From: Candidatus Pantoea carbekii
GTDB taxonomy: Bacteria; Pseudomonadota; Gammaproteobacteria; Enterobacterales; Enterobacteriaceae
NCBI RefSeq assembly: GCF_000971765.1
Contig: NZ_CP010907.1
Span: 62,001-126,000 of the forward strand
Direction: 5' to 3'
DNA length: 64,000 nucleotides
Below the pieces are notes generated by a model. The model had not been told where the DNA came from. It did no database searches and worked only from the letters and a program-made list of their open reading frames with translations. The position numbers and the translations under genes were made by a program. Of this stretch, positions 1 to 64,000 are shown piece by piece. The first letter of the stretch is position 1. Each line of letters begins with the position of its first letter.

Positions 1-1982
1 GCAGTACTTGATTCAAAAATTAGAACTCCAAATCTTGGATAACTATTTGCAATTCTAGAAATTCTCTACTATTGTCACATCATCGTCAATGTTTAAAAAA
101 ACCTTTAATTAAGAGTGCAATTGGCATGCAATAATATTTAGATCTGACTAATTAAGATGACCAAGATAATGTTGTTATCAAAATAGCAATATCAAGTTCA
201 AAAACTTTTATATAAAATCTTACTGAATACATTATTCTTTTTTAAAAGATTATAAGCGGGAAATGCAGTATTTTTTATTTTTTTCATTTTTATATATTTC
301 AGATTTAATAATTAATATGCACTGTATATAAAAATTTAAAAAGGCAAGTTAAAATTCTATATCTATTCTCACTATGATTTGCTTTAATTATGAGATAATT
401 GTTACATATCTTTTCATAATTTTTGCGTATTGCGCTTCCTTTATTAAAATTAGTAATTTTACATCGTAGCAGTAAACTTATGTTAAGTAAGTAATTATTT
501 AATTTTTTAATTAATGATGTAATTTTAATAAAATCATTAGAGCTTTCTAATTGTATTATGTTTTTAGATAACTATTTAATGTTTTTTTTCATCAAACTTA
601 ATATTTATTAAAAATGTTTATAAAAACATCGAAACTCACTATAATAAATTGATTTAATTTCAATTAATAATCTAAGCATATTGCTAATTTTTTTGAAAAA
701 AATATTATTGCTAGAGTAATACATGCATAATGTCAAAATTCAAATTAAAAAATCAGATAATAAACATTGGTATAGGTATGTATTTAATAAGGAAATGATA
801 TGATTAAAATTCGGATGTATAAATTAAAATTTGTGTAGATTAATATACATTGATTTTCTAACCTAGAATACTAGCAGAGCGTATAAAATGTTAGTAGCTT
901 TGATTGATATTACTGTATTTCGTCTGTGATAATAGCAAGTTTTTATGAAAATTTTTTTGAAAAAATTAGCAATATCTTATAGTTACATTCGAAATTTATT
1001 GCAAAAAAATTTATAAAATTTTTATTTTTTAGCGCGAAAATTTCGTATGTATTTTAAATAATATGATTGATATTGTTAAATTTTTTTAAAATTGAAAATT
1101 AAAAGTTATCGCTAAAATTATATATAATATTAAATTTTGTCATCAAAACATTTAAAATACCATATATATATTATATATGTTCTTTATTTGGATCTTAATT
1201 ATGATATAACGTGTTATTTTATTAAAATGTTTAATGGCCTCAATATAATTGTATTAGAAATTACACTATTAACTCATTTTCAAAAAATTTTTTAAAATTT
1301 AATATTATAATGTTTACCATAATTTAATATTTTTTTATATTAATCATGTTTAATTTAATATATTAATATAATATAATACATTATTTGCATAATATTTATT
1401 ATCTATGAATTATAAAATGAACTGTGTATTCATATTATTTCTAATTTAATTATGTGATGACATTAGATGTTTTTATCAAACATTATATAGAATTGCAAAA
1501 ATATTATTTAAATTTTAAATAAAAATAAATGAGTTAAAATGCAATAATTAACATTGTCTTTATAATGCGATCTAACTTTTAAAAAAATTAAATTAATTCG
1601 TTTATTTTTGGCAAACAGGCAATAAAATTTATAAAAATTATTTATCTATTTGTAACAAAATATCAATGCAATTCATTGTTCTAAAAAATTTAATACGTTT
1701 TGTCTTTAAAATATAAAAAAAGATTTTTATATTAATTTGTTTACAAAAATTATTAGTTGTATTTTTATATTAAAAAAATAAATTAACTGTTTTGAATAAC
1801 CATAGGAATTAATAAAATAAACTATGATAATCAATAATGTTTGTTTTAAATAGCATATTTTAATATTATTTTTTTAAAATAATTAAAGATTACATAATGT
1901 TAATCGTAAACTGATTTAAAGTGATTCAGGATATTATTATAATGAGTTTATATATAAATAATTTTTTTACCTGTTAAGTATT
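1..1982. other. Gene-free AT-rich spacer before nadB
   Basis: This stretch of nearly 2 kb is extremely AT-rich and has no open reading frame of credible length or composition. In E. coli the divergent neighbour of nadB is rpoE with its rse genes; I could not recognise any remnant of them here on either strand. Only short low-complexity inverted repeats of TA steps are visible, for example near 1160. I see no tRNA, rRNA or clear terminator. It may be fully eroded sequence, or it may hide regulatory signals that cannot be recognised by eye. Confidence 0.7.
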
Positions 1983-3581
1983 ATGAAATTTTTAGATGAC
2001 TTTTATTGTGATGTCCTAATAATAGGAAGCGGTGCTGCTGGTTTATCATTAGCAATACGTTTAGCCCCATATTATCGTGTTATTGTTCTAAGTAAATCAC
2101 AGCTAAAGGAAGGTTCTACATTATATGCGCAGGGAGGTATTGCTGCCGTTTTCGATGAAACTGATAGTATTGAATCGCATATTGCCGATACTTTAATTGC
2201 CGGTGCTGGTTTGTGTGATGCTAATGTTGTTAACTTTGTTACTACTAACGCTAAACATTGTGTTCAATGGTTGATTGATCAAGGTGTTATTTTTGATAAA
2301 AACTTTCAAACTCATGGAAAAATTAACTACCATTTAACACGTGAAGGTGGCCACAGTCATCGACGTATATTGCACCATGCCGATGCTACTGGTCATGCAA
2401 TAGAAACAACTTTAGTTCATGAGGCATGCAATCAATCTAATATCTCTATCTTTGAATATACTAGAGCAATAGATTTAATTCTTTCTGATAAAATAGAAAT
2501 ATCAGGCAAACGACGTGTACTAGGTGCCTGGTTTGCAAATTATCATGATGAACAAGTGAAAATTTGCCGTGCACGTGCAGTAGTTTTAGCAACTGGTGGT
2601 GCTGCTACAGTTTATCAATATACAACTAATCCAGATGTAATTTCAGGCGATGGTATTGCTATAGCCTGGCGTGCCGGGTGTCGTGTAGCAAATTTAGAAT
2701 TTAATCAATTTCACCCAACATGTTTATATCATCCTTACGCAAAAAATTTTTTGCTAACCGAAGCACTACGTGGTGAAGGCGCCTGGTTATTGCGGCCAGA
2801 TGGCACTCGTTTTATGCCTGATTTTGACTATCGAGCTGAATTAGCACCACGTGATATTGTAGCGCGCAGTATTAATTATGAAATGAAAAGATTGAGAACA
2901 ACTTGTATGTATCTTGATATCAGTCGACAGTCAGAAGATTTTATTTATTCCCATTTTCCTAATATTTATAAAAAATTAATTCAATTTGATATAGATATTA
3001 CCAAACAACCTATTCCTATTGTACCAGCAGCACATTATACCTGTGGTGGAGTAGTAGTTGATCTTCAAGGCAGAACTGATATTGACGGTTTATATGCTAT
3101 AGGAGAAGTAAGTTATACTGGTTTACATGGTGCAAATCGAATGGCATCTAACTCATTATTGGAATGTTTAGTGTATGGCTGGTCTGCTGCAGAACATATT
3201 ATTCATAATTTACCTAAAATGACTATGTCGGAAACTTTACCGTCTTGGAATAAGATATTATCTAATAAACTGGATAATGTAGTCATTCAACGTAAGCGGC
3301 ATGAGTTGAAAGCATGCATGTGGGATTATATGGGTATAGTACGCACGAATCAGGATCTAGACTATTTGAAGAGTTATATTAAAGAATTACAATATGAAAT
3401 TGACGATTACTATGCCAATTTCGGTTATTCAAATCAGTTATTAGAATTACGCAACTTAGTGCAAGTTTCTTTGTTAATGGTTCGTTGTGCATTGGAACGT
3501 AAAGAAAGTCGTGGCTTACATTATACTTTAGATTTTCTAATACTTCTAGACAAAGCAGTGCCTACAATTTTAATACCATGA
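1983..3581 (+). CDS. nadB: L-aspartate oxidase NadB
   Basis: This flavoenzyme oxidises L-aspartate to iminoaspartate, the first committed step of de novo NAD synthesis, in the cytoplasm; NadA normally uses the product. The 532 aa protein is close to the usual length of about 540. The N-terminus has the FAD-binding motif [10 protein letters not shown] near residues 16-25, followed by [15 protein letters not shown] near 48. The active-site region of the fumarate reductase/succinate dehydrogenase flavoprotein family ([11 protein letters not shown]) lies near 120, with GELAPRD-like and HYTCGGV motifs further on. The ribosome binding site is weak, but the start matches the family. It stands alone, far from any promoter I can recognise. 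NadB can be told from succinate dehydrogenase SdhA by its close full-length match. Confidence 0.96.
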
Positions 3582-3857
3582 TAATTAAAATGCACGAGCA
3601 AAAAATTATAAATAGGTTTTTGTATATTGGGTTAGTGTTAAATTTCATAATTGAATGCTCAAAAATAAAAAATTTAGCATAGTTAGATTATATCTAAAAG
3701 CAATATAGTAAAATTAATATTTTACACAAAAGTTATTAATAGTAAAATATATATTGAGTATGAAATGTCTTTCTTAGTTTAATATTTGTTGTGTTTATTC
3801 TTCGTACGAAGAAAATACACTAAGCTAAACGTCTTTCCTAATATTAAGGAGTTAGCA

Positions 3858-4535
3858 ATGGCTAATAAATTAACCTGGTATGATGTGTTAGCTGAAGAAA
3901 AAAAGAAATCTTATTTTAACAAAATATTGAAAAAAATATCAAATGAACGTATGAAAGGTGTTGTTATCTATCCGTCCCAAAAAAATGTATTCAATGCTTT
4001 TCGTTTAACTAAATTACATAATCTTAAAGTAGTTATTTTAGGTCAAGACCCATATCATGGAACTAACCAAGCACATGGCCTAGCATTTTCGGTCCTTCCT
4101 GGTATTGCTATTCCTCCTTCTTTATCGAATATTTATAAAGAAATAGAACAAGATATTCCTAGTTTTGTACGCCCAAAACATGGTTGTCTTGAACATTGGG
4201 CAAAACAAGGTGTCTTACTTCTTAATACTATTCTAACAGTAGAAGCAGGAAAAGCACATTCACATTCTGATTTTGGTTGGCAAAGATTTACTGATCAGGT
4301 TATTAGTGTTATTAATGATAATTGTAGAGATATAATATTTCTTTTATGGGGCAAGAATGCACAGAAAAAAAGTGATAAAATTGACCACCGGCGACATTAT
4401 GTATTGACAGCGGCTCATCCTTCACCTCTCTCTGCATATAATGGTTTTTTTGGTTGTAAACATTTTTCTCAAGTTAACGTATTGTTAAAGTTATATAATC
4501 GCGTACCGATTAACTGGACACCACCACCTGTGTAA
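3858..4535 (+). CDS. ung: Uracil-DNA glycosylase Ung
   Basis: Ung removes uracil from DNA as the first step of base excision repair of deaminated cytosine. The 225 aa protein carries the water-activating motif GQDPYHG (near residue 62) and the C-terminal leucine-loop motif [17 protein letters not shown] (near 187), both diagnostic of family 1 enzymes. An open frame extends 24 codons upstream, but the ATG at 3858 is preceded by AAGGAG at good spacing, and the protein then begins [16 protein letters not shown] like the E. coli enzyme, so the shorter form is chosen. It converges with grpE across a shared terminator. Keeping this gene matters in a genome whose mutation bias is towards A and T. 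Confidence 0.96.
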
Positions 4536-4551
4536 ATAAGTATAAAGAAAT

Positions 4552-4578
4552 AAAACAGCCGCGTGCCGCGGCTGTTTT
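4552..4578. terminator. Bidirectional rho-independent terminator between ung and grpE
   Basis: A perfect 12-bp stem (AAAACAGCCGCG at 4552-4563 and CGCGGCTGTTTT at 4567-4578) closes a TGC loop. The GC-rich core flanked by A's on the left and T's on the right gives a terminator in both directions, fitting the convergent ung and grpE genes that end on either side. It is one of the few GC-rich non-coding elements in the window. Confidence 0.9.
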
Positions 4579-4586
4579 TATAAAAT

Positions 4587-5192
4587 TTATAATTTAGCTT
4601 TTGTTACTGTCACCATTGCTGGTCGAAGTAAACGACCATTAAGTGTATAACCTCGTTGCATTACCATTAAAACATAGTTTGGGGTTATCTCTTCTGATTC
4701 AATCATGGACATTGCCTGATGAATTTCCGGATTAAATGGAACGTTAGTACTATTAATTACTTCTACACCAAACTTATGCACTGTATCTAATAAAGATTTT
4801 AGTGTTAACTCAATCCCTTCAATGATAGATGATAGTTTTTCATTGGATTTATCGCTCACTTCTAGTGCACGTTCTAAATTATCAATTACAGGAAGTAATT
4901 CATTAACAAATTTTTCTAAACAAAATTTATGTACTTTCTCTAAATCTATTTCAGTGCGTCTTCTAATATTTTCGATTTCAGCTTGAGAACGTAACTGTAT
5001 ATCACGTACACATTCCTGTGATTGAGCTAATTCTATTTCCAATTGTGCAATACGCTGATTCAGCAAATCTTCCTGGGCAATAGTTGCTACTTTCTCAATT
5101 TCCTTTTCGATGTTTAAGAGTGATTGATCCTGATCTATTTCTTCTAAAATTTTTTCATCAGAGGTATTCTGATCTGTTTTTATATTATTCAT
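4587..5192 (-). CDS. grpE: Nucleotide exchange factor GrpE
   Basis: GrpE releases ADP from DnaK in the cytoplasmic DnaK-DnaJ-GrpE chaperone cycle. The protein of about 201 aa has the family architecture: an acidic variable N-terminus, a long coiled coil (roughly residues 40-105, with [19 protein letters not shown]) and the C-terminal beta domain with [14 protein letters not shown] and [14 protein letters not shown]. An in-frame GTG seven codons upstream (5213) gives a longer frame, but the ATG at 5192 follows GGAG with good spacing and is preferred. It is divergent from nadK, with a heat-shock type promoter in the gap, and converges with ung. dnaK and dnaJ are not in this window. Confidence 0.95.
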
Positions 5193-5234
5193 GAATTTCT
5201 CCGCGTTTTGCACATTTATCTCGCTTGCTCGCTT

Positions 5235-5263
5235 ATTATAAGGATCAGTTTTATGGTTTCAAG
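5235..5263 (-). promoter_or_regulatory. Probable sigma-32 (heat shock) promoter of grpE
   Basis: Read on the minus strand, CTTGAAA (5257-5263) is an exact sigma-32 -35 consensus. Thirteen bases later comes CCTTATAAT (5235-5243), a variant of the heat-shock -10 consensus CCCCATnT that also resembles a sigma-70 TATAAT. The downstream leader to the grpE start is about 40 nt. From memory this closely resembles the E. coli grpE heat-shock promoter region. Function is inferred from sequence only. Confidence 0.7.
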
Positions 5264-5315
5264 TAAACCTATCACATTGCTTTTGTAATTTAACTTATTC
5301 AGGGATATTTATTAA

Positions 5316-6194
5316 ATGAATAGATATTTTAATTATATTGGGATTGTGGGTCAGCCGCGTCACTCAACGGCACTAACAACACACAAAATGCTTTGGCATT
5401 GGCTGACATCAAAAGGATATAAAGTGCTTATTGAACAACAGATTGCACGTGAATTAAACATAAAATATGCAAAAACAGGTAGTCTAGCAAGTATTGGCAA
5501 ATCTGCTGATATGGTAGTAGTTGTTGGTGGCGATGGAAATATGCTTAGCGCTGCTCGTGTTTTAGCTCATTATGATATTAAAGTAATTGGAATTAATCGA
5601 GGTAATTTAGGTTTTCTTACCGATCTAGATCCTGATAATGCACTACAGCAACTAGATGATGTCTTAAAAGGCAATTATTTTGTAGAAAAACGTTTCTTAT
5701 TAGAAGCACAAATATGTAAGCAAGCATGTACACTACGTATTGGTAATGCCATTAATGAAGTTGTTGTGCATCCTGGTAAAGTAGCACATATGATTGATTT
5801 TGAAGTTTACATTGATGAAGTATTTGCATTTTCACAACGCTCAGATGGTCTGATTATTTCAACACCAACTGGTTCTACTGCTTATTCACTTTCAGCAGGA
5901 GGCTCAATTCTTACACCATCGCTAGATGCAATTGCGATTGTACCTATGTTTCCACATACATTATCAGCACGTCCATTAGTAATAAACAGTTGTAGTACTA
6001 TTCGCTTAAGGTTTGCTTCAGTAAATACTGATTTAGAAGTCAATTGTGATAGTCAAGTATCTTTATTAATTCAACAAGGAGAAGATGTTTTAATTCGCCG
6101 TAGTAATGATAATCTCACCTTAATTCATCCGAAAAATTATAATTATTACGATATTTTAAGTTCTAAATTAGGCTGGTCAAAAAAATTGTTATGA
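5316..6194 (+). CDS. nadK: NAD kinase NadK
   Basis: NadK phosphorylates NAD with ATP to give NADP, the only route to NADP in most bacteria. The 292 aa protein has the full family length. It shows the GGDGNML motif (near residue 73), the NEVVVHPGK segment (near 148) and the conserved [21 protein letters not shown] block (near 178-195), which together form the active site of this kinase family. It lies divergently from grpE, as in E. coli. The following gene in E. coli is recN, which is absent here and replaced by about 1.3 kb of gene-free DNA. Together with nadB it links the window to NAD(P) self-sufficiency. Confidence 0.97.
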
Positions 6195-7503
6195 ACAATC
6201 TTACAATCTATTTTTGTTATACCAGTAAAAATTAATTTTAAATATAATAACATTATCTTATTATACAATAATTTTTACTAGCGGAAAGCAGTAGTAATAG
6301 ATTACTAAAATAACACGATTTTGGTACTTACATTATAATTATGATTCTACATTTCAATACATATACGTTTTTAATATTTAAGTTTTTATTAATTAAAAAT
6401 TTTTAAATGTCATTTAATCATAGATGTTTAATTTTATTAAACATGCGATTTCAAATTTTAAATAATACAAAACTTTATTATAACTATTAAGATAAGTACA
6501 ATATAACACGAGAATTTAATGTTAAAGCTAATATTTATAGTTTGTGAAATACCATAAATAAAAAATAATATTATTATGGTGAATTTGCGAATTCTTTTAT
6601 AAGAACGATTAAAATTTAACTATATTGAATAGGAAATTTAAAAAAATGAGTTTTTATGGCAGCACAATAAAGAAATTTTAAATCAATAACATATCGAATA
6701 ATATAATTAATTGAATTCTTTTAAATTTTAACATGTATTGTGTTATTTAAACTAATTTAAAGCAAAAATCATATTTAATTCCTAAAATATCGGGAATAAA
6801 TTACCTGGTATTTACTAAATTAAATCAAATATTATAAAAATTAATAAAAAAATCGTAAAGCAATTTATCATTCTTGATTAAGAATACAGTGATTATATTT
6901 TTAACGTTTTATAATAGTAGAAATTCACATTGAAAAATATTTATAACAATAAATCTTAAAAATTTTTGAAAATTATTGAATATTTACTTATTCGTATAAC
7001 CATACACATACTTAAATTTGATCTAATTAATTAACTTATCTATTATTGAGAATAATATACTAATTGTAGTATATTAAATAATTAATATTATTTTTTGATT
7101 TTACAATTACTATAAAATAACCTTTTAAAATAAAAAATAGCATATAAATAAGCTTAACTCTATGTCTAAATGCTTATTTAAATAATAAATATATAAATAA
7201 TAAAAGTTTTTATATGATTTTGGATCTATTCAATTATAATCAATAAAATTGAACCAAACGTTAATTTTATTCGGTCTCATAAAATGATTATGTATATTAA
7301 ATAAATAGTTCTGACTTAAGTAACATATATGGTATTATATATTGGATAAGAAATAGACAAGTAAAAACTGATAGTACAATATAAAAAATCATACATAGTT
7401 CTTACGGCATTATGTAATATTGAATTTTGAGTATGACCAAGTTTATCTTTCACAGACCGTACCAAAACTGATTCATAGGATTACAAATACGGGGATGTAA
7501 TGA
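6195..7503. other. Gene-free spacer at the position of recN
   Basis: About 1.3 kb of very AT-rich DNA separates nadK from bamE. In E. coli this interval holds recN. I looked for the RecN Walker A region near the 5' end and for its conserved C-terminal part near 7400 and could not recognise either. If this is a relic it has decayed beyond reading by eye. No RNA gene or convincing terminator was seen; a 7-bp inverted repeat near 6550 is not remarkable in such DNA. Confidence 0.6.
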
Positions 7504-7854
7504 ATGTATTGTAAAATATCAGCTATTTTTATAGCAGTAATATTAAGTATGACGGTTGGATGTTCTAATCTTAGAAGTATTGTTTATTATCCAGATATTA
7601 ATCAGGGTAACTATCTAGTTGTCAATGATCTCAAAAAGATTCATATTGGTATGACAAAACAACAAATTGCTTATATTCTTGGAACACCCATTTTGCAAGA
7701 TTCATTGAGCAACAATAATATTTGGTATTATATCTTTCGTCAAGAGTTGAATCATAAACTTTTAAAACAACAAATATTTACACTTATCTTCAATGATAAA
7801 GATATTTTAAAAAAAATTAATGACAAGACCTTTATAAACAAAAACAAGCATTAG
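7504..7854 (+). CDS. bamE: Outer membrane assembly lipoprotein BamE
   Basis: BamE (SmpA) is a small lipoprotein of the BAM complex that inserts beta-barrel proteins into the outer membrane. The 116 aa protein begins with a lipoprotein signal peptide ending in TVGC, so Cys20 is the likely lipidated residue. The mature part matches E. coli BamE in YPDINQGNYL (near 34), the IGMTKQQIAYILGTP helix (near 49-63) and the WYYIFRQ strand. It is preceded by a GGGGATG stretch that may serve as ribosome binding site. The C-terminus is lysine- and asparagine-rich, a usual AT-bias effect. BamA, the central partner, is encoded at 29313-31730. rnfH converges with it, as in E. coli. Confidence 0.93.
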   Translation: MYCKISAIFIAVILSMTVGCSNLRSIVYYPDINQGNYLVVNDLKKIHIGMTKQQIAYILGTPILQDSLSNNNIWYYIFRQELNHKLLKQQIFTLIFNDKDILKKINDKTFINKNKH

Positions 7855-7874
7855 TAATCATAAAAAAAATATTT

Positions 7875-8189
7875 TTATTTATTTTTAACGCATTTTTTTG
7901 TATTATTGGTTTTTGCATATTGTGCACGTTGTCTGCGCATTTCTTTAGGATCAGTAATTAAAGGACGATAAATTTCTATTCGATCTCCATTTTCAATCAA
8001 ATAATCTAAAGTTACTAATCGACTAAAAATACCAATTTTATTTTTATGTAGTTGTATATCCTGGCGTAATAAAAGCAATCCTGAAGTTTCAATTGCTTGT
8101 TGCACTGTTGCGCCTTTTTTTAAGGTGATACTATATACATACTGTTTATCTGGTAGAGCATATATTACTTCTACCGTAATATTGGACAT
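7875..8189 (-). CDS. rnfH: RnfH family ubiquitin-like protein (RatB)
   Basis: This small protein of about 104 aa belongs to the RnfH/RatB family, a ubiquitin-like beta-grasp family of uncertain role that is encoded next to ratA and bamE in many gammaproteobacteria. Matches to E. coli include [18 protein letters not shown] at the start, [15 protein letters not shown], and [20 protein letters not shown] near the C-terminus. An in-frame TTG eight codons upstream opens a longer frame, but the ATG at 8189 follows AAAGGA and begins the conserved region. ratA, its usual partner toxin-like gene, is missing from the next spacer. Its survival in a reduced genome without ratA is notable. Confidence 0.88.
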
Positions 8190-8565
8190 ACAATATTCCT
8201 TTGAAAAATTCAATTTATATTTATTTTTTAATAATTTTTTAAATTATCTCAATAATAATTTTTATTATAATAAAATATATTAAAACTTTATTTATAAGTG
8301 TATTCTATTAAATTTAATGTTGATGAAATCAAGATTAAATCCTATGCTTATAAAGCATATTAAAAAAATTTAAAATTTTATAATTAATTTTAAATTTTTT
8401 CATAACATACTAAATGTATAGCAATATTATAATTAGCATTATAGCATTACAAAAAATTTGCCAATGATATAAAATAAAAACATGTTACTGTATAGAAAGA
8501 TTAGTAATATAGATTTCCCTATTCGATCAATATGAATTAATATTTAACATATACTATATTTTATT
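8190..8565. other. Spacer at the position of ratA, before smpB
   Basis: These 376 bases separate the divergent genes rnfH and smpB. E. coli has ratA here on the minus strand. I tried to read RatA from the minus strand and found no recognisable piece. The stretch must hold the promoters of both flanking genes, but I could not single out convincing -35/-10 pairs in such AT-rich DNA. Confidence 0.55.
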
Positions 8566-9048
8566 ATGACAAAAAAAAAATTGCGTCGGCTTGATACATG
8601 TATCATTGCTGTTAACAAGCGCGCTCATTATGAGTTTTTTATTGAGAAAGAATTGGAAGCAGGCATAGTATTATATGGATGGGAAGTCAAGGCACTACGT
8701 TCTTATAAAGCCAATATTAGCAATAGTTATATTTTATTACAAAATAATGAAGCTTATCTATTTGGTTCCACATTTGAACCGCTTTCGGTAGCTTCTTCTC
8801 ATATAACATGCGATTCGATTCGTAATCGTAAATTACTATTAAATAGAAGAGAACTTGACTTTCTTTATGGATCTATACATTATAAAGGTTATACCATTAT
8901 TGCATTATCACTTTATTGGAAAAATGCTTGGGCTAAACTAAAATTAGCCATTGCGCGTGGTAAAAAAGATTATGATAAACGTAATGATATTAAATATCGT
9001 GAATGGAATATTCAAAAAGAAAGAATTTTAAAAAAATTTCCCTATTGA
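8566..9048 (+). CDS. smpB: SsrA-binding protein SmpB
   Basis: SmpB binds tmRNA and brings it to stalled ribosomes for trans-translation. The 160 aa protein has the family length and conserved beta-barrel segments: [18 protein letters not shown] (near 18), [18 protein letters not shown] (near 38-55), [13 protein letters not shown] (near 90) and the [22 protein letters not shown] block (near 115-135). The basic C-terminal tail that mimics the codon-anticodon helix is present. Codons 2-5 contain a run of ten A's (8571-8580), a possible slippage site for polymerase. tmRNA begins 46 nt downstream on the same strand, as in E. coli. Confidence 0.97.
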
Positions 9049-9051
9049 TGA

Positions 9052-9079
9052 TTGCTATATCAAGTTTTTTGATTATAAT
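9052..9079 (+). promoter_or_regulatory. Candidate sigma-70 promoter of ssrA
   Basis: TTGCTA (9052-9057) and TATAAT (9074-9079) are separated by 16 bases and lie just upstream of the tmRNA 5' end at 9095, across the smpB stop codon and beginning of the spacer. The gap from the -10 box to the mature 5' end is 15 bases, slightly long for a direct start but consistent with a short 5' leader removed by RNase P, as known for tmRNA precursors. Confidence 0.5.
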
Positions 9080-9094
9080 AATATGTGACACATC

Positions 9095-9459
9095 GGGGCT
9101 GATAATGGATTCGACAAGATTTTCAAAATCTAAGGTGCATGCCAAGGTGCGGTGGGCCTTGTAAAAAACCGCAAAAGATAGTTGCAAAAAAAGAAAATTA
9201 CGCTTTAGCGGCCTAATATGCTGTGTAAAGCCCTTTCTTCCTAGCTTTTGCTCTTTAGGACGGGGTTAAAAGAAAGGTCAAAGATACTAAGAGCTCGCGT
9301 AGATGCCTTGCTTACGGTGGACACGTTAAATTTTTTCAGAAGCTAGTTTATGAAGCGCGTGTCTGTCCGCACTTCATGAGCAAAATTAAAGATTAGACTA
9401 AGCATGTAGTACTGAGGACGTAGGAATTTTGGACGCGGGTTCGACTCCCGCCAGTTCCA
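9095..9459 (+). ncRNA. ssrA: Transfer-messenger RNA (tmRNA, 10Sa RNA)
   Basis: tmRNA acts first as tRNA-Ala and then as mRNA to free stalled ribosomes and tag the nascent protein for proteolysis. The 5' end GGGGCTGATAATGGATTCGA and the 3' part (GGGTTCGACTCCCG T-arm, CAGTTCC acceptor) form the tRNA-like half; length is about 365 nt against 363 in E. coli. The tag frame runs from GCA at 9184 to TAA at 9214-9216 and encodes AKKENYALAA, differing from the E. coli ANDENYALAA only at positions 2 and 3; the degradation signal LAA is kept. The acceptor G-U type pair (CAGTTCC against GGGGCTG) differs from E. coli. The 3' CCA is not encoded (TGA follows the discriminator A), so it must be added by a nucleotidyltransferase. 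Confidence 0.97.
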
Positions 9460-10485
9460 TGATAATATTAATTTTTATTTTTGAATTTGCATAAATAAAT
9501 GATTAAATCAAACATTGTTCAATGTAGCTAGAAAAGTTCAAAAACCTAATTTATTAGATAACGTTATAAAAAAATTATTGAAAAATTTTCATTAAAACAG
9601 ATTGAATATTTATTTGATTACTATTAAACGCTTCCCATGGATAATGTAGACACTGATTAATTATAAACCTATTGTTGTTCATAAAGCATTATATCCCAGA
9701 ACAGATACGCTGTTTTTAATTAGAAAAACAATTAGTTTATTGTTTTTATTGAAAATATTAATAAAGAAAAGAATTTGTCAATCATTTTATACAATATGTA
9801 TTCTTCAGTTGTTTTCAATTTGTGTATTGAAATATTCTATAAAATTCAAATTACTTAAAAATAGAAGTTTATAAATAAATAAAAATTTTTATGATAATAT
9901 CAATTGTTGTGTTAATTTAATTTAATTAGGAATAGTAGTAATTTGACAATGAGAACAATCGATAAAAATCAAAATTAGAACCAACATAAAATTTTAAAAA
10001 GTTAATACATGATACAGCAATAGTTTTGGTACTAGCTGCGTTTACCCCTGCATATTTTCTATAACGTAACATTCTCAATAATCTAATAACTTAATGCATG
10101 CTATGCAATAAAAAAAAAGCTTTAAATGAGATTAAATAAATATAATAACGTTCAAATATTTTGTGGTAGTTTAATAATTAAAATTCTCAAAAATGTAATA
10201 GATACATATATAACCAAACAAACATTAAATAAATTTATTGAAAAACATGCGTATTCAATTGGATGGCAAGAGTTGTATCTTTGGAATTTAAAAAGCATAT
10301 CTAATTGATTTAATTAGTATATGAATAAAAATTATCTGCTACGAGATAACACCTAACATAGTTAATATCAATTTAGTTAAAATTGTGTTCTTTTTTTGTA
10401 TTTTACCTTTATTTTCAATAGAAATATAAATTTATCAATACTTGATAATAATCAAGGATTATATGGTGGATAAAAAAACACTATC
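9460..10485. other. Gene-free spacer between ssrA and pssA
   Basis: About 1 kb without a recognisable gene. A 60-codon open frame at 10126-10308 would encode a basic, isoleucine- and asparagine-rich peptide; it has no ribosome binding site of note and resembles nothing I know, so I regard it as chance. No terminator with a T-tract is obvious after tmRNA. The spacer lies at a point where gene order departs from E. coli, because pssA is normally between ung and grpE. Confidence 0.55.
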
Positions 10486-11841
10486 ATGTTGTCTAAATTT
10501 AATTTTCATAAACACCAAAAATATCTTTCTCAACTTCCTAAAATATCACAATCTGTAGACGATATAAACATATTTTATTCACCTACAGAATTTTGTGAAA
10601 TTTTATTAAAAAAGATCTCTACAGCACAACAGCGTATTTGTATTACTGCATTATATTTAGAAAATGATCGCGCAGGTCGTAGAATAATGCAAGCACTATA
10701 TGTTGCTCGTCAGACACATCCAAAGATAGATATCAGTATTTGGGTAGATTGGCACCGCGCACAACGCAAAAGGATTGATATTGCACGTGGTCCAACAAAT
10801 GCTAATTGGTACTATAAAATATCTTCAAAATATTCAGATATTGCAATTCCAGTTTATGGTATACCAGTCAATACTCGTGAAGCACTTGGTGTGTTACACC
10901 TTAAAGGTATTATTATTGATGATATGCTACTATATAGTGGTGCTAACATAAATGATATGTACCTTCATCTGTGTGATAAATACCGATATGATCGTTACCA
11001 TTTAATTCGTAATGCATATCTTACTAATATCATGTACGAATGGATTTGTAAGCATCTGAAACGATCTGATGCAGTTAACCGTCTCGATCAATTTCAACAA
11101 CCTGATAATTTAAAATTTAAAAAAAAGGTTCGTCTATTTCGACAATATTTACAAAATGTTAACTATACTTTTATAAGCAATGTAGGCAATAAAACCTTAG
11201 CATTAACACCATTAGTTGGATTAGGTAAGAATAACATTATCAATAAGACCATCCTACATCTTGTATTATGTACTAAATATAAAATCATTCTTTGTACGCC
11301 TTATTTTAATCCACCCGCAATTTTAGTGCGTAAAATAATTCAAGTATTACGTCAAGGGAAAAAAGTAGAAATTATTGTAGGTGATAAAATAACTAACGAT
11401 TTTTACATTCCTGCTGATCAGAAATTTAAAATTATTTCTACTCTGCCTTATTTATATGAAATTAATTTGCGTCGTTTTCTTAGTCGTCTGCAATATTATA
11501 TTTCTAATCATCAACTTACTGTTAGAATATGGAAAGATTGTAATAACAGTTACCACCTCAAAGGTATTTGGGTTGATAAGACATGGATGATGATTACAGG
11601 AAACAATTTAAATCCTCGCGCTTGGCGATTAGATTTAGAAAATGCAGTACTAATACACGATCCTTTGCAAGAATTAGCTAAACAAAGAGAAAAAGAACTA
11701 ATAATAATTCGTAACAATACAACTATTCTTAAGCATTTCCGTGAACTCGAAAGCATATGTGAATATCCAGAAAAAGTACGTAAACTAATTCGTCGATTAC
11801 GTCGTATTAGTATTGATCGGTTAATAAAACGTTTAATTTAA
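10486..11841 (+). CDS. pssA: CDP-diacylglycerol-serine O-phosphatidyltransferase PssA
   Basis: PssA makes phosphatidylserine from CDP-diacylglycerol and serine, the step leading to phosphatidylethanolamine, on the inner face of the cytoplasmic membrane. At 451 aa it has exactly the E. coli length. As in other enterobacterial PssA proteins of the phospholipase D superfamily, there are two HxK motifs: HLKGIIIDD near residue 138 and HLKGIWVDK near 357, the latter followed by GNNLNPRAWRLDLEN. LVDWHRAQ-like and CTPYFNPPAILVRKI segments also match. CdsA (33134-33982) supplies its substrate. Psd is not in the window. The gene is displaced relative to E. coli, where it sits between ung and grpE near rrnG. 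Confidence 0.96.
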   Translation: MLSKFNFHKHQKYLSQLPKISQSVDDINIFYSPTEFCEILLKKISTAQQRICITALYLENDRAGRRIMQALYVARQTHPKIDISIWVDWHRAQRKRIDIARGPTNANWYYKISSKYSDIAIPVYGIPVNTREALGVLHLKGIIIDDMLLYSGANINDMYLHLCDKYRYDRYHLIRNAYLTNIMYEWICKHLKRSDAVNRLDQFQQPDNLKFKKKVRLFRQYLQNVNYTFISNVGNKTLALTPLVGLGKNNIINKTILHLVLCTKYKIILCTPYFNPPAILVRKIIQVLRQGKKVEIIVGDKITNDFYIPADQKFKIISTLPYLYEINLRRFLSRLQYYISNHQLTVRIWKDCNNSYHLKGIWVDKTWMMITGNNLNPRAWRLDLENAVLIHDPLQELAKQREKELIIIRNNTTILKHFRELESICEYPEKVRKLIRRLRRISIDRLIKRLI

Positions 11842-11971
11842 TTAATTAGTTATTTAAGTACGTAATAATATAGATAAATCAACAAAACTGCTTATTTTTC
11901 AGTGAATATCATAAAATAAACTTAATTATAATTAATTTAAGCAACTTTTTAAAATTGAAGAGTAAAATACA

Positions 11972-12541
11972 ATGGTTTCATTTACTGGAGTTATTTTGGC
12001 AGGCGGAAAAAGTAATAGAATGCAAGAAAAAGATAAAGGACTATTAATATTTCAACATAAACTACTGTATCAACATGTATTACAACGCTTTTACCCACAG
12101 GTTAATTACTTATTTATCAGCGCAAATCGTAATATTAATCATTATGAATCAAGCGGTTTTCCAGTCATTACCGATTCAATTCCATATTATCCTGGACCGC
12201 TAGCTGGAATGCTTAGTGGTTTGTATCATTCTCAAACGGAATGGGTTGCATTCTGTGCTTGTGATATGCCATTTATTCCAATTAATTATGTTAAACGATT
12301 ATGGGAACAGCGTGGTACTGCGCCCGCAGTATGGGTAAAATCCTTTATCAAAGATCATCCTACATTATCATTGGTACATAATTCTTTAAGAAATGCACTC
12401 CAAATTTTTCTATTGTGTGGTGAAAGACGTCTAAAAAAATTTCTATATCAGCAAGGTGGACACGCGGTCATCTTTTCTGATATAGAATCAGTTTTTAAAA
12501 ATATTAATACACCAAATGATTTAATAGAAAAAAGTGCATAG
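11972..12541 (+). CDS. mobA: Molybdenum cofactor guanylyltransferase MobA
   Basis: MobA attaches GMP to molybdopterin to form the guanine dinucleotide form of the molybdenum cofactor used by DMSO-reductase family enzymes. The 189 aa protein has the nucleotidyltransferase motif GVILAGGKSNRMQEKDKGLL at residues 6-25 and the CACDMPFIP metal-binding motif near 95, plus YYPGPLAGMLSGL and a C-terminal FKNINTPNDL matching E. coli. The partner gene mobB is not seen. In E. coli mobBA lies just beyond rrnA and points towards it; here mobA likewise points towards the spacer tRNAs, which supports a rearrangement through rRNA operons. No molybdoenzyme is encoded in this window, so its target is unknown. 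Confidence 0.92.
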   Translation: MVSFTGVILAGGKSNRMQEKDKGLLIFQHKLLYQHVLQRFYPQVNYLFISANRNINHYESSGFPVITDSIPYYPGPLAGMLSGLYHSQTEWVAFCACDMPFIPINYVKRLWEQRGTAPAVWVKSFIKDHPTLSLVHNSLRNALQIFLLCGERRLKKFLYQQGGHAVIFSDIESVFKNINTPNDLIEKSA

Positions 12542-12788
12542 AAAAAAATATTTTATCCGCCAATTAAACTATTTTAATCTAAATTCAATTTTTATCTTGC
12601 TAACATCACAATATTATACGTAACAATTGTGTTCAAAGATATATTATGCTCATTATTAAGATATCTATCAGAAAAGTTATGCAGTAATATTGTATTGTGT
12701 GCTTATAAGGTTAAAAGAAAAATCTTGCTAACCACAAATACAACATCAACATATTATATTATTAAATATATTGACAAGAAACGAACAA

Positions 12789-12861
12789 TGGAGCTAAGCG
12801 GGATCGAACCGCTGACCTCCTGCGTGCAAAGCAGGTGCTCTACCAATTGAGCTATAGCCCC
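12789..12861 (-). tRNA. tRNA-Ala (anticodon TGC)
   Basis: On the minus strand the sequence starts GGGGCTATAGCTCAATTGGT and folds as a normal alanine tRNA with CTTTGCACG in the anticodon loop region (anticodon at 12826-12828) and a T-arm GCGGTTCGATCCCGC. It closely matches the spacer tRNA-Ala of E. coli rRNA operons of the ile-ala type. The CCA end is not encoded; TTG follows the discriminator A. It lies 62 nt downstream of tRNA-Ile on the same strand, without the 23S gene that normally follows. Confidence 0.96.
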
Positions 12862-12923
12862 TCAATTTTAAATTTTTTAGACTATTCAATTTCATTTATA
12901 TTTTAAATGACAATACAAAATAC

Positions 12924-13000
12924 TGGTAGGCCTGAGTGGATTTGAACCACCGACCTCACCCTTATCAGGGGTGTGCTCTAACCAACTGAGCTACAAGCCT
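12924..13000 (-). tRNA. tRNA-Ile (anticodon GAT)
   Basis: The minus strand reads AGGCTTGTAGCTCAGTTGGT at the 5' end, with the anticodon GAT at 12964-12966, a T-arm GGTGGTTCAAATCCACT and a 3' end CCTACCA, so CCA is encoded, unlike in the adjacent tRNA-Ala. This is the usual first spacer tRNA of rRNA operons. Directly upstream the bases AGCCT could pair with the acceptor strand AGGCT, a small competing hairpin. gmhB lies 117 nt upstream and no 16S sequence intervenes. Confidence 0.96.
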
Positions 13001-13117
13001 GTTCAGGCTCTATAATAAAATTAATTTAATTCAATAATATTTTCATCAATAATTTCACTATAGCACCTATTGAAAAATATAAGATACAATAACCTTTATA
13101 ACAGTGCAAGAAAAAAT

Positions 13118-13699
13118 TCAATTTTTCCATTTATCAAAAGATTTTTTTTTAATATTTTCTGGTAGATCTGCTAAACTATTTATTATCCAATCCGCTGCTC
13201 TTTTTGCTTTATTTGTTATAGGTTGGCCAGATTTCACTAATACTTTAGTACCAATGCAAGCCATCTTTGCTGCTTGCATATCTTCAAGGGTGTCTCCAAC
13301 CATATAAGAAGCAGTCATATCAGTGTTTAAATGCCTTTGAGCAGCAATTAGCATTCCCGGTTTAGGTTTACGACATTCACATTTTTGACGGTAAATTTCT
13401 AATTTAGCTTCCGGCAAATGCGGGCAATAATAAATCCCATCAAGTATTATATCACAATGAGCAAGAGAGCGATACATCCATGCAGTGAGTGATAGAAATT
13501 GACTTTCGGTAAAAAGATTACGTGCAATACCAGATTGGTTGGTTACTAATACTAATGCAAAATTCATTTTTTTTAATGTTAGTAATGCATCAAGAGTACC
13601 ATGGATAAATTGAAAATTATCAATTGTGTGCACATAACCATAATCAACGTTCAAAGTTCCATCACGATCAAAAAAAATGGCAGGAACTTTATTTTTCAA
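13118..13699 (-). CDS. gmhB: D-glycero-beta-D-manno-heptose-1,7-bisphosphate 7-phosphatase GmhB
   Basis: GmhB removes the C7 phosphate of heptose bisphosphate on the way to ADP-heptose, the donor for the LPS inner core. The 193 aa protein is a HAD-superfamily phosphatase with [18 protein letters not shown] at residues 9-26, the motif II threonine in LVTNQSGIA (near 52-60) and motif [17 protein letters not shown] near 137. Cysteines in YYCPH and [12 protein letters not shown] form the expected structural zinc site. Upstream lie no recognisable metNIQ or rcsF genes (present in E. coli). Downstream come the spacer tRNAs, as in E. coli where rrnH follows gmhB. Confidence 0.94.
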
Positions 13700-14318
13700 A
13701 TAGACGCTCCTTTTACTAAAATTGTATAATGAAATTTATTTTTTATATTAAATAGAGCGAGTTTAATATATTTAGCAAATTTTTTCATATAATTGATGTT
13801 ATATATGATTAGGAATCAAACTAATTGAAAATAGTTAATTATTTATATAATCAATACAATTGTTTATTTCTGTTTCGAAACAGAGAATTTATTTGATTTA
13901 TGAATATATTTATCATAGAAGAAAATATATTTCTTCACAATTTTTTCATAAACAAGGTAAAATTTAACTTTTATCATTTAATTCATTTAAAAATTCTGAA
14001 ATGTATTAATTTTTATTATTAATAGCAAATATACGCATAAGTTGTATTTTAAATACCTTAACTATTTAAAAAGGCTTGCTATTTTAAATAGTTAAGGTAT
14101 TTATTTGAGATAATATACAATACAGTATACTGCTGTAGAAGTATTGAATATGCTGTTTTAGTTTCTTTAACTAAATTTTATTAGTTAACGGCATAAAATG
14201 AAAAAGATATAAAAATTAATAAAATTATAAATTTTTATTTTGAATAATTATTTTTAATATAGCTATACTAGCTACATAAAACTTTTTAAAATATAATTTT
14301 AAATTGGAATTCTAATGC
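13700..14318. other. Divergent spacer gmhB-proS with one long hairpin
   Basis: In E. coli the metNIQ, rcsF and trmO genes lie between these two; none is recognisable here. The 619 bases are AT-rich and contain one striking element, a perfect 22-bp hairpin at 14050-14103 described separately. Promoters for both divergent genes must be here, but I cannot define them reliably. Confidence 0.6.
14050..14103. repeat. Perfect 22-bp inverted repeat (hairpin) with 10-nt loop
   Basis: Arms at 14050-14071 and 14082-14103 are exact reverse complements (core AAATACCTTAACTATTTAAA), around the loop AGGCTTGCTA. The element sits between the divergent genes gmhB and proS, and no T-tract follows directly, so it is not a classical terminator for either gene. 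No copy of the arm sequence was noticed elsewhere in the window. Confidence 0.9.
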
Positions 14319-16046
14319 ATGAGAACTAGTCAATATTTCCTATCTACTTTGAAAGAAATACCTTCCGATGCGGAAATTATTAGTCATAAACTGATGTTAC
14401 GCGCCGGTATGATTCGTAAATTAACTTGCGGTCTTTATATCTGGTTGCCAACAGGCATGCGTGTAGTTAGAAAAATAGAAAACATTATCCGTCAGGAAAT
14501 GAATAGGATCGGTGCAATAGAAATTTCAATGCCTATAGTTCAACCTACTGACTTATGGGAAGAAAGCGGTCGTTGTAAACAATATGGTCCCGAATTATTA
14601 AACATAAAAGATCGACATCAAAAATCATTTATTTTAGGTCCAACGCATGAAGAAGTAATAACAGATTTGTTGCGAAATGAGCTACGATCTTACAAACAAC
14701 TACCCCTTAATTTGTATCAAATTCAAACAAAATTTCGTGATGAAATACGTCCTCGTTTTGGAGTCATTCGCTCCCGAGAATTTATTATGAAAGATGCATA
14801 TTCTTTTCACACTTCACAAGAGTCACTTGAAGAAACTTATGAAGTCATGTCCTCCGCTTATAGTCAAATCTTTAAGCGTATGGGTTTAAATGTGCGTTTA
14901 GTACAAGCCGATACTGGCTCTATCGGTGGACATATGTCACATGAATTTCAAGTGCTAGCACAAAATGGAGAAGATTATATTATCTTCTCAGATCAATCAG
15001 ATTACGCTGCTAATATTGAGAAAGCTGAAGCTTTATCGCCTCTTGGTGACCGTCTGAAGGCTACTCAGAACATGACACTATTTGATACACCTAGTGTAAA
15101 AACAATTTCTGAATTAGTCAAACAATATCAAATACCTATTGAAAAAACTGTCAAAACGTTATTTGTAAAATCTACACAAAAACAAGGTAATTCTTTGGTT
15201 GCACTATTACTACGAGGTGATCATCACCTAAATACCGTTAAAGCTGAAAGATTAGATATTGTATCAACTCCGTTAGAAATGGCAACCGAAAAGCAAATTT
15301 ACACGTTGTTAGGTGCGAGTTTTGGTTCACTCGGTCCTGTGGGTTTAACTATTCCAGTAGTTGCTGATCGCACTGTAGCCAAAATTAGCGATTTTTGTGC
15401 TGGGGCTAATATTGATGGTAAACATCTTAAAGGAATTAATTGGGGACGTGATTTGCCAGAACCGCGCATAGAAGATATTCGAAATGTAGTCCAGGGTGAT
15501 CTCAGTCCGGACGGAAAAGGTATTTTACAAATTTCACGTGGTATTGAAGTAGCTCATATTTTTCAACTTGGTACTAAATATTCTAATATAATGAAAGCGA
15601 CTGTTCAAGATGAAAATGGTCATGAGAAAATTGTTATTATGGGTTGTTATGGCATCGGTATTACTCGCTTGGTAGCAGCGGCAATTGAGCAACATCACGA
15701 CAATCTAGGTATTACTTGGCCAACAGCACTTGCACCATTTGAAGTTGCTATTCTTCCTATAAATATGTACAAATCCTCTTTTCAGGTAAAAGCAGTAGCG
15801 GAAGAATTATATCAAACACTACGTTCAAAAGGTGTAGATGTTATTATTGACGATCGAAAAGAGCGTGTTGGTGTAATGTTTTCTGACATCGATCTAATAG
15901 GTATACCACATGTTATTATAATTAGCGATAAAAATTGTAATGTTAAAAATATTGAATACAAATCACGAAGCACTCATGAAACACAAATGATTAAAAAATG
16001 TCATATTATTGATTTTATTATTAATAAACTCAATAAACAAACCTAA
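14319..16046 (+). CDS. proS: Prolyl-tRNA synthetase ProS
   Basis: ProS charges tRNA-Pro with proline in the cytoplasm. The 575 aa protein matches the E. coli enzyme throughout and is of the bacterial type with an inserted editing domain. Class II motifs are visible: motif 2 around [21 protein letters not shown]-like sequence (near 140-158) and motif 3 in [17 protein letters not shown] (near 443). The editing insertion (roughly 225-400) contains the GANIDGKH segment. The anticodon-binding domain ends the protein with [18 protein letters not shown]. It starts at the second of two overlapping ATGs, matching the family N-terminus [13 protein letters not shown]. It converges with tilS. Confidence 0.97.
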
Positions 16047-16116
16047 CTCTTCGCTTTTAATTATATTGGAGTAATATAACTACTTAAAATGTAATCACTA
16101 TTTCTACATTCAATTA

Positions 16117-17481
16117 TTAATACTCTTGTATACTACCATGTAAATCCTGTATTTTACAATTACTTTTTATAGTTTTTATCCAAACTGGTTTCCAACCTTG
16201 CTTATCTTTAGATATTCCTTCAAAAGTAGTAAATAATTCAGGAGAACCGATTAATTCTTCATTATAATAAATGAGGGGAATACGTTGTCGTTGCCAAGGT
16301 GGAACACCTAACTCTTGCCATAATTTTTTCATTTTACAACGACCAAACCGACCCAAAATATTATAGTATCCATGGGCAACAAATCGAATAGTAATCTGTT
16401 CGTTATTTGTTGGAAAACGAAATTGCACAATATTATTATTTGCTTGTAAATAACCTAAATTTTGAGGTAAACACAATGGTTGATTACGATCAGCCCAAAT
16501 AAGTATATAGTTATTCAACGATGTTAACTGTGGTAACCAATAAAGCTTTTGTCTATAACGGCGTACTTCATGCGTTATGCAGCGCAAGCGCGGTTGTGCG
16601 TCTTTTCGACTACGCATAACTTCGAAAGTAATACGTTTTAATGCTTCTCGTGAAGGCATTTTGCCTCCTTGTATAGCAATCCAGCGACGTAATAGTGCAT
16701 GACGATGTACTTCACTGATTGCTAACAATGGTATAAAATATAAGGCACCCTGCTCGTCAATCAACTTTTCAAGTTGTCCAGCTAAAAGTTCGTCTAACAA
16801 CTGCTCTTGTTCAGCACAAAGAGCAGCACTTCGTAAAGTAGATTTATTAAAATATGGCCAACGTTTTTTTAGTAAAGGTATAATGTGTAATCGCAAAAAA
16901 ACGCGATCATAACAATTATCTACATTACTTTCATCGTTTATCCAAGAAAGCTGATGTTTTTTTGCATACGCTTCTAAATATTCACGACTAAGATTTAAGA
17001 AGGGTCGAAGATGTAAATATCCGTTAATTCGACGTTTTAAGGACATACCTGCTAAACCTGTGGGTCCACTACCACGCTTTAATGCCAATAGTATAGTTTC
17101 ACATTGATCATCAAGGTGTTGTGCAGTTAATAAGCACTCACCAGGCCGTAATTTCTCAAATAGTACTTGATAACGAACATCACGTGCAGCAGCTTCTATG
17201 CTACTGCTGGAATGTAAATTAATTTTAACATGCAATACCTCATACGGTACTTTCCATTTTTCACAAATTTGCTTACAATGCAATGCCCAATCATCAGCAT
17301 TCGGGCTTAATCCATGATGAATATGTAGTACACGAATGTGTGATTCAGATGATGATATGCGTTGTTCATTTTTCCAACACATTAGTTGATGTAATAAAAC
17401 TGTCGAGTCAAGTCCACCACTAAATGCTAACACACAATGTGTTTCAGCATGAATAAGCGAAGTAATATGGGATAAAGGCAT
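16117..17481 (-). CDS. tilS: tRNA(Ile)-lysidine synthetase TilS
   Basis: TilS converts C34 of the CAU-anticodon tRNA-Ile into lysidine, so that it reads AUA codons and is charged with isoleucine. In a genome as AT-rich as this one, AUA is frequent, so the enzyme is expected to be essential. The 454 aa protein has the N-terminal PP-loop FSGGLDSTVL near residues 19-28, HIHHGLSPNADDW near 53 and the TAQHLDDQCETILLALKRGSG substrate segment near 117-137, followed by the C-terminal tRNA-binding domains typical of the long proteobacterial form. It is the last gene before a long decayed region once holding lysine decarboxylase. Confidence 0.95.
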   Translation of the reverse strand: MPLSHITSLIHAETHCVLAFSGGLDSTVLLHQLMCWKNEQRISSSESHIRVLHIHHGLSPNADDWALHCKQICEKWKVPYEVLHVKINLHSSSSIEAAARDVRYQVLFEKLRPGECLLTAQHLDDQCETILLALKRGSGPTGLAGMSLKRRINGYLHLRPFLNLSREYLEAYAKKHQLSWINDESNVDNCYDRVFLRLHIIPLLKKRWPYFNKSTLRSAALCAEQEQLLDELLAGQLEKLIDEQGALYFIPLLAISEVHRHALLRRWIAIQGGKMPSREALKRITFEVMRSRKDAQPRLRCITHEVRRYRQKLYWLPQLTSLNNYILIWADRNQPLCLPQNLGYLQANNNIVQFRFPTNNEQITIRFVAHGYYNILGRFGRCKMKKLWQELGVPPWQRQRIPLIYYNEELIGSPELFTTFEGISKDKQGWKPVWIKTIKSNCKIQDLHGSIQEY

Positions 17482-17849
17482 GAATATTCCCTTAAATTCA
17501 GTAAATATTATTGCATATCTAGATTTTATACAATCAAATAAGAAGTTATAAATATTACTCTAATATTTTTTAAAAACGAATTTTTATTAAGTCGTATTTA
17601 CTATTTCTTGATAATAAAAAGTACTGACGTCAAAGTAAGTATTATCTAACATATATTATTAGATTTAATTTAAAATTACTCATCTGCTTATTGGATGTCC
17701 CTATACAATTATTAAATAATTTATTGTAATCATTAAAAAAAATGAATTTTCAGTTACCAATTAATTTTTTTATTTATAACATAATTATTCTGATTTCTTT
17801 TGAAATTTTATAATTATAGAAAAATATTAAAATCAACAATTTTAATTAT

Positions 17850-19859
17850 ACTGTCATGTTCGCACAATACACGCACTAGATAACGTTTGTCTTTACTTAA
17901 TATGATACACCTTGAAGGTTAGTTTGAAAAACTGGACAATGCTGTTCAATTGTACAAAGCATAAGCAAGAAATTAAGAATTGATCTGCATTCTTAAGAAA
18001 TAATTTATCTCGGCATGATTATCGGTATACCGGAGGATAAGCTAAAATCATATTAGCTAAAATTCGTCCTATTAAATCTCGCACATCGATTATTTCGACA
18101 TTCGACATATCCTTGTAACTGTTGTTAAAATGCTTTATATGGTCTCATTTCTATTTTTAGTAAAACTTCGAAAGCTTTGAGCATTAAGTACGGCAAATGA
18201 CATTATATAAAAAGTGTATGCATCCCTTGTGTTAACGTTTGAATATCCATCTTTCTATAGAAGTTAGGGTGTTCTATCTATATACAGAGATGGTAGAACA
18301 TTGTTAATTGATAAATTAAGATCGTAAGTACGTTTAAATTTATTTAACCTATTTAACATGCTGATGATTTTTACTTTATCAATACCAATTCAAAAAGAAA
18401 AAATAGATTATAAGTTCCTGTTTTTTCCTACTATTATGCCATTCTGATAAAGAAATTTAACTACTAACATTGCTGAATTTCTTCTGTTGTTATCTGTCCT
18501 AATGCATGTATACCAGGCGTGAGCACAGTTACTTTGATTGGATGAAGATACATATGATTTTATCAGGTTGTATAAATTTATCGCAGTTTTCACTGGATTG
18601 AATTGACAAAAATTCTAGAGTGTCTAACTTGTTTGGCTGCCAAATATTGAAAAACCAATCTTTAATTTTCATATAACCTATTAATTTTAAAAAGAATTAA
18701 TAGCATGTTCTACAGTAGATTGAATTAATCGTTTTTCCTGATTACCTTATAGTATAGCTGCTGCAATTTTAATGGACCATACAATGACATAATTCGGTGA
18801 AGTGGTTGTAGAAATCATATGAGCTTCATTGAACGTTTTCTGATCATAGTCGCCTTTTAATATGCAATATGCATCAAAGATGCTCGTGAAAGAGACGCTA
18901 ATAATTTATGTGTTGACTGAGTTTCGTAAATGACTTTACTTTGAAGACGCTGACCATTTATAGTACTGCTTGGACTAATCAGATAGCGTTCTGTAGTATA
19001 TTTACTTTTTTTGTATGTTATGATATTAGAATTCATTTTTTGGAATTTGACCAACAATTCCTAATGCGTTTCGTCATATAGGTGAACACAAATAGGGATG
19101 ATATCAGACATCATGAGTAAGTGTCTTAATGATTGATGACAGTTACGGTCGATTAATAAAGTACTGCCAGTTGATACAGCATACATCCCTATAATTTTGT
19201 TTGACGTTGAGGTGCCGTTAGTTACTATATAGCTTTTTTCAGAATCGAAAGTACGTTCAATATATTGTTCTGCTTATAAATTCCGTCTGGTATGATTTAG
19301 TAATGAACTTAATTCAATAATAGAAATTGATACATTTGCTTTTAATGTATTTTACCAAAAAAAACACAAAAAATATTTCTAACCGAACTTTTTTGGAATG
19401 CATTGCCACCCATGTGACCTGGAGTGAAAAAACATATTTATTTTTTTTTAGCAAACTAAATAGTGTTTTGTTAAAGGTAGAGTAATGTTCTCAATATGTT
19501 AAGAAGTACGCTGACAGATATAAGGCACAATATCGCTATAATTTATTGTGCACCTTAACTGCAATACAATACACATATTACTCCAGGTAATATGTGTATT
19601 GTATTGCTTGCCACTAATAAAACTATAGGTAGGTAGATAGATATTCATTTAGATAATAAATATTTTTAAAAAGTGATAGACTGTAGCATTCCAATTAATA
19701 TTACAGTAGAAATACGTGGATTATGCTCAATAAATTTTAAAACATCATTCATTTTTTCAAGGTAAAACACCTGAAAAACTTTTTCTTTTTTAAAGAAATG
19801 CCTGATTTATGAATGCATTGTAATAGGTAAAATTTAGCATACGATGCCATAATTATCAT
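17850..19859 (-). pseudogene. Decayed lysine decarboxylase gene (ldcC/cadA family)
   Basis: On the minus strand, pieces of an inducible-type lysine decarboxylase can be read in order but in changing frames with stops. They include KFIEHNPRI (near 19720), ENITLPLTKH (near 19470), FTPGHMGGNAFQKSS (near 19410), SKVIYETQSTHKLLASLSRA (near 18900, with the PLP lysine still in STHK), STTTSPNYVIVWS (near 18790), HPIKVTVLTPG then VKFLYQNGIIV (near 18540-18440), and GRILANMILAYPPV (near 18060). The span is about 0.1-0.2 kb shorter than an intact 713-codon gene, and the distance between the TPGHMGG and STHK pieces shows an internal loss. Its location between accA and tilS matches ldcC in E. coli. Exact ends are approximate. 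Confidence 0.93.
19561..19607. repeat. Perfect 21-bp inverted repeat (hairpin) with 5-nt loop
   Basis: The arm GCAATACAATACACATATTA plus a final C (19561-19581) is exactly reverse-complementary to 19587-19607, around the loop TCCAG. It lies within the N-terminal third of the decayed lysine decarboxylase gene, where the ancestral coding sequence would not be expected to encode such a palindrome. It therefore probably arose after the gene died. No second copy was noticed. Confidence 0.9.
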
Positions 19860-20022
19860 AATGCCCAATACGGACCTACTATAATTTTTTAGTATTGAAT
19901 TATACATAGAAAAAGCATATCCCAATAAATTAATAAATCTTTTTTTTATAATGGAACATACAAAAAATCAACACAATCATACTAAATATGTATCACAATG
20001 TGTTAATTATAGAATTAATATG

Positions 20023-20982
20023 TTATTTATCGCCATAGTTAATCAAGCGTTGATAACGACGGTTCAGTAATTCTTCTGTAGTTAATCGATCTAAATAAGC
20101 TAAATCACCTAATAGTTGTTTTTTTAATACTATCGCCGTTTCGATTGGATTACGATGTGCTCCGCCTAATGGTTCTGTAATTATTGCGTCTATCAATTCC
20201 AATTTTTTTAGACGACAGGCAGTAATTCCCATTGCTTCAGCTGCAATTGAAGCTTTATGAACATTTTTCCAAAGAATTGCAGCACAACCTTCTGGTGAAA
20301 TTACAGAATACGTACTATATTGCAACATATTTAGTATATCGCCTACGCCAATTGCTAATGCACCACCAGACCCTCCCTCACCTATAACAGTACAAATAAT
20401 TGGAATTTTTAAATGAGACATTTCAAGTAGATTGCGTGCTATTGCTTCTGATTGACCTCGTTCTTCTGCGCCAATACCAGGATAAGCACCTGGTGTATCG
20501 ATCAGCGTAATCAATGGCATCTTAAAACGTTCAGCCATTTTCATTAAACGTAGTGCTTTACGATAACCTTCTGGTGTTGGCATGCCAAAATTACGCCGTA
20601 TTTTTTCTTTTATTTCTCTACCCTTCTGATGGCCTATCACCATTACTGGACGATCATTAAGACGTGTAATACCACCAATAATTGCCTTATCATCTGAATA
20701 CGTGCGATCTCCTGCTAATTCATCAAAATCATTAAAAATATTATGAATATAATCCAATGTATGGGGACGTTGTGGGTGACGTGCGAGCTGTACGATTTGC
20801 CATACATCTAAATTTGTAAATATTTTACGCGTTAATTCAATGCGTTTTTCACATAAGCGCTGTACTTCTTCATCCAGATTAATATCATATTGTTTATCTT
20901 GACGACTGATAGATCTCAATGAATCGATTTTTTCTTCTAATTCTGCAATTGGTTTTTCAAAATCTGGGTAATTAAAATTCAT
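20023..20982 (-). CDS. accA: Acetyl-CoA carboxylase carboxyltransferase subunit alpha AccA
   Basis: AccA is one half of the carboxyltransferase that transfers carboxybiotin carbon to acetyl-CoA, giving malonyl-CoA for fatty acid synthesis. The 319 aa protein has the full length. An N-terminal helix ([16 protein letters not shown]) precedes the crotonase-fold domain with [20 protein letters not shown] (near 120), [17 protein letters not shown] (near 161-177) and [15 protein letters not shown] (near 202-216), the oxyanion-hole regions. It lies 11 nt downstream of dnaE and is probably co-transcribed. AccB, AccC and AccD must be encoded elsewhere. Confidence 0.97.
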
Positions 20983-20993
20983 GATATTCCTTT

Positions 20994-23900
20994 TTAATTA
21001 AATTCCAGCTCCACTTGCTGTGATCCTACTAATAATCGTAACTCATTAAGTAAAGAATTATTTAAAGAAATGCGCCATGCTGTACCAAAAAGCAATTTTG
21101 CCTTAGCGTCTTTTTTTTGATAATAGACATGCACTGGAATATTTCCTGAACAATAAGGTTCTAAAATTTTCCGAAAATGTTTTAAAAATTGTTCATCTAT
21201 TTGAGAATCGTTGAGAAAGATAGCAAGTGCATGCACATATTTTTTTCTAGCTTCATCGATATCCATAATTTTTTGTGCAGAGATTTTGAGACTCTGATTA
21301 AAATCATTTAAGCTTATCTGACCATGTACGATTAAGATACGATCTCTTTCTACTAAATGCTTATATTTTTCAAATACTTCAGTAAATAATATTATTTCTA
21401 TATAACCCGACCGATCATCAAGAGTAAGAATACCCATTCTATTACCACGTTTAGTACAAATCACCCGAGCTGAAATTACTAAACCAGCAACAACGGTTAT
21501 TTTACCGTGTTCTGTTTTCGATATATCTTTTAGACACGTACCATTGACATAATATTGAATTTCTTTAAGATGCTGATCTATAGGATGACCCGTAAGATAC
21601 AGACCTAATGTATCGCGTTCCCCTCTAAGTTGAACTTCTTTTGACCAAGGTCGTATGCGAGACTTTTTTATTTCTTGTGGACTGTTTGATAAAATTCCAA
21701 ACATATCAATTTGTCCAATAGTTTTTGTTTGCATACGCTGATCAGCTATTTTTAAAGCAATTTGCACATCGTTCATCAATGATGCGCGATGTGCACCAAG
21801 AGCATCACATGCTCCTGATATGATCAATATTTCCAGCACGCGACGGTTGAATTTTTTAATATTAGTACGGATACAAAGGTCAAATAAATCCTTAAAAAGA
21901 CCGCCTTGATTACGTGCATCGATAATTGCTTCAATAGTACTTTTACCAACACCTTTAATAGCTCCAATGCCGTAAACGATTTTACCTTCATCATTGACAT
22001 GAAAATGATATAAACCTGAGTTAATATCAGGTTTCAAGACATTTAAACCTATACGATAACATTCATCTACTAATGCCACTATTTTTGTAGTGTTATCCAT
22101 ATCAGCACTCATTGCTGCTGCCATAAATTCCGCTGTATAATTCGATTTTAACCATAAAGTTTGATATGATACCAAAGCGTAAGCAGCTGAATGTGATTTA
22201 TTAAAACCATACCCTGCAAATTTTTCCACTAAATCAAATATTTTCATTGATAGTACGCCATCAATATCATTTTTTTTGGCACCCTCACGAAATATACAAC
22301 GTTGTTTAAGCATTTCGTTTGGCTTTTTTTTAGCCATTGCACGACGAAGCACATCTGCACTGCCGAGCGTATAACCTGCAAGAACTTGCGCAATTTGTAT
22401 TACCTGTTCTTGATATAAAATGATACCATAGGTTGATTGCAAAACAGGTTTTAAGCTTTCATGTTGCCAACGATGATCAGGATAAGCAATTTTTTCACGA
22501 CCATGCTTGCGATTAATAAAATTATCTACCATACCAGATTGTAAAGGACCTGGTCGAAACAGTGCTACTAATGCTATTATGTCTTCAAAACAGTCCGGTT
22601 TGAGACGCTTGATCAGGTCTTTCATACCGCGCGATTCAAGTTGAAACACTGCAGTTGTTTCAGCACGTTGAAGTATTTCAAAGCTCTTTTGATCATTGAG
22701 TGAAATAGTAGAAATATTGAGAGGTTTTAAATCATATTTTTTTAAGCGTAGGTTAATCATTTTCACTGCATAATCTATAATAGTCAGGGTTCGTAAGCCA
22801 AGGAAATCAAATTTTACTAATCCGGTATCTTCCACATCATTTTTATCAAATTGAGTCATTGGATGATTACCATCTTCATCACAGTACAGCGGAGCAAAAT
22901 CAGTAATTTTAGTTGGTGAAATTACGACACCGCCAGCATGTTTACCAGCATTACGAATAACTCCCTCAAGTTTACGCGCCATATCTACAAGGGCTTTAAC
23001 TTCTTCATCTGCGTTATAGGTTTGTAATAATATTGGGTCAGCAGAAAAAGCTTTTTCCAGAGTCATACCTGGATCAGAAGGTATCATTTTTGAAATACGA
23101 TTGATAAAACCGTAAGGATGACCAAGTACACGACCCACATCGCGAATAACAGCTTTAGCTGTCATACTACCAAAAGTAATGATCTGTGCAACTGCTTCAC
23201 GTCCATATATTTCAGTAACATGATCAATTACCTGATCACGTTTTTCCATGCAGAAGTCGATGTCAAAATCAGGCATTGAAATACGTTCAGGATTAAGAAA
23301 ACGTTCGAAAATTAAATCAAATTCTAAAGGATTGAGATCAGTTATTTTTAATGCATATGCTACGAGAGAACCTGCACCAGAACCACGACCTGGTCCAACT
23401 GGAATATCATTATCTTTAGACCACTGAATAAATTCCATAACGATTAAAAAATAACCTGGAAAACCCATTTGATTAATCACATCGAGTTCAGCTTTTAAAC
23501 GCTCATCATATTTCTGTCGTTGCTGAATACGTATTTCATTATTTGGAAATAAAAATTCCAGACGTTTTTCTAGTCCCTTTCGTGATTTTATAACTAGAAA
23601 ATCTTCAGTGGTTACTGTTCCTGTTGGAAACTGCGGCAGAAAATATTCTCCAAGACGTATAGTAGCATTACAACGTTTAGCAATTTCTACACTATTTTTT
23701 AGAGCTGCAGGAATATCTGAGAATAGCTCACACATTTCCTTTTCACTGCGCATATATTGTTGAGCACTATATCGGATAGGACGTTTTGGATCAGAGAGCA
23801 TATAACCATCATGAATTGCAACACGAATCTCATGTGCAGCATAATCATCTTTATTAAGGAAACATACTTCATTAGTTGCTACTATTGGTAGAGATTTAGA

Positions 23901-24473
23901 AATTGCTAAATTAACTGCAGCGTTTAAATACGTTTCTTCATCAGGACGACCAGTACGTGTAACTTCAAGATAATAATTATTAGAAAAATATTTAAGATAG
24001 AAATCTAGACATTGCAGCACTGATTGCTTATTACCTCGTAATAAACTACGACCTACATCGCCTTGGCGACCACCTGATAATACTATTAATCCGTTACTTA
24101 ACTCGATTAGCCAATCTCTTTCAATAAACGGACCAACAATACCATATCCACGTTGGTAAGATCTTGAAATTAAAATTTTTAAATGTTTATAACCTATGTT
24201 ATTGGCAGCAAGTAACGTAACTTGTACAAGTTCATTGTCCATCATCGGTGTGCTAGCCATTTTAAAATCAGCACCAATAATAGGTTTAATGCCTGCTAAA
24301 TGGGCACTATTATAAAAACGTACTAAGCCACATAAATTCATAAAATCTGTAATAGCAATTGCTGGCATTCCCAGAGAAGCTGTTTTTTTAACTAAAGTAC
24401 TAGTTTTTGCCAAGCCATCAATCATTGAATAATCACTATGTACACGCAAATGTATAAAACGAGGTTCAGTCAT
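20994..24473 (-). CDS. dnaE: DNA polymerase III alpha subunit DnaE
   Basis: DnaE is the replicative polymerase subunit. At 1159 aa it is only one residue shorter than I recall for E. coli, showing no reduction. The N-terminal PHP domain ([16 protein letters not shown] near residue 8) is followed by the polymerase core with [16 protein letters not shown] (near 360) and the catalytic aspartates in [17 protein letters not shown] (near 398-414). [10 protein letters not shown] (near 550) carries the third aspartate. A clamp-binding motif QIDMFGIL is kept near 920, and the OB-fold and C-terminal tau-binding region (QQVELEFN at the end, as in E. coli) are present. The gene lies between rnhB and accA as in E. 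coli. Confidence 0.98.
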
Positions 24474-24536
24474 AAAAAATTTTAATTAAATTGAGAAAAG
24501 TTATGTAATTAAATATGTCAAAGTAATCTGTAAATA

Positions 24537-25142
24537 TCATACGGATGATTTGTAAAACTTACATACTGGTGAAAAATTGCGGCGATGATAAGGAGTTGCT
24601 CCATACTGTATCAATTTTTTTATATGTTGCGATGTTGGATACCCTTTATGCTGTGCAAAACCATACTGTGGAAATAATAAATCTAGCTCTATCATTTCAC
24701 GATCACGTGTTACTTTCGCAAGGATTGAAGCTGCACTGATTTCTTTTATTAAACTATCACCTTTTATTACAGCTTGTGTTGGTATTAATAAAGACGGGCA
24801 TCGATTACCATCTATTAATACCAGATCTGGTACGATATGTAAGCCTGTGATAGCCCGTTGCATTGCTAACATTGTAGCGTTCAGAATATTGAGTGCATAG
24901 ATTTCCTCTAATTCTGCTCGACCCAAATTCCAACAAAGTGCTTTTTCTTTGATTTCATTGTATAATGATAGACGACGTCGTGGTGTTAGTTTTTTAGAAT
25001 CATTTAGTCCCATTATAGGATTAAGAGGATCAAGGATGACTGCTGCGGTAACTACTGCACCAACCAATGTTCCTCTGCCAACTTCATCAACACCTGCAAT
25101 TCGGAAAGTATTAGAAGTAGAAGGATAAATCAAGTCATTCAT
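24537..25142 (-). CDS. rnhB: Ribonuclease HII RnhB
   Basis: RNase HII cuts RNA in DNA-RNA hybrids and removes misincorporated ribonucleotides. The 201 aa protein shows the first catalytic pair in [20 protein letters not shown] (near residues 17-36), LIDGNRCP near 109 and [22 protein letters not shown] near 127-148, together supplying the acidic active-site residues of this family. Its start overlaps the end of lpxB by 8 nt, indicating translational coupling within the envelope operon. Confidence 0.96.
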
Positions 25143-26289
25143 TATTAACTATTTCTAATACTGCATCTGCAGCTTGCTCATCGGCTTTCCAAATAATTTT
25201 TTTGTGCAATTTATAAAAATTATTTAATAAAGCAGCTCGCTTTGGTCCTGAATGTAACACTACTTCTAATGCAGCAACTAGCGCTGATGGCTGACAATCA
25301 TCCTGTAAAAGTTCTTTAACAAGTTCTTCACCAGCTAATAAATTAGGCAGTGAAATATAAGGTATTTTAACTAAATGTTTTGCTAACCAAAAATTAAAAG
25401 GCTTCATACGGTAGCCAACAACCATTGGACATTTTGCTAACATACATTCTAATGTAGCAGTGCCTGATGCAATAATGGCTATATCGCTAGCAATCATTAC
25501 TTCTCTACTCTTACTACCATCAAAAAGTCGAATAGGTATATCAGGTGCAACCATAGCTTTTATCTGTTTAAATTGCTTTTGACGATCCATATTTACTAAT
25601 GGTACCAAAATTTCCATTTGTGGATATTTTTCATACAATAATTTAGCTGCAAGCAAAAAATCGCCACTTAACATTTCTACTTCAGTAGAACGACTGCCAG
25701 GTAGTAAACCAAGACAGAGCGCATCTTTGGTAATTCCTAATTCATTTCGTGCTGCTATTTTATTAGGTCGAAGAGGTATTGCGTCAGCCATACTATGTCC
25801 TATAAAACGACAAGGTATATTAAAACGATCATAAAACGCTTTTTCAAAAGGTAATAATACTAAAATTAGGTCAGTATTACGTTTAATTTTGAAAATACGT
25901 TTTTGCCTCCATGCCCATACTGAAGGACTTACATAATGAATAGTGCGAATACCAACACGTTTTAGATTACCTTCTAAAGTAAGATTAAAATCTGGTGCAT
26001 CAATACCAATAAATACATCTGGTTTAAGTTCAATAAATCGCTTTGTAAGATCCCAACGAATCTTGAGTAATCGTGGTAGATTACTAAATACTTCTACAAC
26101 ACCCATAACCATCAGTTCTTCCATGTCATACCAAGCTTCACATCCTTCAGCCTTCATATTTGTACCAGCTATTCCTACAAAACGTGCATTAGTATTACGT
26201 GCTTTTAAAGCTCGTATCAGTCCTGCACCAAGAATATCGCCTGATGTTTCTCCAGCTACAAGGGCAATTGTTAAAGAATGTATAGCCAT
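25135..26289 (-). CDS. lpxB: Lipid-A-disaccharide synthase LpxB
   Basis: LpxB joins UDP-diacylglucosamine and lipid X to give the lipid A disaccharide at the inner membrane surface. The 384 aa protein matches E. coli almost throughout: [20 protein letters not shown] (near residues 9-28), [12 protein letters not shown] (near 96), [28 protein letters not shown] (near 192), the C-terminal [20 protein letters not shown] and [17 protein letters not shown]. It lies 3 nt downstream of lpxA and overlaps rnhB by 8 nt. With lpxA and lpxD here it shows that lipid A synthesis is maintained. Confidence 0.97.
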
Positions 26290-26292
26290 AAC

Positions 26293-27081
26293 TTAACGGA
26301 TTAAACCTCGATTAGAACGAGCAAAAAAGTCATAAAAAAGTTGTATTTCATTATATTGATTCATCAATACCTCAATTTCCGGTTTGATTTCTTCCATTTT
26401 TTTATTACTTCTATATAATAAATTGTACACTTCACGAATAGCATAAAGTACTTCTTTTTTAAAACCACGACGTTTTAATCCTTTAATATTAATACCGAAA
26501 GGTATTGCATGATTTCCCTGTGCAATAATATAAGGTGGTACATCTTGCACAATTCCAGAACAACCACCAATCATCGAGTACGAACCGATAGTGCACCACT
26601 GATGCACAGCTGTCATACCACCAATAGTAACAAAATTATCCACAGTAACATGTCCACCTAAAGTAGTATTATTGGCAAAAATACAGCCGTTTCCAACTAT
26701 GCAGTCATGTGCAATATGCACATTAACCATTAATAAATTATCGCTACCTACTACAGTTAAACCGTTAGCTTGTATAGTACCTCGATGAATAGTAACACTT
26801 TCGCGTATGCTATTTCGATCACCAATTTCAACCCGCGTTAATTCTCCAGCATATTTTAAATCTTGACTAACTTCACCGATTGAAGCAAATTGATAAATTT
26901 GGTTATCTTTACCAATACGTGAATGACCGTTTACCACTACGTGTGATTTTAGCACTGTACCTGTGCCTATTTCTACATTGGCACCAATAAAACAAAATGG
27001 ACCGATATAAACGTTTTTACCAATAACAGCCCCTTCTTCAATAACGGAACTGGGATGAATGTTGGCGGTTAAATTAATCAC
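26293..27081 (-). CDS. lpxA: UDP-N-acetylglucosamine acyltransferase LpxA
   Basis: LpxA catalyses the first lipid A step, acylation of UDP-GlcNAc at position 3 with a hydroxyacyl-ACP. The 262 aa protein matches the E. coli length. The left-handed parallel beta helix is visible as hexapeptide repeats over residues 5-190 ([20 protein letters not shown] and so on). The catalytic histidine lies in [13 protein letters not shown] near 122-126. [20 protein letters not shown] near 190-210 leads into the C-terminal helical region. Three bases separate it from fabZ upstream and lpxB downstream, an operon conserved with E. coli. Confidence 0.97.
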
Positions 27082-27084
27082 TAA

Positions 27085-27540
27085 TTATACCTCCCGGCTT
27101 CGCGCACACATCATAGTTGCTTCACAGACCACTTCACCATTAACAGTTGTCACACCTTTAAAGCGTGTTAGGCTACAGCGGGTTTTTTCAAAGGTTACCT
27201 CCATAATCATCTGGTCACCTGGTACTACAGGACGTTTAAAACGAGCTTCGTCTATACCAGCAAAATAATAAAGCTCTCCGGGTTCTAATTTTCCTACACT
27301 TTTAAAGGCTAATATACCGGTTGCCTGTGCCATTGCTTCTAGGATGAGAACGCCTGGAAAAATTGGTTTTCCAGGGAAATGTCCCTGAAAGAAAAATTCG
27401 TTAACAGAAACGTTCTTCACCGCACACAAATATTTATTTTCTTTAAATTCTAGCACACGATCAACCAATAAAAATGGATAACGATGTGGTAGTAATTCTA
27501 AAATCTCTTCAATTTTTAAAGCATGCGTTTCAGTAGTCAA
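27085..27540 (-). CDS. fabZ: 3-hydroxyacyl-ACP dehydratase FabZ
   Basis: FabZ dehydrates 3-hydroxyacyl-ACP in the fatty acid elongation cycle and competes with LpxA and LpxD for the same substrate, which explains the conserved gene cluster. The 151 aa hot-dog fold protein carries the catalytic histidine in [20 protein letters not shown] (near 49-68), which also contains the glutamate of the active site, and [17 protein letters not shown] at the start. About 190 nt separate it from lpxD, longer than its other operon gaps, so a separate promoter there is possible. Confidence 0.97.
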
Positions 27541-27726
27541 AACACTCTTCCTGTACTAAAAAATCTAATGGCAATGATGAGACAGCTATTGCCTTCCTTA
27601 AGGATCTTCCACTAGCTGCAAATCATACTTGAACAATATTACCGTACTTAGATTTCTCAATAGTGAAAGAAAGTACACTGATATTATTACTATAATACTA
27701 GAAAGATTAGTGAGATGCGTAAGTGT

Positions 27727-28752
27727 TTAGTGATTTTTAATGACTTGATGTTCGATAGCCTTTAATCGTTTGTTGATATCATCAATTCTCATAAGCAACA
27801 CTGTTGTTTTGCGCCAGTTTTTATTATGTTGGACTGGAATCCCAGAAGAATATATTCCTGGTGTCTTTATTGGACGTATTACCATACTCATTCCAGTAAT
27901 AGTGACTCTATCACATATTTCCATATGTCCTTTAATAACAGTAGCCCCTCCTATCATACAGCATTGTCCAATTTTTAAGCTACCTCCCATAACTACACCG
28001 CCTGCAACTGCAGTGTTATCGCCTATTATAACATTATGTGCAATCTGACATAAATTGTCTATAATAACACCATTGCCAATTATAGTGTCATCTAATGCAC
28101 CACGATCGATAGTAGTACAGGCACCAATTTCTACTTTATCCCCTATTATTACTGTACCTAAATGTGGAATTTTAACCCAATTCCCCTCATCATTAGCATA
28201 GCCAAAACCATCTGATCCAATAATAGCTCCAGATTGGATTAAACAATCCTGACCAATTTGAATTTCGTGATAAATTGTTACATTAGACCATAATCGTGAT
28301 GCTTTACCAATCATTGTTCTCTTACCTATAAAGCATCCTGAACCGATCATAACATCATCTCTTAATTCTACATTACTTTCAATTACTGTATTAGCACCTA
28401 CAGAAACATTCTTACCTAATTTAGCTGTTGAATCGATCACGGCATTCGGTGCAATATTTTGTGCAGGTTGTGGTGTTTTATCTAAAAGTTTAGATATATA
28501 AGCTAATGTTAAATAAGGATTATTTACAACAAGAGCAGCTATATTGCACAATTTTAAATCTTGTTGTGTTAAAACTACTGCTGAAGCTTTAATATCGGCA
28601 AGATATGCACGGTGACGATTATTTGCAAGAAAAGTTATTTCTCCATTTTTAGCTGATTGTATAGAGGCAACACCAGAAATAATGATGTCACCGTCTCCGT
28701 ACAATGTTGCATTTAACTGTCGAGCTAAGTCAGATAGTCGAAAGGATAACAT
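27727..28752 (-). CDS. lpxD: UDP-3-O-acylglucosamine N-acyltransferase LpxD
   Basis: LpxD adds the second hydroxyacyl chain to the lipid A precursor. The 341 aa protein has an N-terminal uridine-binding domain (to about residue 100), then hexapeptide repeats of a left-handed beta helix ([20 protein letters not shown] onward) and the catalytic histidine in [18 protein letters not shown] (near 237-254). [14 protein letters not shown] and [16 protein letters not shown] are identical or nearly so to E. coli. A TTG one codon earlier opens the frame, but the ATG at 28752 matches the family N-terminus. It starts 3 nt after the skp stop. Confidence 0.97.
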
Positions 28753-28755
28753 CAA

Positions 28756-29253
28756 TTATTTAACCTGTTTAATTACTTCGGAAGTAATCTCTTGTTTTGT
28801 TGAAAAGTAAGCAATAGCATCTGTATCGATTACCATATCATAACCTTGACTTTCAGCAACTTTTTTTACAGCAGCTCGTATACGTCTTAATAATTTATTA
28901 CGTTCTTCTGTCTGACGACGATGTTTGTCTTCGTCAAACGCTTCCGCTTTATTAGAAAAATCTTCACGCTGCATTATAATTTCGCGCTCCATGCGTTTAC
29001 GTTCGCTAGGTTTTAGAATGGAAATATCACGCTGTAGTTTGTGAATTTTTTTTCGTAACTCGTACTCTTGATTTTTTAGTTCAGTAGAACGCCCTTGAAA
29101 TTCGTTTTCTAAGTCTTTAGCAGCAATAGCACTTTGTGGCAATTCTTTGAAAACTCTATAAATATTCACTACTGCAATTTTCTCAGCAGCTTGAATACTT
29201 ACACAAAAAACTAAAGAAAAACTTATAGCTACAGCGTATAACAATTTTTTCAT
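28756..29253 (-). CDS. skp: Periplasmic chaperone Skp (OmpH)
   Basis: Skp is a trimeric periplasmic chaperone that holds unfolded outer-membrane proteins for delivery to BAM. The 165 aa protein starts with a signal peptide (MKKLLYAVAISFSLVFCVSI, cleavage probably after QAA near 23). The mature part begins EKIAVVNIYRVFKELPQ, followed by a long charged coiled coil (about residues 45-125, rich in K, E and R) that forms the tentacles, and ends with the typical VAESQGYDMVIDTDAIAYFS. It lies between bamA and lpxD exactly as in E. coli. Confidence 0.94.
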   Translation of the reverse strand: MKKLLYAVAISFSLVFCVSIQAAEKIAVVNIYRVFKELPQSAIAAKDLENEFQGRSTELKNQEYELRKKIHKLQRDISILKPSERKRMEREIIMQREDFSNKAEAFDEDKHRRQTEERNKLLRRIRAAVKKVAESQGYDMVIDTDAIAYFSTKQEITSEVIKQVK

Positions 29254-29312
29254 TATAAGCTCCTAATTTTTATATTAAAAATAATGAATCCATACTATCA
29301 TTATTTATTTAA

Positions 29313-31730
29313 TTACCATGTGCTGCCGATATTAAATTGAAACTGTTCTAATTTATCTCCCTCTGCTTTCCTTAATGGTTTAGCATAGGAAAAGGTCAAT
29401 GGACCTAAGGGAGATCTCCATTGTATAGACATACCAACAGAAATACGAATATTGTTTGGATCACTATAATCGGGGATACCAGCAGAGATTGTTTGAGCAT
29501 TATTTTGCCATTTACTATCCCAAACAGTACCTGCATCTATAAAGAAGGATGTACGGATAACATTGATATATTTTTCGTTTAAAAATGGTGTTGGAGTAAT
29601 TACTTCTATGCTAGCGATAGCATTCGCATTACCACCTATTGCATCGTTTGATTTAGACACTACTGCTCTATTACCTCCTTTAGCAATAAGATTTGCACTA
29701 TTTTTCAAGTAAGCGGCCTTTGGCCCAATTGTGCGAGATAGAAAACCACGAACGGTACTGGAACCACCGACATAAAAATTTTCATAGAAAGGCATTTCTT
29801 TACTACCAAATCCATTACCGTAACCTATACGACTACGAGCTAATATAATCCAAGTGCGTTCATGATTAATAGGTATATAATGTCTTATATCTAATGTGAT
29901 TTTGTAAAAGGAATTATCTGATCCTGGAATTGATATTTTCCCATTTAAATTAGAATAAGTGCCATGTCTTGAAAAAAAAGTACGATCTAAGCCATTAAAT
30001 GTCCAACCATAGTTAAAAGTAAAATCACAGCAGGAAACATCATGCTTATCATTAAAATTACGATGATGGCCAAGAGAATTAAAATAACGCCACATTGCTA
30101 TCTGGGGATGGATATTGGCAATATCATTGTACAGATAACCTAAGCCAAGGCGTAATTTATTACTGTAGCTCACTGGAAAACCTATTGTTGCTTCTACTCC
30201 GTAACTTTCATTAGTATAATCAGATAAATCTGCTTTATTTGCTTTGAAATTATTGTAAAATAAACGACCACCAAGACTCACGCCATCAATTGTAACATAA
30301 GGATCTGTCATTGAAAATTCAGCATATGTCTGATAGTCATTTTTGAGAGAGCTAATACTTACACTATTGCCGCTACCTAACCAATTTCCCTGTGTTACGC
30401 TAGCCTGAAAATTCAGGCCACTTTCAGTACCGTACCCAATACTAAAATTAAAGGTCCCAGTATTACGTTCTTTTATTTGGTAAATCACATCTAATTGATC
30501 CAGTGTTCCTGGTACACGTTTCTTAATTACTACAACGCTCTCAAAATAACCTGTACGGTTTAATCGCTCTTTACCTTTATTAACTAAATCACCACTAAAC
30601 CAGGTGCCTTCCATTTGTCGCATTTCACGACGTAGTATTGCATCTTTTGAGATAGTATGACCTTCAAAACGTACATTATGTACATAATATCGTCGACCGG
30701 TATTTATATCCAAACGTAGTTTAACAGTTTTATTGACGTTATTAATTTCAGGATATATTACTACATGAGGATAAGCATACCCACATGTATTCAATATGTT
30801 TTTGATATCATTTTCTATTTTTAACATTTTACTGTTATTATACAATCGATTGGATAAAATATGCGTTAGTTTTTCAATTTTTGCATAATATTCAGTTGTA
30901 TTACTCTTGATTATTACTCCTATAACTTTGTATTGTTCTCCTTCAGTAATATGAACAGTAATATAGATCTTTCTTTTATCAGATGTTAAACTCACCTTTT
31001 TAGAATCTATATTAAAATGTATATATCCACGATCAAGATAAAATTGACGTAAATTTTTAAGATCTCTAACTAGTGTTTCCCTATAGTAATTGGAATTATT
31101 AAATATGTTCCACCAAGCCACCTGACCGTGTAACTGAAAACAAGAAAGTAGTTGCTTAGAACTGAATGCTTTATTACCTATAATATTAATCTGTTGAATT
31201 TTTGATGATATACCTTCTTGAAAAGAAAACTTCAAATTAATACGATTATATGATAGTGGTGTACTAATTACTTTAACTTTAGCATTATATTTACCAATAC
31301 TGTAGTAAACATCTTGTAGTTTTTTCTCAATAGAAGAAAGCATACCATTATTTACTGGTTGACCTATGCGTATGTGAGACATTTCAAGGTTTTCTTTTAG
31401 CTTTTCTGTTGTTATAGTTTTATTGCCCACAAAGGTAATCTTGTAAATTGTAGGATATTCTTTTACTCGTATAATTAATTCAGTACCGTCTTGTAGTAGT
31501 TGAATATCTTTAAAGTTACCAGTGGAAAATAATGCACGAATAGCTTTTTTAATATTATTTTCATTAATTGTATCACCAATGTGTATTGGTAAATTCATTA
31601 GAGCTGTACTTAAAGTAATCCGTTGTAATCCTTCGAAATGAATTTTTTTCACTACGAAATCGTTTATACCGAAGACAGTGGTGCTGCTGCTTAGTAGCAA
31701 CAACATTATGAACAATTTTTTGATGGTCAT
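29313..31730 (-). CDS. bamA: Outer membrane protein assembly factor BamA
   Basis: BamA is the essential beta-barrel that folds and inserts outer-membrane proteins. The 805 aa protein keeps the full architecture: a signal peptide (to about residue 21), five POTRA domains (about 22-420; IHFEGLQRITLSTALMNLPI marks the first and VRFEGHTISKDAILRREMRQ the fifth) and a C-terminal barrel. The loop 6 motif is visible in YVGGSSTVRGFLSRTIGPK (near 650), and the protein ends in FNIGSTW with a terminal aromatic residue, as needed for membrane insertion. Upstream is rseP, downstream skp. BamE is encoded at 7504-7854. Confidence 0.97.
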   Translation of the reverse strand: MTIKKLFIMLLLLSSSTTVFGINDFVVKKIHFEGLQRITLSTALMNLPIHIGDTINENNIKKAIRALFSTGNFKDIQLLQDGTELIIRVKEYPTIYKITFVGNKTITTEKLKENLEMSHIRIGQPVNNGMLSSIEKKLQDVYYSIGKYNAKVKVISTPLSYNRINLKFSFQEGISSKIQQINIIGNKAFSSKQLLSCFQLHGQVAWWNIFNNSNYYRETLVRDLKNLRQFYLDRGYIHFNIDSKKVSLTSDKRKIYITVHITEGEQYKVIGVIIKSNTTEYYAKIEKLTHILSNRLYNNSKMLKIENDIKNILNTCGYAYPHVVIYPEINNVNKTVKLRLDINTGRRYYVHNVRFEGHTISKDAILRREMRQMEGTWFSGDLVNKGKERLNRTGYFESVVVIKKRVPGTLDQLDVIYQIKERNTGTFNFSIGYGTESGLNFQASVTQGNWLGSGNSVSISSLKNDYQTYAEFSMTDPYVTIDGVSLGGRLFYNNFKANKADLSDYTNESYGVEATIGFPVSYSNKLRLGLGYLYNDIANIHPQIAMWRYFNSLGHHRNFNDKHDVSCCDFTFNYGWTFNGLDRTFFSRHGTYSNLNGKISIPGSDNSFYKITLDIRHYIPINHERTWIILARSRIGYGNGFGSKEMPFYENFYVGGSSTVRGFLSRTIGPKAAYLKNSANLIAKGGNRAVVSKSNDAIGGNANAIASIEVITPTPFLNEKYINVIRTSFFIDAGTVWDSKWQNNAQTISAGIPDYSDPNNIRISVGMSIQWRSPLGPLTFSYAKPLRKAEGDKLEQFQFNIGSTW

Positions 31731-31769
31731 TGTTTTTATGAGTTATCCTGACACACCTCTTGCTTGTTT

Positions 31770-33122
31770 CTAATACAAGCGTGAGAAATCGTTAAAAATT
31801 GCAAACCCCATTAATACTACTAATAGTATTAAACTAATACGGTAACTGAAATCCTTAACTCGAATAGATATTGATTCACCTTTAATTTTTTCAATAATTA
31901 AGAAAAGTAAACATCCGCCATCTAATACAGGCAAAGGGAAAAGGTTTATAATACCTATATTAATGCTAATCATCGCTAGAAATATGAGATAATAAATTAG
32001 GCCATATTTTGCTGATAATACTGCTCCTTTTGCAATTGAGATTGCCCCCCCGAAATTATTCAAAGCAATATCTCTAGTGATCAATTTTCGAAGAATGGAT
32101 ACATTTAGCTTTATTAATTGCCAAACTTTAACATGAGCTTTATAAATCGCATCGAAATATCCACATTTTCTTATTATTGTATGCTGATTAGGGAAAATAA
32201 TAATTTGTGGTATAACACCTAAAGAATTTTTATTATCATAATTTGATTGTTTTTCTAATTTCACAAGTTTTTTTATAATCTTACCGCTGCGTTCTATCTC
32301 CAATTCAATGTTTGTATCAAAACTCTTTTTAAGAATCGTTGCAAGCAATTGCCAGTTCGTTAATAATTTTCCGTCTACTTTAACAATTTTATCACCTACT
32401 TTTAAGCCAGCTCTGATTGCGGGTGAATTTGGATGAATATACGCCAAAGTTGTTTGAATTTTAAAACGATGCGAGAGTATGCCCAAGAAAAGCAAAACAT
32501 TTTTTGATTTAGGTTTAAAATGGTATCTACGTAAATTAAGTATTTTTTTTTCTTTTTGAATTTTATTAAACTGCGATACAGTAAATGTTATTTCACTATT
32601 ACCTATTTTTTTAAGTAGAACCATACGTACAGAATTCCAATCTGGTGTTTTTACATCATCTACGGCTTTTACCTCCATACCAGAAGTAAGATGGGCTTTT
32701 TCGGCAATAGAACCGTTTACAACACCATGAATAATTGGACGTATACTAGGCATACCATAACTGAATACGATCCAGTAAATAAAAATAGAAAATATAAAAT
32801 TTGCGATAGGACCAGCAGCAATAATAGCAGCACGTTGCGACAATGTCTTTTTATTAAAAGATTGACCAAAAACTTGATAGGACATATTTTGTTCATGTTC
32901 ATCAAGCATTTTAACGTAGCCACCTATTGGAATTAAAGCAATGATGTATTCAGTATCTTGACGATCTTTAAAGGAAAAAAGTTTTTTTCCAAAACCTATT
33001 GAAAAACGGACTACTTTTACGCCAATTAAACGCGCTACTAAAAAGTGACCTAATTCATGAATAGTAATGAGTACACCTAAGGTTATAACAAAAATTATAA
33101 AATTCCAAAGTATGTGTAACAT
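31770..33122 (-). CDS. rseP: Site-2 zinc metalloprotease RseP
   Basis: RseP cleaves membrane-spanning segments; in E. coli it releases sigma-E by cutting RseA and clears signal-peptide remnants. The 450 aa protein equals the usual length. The zinc-binding HELGH lies near residues 22-26 in the first membrane segment and the second metal-ligand motif NLFPLPVLDGG near 395. Two PDZ domains occupy the periplasmic middle (roughly 115-310, with GDKIVKVDGKLLTNW in the second). The PDZ region is rich in K, N and I, unlike the more conserved ends. No rpoE or rseA gene is visible near nadB, where E. coli has them, so its substrate here may be signal peptides. Confidence 0.95.
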   Translation of the reverse strand: MLHILWNFIIFVITLGVLITIHELGHFLVARLIGVKVVRFSIGFGKKLFSFKDRQDTEYIIALIPIGGYVKMLDEHEQNMSYQVFGQSFNKKTLSQRAAIIAAGPIANFIFSIFIYWIVFSYGMPSIRPIIHGVVNGSIAEKAHLTSGMEVKAVDDVKTPDWNSVRMVLLKKIGNSEITFTVSQFNKIQKEKKILNLRRYHFKPKSKNVLLFLGILSHRFKIQTTLAYIHPNSPAIRAGLKVGDKIVKVDGKLLTNWQLLATILKKSFDTNIELEIERSGKIIKKLVKLEKQSNYDNKNSLGVIPQIIIFPNQHTIIRKCGYFDAIYKAHVKVWQLIKLNVSILRKLITRDIALNNFGGAISIAKGAVLSAKYGLIYYLIFLAMISINIGIINLFPLPVLDGGCLLFLIIEKIKGESISIRVKDFSYRISLILLVVLMGFAIFNDFSRLY

Positions 33123-33133
33123 AATTACTATTC

Positions 33134-33982
33134 TCAGAAAAGTCGGAATATCAACAGCAAAAAACCAAACAATGGAATTGCAGCTGTAAGGCTATCGATA
33201 CAATCGAGTATCCCACCGTGACCCGGAATTAAATTGCTACTATTTTTAATACTAGCCTCTCGCTTTAACATACTTTCAGTTAGATCACCTATCACGGAAA
33301 AACATGCAATACTTATTGCAGACACAATTTGCATAAATGGCTTCATTTCAATCGGTGCTAACATAGAAAATAGCCAAGCGACAATGATAGAACAGAATAA
33401 ACCACCTACGAGACCCTCCCAAGTTTTTTCTGGTGAAACCTTTGGTATTAATTTATTTTTACCAAATAGCTTTCCAAATATATAAGCACCAGAATCCGTA
33501 CTCCATGCTAATAATATGACAAACAATAGATACCATGACCCTATAAGGTGATTTGTACTATAATGATAGCAACGTAATTCTATCATCTCTGCGAAAAATG
33601 GAAATAATGTTAATATACCAAACAACAAACGTAAATAACGCGAATTACTCCATAATGATGCTGAAATAGGATAGAAAAAAACTAATATAAAAGCGATAAC
33701 CCACCATATTAATGATATCCATAGTAAGATACGTAATGGATAGAAATGTCGCTCGTCAAATTTCATAATAAAAAACATTCCTGATAGTAGCAAACCGCAC
33801 AATGCAGATAAGTAAACGCGTTGAGAACGTTTTACCATACCTGCTAATTGACTCCATTCCCAAGCAGCAAGCATACAAATCATAATGATCGTAATTACGA
33901 AACTGAATAATGGAAACCAGAATAGTATAGCAATTACTAACGGAATTAAAATAAATGCAACAATTAGACGATAACTTAACAA
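33134..33982 (-). CDS. cdsA: Phosphatidate cytidylyltransferase CdsA
   Basis: CdsA makes CDP-diacylglycerol from phosphatidate and CTP, feeding PssA and other phospholipid enzymes. The 282 aa protein has about eight hydrophobic membrane segments and the C-terminal family signature, read here as LKREASIKNSSNLIPGHGG followed by ILDCID. Two positions deviate from the signature as I know it: the aspartate of K-D is asparagine, and the arginine of D-R-x-D is cysteine. Both correspond to single transition changes towards A or T. WSTDSGAYIFGKLFGKNKLIPKV-like sequence near 160-180 is intact. The gene sits between uppS and rseP as in E. coli, and no frameshift is visible. Confidence 0.93.
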   Translation of the reverse strand: MLSYRLIVAFILIPLVIAILFWFPLFSFVITIIMICMLAAWEWSQLAGMVKRSQRVYLSALCGLLLSGMFFIMKFDERHFYPLRILLWISLIWWVIAFILVFFYPISASLWSNSRYLRLLFGILTLFPFFAEMIELRCYHYSTNHLIGSWYLLFVILLAWSTDSGAYIFGKLFGKNKLIPKVSPEKTWEGLVGGLFCSIIVAWLFSMLAPIEMKPFMQIVSAISIACFSVIGDLTESMLKREASIKNSSNLIPGHGGILDCIDSLTAAIPLFGFLLLIFRLF

Positions 33983-34029
33983 AATTTACCCTCTAAAAAA
34001 TTTCATGTACCTTCTTCTGATAACACATG

Positions 34030-34770
34030 TCATAATACACTACCGTAGCGTCGTTCACGAAGAGAAAAAGCATTTAATGCACCTTTGAAAACATGTTCAT
34101 CAAAATCTGGCCAAAGAATATCAGTAAACCAAAATTCAGCATAAGCTATTTGCCACAATAAAAAATTACTAATACGATATTCGCCACCAGTTCTTATTAC
34201 TAAATCTACAGGCGCTAACTCCTGCATACATAGATACGATGCTAAACTTTCTTCAGTAATTTGATCAGGATGTAATATACCTTCTTGCACTTGTTCCGCT
34301 AATTTTTTAGCACCTTGAATGATATCCCAACGTCCACCATAATTAGCAGCAATATTAAGTCTTAATCCATTATTTTGTTTAGTTAATTCTTCAGCCAGTT
34401 TGATACGTTCTTGAATTCGATTATTAAAACGTCTGATATCACCAATTATGGACAAACGTACATTATGCTGATGTAAAGTTTTAACTTCACTATCAAGTGC
34501 CCAAATAAATAATTCCATTAAAGCTGTTATTTCTTGAGTTGGACGACTCCAATTTTCGCTACTGAAAGCATATAAAGTTAATGCTTCTAATTTATGACTT
34601 ACAGCAAAACGAACAGCACGACTTACTGACCTAACGCCAGCTTTATGACCTGACGTTCGTAGTTTACCTTTTTTTTTTGCCCAACGACCATTTCCATCCA
34701 TAATGATAGCTACATGCCGTGGTATATAATCCAAAGCATTATTGATATTGTTATGATTTTTGAAAGACAT
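34030..34770 (-). CDS. uppS: Undecaprenyl diphosphate synthase UppS (IspU)
   Basis: UppS is a cis-prenyltransferase that extends farnesyl diphosphate to the C55 carrier needed for peptidoglycan and LPS sugars. The 246 aa protein shows the catalytic aspartate in AIIMDGNGRWAKKKGKLR (near residues 21-38), the TLYAFSSENWSRP segment (near 67-79) and the C-terminal PVDLVIRTGGEYRISNFLLWQ (near 190-210), all diagnostic. It lies 47 nt upstream of cdsA on the same strand. Together with dxr it connects isoprenoid synthesis with wall assembly by PBP1b (mrcB). Confidence 0.97.
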   Translation of the reverse strand: MSFKNHNNINNALDYIPRHVAIIMDGNGRWAKKKGKLRTSGHKAGVRSVSRAVRFAVSHKLEALTLYAFSSENWSRPTQEITALMELFIWALDSEVKTLHQHNVRLSIIGDIRRFNNRIQERIKLAEELTKQNNGLRLNIAANYGGRWDIIQGAKKLAEQVQEGILHPDQITEESLASYLCMQELAPVDLVIRTGGEYRISNFLLWQIAYAEFWFTDILWPDFDEHVFKGALNAFSLRERRYGSVL

Positions 34771-34937
34771 AAAGCGTAAATAATCCCTTTTATCAGAAAA
34801 ATAATCATTTCTGATACTGTACCAGTCGCAAGGTAGTTTAGCCTAATTAATTATATAGAAATCATTCTTTAATATACTATGAAATATTTAGATGATAATA
34901 TATTATTTTTATTCATAGCGAACAAATATAAGTATAT

Positions 34938-36134
34938 TTAAATTATTAATTTAGTCAATAAGTTATGAACATAAATGCGTGCTAGACGATCGATTTCCAT
35001 TACATCATCAAGAGTATCTGGTTCTCGATATGATAAGGATTCAAGCGTTTCGCTGTTGATGATAGCAATGTCAGTAAAACGAATTTGGTGTTGTAGAAAA
35101 GCGGCTACTGCTACTTCATTTGCAGCATTGAGTATGATAGTAGCAGACTGTCCTGCTAAACATGCATCCATAGCTAATTTCAAACATGGATAGCGTTTAT
35201 AATCTGGTGCTGAAAACATTAAGGCATTTATACGAGTAAAATCAATCGGGTTTACACCGGAATGAATCCGAGTAGGCCATGCCATACTATGTGCAATTGG
35301 TATCCTCATATCTGGTGAACCGAGTTGTGCTAATACACTGCCATCACAATAACGTACCATAGAATGAATGACCGACTGCGGATGTAAAATTACTTCCATT
35401 TGTGTATGTGTAGCATTAAATAACCATTTTGCTTCAATATATTCTAAACCTTTGTTCATCATAGTAGCACAATCAACTGAAATTTTTCTTCCCATTGACC
35501 AATTTGGATGCATACACGCTTGATCAGGTGATACATGAGCTAAATCAGCAAGTGGGGTTTCACGAAACGGTCCACCTGATCCTGTAAGCAGAATGGATTC
35601 AATACCATTTTCTCGTAAATCAGCGTATCCTAATTGGTTTTGTATTGATGCAGGTAAACTTTGGAATATAGCATTATGCTCGCTATCGACAGGTAATAAT
35701 TGTGCTTTATTGTGTCGAACAGCATCCATAAGCAAGCGACCGCATATTACAAGCGATTCTTTATTAGCTAGTAATACTGTTTTACCAGCATGAATAGCAG
35801 ATAATAAAGGTCTCAATCCGGAAGTCCCGACAATAGCTGCCATGACTTGATCTACTTCATCTAACTCTGCTAGCTCACAAGCTGCCTGAATACCTGAAAA
35901 GACTTCAGTATCGATATTCAATGATTTCAATTGGTCACGTAAAATTTGTGCAGAAATTTGATCAGACATAGCGGCATAGCGTGGTTGAAATTGTTGACAC
36001 TGTGCAACCATGAGCGCTACATTCTGACAAGCAACCAGTGCTGTAACATGATATTGATCTGGATTTACTGCTATTACCGCTAATGTATTAGTACCAATTG
36101 ATCCAGTAGAACCTAGTAAAGTAAGTCGTTTCAT
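34938..36134 (-). CDS. dxr: 1-deoxy-D-xylulose 5-phosphate reductoisomerase Dxr
   Basis: Dxr (IspC) converts DXP to methylerythritol phosphate with NADPH, the committed step of the non-mevalonate isoprenoid pathway. The 398 aa protein has the E. coli length. The NADPH-binding motif [16 protein letters not shown] opens the sequence. [10 protein letters not shown] (near 124) and [14 protein letters not shown] (near 147-160) provide the metal and substrate ligands, [13 protein letters not shown] follows near 182, and the [10 protein letters not shown] motif lies near 227. A possible terminator lies between frr and this gene, so dxr may have its own promoter. Confidence 0.97.
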
Positions 36135-36213
36135 TAAATCAACTACCCTAATGAAATCATTAAATATGTCTTAACTGCTCGCTAAATTATGTACTAGCAG
36201 TTTATAATATAAA

Positions 36214-36258
36214 ACGCCGTCAAAATATATTTTAAAATGAAATATTTCTTAACGGCGT
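36214..36258 (-). terminator. Probable rho-independent terminator after frr
   Basis: Downstream of the frr stop on the minus strand, a 7-bp GC-rich stem (ACGCCGT paired with ACGGCGT) continues as an imperfect AT-rich stem around a small loop and is followed by TTTT on the minus strand. GC-rich stems are rare in the spacers of this window, which supports a real function. Confidence 0.6.
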
Positions 36259-36282
36259 GTTATAGCAGCACATTGGATGAAA

Positions 36283-36840
36283 TTAAAAATCCATTAATAT
36301 TTTTTCTTTTTTACTCAATATAGCATCGATATATTTGATGTTTATATTAGTGATTCTTTGGATCTCTTCTTGTGAGTGACGTTCTTGATCTTCACTAATT
36401 TCTTTTTCTTTCAAAAGCACTTTGATTTTCTCATTAGCATTACGACGTATATTGCGTATAGAAACACGACCGACTTCTGCTTCACCACGAACAACTTTAA
36501 TCAAATTTTTACGACGCTCTTCTGTTAGTATAGGTACTGAGACATGGATATTGTTACCAATTGAACTTGGATTCAGTCCAAGACCGGATGACATTATAGC
36601 TTTTTCAACAGCTATAACAGTGGAATGGTCAAAAACGTTAATTTTTAGCGTACGTGCATCTTCTATAGTGATATTCGCTAATTTATATAATGGTGTCGTT
36701 TTACCATAATATTCTATTGTAATACCGTCAATTATTGAAGGTGTAGCACGACCAGTATGCACTTTCTTAATAGTATTTTTAAAAGTCTCTACACATTTAT
36801 CCATCCGTTGTTCAGTGTCTTTTTTAATATCATCTATCAC
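36283..36840 (-). CDS. frr: Ribosome recycling factor Frr
   Basis: Frr works with EF-G to split ribosomes after termination. The 185 aa protein has the exact family length and its two-domain pattern: helical arms at both ends, and a small beta domain in the middle (about residues 30-105). Conserved segments include [19 protein letters not shown] (near 28-46), [18 protein letters not shown] and [25 protein letters not shown]-like residues near 90-110. The C-terminal helix [20 protein letters not shown] is typical. It follows pyrH, as in most proteobacteria. Confidence 0.96.
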
Positions 36841-36968
36841 GTTAAAACCTTTAAATTTAGTTTGATGCTACTTTATTTTTCAAATAATCAATAAGCACTA
36901 GCGTATCGGTAAAGGTTGATTATTACTTTAGCATGCTATATTTACGAAATATATTTGATTCCAATATA

Positions 36969-37694
36969 TCAATATGTAATTAAGGTACCTTCTTTTTCTC
37001 CCATGATTATGCGACGAATTGCACCAAACTTATTCATATTAAACACACGTATGGGTAGCTTATAATCGCGAGCTAATGTAAATGCAGCGAGATCCATAAT
37101 TTTAAGCTCTTTATTTAAAACTTCATTATATGTTAGCTGATCACACAAGGTCGCATCGAGATTTTTTTTAGGATCAGAACAGTATACTCCATCTACTTTC
37201 GTAGCTTTTAATATAACTTCAGCTTCAATTTCTATACCACGTAAGCAAGCTGCAGAATCAGTAGTAAAAAAAGGATTGCCTGTGCCAGCAGAAAATATTA
37301 CTACACGATGGTTGCGTAATAAGCTGATTGCTTGTGCCCAACTATAGTGATCACATACACCGTTAAGTGGAATTGCAGACATTAAGCGTGCATTAACATG
37401 CGAACGGTGCAACGCATCGCGCATTGCGAGACCATTCATGACGGTGGCTAGCATACCCATATGGTCTCCGACAACACGACTCATACCTACTTTAGCCAAC
37501 CCTGAACCACGAAATAGATTTCCACCACCAATAACCATACCTACTTCTATACCTAATTCAATTAATTCTTTTACTTCTGCGGCTATACGATCGAGTACGC
37601 TTGCATCGATACCAAAACCTTCGGAACCTTGTAATGCTTCACCACTCAGTTTTAATAATATGCGTTGATATACAGGTTTTGCGTTAATCACCAT
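36969..37694 (-). CDS. pyrH: Uridylate kinase PyrH
   Basis: PyrH phosphorylates UMP to UDP, a step needed for all pyrimidine nucleotides, and in E. coli is regulated by GTP and UTP. The 241 aa protein matches the E. coli length and has the amino-acid-kinase fold motifs: [19 protein letters not shown] (near residues 12-30), [15 protein letters not shown] (near 53-67), [18 protein letters not shown] (near 75-92) and [18 protein letters not shown] near 140. It lies in the conserved rpsB-tsf-pyrH-frr order with spacers of 100-170 nt. Confidence 0.97.
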
Positions 37695-37863
37695 AGTTAA
37701 TTCTTCCTAAAAAAAACAAGATGTAAAAACAGTTAAATCTGATTGATCATCCGTTAAAAACTCGAAAAAAACTATTGGGATTAAAAGATAAGATTAAATC
37801 TTAATAGTATATATAGATTAAGGGCATAAAAAAAAGTAAGTACTACAAATTTAGTTTTTCCGA

Positions 37864-38709
37864 TCATGAAAGATGTTTAGGAATAGCAGCTAAATCAATA
37901 GAATCAACTTCATTGATACTTTCACCGACTTCAAAACGAATAAAGCTAATCACTGTTGCACTTTTTTCTTTAAGTAAATCACTGATTGTTTTGCTAGGAT
38001 CAATAATAAAAAATTGATTTAAAAGCGAAATTTCATTAACAAATTTTTTCATGCGCCCATCTACCATTTTTCTTGCAATTTCTATAGGTTTATTAGATTG
38101 CATAGCAATATCCATTTGTATTTTATATTCTTTTTGAAAAACTGCCTTCGATACATCTTCTGGATTGATAAATTCTGGCTTACAAGCAGTAATGTGCATA
38201 GCGATTTGTTTACTAAGCTCTTGATCAGCACCTTTAGTAGAAATTAAAACACCGATACGTACACCGTGTTGATAACTATTTAGTTGTTTTCCTTCTAAAA
38301 TAGCAACACGACGGATGGTAATATTTTCCCCCATTTTGCTAATTAATGTAATCCGTTCTTCTTCGAAATGGTTTTTTAATATATTTATATTATCAATTTT
38401 TTTGTTAATGACTTCATCTAAAATATTATTAGCAAATAATTCAAAATGAATATGTTTTGCTACAAAATCAGTTTGGCAATTAAGTTCTATAATAGCTGCA
38501 TAATTATTTTCTATTTTAATTTTAATAATGCCTTCTTCAGCAAGATTAGCAGCTTTTTTTGCTGCTTTAATAACACCGGACTTTCGCATATTGTGTATTG
38601 CCAATTCAATGTCAGCATTAGCTTCAATGAGTGCTTTTTTACATTCCATAATGCCCATACTTGTACGCTCACGTAATTCTTTTACTAGCGCAGCAATAAT
38701 TTTAGTCAT
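37864..38709 (-). CDS. tsf: Elongation factor Ts
   Basis: EF-Ts recharges EF-Tu by displacing GDP. The 281 aa protein is close to the 283 aa of E. coli. The N-terminal UBA-like domain ([19 protein letters not shown], near residues 9-27) and the EF-Tu-contact motif [10 protein letters not shown] (near 77-86) are intact, as are [14 protein letters not shown] and [13 protein letters not shown] in the two core subdomains. The C-terminal module ending with [13 protein letters not shown] is kept. Several lysine and asparagine replacements reflect the AT bias. It lies downstream of rpsB and is probably co-transcribed with it. Confidence 0.97.
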
Positions 38710-38868
38710 GATATGATCCTCGACTGATTTCTAAAAATTCAAAAAATTAGAAATTTAATTGCTTGTCCCTATCTTGCAAGCGTGCATCTTTAAGATTCAA
38801 TAAAAATTGAAAAGTAAAATCATCTAAGTCTCAAGCAACTTAAAAAAATCATTTTATTGTATATTTAC

Positions 38869-39570
38869 TTAAATATCTTTAATGCGTTCTTGAGAACGTC
38901 CTTCACGTATACTAATAGCGACGATAGTTAAATATAAGTTAATAGCGCGAATAGCATCATCGTTACCTGGTATGACAAAATCCACACCATCAGGATTAGA
39001 ATTGGTATCAACAATAGCGAATACTGAAATACCTAATTTGTTTGCTTCTTTAATTGCAATATTTTCATGATCAGCGTCAACGATAAATAATGCATCAGGC
39101 AATCCTCCTATATTTTTAATACCACCTAAACTATCTTCTAGTTTAGCTAATTCTCGTGCACGAATTAGCGCTTCTTTTTTTGTGAGTTTATCAAAGGTAC
39201 CATCTTGCGATTGTATTTCCAGATCTTTTAAACGTTTAATTGATTGACGAACAGTTTTCCAATTAGTTAGCATACCACCGAGCCAACGATGATTAACAAA
39301 AAACTGATCACAGCTTATAGCATACTCTTTAATTGCTTCAGCGGCTGCTCGCTTAGTACCAACAAAAAGGATTTTACCTTTTCGACCAGAAATTATATTC
39401 AATTCAACTAAAGCCTGATTAAACATCGATATAGTTTTTTCAAGATTAATAATATGCACTTTATTACGTACGCCGAAAATAAAAGGTTTCATTTTCGGAT
39501 TCCAGTAACGAGTTTGATGACCAAAATGAATACCAGCTTTTAGCATATCGCGCATGGAAACAGTTGCCAT
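38869..39570 (-). CDS. rpsB: 30S ribosomal protein S2
   Basis: S2 binds the back of the 30S subunit and needs S1 as neighbour. The 233 aa protein (E. coli 241) shows the family motifs [20 protein letters not shown] (near residues 9-28), [34 protein letters not shown] (near 93-112) and [19 protein letters not shown] near 160. The coiled-coil region is present and the C-terminal tail is a few residues short. In E. coli an S2-binding leader upstream represses rpsB-tsf; the upstream 200 bases here are too divergent for me to identify that structure. Confidence 0.97.
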
Positions 39571-41577
39571 TATTACCTCTAATTAATTTTAATGAGGGAA
39601 GTTAGATCTTTATGCATAAATAGGTCGGGACTTTTTTTACAAATCTTAACTGTACATCTAGTATAGATATACATGCATCATTAGTAGACTAATGAAATTT
39701 ACGTATTTCTGACATACGTAGACAATTCAAATTATATCATACCATCATCTATATCAGTACACCAGAAATTGTTAAATGGACACACTCAACTGACTAACTT
39801 AATTTAGTTAGCCCATTTAATATTTATTATGTAATATTTTTTATGATTTAATTATTTAAATTATTTTTGCATTATAAGTGTTTATCATTGTAGCATTTGC
39901 TTTAAGAACAAAATAACTTCAATAATTATATATCTTACTTTTTATAATGTTGCATTGAATAACGTAACATTATAATTTATAAAAAAAGCTTTTATTTTTT
40001 TAAAAAATCACATATTGAAAATATCTTTTAAAATGCTATCAGATTTATCTATAAAAGCAATTAGCCAGAGTGTTTTTTTATTGCTGTATAATATAATATT
40101 GCGTGCTATGTTTTAATTTTTAGACAGTAGTTAATATTTCAATTTGAAAAAAAGTATTAACTATACTTACCAGCAAATCGAAGTAAAATAACTAGTACTA
40201 CTGTATGAATTAATATGATTAAAATTTGTAATAGAAAAAAATGTAACGTAATAATATTTATTTAATGAAGATTGAATTAACTTGATCAGAAAAAATAAAC
40301 GAGCGAAATTTAGATTAGGCTAAATAATTAAAAGATTCGCTTTTATATAATATTTTTAACACTTTATTCTATATTTACTTTATTTATTCCTTATGTGCGT
40401 TTATAAATTTTTTGTCCTTAAATTTATTTAATTAATATATTAATTAAATTATATTATAAACAATAAATTAAAAAAATTTTTTTCATTATTTCAGAAAACA
40501 GCTATCTATTTAATATATTTTATAATATCGTACGCATATCTGAAAAATTCAAAAAATGTCTAAAAATTTTACAAAAAAACTTAAAAAATTGATTTTCAAA
40601 GATTGAAAATAATTCTATTAGGTTTTTTTATATAAATAATTATTTGAAATAAAGATACTCATCATGCACATTATATAAGCATGTACTTTACTGAATATGA
40701 ACAATGTTAAGATAGCACATATAAATTTATATTTACAAGTATTACCATATCCATCTATAATTTGTATTGCACTAAATTGCTTTTCATAATATATTATCAT
40801 ATTTAATAATTTAAAATTTTACCTATTATAGCAGCATACTTATTTTAAAGGTACTTTGAATTACTTTAATTTATTTTCAAAATTTATTCGTAAAAGTAGT
40901 GCGAAATGATTAATATTTTGTATATATTAATGCATCTAAATTAGAGTTCATTAGCAAAACAAAAAACATAATTATGTTATTAAATGGGAAAATAAGCATT
41001 CATTCGGTGTATATTGAAATTTTTGTTAACTATAAATCCTATCGACATCCTTAATTATGTTAATTGTATATTTTCTCAATAAAAATTAATTTATTTTCTT
41101 AGCTAAAATTTTAACTTTGTAAATAAAATCATATTTTTAGTTATACATATAACATGTGATAAATATAAAATATAATAAGCGAGGTTTTTAAAAATTAATT
41201 TAATCTAATTAGATCGGCTTACTTAATAATTAGCGTAAGCATCTTTTTCTAATGCTCTATCATATTGTATGACTGTATTGATAATATATAATGCTGCAAA
41301 TTTCTTAAAATAGCCAGAAAACCTTTACATTTTTTGCAACATTCAACAATGTTTAAAAATTTAATCCTAAAGATATCATTTTTTTGTTAAAAAATTTTCT
41401 GTTCAATTTATTCCAAATATTCAATTCGTTAAAAAACCATAAGTTACATTTTTTAAATATCTTAAATGCATTTAATGTACTTACAGGTTGAAACATTCAG
41501 TTTAACTATAAACCATTATATTATATGTATCCTTTACCGCATAACTTAATTATGAGATAAAAAATTAGGAATAAATA
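39571..41577. other. Gene-free spacer of 2 kb at the position of map and glnD
   Basis: Between the divergent genes rpsB and dapD lie two kilobases with no credible gene. E. coli has map and glnD here. I searched for recognisable methionine aminopeptidase motifs and found none; a 60-codon open frame on the minus strand (40618-40800) looks random. The region is extremely AT-rich apart from a few tens of bases next to rpsB. No RNA gene or strong hairpin is visible beyond a 6-bp inverted repeat near 41217-41240. Map activity, normally essential, must come from elsewhere in the genome. Confidence 0.6.
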
Positions 41578-42402
41578 ATGCAAGAATTAAAAAATATTAT
41601 TGAAACTACTTTTGAAAATCGTGTCAACATTACGCCAAGTAACGTTGATAAGATTACTTACAATACAATCGATGAAGTAATAAAACTACTAGATAGCGGT
41701 ATATTGCGTGTTTCAGAAAACATTAACGGAAAATGGGTAACACACCAGTGGTTAAAAAAAGCCATATTGTTGTCGTTTCGTATTCATAAAAATAAGTTAA
41801 TAGAAGGTGCGCAAACCCGTTTTTATGATAAAGTACCTATGAAATTCGCAAATTGGAATGAAACTTATTTTGAAAAAAAAGGATTTCGTGTAGTACCACC
41901 AGCAACAGTTCGTCAAGGTGCATTCATAGCACGTAATACGATTTTAATGCCATGTTATGTTAATATTGGAGCATATGTTGATGAAGGTACAATGGTGGAT
42001 ACTTGGGCGACAGTAGGTTCCTGTGCACAAATCGGTAAAAATGTACATCTTTCTGGTGGTGTCGGTATCGGTGGTATCTTAGAGCCATTGCAAGCCAATC
42101 CTACGATTATTGAAGATAATTGCTTCATTGGTGCTCGTTCTGAAATTGTTGAAGGGGTTATTGTTGAAAAAAATTCCGTTATTTCTATGGGAGTATACAT
42201 TGGTCAAAGCACAAAAATCTATGACCGTGACACAGGTAAAATTCATTATGGTCGTATCCCAGCAGGTTCAGTAGTAGTCTCTGGTAATTTACCTCATAAA
42301 AATGGTGCCTACAGTCTTTACTGTGCAGTAATTGTTAAAAGGGTTGATTCAAAAACGCGCAGTAAAATTTGTATTAATGATCTATTACGTGCTATTGACT
42401 GA
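41578..42402 (+). CDS. dapD: Tetrahydrodipicolinate N-succinyltransferase DapD
   Basis: DapD succinylates tetrahydrodipicolinate on the way to meso-diaminopimelate, used for peptidoglycan and for lysine. The 274 aa protein has the E. coli length. It has an N-terminal helical domain (about 1-100) with [20 protein letters not shown]-like sequence near 80-95, then a left-handed beta helix of hexapeptide repeats (about 105-235) with the active-site region [20 protein letters not shown] near 138-157 and [13 protein letters not shown] near 160. Loss of lysine decarboxylase elsewhere in the window fits with keeping lysine synthesis. Confidence 0.97.
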
Positions 42403-43270
42403 GCTATATTATATTTTTCGTTTTATCATCATCAATAATCTGTTATGTAAAAATTTTTATTTTTTTTCATAATTTAATTTGTATGAGTACATTTAAATAA
42501 AATACATTCTTAAAATATTTGTATTATTTTTAAAATTAGATTATACGAATTTTTTAATTAACAATTCAAGTGTTTCTTTTAATTTTATTAATATATGGTT
42601 ATATATATTAAAAATAATTTTTTGGAAATAACATTTATGAAATTAATATAAAGAGGGCAGTCATATGCTAAGAGTATGAGAATATAATTCACTGATCAAA
42701 ATTTATAATAAAAAATGTGTTATATAAAATGCTTTCATGTAAAATGTTTTGAATATGCGCATTAGATTTTAATGCATTATAATTAAAAATTATAAAACTT
42801 CGTTGAATGCGAAAAGTACACTAGTTTTTTTAAAAAAAATGTTTAATTGTTTATTAAAATTCATTTTGGTATTTAGTTGATCATTCAGTTAAAATCAAGC
42901 TATTTATTATAATCGGCCAATACTATTTTATTAAGTTAGATTATTATACTGCCAAACAACTAATATATCAAATATTTAGTAATGTAATTTTAAATATTTT
43001 AATATAAAATTAATAGTGATTTTGTTAGTAAAATAACTAATTCAACCTACTGTCTTCTGAAATATAATTAAGCAACTTAATTATATTTCAGAAGACAGTA
43101 GCATTAAAAAATATAAGAATCCTATTAACCATAATTGCTGTTAATTTAATGTGCATTCAATAATAATACATGTTATTATCTACAATATAAATCTTAATTT
43201 TGTGATTGTTAAATTTGCATTTTAATATAGCATATTTCAGTTAATGTTAATTTAACGGAATATAAGTAAT
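42403..43270. other. Convergent spacer dapD-erpA with one long hairpin
   Basis: About 870 bases of AT-rich DNA separate the 3' ends of dapD and erpA. No gene is recognisable. The only clear structure is the perfect 26-bp hairpin at 43047-43101 described separately. Its position, about 170 nt beyond the erpA stop, would allow it to act as a transcript 3' end, although a T-tract is lacking. Confidence 0.6.
43047..43101. repeat. Perfect 26-bp inverted repeat (hairpin) with 3-nt loop
   Basis: The arm at 43047-43072 (starting CTACTGTCTTCTGAAATA) is exactly reverse-complementary to 43076-43101, with only CAA between them. It is the longest perfect hairpin I found in the window. It lies between the convergent genes dapD and erpA, and neither side has a T-tract directly after the stem, so it is not a standard intrinsic terminator. 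No other copy was noticed. Confidence 0.93.
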
Positions 43271-43618
43271 TTAAATGCTGAATGAGGACCCACAACTACA
43301 AGTTGTTTTAGCATTTGGATTTGTTACAACAAAACGCGATCCTTCTAAACTTTCTATGTAATCTATTGAACCACCAACTAAATATTGTAGACTCATTGGA
43401 TCAATTACTAATATTGCTCCATATTTTTCAATAGTAAAATCACCCTCATTGATTTTATCATCAAAAGTAAAACCATATTGAAAACCGCTACAACCACCTC
43501 CGGTAATATATACTCTTAATTTTAAAGTAGAATTTTTTTCCTCTATAATTAAGGTTTTTATTCTTTTAGCCGCAGCATCAGTGAATTGCAAAGGCAATAT
43601 TAATGAATTATCATTCAT
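43271..43618 (-). CDS. erpA: Iron-sulfur cluster insertion protein ErpA
   Basis: ErpA is an A-type carrier that delivers Fe-S clusters to target proteins, in E. coli notably isoprenoid pathway enzymes IspG and IspH. The protein of about 115 aa has the three cluster-binding cysteines in [17 protein letters not shown] (near residues 39-55) and CSCGSSF at the C-terminus. [20 protein letters not shown] also matches E. coli. A GTG opens the frame six codons earlier, but the ATG at 43618 follows GGAGG with good spacing. Its presence fits with dxr, since the later isoprenoid enzymes need Fe-S clusters. Neighbouring clc and hemL of E. coli are absent. Confidence 0.95.
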
Positions 43619-44239
43619 TGTTGACCTCCAAAACACATCATGATGAAATCAGTTCTTTTAAATAAAATTATTTATAATTAAATCAATAAATATATAGAAT
43701 AATATTTATTTTGAATTGAAAATGCATCTGAAATGAAACGTTATGACCTTATTGATGCTTAGTGTACAATAGTATTTTGATCTTAAATTAAAAATAGTAA
43801 GTTATGATAGATACTTAAATATATATTTACAATATCAAACTTTATTTTTTTCTCATAGAGCAGACTTTCGAAAATAAAAAGCAGCGTTTTCGGTATCCTA
43901 CTAATCTATTAAGCAAAGATTAATAATAAAAATATTGATTACAATCATATCATTCAATATCATTAATATATAATATTATAATTATAGTACTATAATTCCA
44001 TCTCGCGTATATTCTAACAATTTGACATCCCAAGATAGATTAAATAAAATCAATGTTATGAAACTAATTAATTTACATTAATATTATATGTATATAAATA
44101 GTCATTCATATATTGTTTAATTTTTGATTAAACATCACAAACTAAAACGTACCTATTTTTTCTATTTATCATTTTACTTTACTAGCATAGTATTTTTATT
44201 CAGTTTAGTATTAAATTATTTTTTAGTAATCTTCTATTA
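43619..44239. other. Spacer between erpA and mrcB without a recognisable gene
   Basis: About 620 AT-rich bases lie at the place where E. coli has clcA, hemL and the fhu genes. I see nothing that resembles them. A perfect 18-base palindrome at 43980-43997 consists of A/T steps with one GTAC centre and is probably chance. Confidence 0.55.
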
Positions 44240-46579
44240 TTATGAATTGTAAAACATTTCTTTAATCCAATCGGTTATGTTATGATCGTACTTTTTAGTA
44301 TCCTTTTGATTTTTTTTTTGTTTTTGACATATTTGTTTTGGATCTAATATCCATACAGGCAATGTGCGTAAGGTATTTTGATTACATACAAAATTACCTG
44401 AAGAATTAATATGCATATAAGTGATACCTTGCGGAGGTTTTAATATCAACGGCATTGGAGGCTGGTTATCAAGATAACGACGGTAAATCTGCATTGCTCC
44501 ATTGGCACCATATAGCTTTGCAGTTTGGTTATTATCGCGACCAACCCAAGTGATAGCTACTTCTTTACCATCAATACCAGCAAACCAACTATCAACTAAA
44601 TCATTAGTTGTACCAGTTTTTCCAGCTAAATGGGCATTTGGATAACGCGCTCCTAATGCACGTGCAGTGCCATGATTTATGACCTCTTGCATGGCATATA
44701 ACGTCAAATATACTGCCTGTTCAGGTTCTACCCTTTTGGACTGTGGGAAACTTTGATATAATACATCACCATTCTTATCAATTACTGAACGAATTACCGA
44801 TAATTTTGCACGATTACCACCACTGGCAATTGATTGAAACGCTTGTGCCACTTCAATAGGTGTTAAGTTAAGCGAACCTAACAAAATTGCGGGCACAGGA
44901 TGTAATTGATCTTTTGGTATACCAAGTTTTATCCAATGATCTATAATGACATCCAAACCTAATGTCATGCCAAGATTTATTGTAGGTATATTCATTGAAT
45001 TGATTAATGCATCTACCAACATTACTTTATTACTAAAAAGATGATTATTGTTCATCGGTTTCCAGAGAGTACCATTAGGTTGCTTCATAGTAATTGGTTG
45101 ATTTGAAATTAAACTATTAAGGCGATAAATATCTGGTTGACTTAATGCCGTGAGATAGGTTGCTGGTTTAGCTAGTGAGCCAATAGAACGACGGGCCTGT
45201 GTTGCACGGTTATAACCGGCAAATTGTGGATTAGAACCACCTACTATCGCTCTTAACTCACCACTAAATCGGTCAACTATTACCATTGCTGCTTCTAAAT
45301 CTTTTAAGATATATTGCTTTTTAAGAATAGGAATACCTTCTCTTACAGCTTTTTCTGCGGCATGCTGCGAGATGGGATCAAGCGTAGTAAAAATCTTCAT
45401 AGAAGAAAGATCTTTCATCTTGTCACGGCCAAGTTTAATTTTCAATTCATTACGTAAGATTTGCATAAATGCGGGTTGAGCAATAATTGCTCTATCTTTC
45501 GGTTGAACTTTTAGTGGACGAGTTGAGAGCATTGTGTATAGATTTTTATCTATCACTTTGTGCTGTTGTAAAACATATAAAACTAAATTACGACGTTGCA
45601 AAGAAATTTTTAAATTACGCCAAGGATTATACAACGATGCACCCTTTACCATTCCTACTAACATTGCCTGCTGATCAAGACTTAATTCATTTAACGAACG
45701 ATTAAAATAGCACAAACTTGCTAATGGAAAACCTCGTATCTGAATATTACCCACCTGACCAAGATAGACTTCATTTAGATATAGTTCTAATATATAATCT
45801 TTGCTGTAACTTGCATCCATTATAATTGCCATATAAACTTCACGTATTTTACGCCATATAGAACGCTCATTAGTCAGAAAGAGATTCTTGACTAGCTGCT
45901 GTGTTAATGTGCTACCACCTTGTATCGCACGTCCTGCAATAATATTAGCAAGAAAAGCACGCCCGATAGAATGAGGACTGATGCCATCATGTTGGTAAAA
46001 ACGACGATCTTCTGTATTAATTAATGTGTTTATTAATAAATCTGGAAAACCCGTTTTAGGAACAAAAAACCGTTGTTTTCCATTTGATGATTGCAGCATG
46101 TTAATTAAGCAAGGATCAAGACGAAAGAAAGCAAAATTTCGCCCTGTTCTAACATTTTTAATCTCTATTAGTTTGTCATGATTAGTATTGAACGTGATAC
46201 GTACGTATATTTTTCCTTCTTTATTGTCAGGAAAATTAAATGGACGACGTAGTATAAAAATAGTGTCACCTTTTACACTAAATTCGCCAGAATGCATAAT
46301 ATGCGATACGTTACGATAATGTGTACTTTCTAGTAGAGTAATCAAATCTTTCTTTTGATATAGCATTCCTGGTTCTAAACTGACCATACGACTATAAATA
46401 ATAGCTGGTGATTGCCATATTTTGCTATTTAGACGATTACGAATTTCAGAATTAAGATGGATACCCCAGTTAATGATCATTATTATAAAAACTAAGAAAA
46501 AATTTATCATGCAATAGAACCAAAAATGCTTATTGTAGCGTGCAATTCTTACTTTACATCTTCTTGATATGACTCGCAT
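44240..46579 (-). CDS. mrcB: Bifunctional penicillin-binding protein 1B
   Basis: PBP1b polymerises lipid II into glycan strands and cross-links them. The 779 aa protein is shorter than the 844 aa E. coli form, mainly because the charged cytoplasmic N-terminus and the glutamine-rich tail are reduced. One membrane anchor (about residues 24-42) is followed by the UB2H domain, then the glycosyltransferase with catalytic glutamate in TEDRRFYQHDG (near 190) and GGSTLTQQLVKNLFL. The transpeptidase has the serine motif RRSIGSLAKPATYLTAL (near 460), SMN (near 525) and KTGTT (near 650). Its presence shows a real peptidoglycan wall. Genes hrpB and sfsA of E. coli are absent upstream. Confidence 0.96.
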   Translation of the reverse strand: MRVISRRCKVRIARYNKHFWFYCMINFFLVFIIMIINWGIHLNSEIRNRLNSKIWQSPAIIYSRMVSLEPGMLYQKKDLITLLESTHYRNVSHIMHSGEFSVKGDTIFILRRPFNFPDNKEGKIYVRITFNTNHDKLIEIKNVRTGRNFAFFRLDPCLINMLQSSNGKQRFFVPKTGFPDLLINTLINTEDRRFYQHDGISPHSIGRAFLANIIAGRAIQGGSTLTQQLVKNLFLTNERSIWRKIREVYMAIIMDASYSKDYILELYLNEVYLGQVGNIQIRGFPLASLCYFNRSLNELSLDQQAMLVGMVKGASLYNPWRNLKISLQRRNLVLYVLQQHKVIDKNLYTMLSTRPLKVQPKDRAIIAQPAFMQILRNELKIKLGRDKMKDLSSMKIFTTLDPISQHAAEKAVREGIPILKKQYILKDLEAAMVIVDRFSGELRAIVGGSNPQFAGYNRATQARRSIGSLAKPATYLTALSQPDIYRLNSLISNQPITMKQPNGTLWKPMNNNHLFSNKVMLVDALINSMNIPTINLGMTLGLDVIIDHWIKLGIPKDQLHPVPAILLGSLNLTPIEVAQAFQSIASGGNRAKLSVIRSVIDKNGDVLYQSFPQSKRVEPEQAVYLTLYAMQEVINHGTARALGARYPNAHLAGKTGTTNDLVDSWFAGIDGKEVAITWVGRDNNQTAKLYGANGAMQIYRRYLDNQPPMPLILKPPQGITYMHINSSGNFVCNQNTLRTLPVWILDPKQICQKQKKNQKDTKKYDHNITDWIKEMFYNS

Positions 46580-47799
46580 ACTCTCCTCATTATTTTACAT
46601 ATCAGACAGTTTATGCATCATGCTATTATAGTTTACACAGTTCTAAGCTGTTTGTTGATTGCTTGCTTATATCAGGATTCCCCTTTAAAAGAAATGTAAT
46701 ATTTTCATTATATTATATGGTATATTATTTAATATACTGATTTATAACAATTTTTTAATTTTTTGATTTTAGACTGCGATTCTATATATATTTATAGTAT
46801 TTATATTTTCTAAAAATATAGAGAGGATAGCATCTATAATAAAAGACTTTTAAGCAGCAATACAATTACAACATACTATGTATAGTAAAATATGTGCAAT
46901 AAAAATTAAATTTATGAAAAAAATACTTTATGATTATTTTCTTAATGTATTTTAATAATTACTGATCATCTTGAGTAAAGAACAGTTTTAGTCATTATTT
47001 TAAGAAATCAATTTGATTAGAAAATTAATTTTAAATTTGCGCAATGCGCAATGTAAGTACAATATACACTATATGTTTTAAGCAACGATAAGGATATGCA
47101 GCTAAACTTAGATACTAAAATTATTTTTAAAATATATAACCTATTGAGTCAATAAATATTTTAATAAGTAAGTAATTTAGAAAATTTTATTTTACAAAAT
47201 AATGTCATTAAAAATTTTAAAAAAAAATCATAAAGTTAATTATGATGAATTAATAAATCTAAATAAATAGAGACAATTTATATGTGGATTGCAACTTACT
47301 AATGTAATAATTTAATGTGTTTTTGATCATATTGTTTAAAAATAGCTAAGAAGTGATTTTCAAATAGATTTTTTAAGTTAATCTGATAAATATGAACGTA
47401 TAATAAAGATAAGTTACTTTATTTGACATAAAAAACTTACAATGTAATATTTTATTATTCGACAAAATCAAAAAATAAAATCAATTCATTACGTTGAATG
47501 GATTAAAAGATTTATTCTTATGTTTAATATTACGTGTCATCAGAATAAATACATTCCTTAGACATTATAAAGCAATAATATATTTAGAAGGTAATGTAAA
47601 ATAATTTTTGTTAAATAAAAATATTGAATTCTATATTAAGCATTATAATAATACATTGATTTTAAATTTAAATATGTTTTTCTAATCGATGGTTTTAACG
47701 CACTGATGAATATTGCTAAATGTGATAGCTTCTGCTATTTATATTGACATGTTTTTCCCTGATGGGAATCAATAGTGCGTGTTATCCAGGAGAAAGAAC
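46580..47799. other. Spacer between mrcB and dksA
   Basis: This 1.2 kb stretch corresponds to the hrpB, ligT and sfsA region of E. coli, none of which I can recognise. A TTGACA at 47744-47749 could be a -35 box for dksA, but the expected -10 position has only a weak match. A short palindrome TTGCGCAATGCGCAA near 47037 stands out for its GC content but is too small to interpret. Confidence 0.55.
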
Positions 47800-48255
47800 A
47801 TGCAAAAAGAGCAAAATAGTAAAACTTCTTCTCTCAGTATTCTTGCAATGGCTGGAGTAGAACCATACCAGGTAAAAGCAGACGAAAAATATATGAATGC
47901 AGCGCAGTTGGACCATTTTCGAAAAATTTTAGAAGCCTGGCATCATCAACTTAGAGGTGAAGTAAATCGTACTGTTTCACATATGCGTGACGACGCTGCA
48001 AATTTTCCTGATCTAATCGACCGTGCTACACAAGAAGAAGAGTTCAGTTTAGAGCTGCGTAACCGTGATCGCGAACGTAAACTCATTAAAAAAATTGAGA
48101 AAACACTAAAAAAAGTTGAAGAAGATGATTTCGGCTATTGCGAATCTTGTAATATCGAAATTGGTATTCGCCGTCTTGAAGCACGTCCTACTGCTGATCT
48201 TTGTATTGATTGTAAAATGTTATCAGAAATTCGTGAAAAACAGATATCTGGTTAA
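47800..48255 (+). CDS. dksA: RNA polymerase-binding transcription factor DksA
   Basis: DksA enters the secondary channel of RNA polymerase and, with ppGpp, controls rRNA and amino acid gene promoters. The 151 aa protein matches E. coli in length. It has a coiled coil (about residues 33-110) with the tip motif [20 protein letters not shown], where the two acidic residues are kept, and a C4 zinc finger CESCN with CIDC (near 114-138). The open frame begins seven codons earlier with GTG, but the ATG at 47800 follows CCAGGAG and gives the family N-terminus. Its retention is notable since reduced symbionts often lose stringent-response regulators. Confidence 0.96.
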
Positions 48256-48617
48256 TAGTAATGCGCAATGACCATATATAAAATAAACAATTACCGCACT
48301 GCAGATCGTTTTTTTGTTTTTTTGCTCTGCGGTTTACATATTTAGCCTAACAAAATATTCTACATTTTTAATTTTTCAAACCATTAAAAGTATTTCCTAT
48401 GCATTGATTGTATTGTAGTTGTTTGAAAAATTTTTGATAGAAATTTTTTGATAAGAATTACTTAAATTTTTATAAGAAAATTTTATTTAAATATTAGATT
48501 GATATACATTCAAATCGAATTACAAAGCAATATGATGTCTAAATTATCTCTAACAAGCTATGATCAAATTTTAATATCATTAAAACATTTTTTACTATTG
48601 AATTATTGAGGTGTCCT
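48256..48617. other. Spacer at the position of gluQ between dksA and pcnB
   Basis: In E. coli the glutamyl-Q tRNA synthetase gene gluQ lies here; it is not recognisable in these 362 bases. Just after dksA, ACCGCA and TGCGGT (about 48292-48333) could form a loose stem with T-rich loop, but without a clear T-tract beyond it I do not call a terminator. Confidence 0.5.
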
Positions 48618-50027
48618 ATTTATACCCGAATCGCTAGTTTTCGCTGTAAAGCCCTCAAGTATGACGAGGAGGTACTTAAAAAAGTGAAAACTGAAAATTC
48701 AATTAACATTATTCCTCGAAAAAAACATAATATCTCTCGTAGAGATATTAGCAGTAATGCATTAAAGGTTCTCTATCGTTTGAATAAATCCGGGTATGAA
48801 GCGTACTTAGTAGGCGGTAGCGTACGTGATTTACTTTTAGGTAAAAAACCAAAGGATTTTGATATTACTACTAATGCTACACCTGAACAAATGCGTAAAC
48901 TATTTCGTAATTGTCGTTTAGTTGGACGTCGTTTTCGTTTAGCACACGTTATGTTTGGACTTGAAGTGATAGAAGTTGCTACATTTCGTGGTCCTCATCA
49001 ATATACAAACATAGCAAATCGCAATCGTTGTCAGTGTCAAAAAAACGGCATGTTATTACGTGATAATATTTTTGGTAGTATTGAAGATGATGCACAACGT
49101 CGTGATCTTACTATTAATAGTCTATATTATAGCATATCGGATTTTAGCGTGCGTGATTATGTTGGAGGTTTTCAGGATTTAAAAACAGGAATTATCCGTT
49201 TAATTGGCGATCCAGAAACACGTTATCGTGAAGATCCTGTACGCATGCTACGTGTAATACGTTTTGCTGCTAAATTGAATATGCAAATTCATATTGAAAC
49301 TGCTAAACCTATTGTCAATTTAGTAACATTACTGAAAAACATTCCGCCTGCACGGTTATTTGAAGAATCTCTTAAATTATTACAAACTGGTTTCGGTTTA
49401 AATACTTACATGATGATGCGTGAATACCAATTATTTCAACCATTATTTCCAATACTCGCTCAAGGCTTTACAACTCAAGGAAATAGTGTAATGGAACGTT
49501 TACTAATACAGGTATTTAAAAACACGGATATTCGTATTAATAACCAGATGAATGTAAATGCTGCATTTTTATTTGCTGCCATGTTTTGGTATCCGCAATT
49601 AGAGCTAGCGCAGCGAATTGTACAAAAAAATAGTGTTTCTTATCACGATGCTTCTATATTAGCAATTAATGAAATACTAGATGGAGTGTGTAAAACATTA
49701 GCAATTCCAAAGCGGATTACTACATTAATTCGTGATATCTGGCATTTACAGTTGCGTATGTCGCGTCGGCATGGTAAATATGCATGGAAATTAATGGAAC
49801 ACCCAAAGTTCCGTGCTGCCTATGATTTACTAGTCTTACGTGCTAATATTGAAAAAAATCAGCAATTACAACATCTTAGTTGTTGGTGGACAGAATTTCA
49901 ATCGGCTGTATTAACGCAGCAAAAAAATATGCTAAGTAAAATAGGTAATGAACCTCTAATGTATCGAAATTCTACAAAATTAAACTATTGTGATATAAAC
50001 TATAACAATCGTAGCAGCAGTACATAA
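48618..50027 (+). CDS. pcnB: Poly(A) polymerase I PcnB, probable AUU start
   Basis: PcnB adds 3' poly(A) tails to RNAs and so marks them for decay. The protein of about 469 aa shows the nucleotidyltransferase head with [20 protein letters not shown] (near residues 64-83), the two aspartates of the catalytic DxD in the last part, [13 protein letters not shown], and the RNA-binding segment [10 protein letters not shown]-like [20 protein letters not shown] near 205. The open frame can be read from TTG at 48606. However, the homology starts at ATT (48618), giving [13 protein letters not shown] as in E. coli (IFTRVANF), and GAGG lies six bases before it. E. coli pcnB is known to start at AUU. The end overlaps the folK start by one base. 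Confidence 0.93.
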
Positions 50028-50512
50028 TGACGATTGTTTATCTTGCCCTAGGTAGTAATCTAACTAATCCTTTTAATCAAATCAAGTCAGCTTTTGCTGA
50101 GTTAGATGCTCTTCCATGTAGTAGTTGTATCACTACTTCATCATTATACCGTACACCACCGTACGGTTTATTAGATCAACCAGACTATTTGAATGCTGTA
50201 ATATCGCTAGAAAGTACTTTACTGCCAGAAGTATTGCTCGATCATATACAACATATTGAAAAACAACATGGCCGTGTACGTACAGAAAAACATTGGGAAG
50301 CCCGTACACTCGATATTGATATTCTTTTGTTTGGTGATGCAGTAATTAATACACCTTCTTTAACAATACCCCATTACGATATGTGTAGACGAGCTTTTAT
50401 GTTAGTACCGCTCTTAGAAATTGCACCACGACTTTTGCTGCCTAATGGATATGCTTTAGTTGATCTAGTTGCTCAGTTAAAGCACAGTGAAATTCGTCTT
50501 TGGAATGAATAA
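50027..50512 (+). CDS. folK: 6-hydroxymethyl-dihydropterin pyrophosphokinase FolK
   Basis: FolK activates hydroxymethyldihydropterin with ATP as the step before dihydropteroate synthase in folate synthesis. The 161 aa protein shows LALGSNLTNPFNQIKSA near the start, the loop TSSLYRTPPYGLLDQPDYLN (near 37-56), and the catalytic region HGRVRTEKHWEARTLDIDIL (near 84-103) with the two metal-binding aspartates. It overlaps pcnB by one base, as also tight in E. coli, and is followed by panB after 75 nt. An imperfect hairpin (AATCGGCTGA with TCAGCTGATT) follows directly after its stop. Confidence 0.96.
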   Translation: MTIVYLALGSNLTNPFNQIKSAFAELDALPCSSCITTSSLYRTPPYGLLDQPDYLNAVISLESTLLPEVLLDHIQHIEKQHGRVRTEKHWEARTLDIDILLFGDAVINTPSLTIPHYDMCRRAFMLVPLLEIAPRLLLPNGYALVDLVAQLKHSEIRLWNE

Positions 50513-50587
50513 TCGGCTGAAATGAAATATCAATTTAATCAGCTGATTAAAAATATACTGAGTTAATTTAAAACACTGGATAATATA

Positions 50588-51385
50588 ATGACGTTAACGA
50601 CCATTTCTTATTTAAATCAATTAAAATCTGATGGATGCAAATTTGCTGCCTTAACAGCTTATGATTTTTGTTTTGCCCGTTTATTTTCAAATGAAGGGAT
50701 TCAAGTATTACTAATTGGTGATTCACTTGGCATGACTATACAAGGCCATGATTCTACTCTGCCAGTTACTATCAAAGATATGGTGTATCATATTGCTGCA
50801 GTACGCCGAGGAGCACCGCAGGCCCTCATAATAGCTGATATGCCTTTTATGAGCTATGCTACTTTACAAAAAACTTTTAAAAATGCTGCACAACTTATTC
50901 AAGCCGGTTCTAATGTAGTCAAACTAGAAGGTGGAGCCGCATTTATAGTAGATACTGTTCGTATGTTAACTGAACGTGCTGTACCAGTCTGTGGTCATCT
51001 AGGATTAACGCCACAGTCAGTAAATATTTTAGGAGGCTATAAGATACAAGGTCGTAGTGAAGCTAGTGCTCAACGCCTTCTAGCCGATGCACAAGCATTG
51101 GAAGCCGCTGGTGCAAAATTATTAGTTCTAGAGTGTGTGCCAATATCATTAGCGGAATGTATAACTAAATCACTAAGTATTCCAGTTATCGGAATCGGTG
51201 CAGGCAATGTCACAGATGGTCAAATTTTAGTCATGCATGATGCATTCGGTTTTACAAATCACAATACTCCAAAATTTGTTAAAAATTTTCTTGCCGAAAC
51301 AGGCAATATTCGTACTGCAATTCACCAATATATTGCTGAAGTCAAAGCAGAAACATATCCAGCCATTCAACATAGTTTTGAGTAA
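50588..51385 (+). CDS. panB: Ketopantoate hydroxymethyltransferase PanB
   Basis: PanB adds a hydroxymethyl group to ketoisovalerate to give ketopantoate, the first step of pantothenate synthesis. The 265 aa protein matches the family length: [20 protein letters not shown] near residue 22, the magnesium site [18 protein letters not shown] (near 44-61) with the conserved aspartate, ADMPFMSY near 83, VKLEGG near 113, GHLGLTPQS near 136 and the catalytic glutamate in LVLECVP near 179. Ketoisovalerate comes from valine synthesis, which is not in this window. panC follows after 17 nt. Confidence 0.97.
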
Positions 51386-51402
51386 ATAAGCAGGAGAACT
51401 AA

Positions 51403-52263
51403 TTGATCATCATTAAACAATTATCGACATTGAATTTTAAAATGCGACAATTACGAGACCAAGATAAAAACATTGCGTTAATACCTACCATGGGTAATTT
51501 GCATGCAGGCCATCTCTCATTGGTCCATGAAGCACAAAAAAAAGCTGATATTATTGTAGTATCAATTTTTGTTAATCCAATACAATTTGAAAATGCTGAA
51601 GATTTATCTAATTATCCACATACCCTAAAAGAAGATTGTAAAAAATTGGATGACCAAAAGGTTGACATAGTATTTATTCCTAGTGTAATAGATATGTATC
51701 CTAATGGCATTATTAACCAAACTTTCGTTGAAGTTCCATATTTATCACAGTTATTGGAAGGGCATAAACGTCCAGGTCATTTTCGAGGCGTTACTACCAT
51801 TGTAAGCAAATTATTTAATCTTGTACGACCAAATATTGCATTTTTCGGTGAAAAAGATTTTCAGCAACTAGTCATTATTCGAAAAATGGTTATAGATATG
51901 AATTTTAATATCCATATTGTCGCAGTGCGTACAGTACGTGCTCATGACGGTTTAGCGTTAAGTTCGCGAAATCGATATTTAAGACTAGATGAACGTAAAA
52001 TTGCACCATCTTTATATAACGTCATTAAAAATATGTCACAACGTTTAAATAAAAATGACTATCATATTGATGAAATTATTACCAATGCGGAAGTTACATT
52101 AAAAAAAGAAGGATTACGACCAGATAGCGTAGCAATTGTTGATGCCACCACTTTAGAATCAGTTAACAAACATACTAAACATGCGGTGATACTAATAGCG
52201 GCATTTTTAGGCAAGGTGCGTTTGATTGATAGTCAACAAGTGTATTTAAAGAAGAAAAAATGA
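51403..52263 (+). CDS. panC: Pantothenate synthetase PanC, TTG start
   Basis: PanC joins pantoate and beta-alanine with ATP to make pantothenate (vitamin B5). The 286 aa protein has the ATP-binding motif PTMGNLHAGHLSLVHEA (near residues 28-44), FVNPIQF (near 61), the pantoate-binding LEGHKRPGHFRGVTTIVSKL (near 125-144), FGEKDFQQLVIIRKM (near 151) and KMSKS-like ALSSRN near 190. TTG at 51403 is the likely start: it follows AGGAG with good spacing and gives the family N-terminus MIIIKQL. The aspartate decarboxylase gene panD that lies near panC in E. coli is not present in this region, so beta-alanine must have another source. Confidence 0.96.
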   Translation: MIIIKQLSTLNFKMRQLRDQDKNIALIPTMGNLHAGHLSLVHEAQKKADIIVVSIFVNPIQFENAEDLSNYPHTLKEDCKKLDDQKVDIVFIPSVIDMYPNGIINQTFVEVPYLSQLLEGHKRPGHFRGVTTIVSKLFNLVRPNIAFFGEKDFQQLVIIRKMVIDMNFNIHIVAVRTVRAHDGLALSSRNRYLRLDERKIAPSLYNVIKNMSQRLNKNDYHIDEIITNAEVTLKKEGLRPDSVAIVDATTLESVNKHTKHAVILIAAFLGKVRLIDSQQVYLKKKK

Positions 52264-52727
52264 TATATTATAAAATAAAATTTAGTATATAGATAATAAA
52301 CTAGAATAAATGTCAAAAAAATTGATAATATATTTGGCGTTAAATTTAAAGTAAAATAACCTTTTAGCATCATAAAAGATAATCTCTTTTATCATTTTTT
52401 CAGAAAGATTTAAATATATAACACCAATCACAATGATTCAAAATCAGTATATTATTTTAATAATTTACCTCTATTCAAACTTAATATAACTAAATAGTAT
52501 CCCGGGTATAAATATATGAAAATATTTATTTCTTCTTATCATTCATTTTAATATTGAATACATGCAATACATATTAATGTTTAAAATAAATTATCAATAA
52601 CTCTGCATAACTTATTATTACTCAATTGTTAAAATTATTATTGATTTTTTTTAAAAAAATATTTGATTTTAAATTAAGTAAATATTTCATTTAGATTAAT
52701 ATCTTTTATATATATGCAGATATTCAA
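52264..52727. other. Spacer panC-yadH, holding a probable terminator
   Basis: These 464 bases separate the convergent genes panC and yadH. E. coli has panD and other genes in this interval; I looked for PanD's small conserved core and did not find it. A short hairpin with T-run at 52372-52400 is listed separately. Otherwise the spacer is plain AT-rich DNA. Confidence 0.55.
52372..52400 (+). terminator. Possible weak terminator after panC
   Basis: ATAAAAGA (52372-52379) and TCTTTTAT (52385-52392) form an 8-bp stem with a 5-nt loop, followed by CATTTTTT. The stem is AT-rich with two G-C pairs only, so it would be weak, but its place about 110 nt after the last gene of the folK-panB-panC group is sensible. 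Confidence 0.45.
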
Positions 52728-53498
52728 TTAAGTACGTAATCCTCTTCCGCGCTCAATAAGAATATAGACCATAACGTAAAATATTATCATAAATATTAAC
52801 AAGACTAACATTGTTAGTTGTAAAGGAACTTCGTTTATCCCTAGAAAACCATAACGAAAACCACTTATCATATAAACTATAGGATTTAGCCTTGACAATG
52901 TCTGCCAAAAAGGTAGTAGTAATCTCAAAGAATAAAATACACCACCGAGATATGTCAAGGGAGTCAGTACAAAAGTAGGAATAAGACTAATATCATCAAA
53001 ATTTTGTGCGAATACTGCATTAAGTAGACCAGCTAGTGAAAACAAAATTGCTGTTAAAAAAAGTGTAATGCCTACCATTGGCCATGAATATACATGGAAT
53101 GGAATAAAAAATAATGATACTAGTGTCACTAAAACGCCTACACATACACTACGTGCCACACCTCCACCTATATAACCAATAATAATTATATGTGTTGGCA
53201 CTGGTGCTATAAGCAGTTCTTCAATATTACGCTGAAATTTAGCGCTAAAAAAAGAAGATGCAACATTAGCGTACGCATTTGTGATAACTGACATCATAAT
53301 AAGACCAGGTACTATAAACTGCATATAGTTAAACCCACACATGCCTTTCATATGTGAGCCAATTAAATTTCCAAAAATAATAAAATATAATGTAATAGTA
53401 ATTACTGGTGGTACTAAAGTTTGAATCCAAATACGCGCAAATCGATTAATTTCTTTACTCCAAATGCTTTTAAGGGCTATCCAGTAAAATTTCGTCAT
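52728..53498 (-). CDS. yadH: ABC-2 type transporter permease (YadH family)
   Basis: This is the membrane part of an ABC exporter of unknown substrate. The 256 aa protein has the same length as E. coli YadH and about six hydrophobic segments (first near residue 28-45, last near 228-248), with the ABC-2 signature region FVLTPLTYLGGVFYSLRLLPP-like sequence near 175-195 and NPIVYMISGFRYGFLGINEV near 205. It starts 4 nt after the end of yadG, its ATPase. Its conservation in a genome this reduced suggests a needed export job, perhaps of an envelope component, but the substrate cannot be told from sequence. Confidence 0.93.
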   Translation of the reverse strand: MTKFYWIALKSIWSKEINRFARIWIQTLVPPVITITLYFIIFGNLIGSHMKGMCGFNYMQFIVPGLIMMSVITNAYANVASSFFSAKFQRNIEELLIAPVPTHIIIIGYIGGGVARSVCVGVLVTLVSLFFIPFHVYSWPMVGITLFLTAILFSLAGLLNAVFAQNFDDISLIPTFVLTPLTYLGGVFYSLRLLLPFWQTLSRLNPIVYMISGFRYGFLGINEVPLQLTMLVLLIFMIIFYVMVYILIERGRGLRT

Positions 53499-53502
53499 AT
53501 TT

Positions 53503-54423
53503 TTACCTCTTTTTGCTTTGCGTCAAGCTAACGAATAGCTCCTCTAGACGGTTTGCTTTATTACGCATACTTAATACTTCTATTCCTTGTGCGCTAAGTT
53601 GGCTAAATATACTATTTAAACTTTGCTCGCGCATCACTTCTACTTCAAGCGTTGCAGAATCCAATATACGATACTGAAAGTGCTTCAAGCATGGCGGAGA
53701 ACTAGATGGCGCTAAATCAAAAATGAAAGTCTCTGATTGTAGTTTTGAGAGCAAATCTTTTGTCGAAGTGTTTTCAACTAATTCGCCGTTTTGAATAATG
53801 CCAATATTCCGACATAGCATTTCTGCTTCTTCGAGATAGTGGGTAGTAAGAATAATAGTAGTACCTTTAGCATTTAGATCCTTTAAAAATATCCACATCG
53901 CACGACGTAACTCAATATCTAAACCTGCAGTTGGTTCATCAAGAATTAATAATCTTGGCTCATGCATTCGTGCGCGAGTGAGCATGAGACGACGTTTCAT
54001 ACCACCTGATAGCATCCTTGCACGCTCATTACGTTTGCTCCATAGATCAACTTGATTGAGGTATTTTTTCGCACGTATATTAGCCTCACGACGCTCAACA
54101 CCATAATAACCAGCTTGATTTACTACAATCTGCATTACAGTTTCGAAAGGATTAAAATTAAATTCTTGTGGAACTAACCCAAGTTGACGTTTGGCATAAA
54201 CTGCATCTTTCTGTAAATCATAGCCAAATACACGCACGGTACCGCTAGATTTAATGACTAATGAACTAATAATACCAATAATAGTGGACTTACCAGCACC
54301 ATTCGGTCCTAGCAAGGCATAAAAATCGCCAGCATCTACATTTAAATCAATTCCTTTAAGCGCTTGTACACCACTAGGATGATAAGTTTTAGTCAAGCTA
54401 GAAATTTTTAGTGCATTACTCAT
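53503..54423 (-). CDS. yadG: ABC transporter ATP-binding protein (YadG family)
   Basis: This is the ATPase partner of the YadH-like permease downstream. The 306 aa protein shows Walker A GPNGAGKST (near residues 39-47), the Q-loop in LGLVPQEFNF, the signature LSGGMKRRLMLTRARMHEPR (near 138) with Walker B LLILDEPTAGLD (near 158-169), the H-loop in TTHYLEEAE (near 194), and a C-terminal extension of about 90 residues as in E. coli YadG. The pair forms a two-gene exporter unit. The substrate is unknown. Confidence 0.93.
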   Translation of the reverse strand: MSNALKISSLTKTYHPSGVQALKGIDLNVDAGDFYALLGPNGAGKSTIIGIISSLVIKSSGTVRVFGYDLQKDAVYAKRQLGLVPQEFNFNPFETVMQIVVNQAGYYGVERREANIRAKKYLNQVDLWSKRNERARMLSGGMKRRLMLTRARMHEPRLLILDEPTAGLDIELRRAMWIFLKDLNAKGTTIILTTHYLEEAEMLCRNIGIIQNGELVENTSTKDLLSKLQSETFIFDLAPSSSPPCLKHFQYRILDSATLEVEVMREQSLNSIFSQLSAQGIEVLSMRNKANRLEELFVSLTQSKKR

Positions 54424-54660
54424 TACTCATCTCCATACTCTATGATAGTAAGATTATAGTTATGTAGAATAGTTGGTTATCTTTAATTGAGAGATCCGGT
54501 TAATTGAGAATTAATCGATTTGAGAAATCAAAGGAATTAAATAAGATAACAATAATAATCTACCCATCTACTCTATATATTAGAAAAATTAAGAGTAAAT
54601 AAGCTATTACGTTATCCATTAGTTGATTAAAATTCTAGTAGCCTTGAAATAATATTTTAA

Positions 54661-55200
54661 TTATTCATCTACCATGACAATTTTACCAATATAGGGTAAA
54701 TGACGATAATGCTGTGCATAATCTATTCCAAAGCCCACTACAAATTCATCTGGAATAGTAAAACCCACATATTCAACAGTTACATCTGTTTCACGACGAT
54801 CAGGCTTATCTAATAGTGTACAAATTGCTAATGATTTTGGATCACGTAACAGCAGCATTTCATATACTTTTCTTAATGTATTTCCAGAATCAATAATATC
54901 CTCTACTATCAATACATCTTTATCACGTATATCTTCATCAAGATCTTTAAGAATTTTGACATCGCGTGTTATAGAAAACATTTCATTCCCATAACTAGAG
55001 GTTGTCATGAAATCGACTTCATGTGATATATTGATAGCTCGACAAAGATCAGCTATAAACATAAAGGAACCACGAAGTAGGCCTACTAATACCATTTTAC
55101 TAGTACTATTACGATAACGATCGCTAATTTGTTGGCCAAGTTCGATAATACGATCCTCTATTTCTTGCTTAGAAAACATCATACTAACAATATGTTTCAA
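54661..55200 (-). CDS. hpt: Hypoxanthine phosphoribosyltransferase Hpt
   Basis: Hpt salvages hypoxanthine (and guanine to a lesser extent) with PRPP to give IMP or GMP. The 179 aa protein shows [19 protein letters not shown] near residues 39-57, the PRPP-binding loop [20 protein letters not shown] near 95-114 and the base-binding CTLLDKPDR with [21 protein letters not shown] towards the C-terminus. It lies alone on the minus strand with 236 nt to yadG and 680 nt to lpd. In E. coli the neighbour between them is carbonic anhydrase can, absent here. The gene suggests use of host purine bases. Confidence 0.96.
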
Positions 55201-55881
55201 TAAATTTTTCTCTTTAAATTTAAAGAATTATTATAAGTAACATTCATGGTACCAGAATTTATGAAATTCTAATATTTTTAAAATCATATTTTACTTTACT
55301 AAAAATTTATATCTAATTTTACTAGATACTAATCTTACTATAAATATAAAAATCTTAAAAGTTAAAAACTTTTTATATTTATACAGCAAAAGTGTAGTGA
55401 CTGAGTAAGTATTTTATTCCTTAAGATGAATACTTAACATTTTATCAGATGTAATAATCTTACAAAGTTATACAATACTTAGCTAAGTATTCAAATAATT
55501 GTTTTTCAATAAATGAGTTACGTGTTTTCGATAAATATCTAATTGTTTATAATTACAAAAAAATATTTTTAACTATATAATGAATGATAAAGTTTTTTAC
55601 ATCCTTTATTTTTTCAAATAACAATCAGAAAGACTGTAAATACTATTTAGATATTTTGGTGATGCAATGCATATATTCGTGTATGTATTATAATAATAGC
55701 ATTATAGTCTCTATTTTAATATATTGTAAGTAATTAATATTAACTCAGTTAGAGTAATACTCCATATGCAGAAGTCACTGAATACTTCATTTTCAATGAT
55801 ACCAAATCTAATTTTAAATCTATTTAAAATCTATTTCAATCTCAAAATGTTTGAATTAAGATCTTTGAATAATTTAAAATA
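55201..55881. other. Spacer between hpt and lpd
   Basis: These 681 bases stand at the place of acnB, speD, speE and other genes of E. coli, none of which is recognisable. An interrupted 7-bp inverted repeat AAGTATT/AATACTT lies near 55409-55436. I see no gene, tRNA or convincing terminator for lpd. Confidence 0.55.
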
Positions 55882-57303
55882 TTATTTTTTTGCTTTTGGA
55901 TTAAGCACATCAGTAATACTACCTTGAAATATTTGAGCTGCTAATCCAATAGATTCATTTAAAGTAGGATGTGCATGAATAATTAGTGCAATATCTTCAG
56001 CATCACAACCCATTTCAATGGCTAATCCAATTTCTCCTAAGAGCTCGCCACCATTGCTACCAACTACTGCCCCGCCAATAATACGGTGATTATCTTTATT
56101 AAAGATTAGTTTAGTAATACCGTTCGAACAATTAGAAGCAATAGCACGACCTGACGCAGTCCATTTAAAATGAGCTGTTTCGTAGCCAATCTTTTTTTCT
56201 TGAGCTATTTGCTCTGTTAAACCAACCCATGCTACTTCTGGATCTGTATAAGCTATGGAAGGAATTACTTTTGGGTCAAAGTAATGTTTTAAGCCTGATA
56301 TTACTTCAGCTGCTATATGTCCTTGATGTATAGCTTTATGTGCTAACATCGGTTGACCAACGATATCTCCTATAGCATAAATGTGTTGCACATTAGTACG
56401 CATTTGCTTATCAACACATATAAATGCGTTTTTATCTAATTTTACACCAGCTTTATCTAAAGCTAATTCTTTAGTATTAGGTACACGACCAATTGCTACT
56501 AAGATCACATCGTAAACATTTGTTTTGATAATATTTGTTTTATCTTGTAATTCAACATAGACTCCTTCTTGTTTTAGATTTACATTAACTAATTTAGTTT
56601 CTAACATTAAATTAAATTTTTTATTAATAGATTTCATGAAAACTGTTGCTATATCTTGGTCTGCACCAGAAATCAATTGGTTACATATTTCAACTATATC
56701 GATTTTGGAACCTAATGCATGGTAAATATTACCTATTTCAAGACCAATTATGCCCCCTCCTATTATTAATAAGCGTTTCGGTATTTTTTCTAGTCGAAGA
56801 GCAGCAGTAGAATCCCATATGCGAGGATCTTCATGTATTGCTAAAGGAAGTTTGACAGGATAAGAACCTGTTGCAATAATAACATTATCAAAGTTAATTT
56901 GAGTAAAATTAGCTTCGTGTTGTACTATTACACTATGAGAAGAACTAAATTTGCCTATACCTTGCAGGATTTGAATATGACGATTTTTAGCCATATTTAC
57001 AAGCCCACTAGTTAGCTGCTTAATTACTTTGTTTTTCCAAATATTAATTTTGCTTATGTCGATAATAGGCTGAGAAAATATAACTCCATTTTCTTTAAGG
57101 CTACTACTATCGTCAATGATTTTTGCAACATGCAATAAGGCTTTGGAAGGAATGCAACCTACGTTCAGACAAACACCACCGAGAGTACTATAGCGCTCTA
57201 CTATTACAGTTTTTAAACCTAAATCTGCGCAACGAAAGGCTGCAGAATAACCTGCAGGACCTGATCCGAGTACTAAAACTTGAGTGTAAATCTCTTTATT
57301 CAT
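55882..57303 (-). CDS. lpd: Dihydrolipoamide dehydrogenase Lpd (E3)
   Basis: Lpd reoxidises the lipoyl groups of pyruvate dehydrogenase (and usually 2-oxoglutarate dehydrogenase and glycine cleavage) with NAD. The 473 aa protein is a full-length flavoprotein disulfide reductase: FAD motif LGSGPAGYSAAFRCADLG (near residues 12-29), the redox-active pair in GGVCLNVGCIPSKALLHV (near 42-60), the NAD-binding IIGGGIIGLEIGNIYHALGS (near 180-199), IYAIGDIVGQPMLAHKA (near 309) and the catalytic HAHPTLNES near 444. It follows aceF with a gap of about 195 nt, in which E. coli has its own lpd promoter. Confidence 0.97.
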   Translation of the reverse strand: MNKEIYTQVLVLGSGPAGYSAAFRCADLGLKTVIVERYSTLGGVCLNVGCIPSKALLHVAKIIDDSSSLKENGVIFSQPIIDISKINIWKNKVIKQLTSGLVNMAKNRHIQILQGIGKFSSSHSVIVQHEANFTQINFDNVIIATGSYPVKLPLAIHEDPRIWDSTAALRLEKIPKRLLIIGGGIIGLEIGNIYHALGSKIDIVEICNQLISGADQDIATVFMKSINKKFNLMLETKLVNVNLKQEGVYVELQDKTNIIKTNVYDVILVAIGRVPNTKELALDKAGVKLDKNAFICVDKQMRTNVQHIYAIGDIVGQPMLAHKAIHQGHIAAEVISGLKHYFDPKVIPSIAYTDPEVAWVGLTEQIAQEKKIGYETAHFKWTASGRAIASNCSNGITKLIFNKDNHRIIGGAVVGSNGGELLGEIGLAIEMGCDAEDIALIIHAHPTLNESIGLAAQIFQGSITDVLNPKAKK

Positions 57304-57498
57304 GATGATCTCTTAAAATTTCTAGTGGTCAAAATAAGTTTGAAAAACTCCTTAATACTATATGTATATTAGAATATTTCACTTTAAAATCTATTCAATT
57401 CATATAAATACTTTTAAGTACAACAATGCTGAACATCTATTACCTAAATACCATAACCATAAATTAAGCTTTAAGCTTATACAGTAAGTTTGATTACA

Positions 57499-58752
57499 TC
57501 ACATTACTAGATATCGGATATCGAATAATATACGCTTAATAATATTTATAAATCTAGCACCATCAGCACCATCAATCACTCGGTGATCAAAAGAAAGAGA
57601 AATTGGCATTATTAGACGTGGGGTAAACTCTTTACCGTTCCAAACAGGCTCCATCATAGATTTAGAAACACCAAGGATAGCTACTTCTGGTGCATTAACA
57701 ATAGGAGAAAAGTATGTAGTTCCTAATCCTCCTAAGTTAGATATAGTGAAACAACCACCTTGTACATCATGAGGAGTTAGTTTGCCATCATGTGCTTTTT
57801 TTGACATTACCATTAATTCACGGCATAGTTCATTGATACTTTTTTTGTTTACGTCTTTAAATACAGGCACTACTAAACCGTTTATAGTATCCATTGCAAT
57901 ACCAATATTTATATATTTTTTAAGTATCAATTTTTGTGCATCTTTAGATAATGAACTATTAAAAAAAGGCATTTTTTCCAATGCATTTGAAACTACTCTC
58001 ATAATAAAAACTAATAACGTGAGCTTAAGATCTAACTTGTTTTTTTGAATTTCAGTATTTTGCTCTTTTCGAAATGCTTCTAGTTCTGTAATATCGACCT
58101 TATCGAAATGGGTAACATGTGGAATTACAGTCCAATTGCGACTAAGATTAACAGCAGAAATTTTCTGAATACGCTTTAGTTCTATTTCTTCTATTTCTCC
58201 AAACTTACTGAAGTCTACTTGAGGCGACATTAATGCACTTGTTGATGAACTACTACCTTTAACTATGAAATTATCTGATAATATTTCTGTATTTTTTAGT
58301 GTATCTCTTACATAACATTGTATATCTTCTTTTAAAATACGACCTTTTCGACCAGTGCCTTTTATTTTTAAAAGGTTTATACCGAATTCATATGCTAGAC
58401 GACGAATTAACGGTGTAGCATGAACATAAGAAACAACCTTGTTTTCAGAAAACTTACTTTTTATATCAGTTTTAGGATTTGATTCTGTTATTTTTTTGCT
58501 GTCTGAAGTAAAGAGATTGTTTTTCACTTCAAACACCATGATCAGTGAACCAGTACTTACTTTATCTCCACTTAAAACTTTTAATTCTTTAACAGTTCCA
58601 CAAAACGGAGATGGAACATCCATTGAAGTTTTATCTCCTTCGACAGTAAGCAATGATTGTTCAAATTCAACTTTATCACCTACGTTAACCAAAATGTCAG
58701 TGACTTCAACTTTATCTAACCCAATATCCGGCATTTTAATTTCTATTTCCAT
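57499..58752 (-). CDS. aceF: Pyruvate dehydrogenase E2 AceF with a single lipoyl domain
   Basis: AceF is the acetyltransferase core of the pyruvate dehydrogenase complex. The protein is 417 aa, much shorter than the about 630 aa E. coli form, because only one lipoyl domain remains (residues 1-76, with the lipoylated lysine in [14 protein letters not shown]) instead of three. After a linker comes the E1/E3-binding domain ([20 protein letters not shown], near 109-128), then the catalytic domain ending in [16 protein letters not shown], with the active-site histidine and aspartate intact. There is no frameshift, so the loss looks like clean in-frame deletion. It lies 18 nt after aceE. Confidence 0.97.
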
Positions 58753-58770
58753 TATGTTTTTTTATACCTC

Positions 58771-61437
58771 TTACGCCAACCTTGGGTTAATTTTGTTAGT
58801 ATCGATGTTAAATTTGAATATTGCTTCTGTTACTATTTTTTTGTCAATTTTACCACATTTAGCTAACTCACTTAACGCAGACACTACAATATATGACGTA
58901 TCTACTTCAAAATAATGTCGCAAAGTTTCTCGACTATCTGAACAACCGAAACCATCCGTGCCTAATACTCGATAATTTTTAGTTGGTAAATAACTATAAA
59001 CTTGTTCAGCAAATAGTTTTATATAATCTGTTGACGCTACTGCTGGTTCATTATTCATCACCTGTGCAATATACGGTATACGTGGTTTTTCATTCGGATG
59101 TAACATATTCCAGCGTTCACAATCCTGACCATCTCGAGCAAGTTCAGTAAATGAAGTTACACTGTACACATCACACCCAATATCATAATTATTAGCCAAA
59201 ATCTGAGCCGCTTTACGAACATGACGTAAGATAGCTCCTGAACCGAGTAACTGTACTTTACCTGTTTTACCGCTTAGCGTTTCTAGCTTATAAATGCCTT
59301 TGCAAATACCTTTTTCCACGCCATTTGGCATTGCTGGCATATAATAATTCTCATTCAATGTAGTAATATAGTAATAAATATTTTCCTGTTTTTCACCGTA
59401 CATGCGTACTAAACCATCATGTACAATAACTGCAACTTCATAAGCATAAGATGGATCATAAGAAATACAATTTGGAATAGTTAATGACTGAATGTGGCTG
59501 TGCCCATCTTCATGCTGTAAACCCTCGCCATTAAGTGAAGTTCGACCAGAAGTACCACCAATTAAAAAACCACGTGCTTGTTGATCACCTGCTAACCACA
59601 TAAGATCACCGATTCTTTGAAAACCAAATATTGAATAATAAATGTAAAATGGAATCATCGGTAGATTGTTAGTACTGTAAGAAGTGGCAGCTGCTAACCA
59701 CGAAGAACCTGCTCCTAATTCATTAATTCCTTCTTGCAAAATCTGTCCTTTTTTGTCTTCTTTATAATAAGCAAGTTGATCGCGATCTTGAGGAATATAT
59801 TTTTGACCATCTGAGTTATAGATACCAATTTGACGAAATAAGCCTTCCATACCAAAGGTACGTGCTTCATCTGATATAATTGGCACCAAACGATCTTTTA
59901 TCGGATTATTTTTTAACATGATATGCAGTATACGTACGAAAGCTACAGTAGTAGAAATATTTTTATGCTGTTCTTGTAACAATGCGCTAAATTCTTCTAG
60001 TGTTGGTATTTTAAGTTGTTCTGTAAATTTTATTCGACGGCTAGGTAAGTAGCCGCCCAATTTTTTGCGTTGATTATGTAAATAATTATATTCTTCTGAA
60101 TCTTTTTGAAAGGTTATGTACGGTAACTGATGGATTTCATCATCACTTACCGGTATATTAAATCGATCACGAATATAACGAATACTGTCGATATCCATTT
60201 TTTTTACTTGGTGAGCAATATTTTTAGCTTCAGCGGTAGTACCCATACCATAACCTTTGATAGTGTGTAAAAGAATTAACGTAGGTTGATTTTTAGTTTC
60301 ATTTGCTTGTTTTAATGCAGCATAAATTTTTTTTGGATCATGACCACCACGATTTAAAGAAAATATTTCTTCATCTGTCCAATATTTTACTAATTCGGCA
60401 GTTTCTGGATATTTACCGAAGAAATTTTTTCGCACATAAGCACCATCACGAGATTTAAAAGTTTGGTAATCTCCATCAAGTGTCTCATTCATAAGCTGAA
60501 TCAACTTACCACTATTATCTTGCTCAAATAATTTATCCCAACGACTACCCCAAATAACTTTAATTACTTTCCAACCAGCACCAATAAAAATACCTTCTAA
60601 TTCATTAATTATTTTACCGTTACCATTTACAGGACCATCTAGACGTTGTAAGTTACAATTAATAATAAAAATTAAATTATCTAATTTTTCACGTGCTGCA
60701 ATAGTAATAGCACCTTTAGATTCTGGCTCATCCATTTCACCATCACCAAGAAAAGCGTAAACTTTTTGATTCATAGTATCTTTCAGACCGCGATGCTGTA
60801 GATATTTTAAAAATTTCGCTTGATAAATGGCATTTAATGCACCTAACCCCATGGATACTGTTGGAAATTGCCAAAAAGCTGGCATTAATTTTGGATGTGG
60901 ATACGAAGATAAACCATTTCCCTTTACTTCTTGTCGAAAATTATTCATTTGTTTTTCTGTAATACGACCTTCAAGAAATGCACGTGAGTAGATGCCCGGA
61001 GAAATATGCCCTTGAAAATAAACTAAATCACCTCCATTTTTCTCACTTTCTGCACGAAAGAAATGATTAAAACAAACTTCATAAATAGTGGCAGATGATT
61101 GAAAAGAGGAAATGTGTCCACCTAATTCTAAATTTTTCTTCGACGCCCGCAGAACTGACATAATAGCGTTCCATCGAATTGCAGAACGAATACGACGTTC
61201 AAGAAAAATATTTCCAGGGTATTCTATTTCATTTTCAATTGGAATAGTATTAACATAATTACTTATAATAGAGCAATCTGTAATAATTTTTACTCCTCTT
61301 TTACGTGCAGCTATTAATATTTTATTAATTAGATATTGCGCTCGTTCAACACCTTCTTGATGAATGACAGATTCGATTGCCTGTAACCAATCACGAGTTT
61401 CGATCGGATCTACGTCATTTTGTAAATGTTCTGACAT
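58771..61437 (-). CDS. aceE: Pyruvate dehydrogenase E1 component AceE
   Basis: AceE is the homodimeric thiamine-diphosphate enzyme that decarboxylates pyruvate and acetylates the lipoyl groups of AceF. The protein is about 888 aa, close to the E. coli 887. NDVDPIETRDWLQAIESVI opens the protein. The ThDP motif is visible in FLGDGEMDEPESKGAITIAA (near 228-247) with NCNLQRLDGPV near 258; TIKGYGMG near 400 contains the catalytic loop, followed by the conserved histidine. GTSGRTSLNGEGLQHEDGHS lies near 630. The open frame extends 15 codons upstream, but ATG 61437 with AAGGA before it gives the family start. The regulator gene pdhR is missing upstream. Confidence 0.97.
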   Translation of the reverse strand: MSEHLQNDVDPIETRDWLQAIESVIHQEGVERAQYLINKILIAARKRGVKIITDCSIISNYVNTIPIENEIEYPGNIFLERRIRSAIRWNAIMSVLRASKKNLELGGHISSFQSSATIYEVCFNHFFRAESEKNGGDLVYFQGHISPGIYSRAFLEGRITEKQMNNFRQEVKGNGLSSYPHPKLMPAFWQFPTVSMGLGALNAIYQAKFLKYLQHRGLKDTMNQKVYAFLGDGEMDEPESKGAITIAAREKLDNLIFIINCNLQRLDGPVNGNGKIINELEGIFIGAGWKVIKVIWGSRWDKLFEQDNSGKLIQLMNETLDGDYQTFKSRDGAYVRKNFFGKYPETAELVKYWTDEEIFSLNRGGHDPKKIYAALKQANETKNQPTLILLHTIKGYGMGTTAEAKNIAHQVKKMDIDSIRYIRDRFNIPVSDDEIHQLPYITFQKDSEEYNYLHNQRKKLGGYLPSRRIKFTEQLKIPTLEEFSALLQEQHKNISTTVAFVRILHIMLKNNPIKDRLVPIISDEARTFGMEGLFRQIGIYNSDGQKYIPQDRDQLAYYKEDKKGQILQEGINELGAGSSWLAAATSYSTNNLPMIPFYIYYSIFGFQRIGDLMWLAGDQQARGFLIGGTSGRTSLNGEGLQHEDGHSHIQSLTIPNCISYDPSYAYEVAVIVHDGLVRMYGEKQENIYYYITTLNENYYMPAMPNGVEKGICKGIYKLETLSGKTGKVQLLGSGAILRHVRKAAQILANNYDIGCDVYSVTSFTELARDGQDCERWNMLHPNEKPRIPYIAQVMNNEPAVASTDYIKLFAEQVYSYLPTKNYRVLGTDGFGCSDSRETLRHYFEVDTSYIVVSALSELAKCGKIDKKIVTEAIFKFNIDTNKINPRLA

Positions 61438-62443
61438 AGGGAGATTCCTTATGTGTATGTTTCTAAAGAAATGAGACAACAATATTTATATTGAATACTA
61501 GTTAAACTAGATTAACAGCATCAACAAAAAGTTTTTAATCCTTACCGAACAATAATACTGCTATCATGTTTTATGATATTACTCTAATAAACAAAGATAC
61601 CTTTGCTTTTAATAATTATGTTTTATTTAATGTGTAAAAATTAAATAAAATTTTGGATGTATTTAAAATAAGCTCAAGGTATTAAGGTGCTCATCATTTC
61701 TTTTCCAGAATTTTTTTAATGAAGATGCTGAAAGTACAACTGTGTTTTAAATAAAAATTTCAATTTGAGCTTCAACGTATTACATCAGTTGCATTAAGTA
61801 GCAACTATAAATATTAAAATTTTTAGCTATCTAATTTAAAAAAAATTAATTTTTATTGGCTTAATATAAATCAATTTTTATCAATGAGAGATCTGATTAA
61901 TTATTCATTTTAATGAAATTGAATTTTTAAAAATTAGTAATATCAATATTCAATTTCTTACATTAAGTGAATTAACATAATTAAGATTTTATATTTCAGT
62001 CAAAAAAAAGTAGTCAGAATTCAATCAGTGCCACAGTATTCTATCTTTATCTTTTGATATTAATTAAATTAATAAATATTTATATGTATCTCATTAAATG
62101 ATTTCCTATTAGTGAAGATATTTCAGCCATATCAATTTAAGATAAAAATCTAAATTTAATTTAAAAATTAAAATCATGAATCTATATAAAGCATTAAATA
62201 CAACATATATGCTGATTAAATTGTTAAAAAGATCACGTAAAGGTATAGAATATCTTCATATTACACAATTTTTATAAAAAAAGTAAAAAGAGATGTAAAA
62301 TATTGAATTGATCATTATGCTAATGATCATTGTAGTTCATTAAGTTAAGAGAATAGTATTGTATTTATGGTATGAAAATATGAACTCTAATAGCTTTGTC
62401 ATGTAGGCATTGCAAGTATACACAATAACATTATGAGGTTTTT
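61438..62443. other. Divergent spacer aceE-aroP at the position of pdhR
   Basis: E. coli has pdhR between aroP and aceE. In these 1006 bases I find neither a reading frame nor a fragment like the PdhR helix-turn-helix. A compact 9-bp stem with TGC loop (TGATCATTA at 62309-62317, TAATGATCA at 62321-62329) lies about 115 nt before aroP and could be an operator or a chance palindrome. Promoters for both genes must be here, but I cannot assign them. Confidence 0.6.
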
Positions 62444-63805
62444 ATGGAACAACAGCATAGCGAAACGCTGCACCGCGATCTAAAAAATCGCCATATTCAG
62501 CTAATTGCGCTAGGCGGTTCAGTAGGTACTGGTTTTTTTCTAGGAAGCGGATCAGTGATTACATCAGCTGGGCCATCAGTAATTCTTGGGTACACTATTG
62601 CCGGTTTTATTGCCTTTCTTATTATGAGGCAATTAGGCGAAATGGTTGTAGAAGAACCAGTAGCAGGTAGTTTCAGTTATTTTGCTTGTAAATACTGGAG
62701 TAACTTTGCTGGTTTTGTATCAGGTTGGAATTACTGGGCACTTTATGTATTAGTGGCTATGGCAGAACTCACAGCTGTTGGTAAATATATCCAGTTCTGG
62801 CTTCCATCTTGTCCTACTTGGATAACAGCTGCTATTTTTTTTATTATAATTAATACTATTAATATGAATAATGTAAAAACGTTCGGAGAAACGGAATTTT
62901 GGTTCGCACTAATCAAGATAATAGCTGTTATCAGCATGATTGTTTTTGGTAGTTGGCTATTAGTAAGCGGTAACGGCGGTCCGCAAGCTTCCATTAAGAA
63001 CCTTTGGAATCAGGGAGGTTTTATGCCTAATGGTATAAACGGACTGATAATGATGATGGCAATCATTATGTTTTCATTTGGTGGTTTAGAATTAGTAGGT
63101 ATTACAGCAGCAGAAGCTAGCAACCCAGAAGACAGCATTCCAAAAGCTACTAATCAAGTACTTTGGCGTGTTTTAATTTTTTATATTGGTTCGCTGGTTG
63201 TGTTGTTATCTCTTATGCCATGGACACGAATTACTGATACAACTAGCCCGTTTGTACTGATTTTTCATGAATTAGGTGATTCTTTAGCAGCTAATGCTTT
63301 AAATTTAGTCATTTTAACTGCTGCATTATCAGTTTATAATAGTGCAGTATATTGTAACAGCCGTATACTATTTGGCCTAGCCAAACAAGGTAATGCTCCT
63401 AAAATACTGATGAAGTTAGATCGTCATGGTGTACCTATAACAAATATTTTTGTATCTGCTATAGCTACTGGTTTATGTGTTTTAATTAATTTTATAATGC
63501 CTGGTGAAGCTTTTGGTCTTTTGCTGGCATTGGTAGTATCTACGTTAGTTATTAATTGGGCTTTAATCAGCTTTACACATATGAAATTTCGTGAAAAAAA
63601 AGATCAACAAGGTATCGTTACAAGATTCAAATCAATACTTTATCCTGTTAGCAATTGGATCTGTTTATTATTTATGTTCTTTATACTGATTATTATGGCA
63701 CTTACTCCCGGAATGGCAACTTCTGTATGGTTAGTGCCCGTTTGGCTTTTGCTTTTGTCTGTAAGTTATGCTATCGTCAAAAAAAATAAAATACAAAATG
63801 TATGA
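62444..63805 (+). CDS. aroP: Aromatic amino acid permease AroP
   Basis: AroP is an inner-membrane proton symporter of the amino acid-polyamine-organocation superfamily that imports phenylalanine, tyrosine and tryptophan in E. coli. The 453 aa protein has about twelve hydrophobic segments. It starts with LHRDLKNRHIQLIALGGSVG TGFFLG-like sequence, the unwound first helix typical of this superfamily, and matches AroP along its length: RQLGEMVVEEPVAGSFSYFA, GWNYWALYVLVAMAELTAVG, FSFGGLELVGITAAEASNPE and SVYNSAVYCNSRILFGLA. It could be a near relative such as PheP, but the close match and the position next to the pdh genes favour AroP. It is divergent from aceE, as in E. coli. Confidence 0.92.
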   Translation: MEQQHSETLHRDLKNRHIQLIALGGSVGTGFFLGSGSVITSAGPSVILGYTIAGFIAFLIMRQLGEMVVEEPVAGSFSYFACKYWSNFAGFVSGWNYWALYVLVAMAELTAVGKYIQFWLPSCPTWITAAIFFIIINTINMNNVKTFGETEFWFALIKIIAVISMIVFGSWLLVSGNGGPQASIKNLWNQGGFMPNGINGLIMMMAIIMFSFGGLELVGITAAEASNPEDSIPKATNQVLWRVLIFYIGSLVVLLSLMPWTRITDTTSPFVLIFHELGDSLAANALNLVILTAALSVYNSAVYCNSRILFGLAKQGNAPKILMKLDRHGVPITNIFVSAIATGLCVLINFIMPGEAFGLLLALVVSTLVINWALISFTHMKFREKKDQQGIVTRFKSILYPVSNWICLLFMFFILIIMALTPGMATSVWLVPVWLLLLSVSYAIVKKNKIQNV

Positions 63806-64000
63806 TTTTAAATTTTACTTTATCGACCTCATTTTTTTTAAAAATTGATATTTTATGAATTTTTAGGTAAATATTTTTATATATGGTATCAGGATTACAA
63901 TTTTTTTAAGAAAGATGAAATTAAAAGCGTTTTTGGCAATATTTTACACATCAAATAGATTTTCATTCTGATTTTTAAAACATGACGTACTTGAATTTTT

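Follow-up and report, generated by a model that had tools for sequence, protein, structure and literature searches.

Recombination between rRNA operons and the dismantling of such operons are already known from symbionts and host-adapted bacteria (PMC2957434, PMC7761764). In host-adapted Salmonella enterica, hybrid operons with the 5′ flank of one operon and the 3′ flank of another arise by crossovers between rRNA operons, and this is associated with a host-restricted life (PMC2957434). Symbionts with split rRNA operons, such as Buchnera with its 16S unit apart from the 23S gene, illustrate how AT-rich reduced genomes take their operons to pieces (PMC7761764). A third point of comparison is the E. 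coli delta7 rrn strains, in which tRNA genes that were embedded in rRNA operons become limiting once these operons are gone and must be kept separately. The lost spacer tRNAs are supplied in these strains by ptRNA67. The presence of ptRNA67 in delta7 rrn strains is documented (PMC10250234).

The locus described here lies in the genome of Candidatus Pantoea carbekii, the symbiont of the brown marmorated stink bug, which was reported as 1.151 Mb in one contig with 30.4% GC (PMC8032781). It resembles each of these systems and departs from each. In Salmonella enterica the operons are recombination sites of intact chromosomes, whereas here two hybrid operons appear to have been emptied, with their tRNA genes left behind (PMC2957434). 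In the Buchnera-type split the rRNA genes persist apart from each other, whereas here the rRNA of the site is gone, the spacer tRNAs stay and other operons remain elsewhere (PMC7761764). The delta7 strains are engineered, in contrast to the natural deletion that would have spared the tRNA genes in place here. A limited literature search returned no description of whole-operon erasure that leaves complementary tRNA scars.

We analyzed a window of 64 kb (GC content 30.6%), which corresponds to G000:C1:62001-126000 in a genome assembly of 1.197 Mb in five contigs with a main contig of 1,150,626 bp. By MobA, Pantoea species are the closest named relatives; comparison genomes are given below as G numbers or by name. 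The features of the site are as follows.

10486-11841, plus strand: pssA, usually found on the 3′ side of rrnG (pssA-yfiM-kgtP-rrfG); its junction with mobA here marks a second rearrangement.
11972-12541, plus strand: mobA, 3′ flank gene of rrnA; mobB is lost.
12542-12788, no strand assigned: gap between the tRNA genes and mobA; relatives have the Ala-23S spacer, 23S, 5S and mobB there.
12789-12861, minus strand: tRNA-Ala(TGC), intact by covariance score, CCA not encoded (ARAGORN and Rfam).
12862-12923, minus strand: AT-rich stretch of 62 nt between the Ile and Ala genes.
12924-13000, minus strand: tRNA-Ile(GAT), intact by covariance score, CCA encoded (ARAGORN and Rfam; the Rfam span is slightly shorter, 12927-13000).
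13001-13117, minus strand: gap of 117 nt between gmhB and the tRNA genes; relatives have P1, P2, the leader, 16S and the 16S-Ile spacer there.
13118-13699, minus strand: gmhB, 5′ flank gene of rrnH.
14319-16046, plus strand: proS, conserved neighbor on the gmhB side; the E. coli order proS...gmhB-rrnH is kept.

Along the minus strand gmhB comes first, followed by tRNA-Ile, tRNA-Ala, then mobA facing the tRNA genes, then pssA. The initial annotation had described an Ile(GAT)/Ala(TGC) pair on one strand, 62 nt apart and lacking rRNA genes, and both ARAGORN and Rfam confirmed it, the latter with 72.9 bits for tRNA-Ala and 71.5 bits for tRNA-Ile. The pair thus has the arrangement of an rRNA spacer pair, with tRNA-Ile(GAU) closely followed by tRNA-Ala(UGC) as in rrnH, rrnA and rrnD of E. 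coli. It does not lie between 16S and 23S genes, since neither the window nor the gaps hold any rRNA: Rfam found no match to an rRNA family in the 64 kb, where a tmRNA (9095-9459) is the sole RNA gene besides the two tRNAs. BLASTN with word size 7 of positions 12500-13150 against the E. coli 16S and 23S genes, the genome's own 23S and the 16S-23S region of another symbiont revealed no rRNA remnant; the single match was an AT-rich one of 14 nt. A search of both gaps, proposed by the initial annotation, therefore yielded nothing that resembles rRNA.

The flank genes carry the argument. Their naming follows the E. coli K-12 annotation of all seven rRNA operons, in which gmhB is the 5′ neighbor of rrsH and mobB-mobA are the 3′ neighbors of rrfA, just as the initial annotation had stated. 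Comparison of the gene order in relatives uncovered intact rRNA operons at both flanks, in orientations that match those seen here. An rRNA operon follows gmhB in E. coli, SOD02, IMH and eight further non-reduced relatives (G020, G102, G237, G134, G145, G252, G283 and G081). It is of the Ile-Ala type in E. coli and, judged by distance, in G081, G102, G134, G145, G237, G252 and G283, and of the Glu type in G020, SOD02 and IMH; no Ile match was found near gmhB in G043. The operon that precedes mobB-mobA is of the Glu type in G020, G102, SOD02 and haifensis, and of the Ile-Ala type in IMH, in E. coli and, again by distance, in G043. Both sides are Ile-Ala in E. coli, whereas the complete genome of Pantoea sp. 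SOD02 (GmhB 69% identical) has tRNA-Glu in both operons. Likewise, rrnG is of the Ile-Ala type in G020 and of the Glu type in E. coli, while rrnD is Ile-Ala in both. The spacer type varies by locus, and the type does not identify the locus.

No decayed rRNA sequence was detected at the gmhB-mobA site, whereas in the reduced genome G013 the corresponding mobA flank does hold such sequence. Genes there are arranged as dsbA - mobA - degenerate 16S - hemG - purH (L142:9908-10922, G013:C4). The 16S pseudogene of about 1.0 kb consists of three blocks that are 74-85% identical to E. coli and has internal deletions; it scores 458 bits compared to 1563 for the intact G013 copy. This shows an rRNA operon in decay beside mobA. 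A PolA tree, which has long branches, did not resolve G013 as sister of the genome studied here. In close Pantoea, hsrA rather than hemG lies 5′ of the mobA operon; hemG has this position in G102 and G013.

Three rRNA operons persist elsewhere in the genome. Its 16S genes and 16S-23S spacers are N-masked in the sequence used here, the former in blocks of 2.5 kb, so that a 16S search finds nothing, and the operons were located by their visible parts. The three masked spacers fall at about 647.5-652.5k, 930.0-932.5k and 1000.0-1002.5k of C1.

C1 ~1000-1005k: operon at the rrnD site, aroE - [masked 16S] - 23S - 5S - accC-accB.
C1 ~930-935k: hybrid operon with rrnG 5′ and rrnC 3′ flanks, clpB - 16S - 23S - tRNA-Trp - ilvD-ilvA; the first 63 nt of 16S are visible.
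C1 ~645.5-652k: hybrid operon with rrnA 5′ and rrnH 3′ flanks, tatAB - [masked] - 23S - 5S - rnhA - dnaQ - tRNA-Asp.

The location of the remaining rRNA genes, which the initial annotation had named as a check, thus revealed, with the spacers masked, the counterpart of the site under study: the tat...23S-5S-rnhA-dnaQ operon (stretch from tatB to 23S masked) is the reciprocal of gmhB-mobA. As two of the three operons are hybrids (tat/rnhA and clpB/Trp-ilv), recombination between rRNA genes occurred repeatedly in this genome. The clpB/ilv operon has neither 5S nor tRNA-Asp between 23S and tRNA-Trp (L039:11762-11982, G000:C1 ~934.8k), which suggests that its decay proceeds from the 3′ side; for the three 23S genes, no more than two 5S genes were recovered. 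Upstream of ilvD we noted residual sequence resembling ilvE (31% identity, L039:12920-13693). The loss of ilvE in P. carbekii has reportedly been published, and the residual sequence fits it.

A second scar was found at C1:748829, where an intact tRNA-Ile(GAT) with encoded CCA lies between purH, the 5′ flank of rrnE, and dsbA. This tRNA-Ile gene and that of the window are variants that differ in the D-loop and at the 5:68 pair. About 70 nt past the gene at C1:748829 stands a tRNA-Ala pseudogene that has lost its anticodon arm (L041 about 8977-9027). Its alignment with the tRNA-Ala of the window scored 58, compared to a maximum of 31.5 in 1000 shuffles; among 304 control tiles three exceeded 37.5, all top-scoring and all in stretches with real tRNA genes. 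The order purH - tRNA-Ile - pseudo-Ala - dsbA thus indicates that a second Ile-Ala operon vanished there and that its Ala copy was not maintained. Close by, polA is split into two overlapping open reading frames of 310 aa (5′ nuclease) and 648 aa (polymerase) at L041:10563-13371 (G000:C1 ~750.6-753.4k); tblastn matches PolA as two separate parts in the reduced genomes G239 and G074 as well.

Taken together, these data argue that the tRNA pair is the residue of a hybrid rRNA operon flanked by gmhB (rrnH) on the 5′ side and by mobA (rrnA type) on the 3′ side, a reading to which we assign a probability of roughly 0.83. Recombination between long identical rRNA genes would have joined the gmhB flank to the mobA flank; as the genome shrank and most rRNA operons became dispensable, 16S, 23S and 5S would have been deleted here without a trace. 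Since the site retains no remnant of rRNA or spacer, the former presence of an operon rests on the flanks and on the parallels. The initial annotation had envisaged exactly such a vanished hybrid of rrnH and rrnA, and the operons at the relatives' flanks as well as the reciprocal tat/rnhA hybrid speak for that part. Its further assumption that both parents were of the Ile-Ala type did not hold, given tRNA-Glu at both flanks in SOD02 and at gmhB in G020 and IMH. It is also unnecessary, because a crossover in 23S or 5S, downstream of tRNA-Ala, suffices. Moreover, with both operons Glu and hsrA 5′ of the mobA operon in SOD02, a single exchange between rrnH and rrnA is not the sole route.

The second scar, together with the displaced pssA beside mobA, neither of which the initial annotation had noted, calls for at least one further rearrangement, and pssA beside mobA and dsbA beside purH require a further break. 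Undoing one inversion whose ends lie at the pssA|mobA and pseudo-Ala|dsbA junctions would restore gmhB-tRNAs-mobA-dsbA and purH-tRNAs-(rRNA 3′ end)-pssA. Both are ordinary kinds of rRNA-operon flanks, and a minimal history can thus be proposed: crossovers between operons would have given the gmhB/mobA, tat/rnhA, clpB/Trp-ilv and purH/pssA hybrids, two of these would have lost their rRNA, and one inversion would then have joined their 3′ sides. Other orders of events are possible.

The same displaced pssA invites a different derivation, in which a gmhB-16S-Ile-Ala-23S-5S-pssA hybrid, with its tRNA pair from rrnG, arose before mobA was brought in by a rearrangement that did not involve rRNA. In E. 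coli and G020 pssA flanks rrnG on the 3′ side, and here it adjoins mobA; rrnG carries Ile-Ala in G020, where the gmhB operon has Glu as it does in SOD02 and IMH. However, it is mobA and not pssA that stands directly against the tRNA genes, oriented as beside rRNA operons; reversal of the single inversion would bring mobA back to dsbA and place pssA opposite an rRNA 3′ end; and rrnG is of the Glu type in E. coli, so that the type does not identify the locus. We regard this derivation as possible but doubtful. Alternatively, the pair could be a duplicated or transposed spacer fragment inserted between gmhB and mobA rather than what is left of an operon at that position; the complete absence of rRNA sequence would agree with this. 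Yet in relatives both flank genes border rRNA operons with exactly the orientations seen here, another pair of the same order occupies a second site of rRNA-flank genes (purH, dsbA), and the same kind of scar exists in three other reduced genomes, which makes an independent locus very improbable. An assembly artefact is hardly credible: rRNA operons often break assemblies, but the long repeat is no longer at the site, and the main contig is a single piece of 1,150,626 bp, compared to a reported chromosome of 1.151 Mb in one contig (PMC8032781).

As the residue of a hybrid operon, the pair would now form a stand-alone tRNA unit that keeps its old direction. The initial annotation had argued that it needs a promoter of its own. 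This is plausible. The gmhB-tRNA gap contains CTTGCACT...TATCTT, which resembles the rrn P1 that relatives carry behind gmhB, but the match was not significant in alignments against shuffled sequence (p 0.08-0.9) and a consensus scan of the minus strand detected no promoter 5′ of tRNA-Ile. Transcription from a P1 remnant and read-through from gmhB on the same strand are equally possible. The gap between the tRNA genes and mobA holds neither an rRNA remnant nor a predicted terminator. In local alignments of the three gaps with relatives' rRNA, leaders, spacers and P1, nothing survived correction for multiple testing; the best single value, p 0.01 for the downstream gap against a 16S-Ile spacer, was judged to be chance. 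Two copies of ATCTTGCTAAC, directly repeated at a distance of about 125 nt, occur in the tRNA-mobA gap, in the region of 12596 and 12722.

The retention of the pair can be related to the tRNA supply of the genome. The tRNA-Ala(TGC) of the window is the only intact one seen in the unmasked genome; besides it, the visible alanine tRNAs comprise GGC alone. Of the 920 alanine codons in the open reading frames of the window, 472, about half, are GCA or GCG, so that by the usual decoding rules tRNA-Ala(TGC) must be kept. Among the 37 visible tRNAs, all of them named, there is no tRNA-Glu, which must therefore sit in a masked spacer. The 16S-23S spacers of two surviving operons are about 375 and 379 nt long, as derived from the visible 16S start, a shared leader motif and the 23S positions with an assumed 16S length of 1541. 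Spacers of the Glu type measure 364-379 nt (G020 mobA operon, G102, haifensis, SOD02) and those of the Ile-Ala type 505-579 nt (G020, IMH), with overlap through E. coli Glu spacers of up to ~440 nt and the G007 Ile-Ala spacer of ~330 nt. From spacer length and the lack of a visible tRNA-Glu, the surviving operons are most likely of the Glu type, an indication rather than proof, and together with the lack of another intact tRNA-Ala(TGC) this would explain why the pair was kept. Were the survivors also of the Ile-Ala type, the orphan tRNAs would be redundant and on their way out, which could account for the decay of the second Ala copy and would agree with the Ile-Ala type of rrnD in E. coli and G020. 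Further Ile-Ala copies could indeed lie in the masked 16S and spacer sequence. However, outside the masked spacers no tRNA-Glu can be seen, the spacers of two survivors (~375-380 nt) match the Glu type in length, and the tRNA-Ala of the window still scores 72.9 bits and retains G3:U70, all of which makes redundancy unlikely.

Most tRNA genes of the genome do not encode the 3′ CCA, and a CCA-adding enzyme must therefore be needed; both tRNA-Ile(GAT) genes do encode it. The count of 10 in 37 CCA-encoding genes is an overcount, as an acceptor end of ...CC-A mimics CCA (for example in tRNA-Ala). Non-encoded CCA in most tRNA genes is unusual for enterobacteria.

Scars of the same kind were found in other reduced genomes. 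The single SSU match of G015 falls within an operon murI-16S-Glu-23S-5S, and the Ile-Ala pair of this genome lies ~359 kb away, with Asp-Trp ~950 nt beyond. The one SSU match of G021 belongs to murI-16S-Glu-23S-murB, and its orphan Ile-Ala pair stands beside rnhA-dnaQ-Asp (rrnH 3′ side). Conversely, the one operon in the whole genome of G007 has an Ile-Ala spacer, and a separate Glu-Asp-Trp cluster represents the tRNAs of rrnC with no rRNA. In all three full cases the orphan set is thus the type missing from the surviving operon. As at the gmhB-mobA site, spacer and distal tRNAs outlive the total loss of rRNA; the three differ in that G021 keeps the rrnH 3′ side, whereas G015 and G007 keep the rrnC tail (Asp-Trp). 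In G010, G006 and G018 we found 16S-Ile-Ala with no 23S behind it within the stretch read. BLAST matches of the AT-rich spacer of the G015 operon to several loci were discarded as low complexity.

These cases lead us to favor, with some reservation, a rule for shrinking enterobacterial genomes by which the orphan tRNA set that has to persist depends on the spacer type of those operons that survive longest. If this is true, scars are of the Ile-Ala type where the survivors are Glu and of the Glu or Glu-Asp-Trp type where the survivors are Ile-Ala, and they record the number of lost operons and past rRNA-mediated rearrangements. Operon-embedded tRNA genes would resist deletion and give the site, orientation and spacer type of a lost operon, which would make the shedding of rRNA operons by multi-operon bacteria readable during genome reduction. 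Combined with operon flanks, scars may make it possible to retrace the succession of rRNA-mediated rearrangements, and they would predict which tRNA genes of a reduced genome turned single-copy and essential. In G074, a 0.8-Mb symbiont with two full 16S genes, partial 16S matches were seen at C1:32007-32506 and 231758-232183, with scores of 376.6 bits (positions 9-546) and 27.5 bits, respectively, and are perhaps further rRNA pseudogenes.
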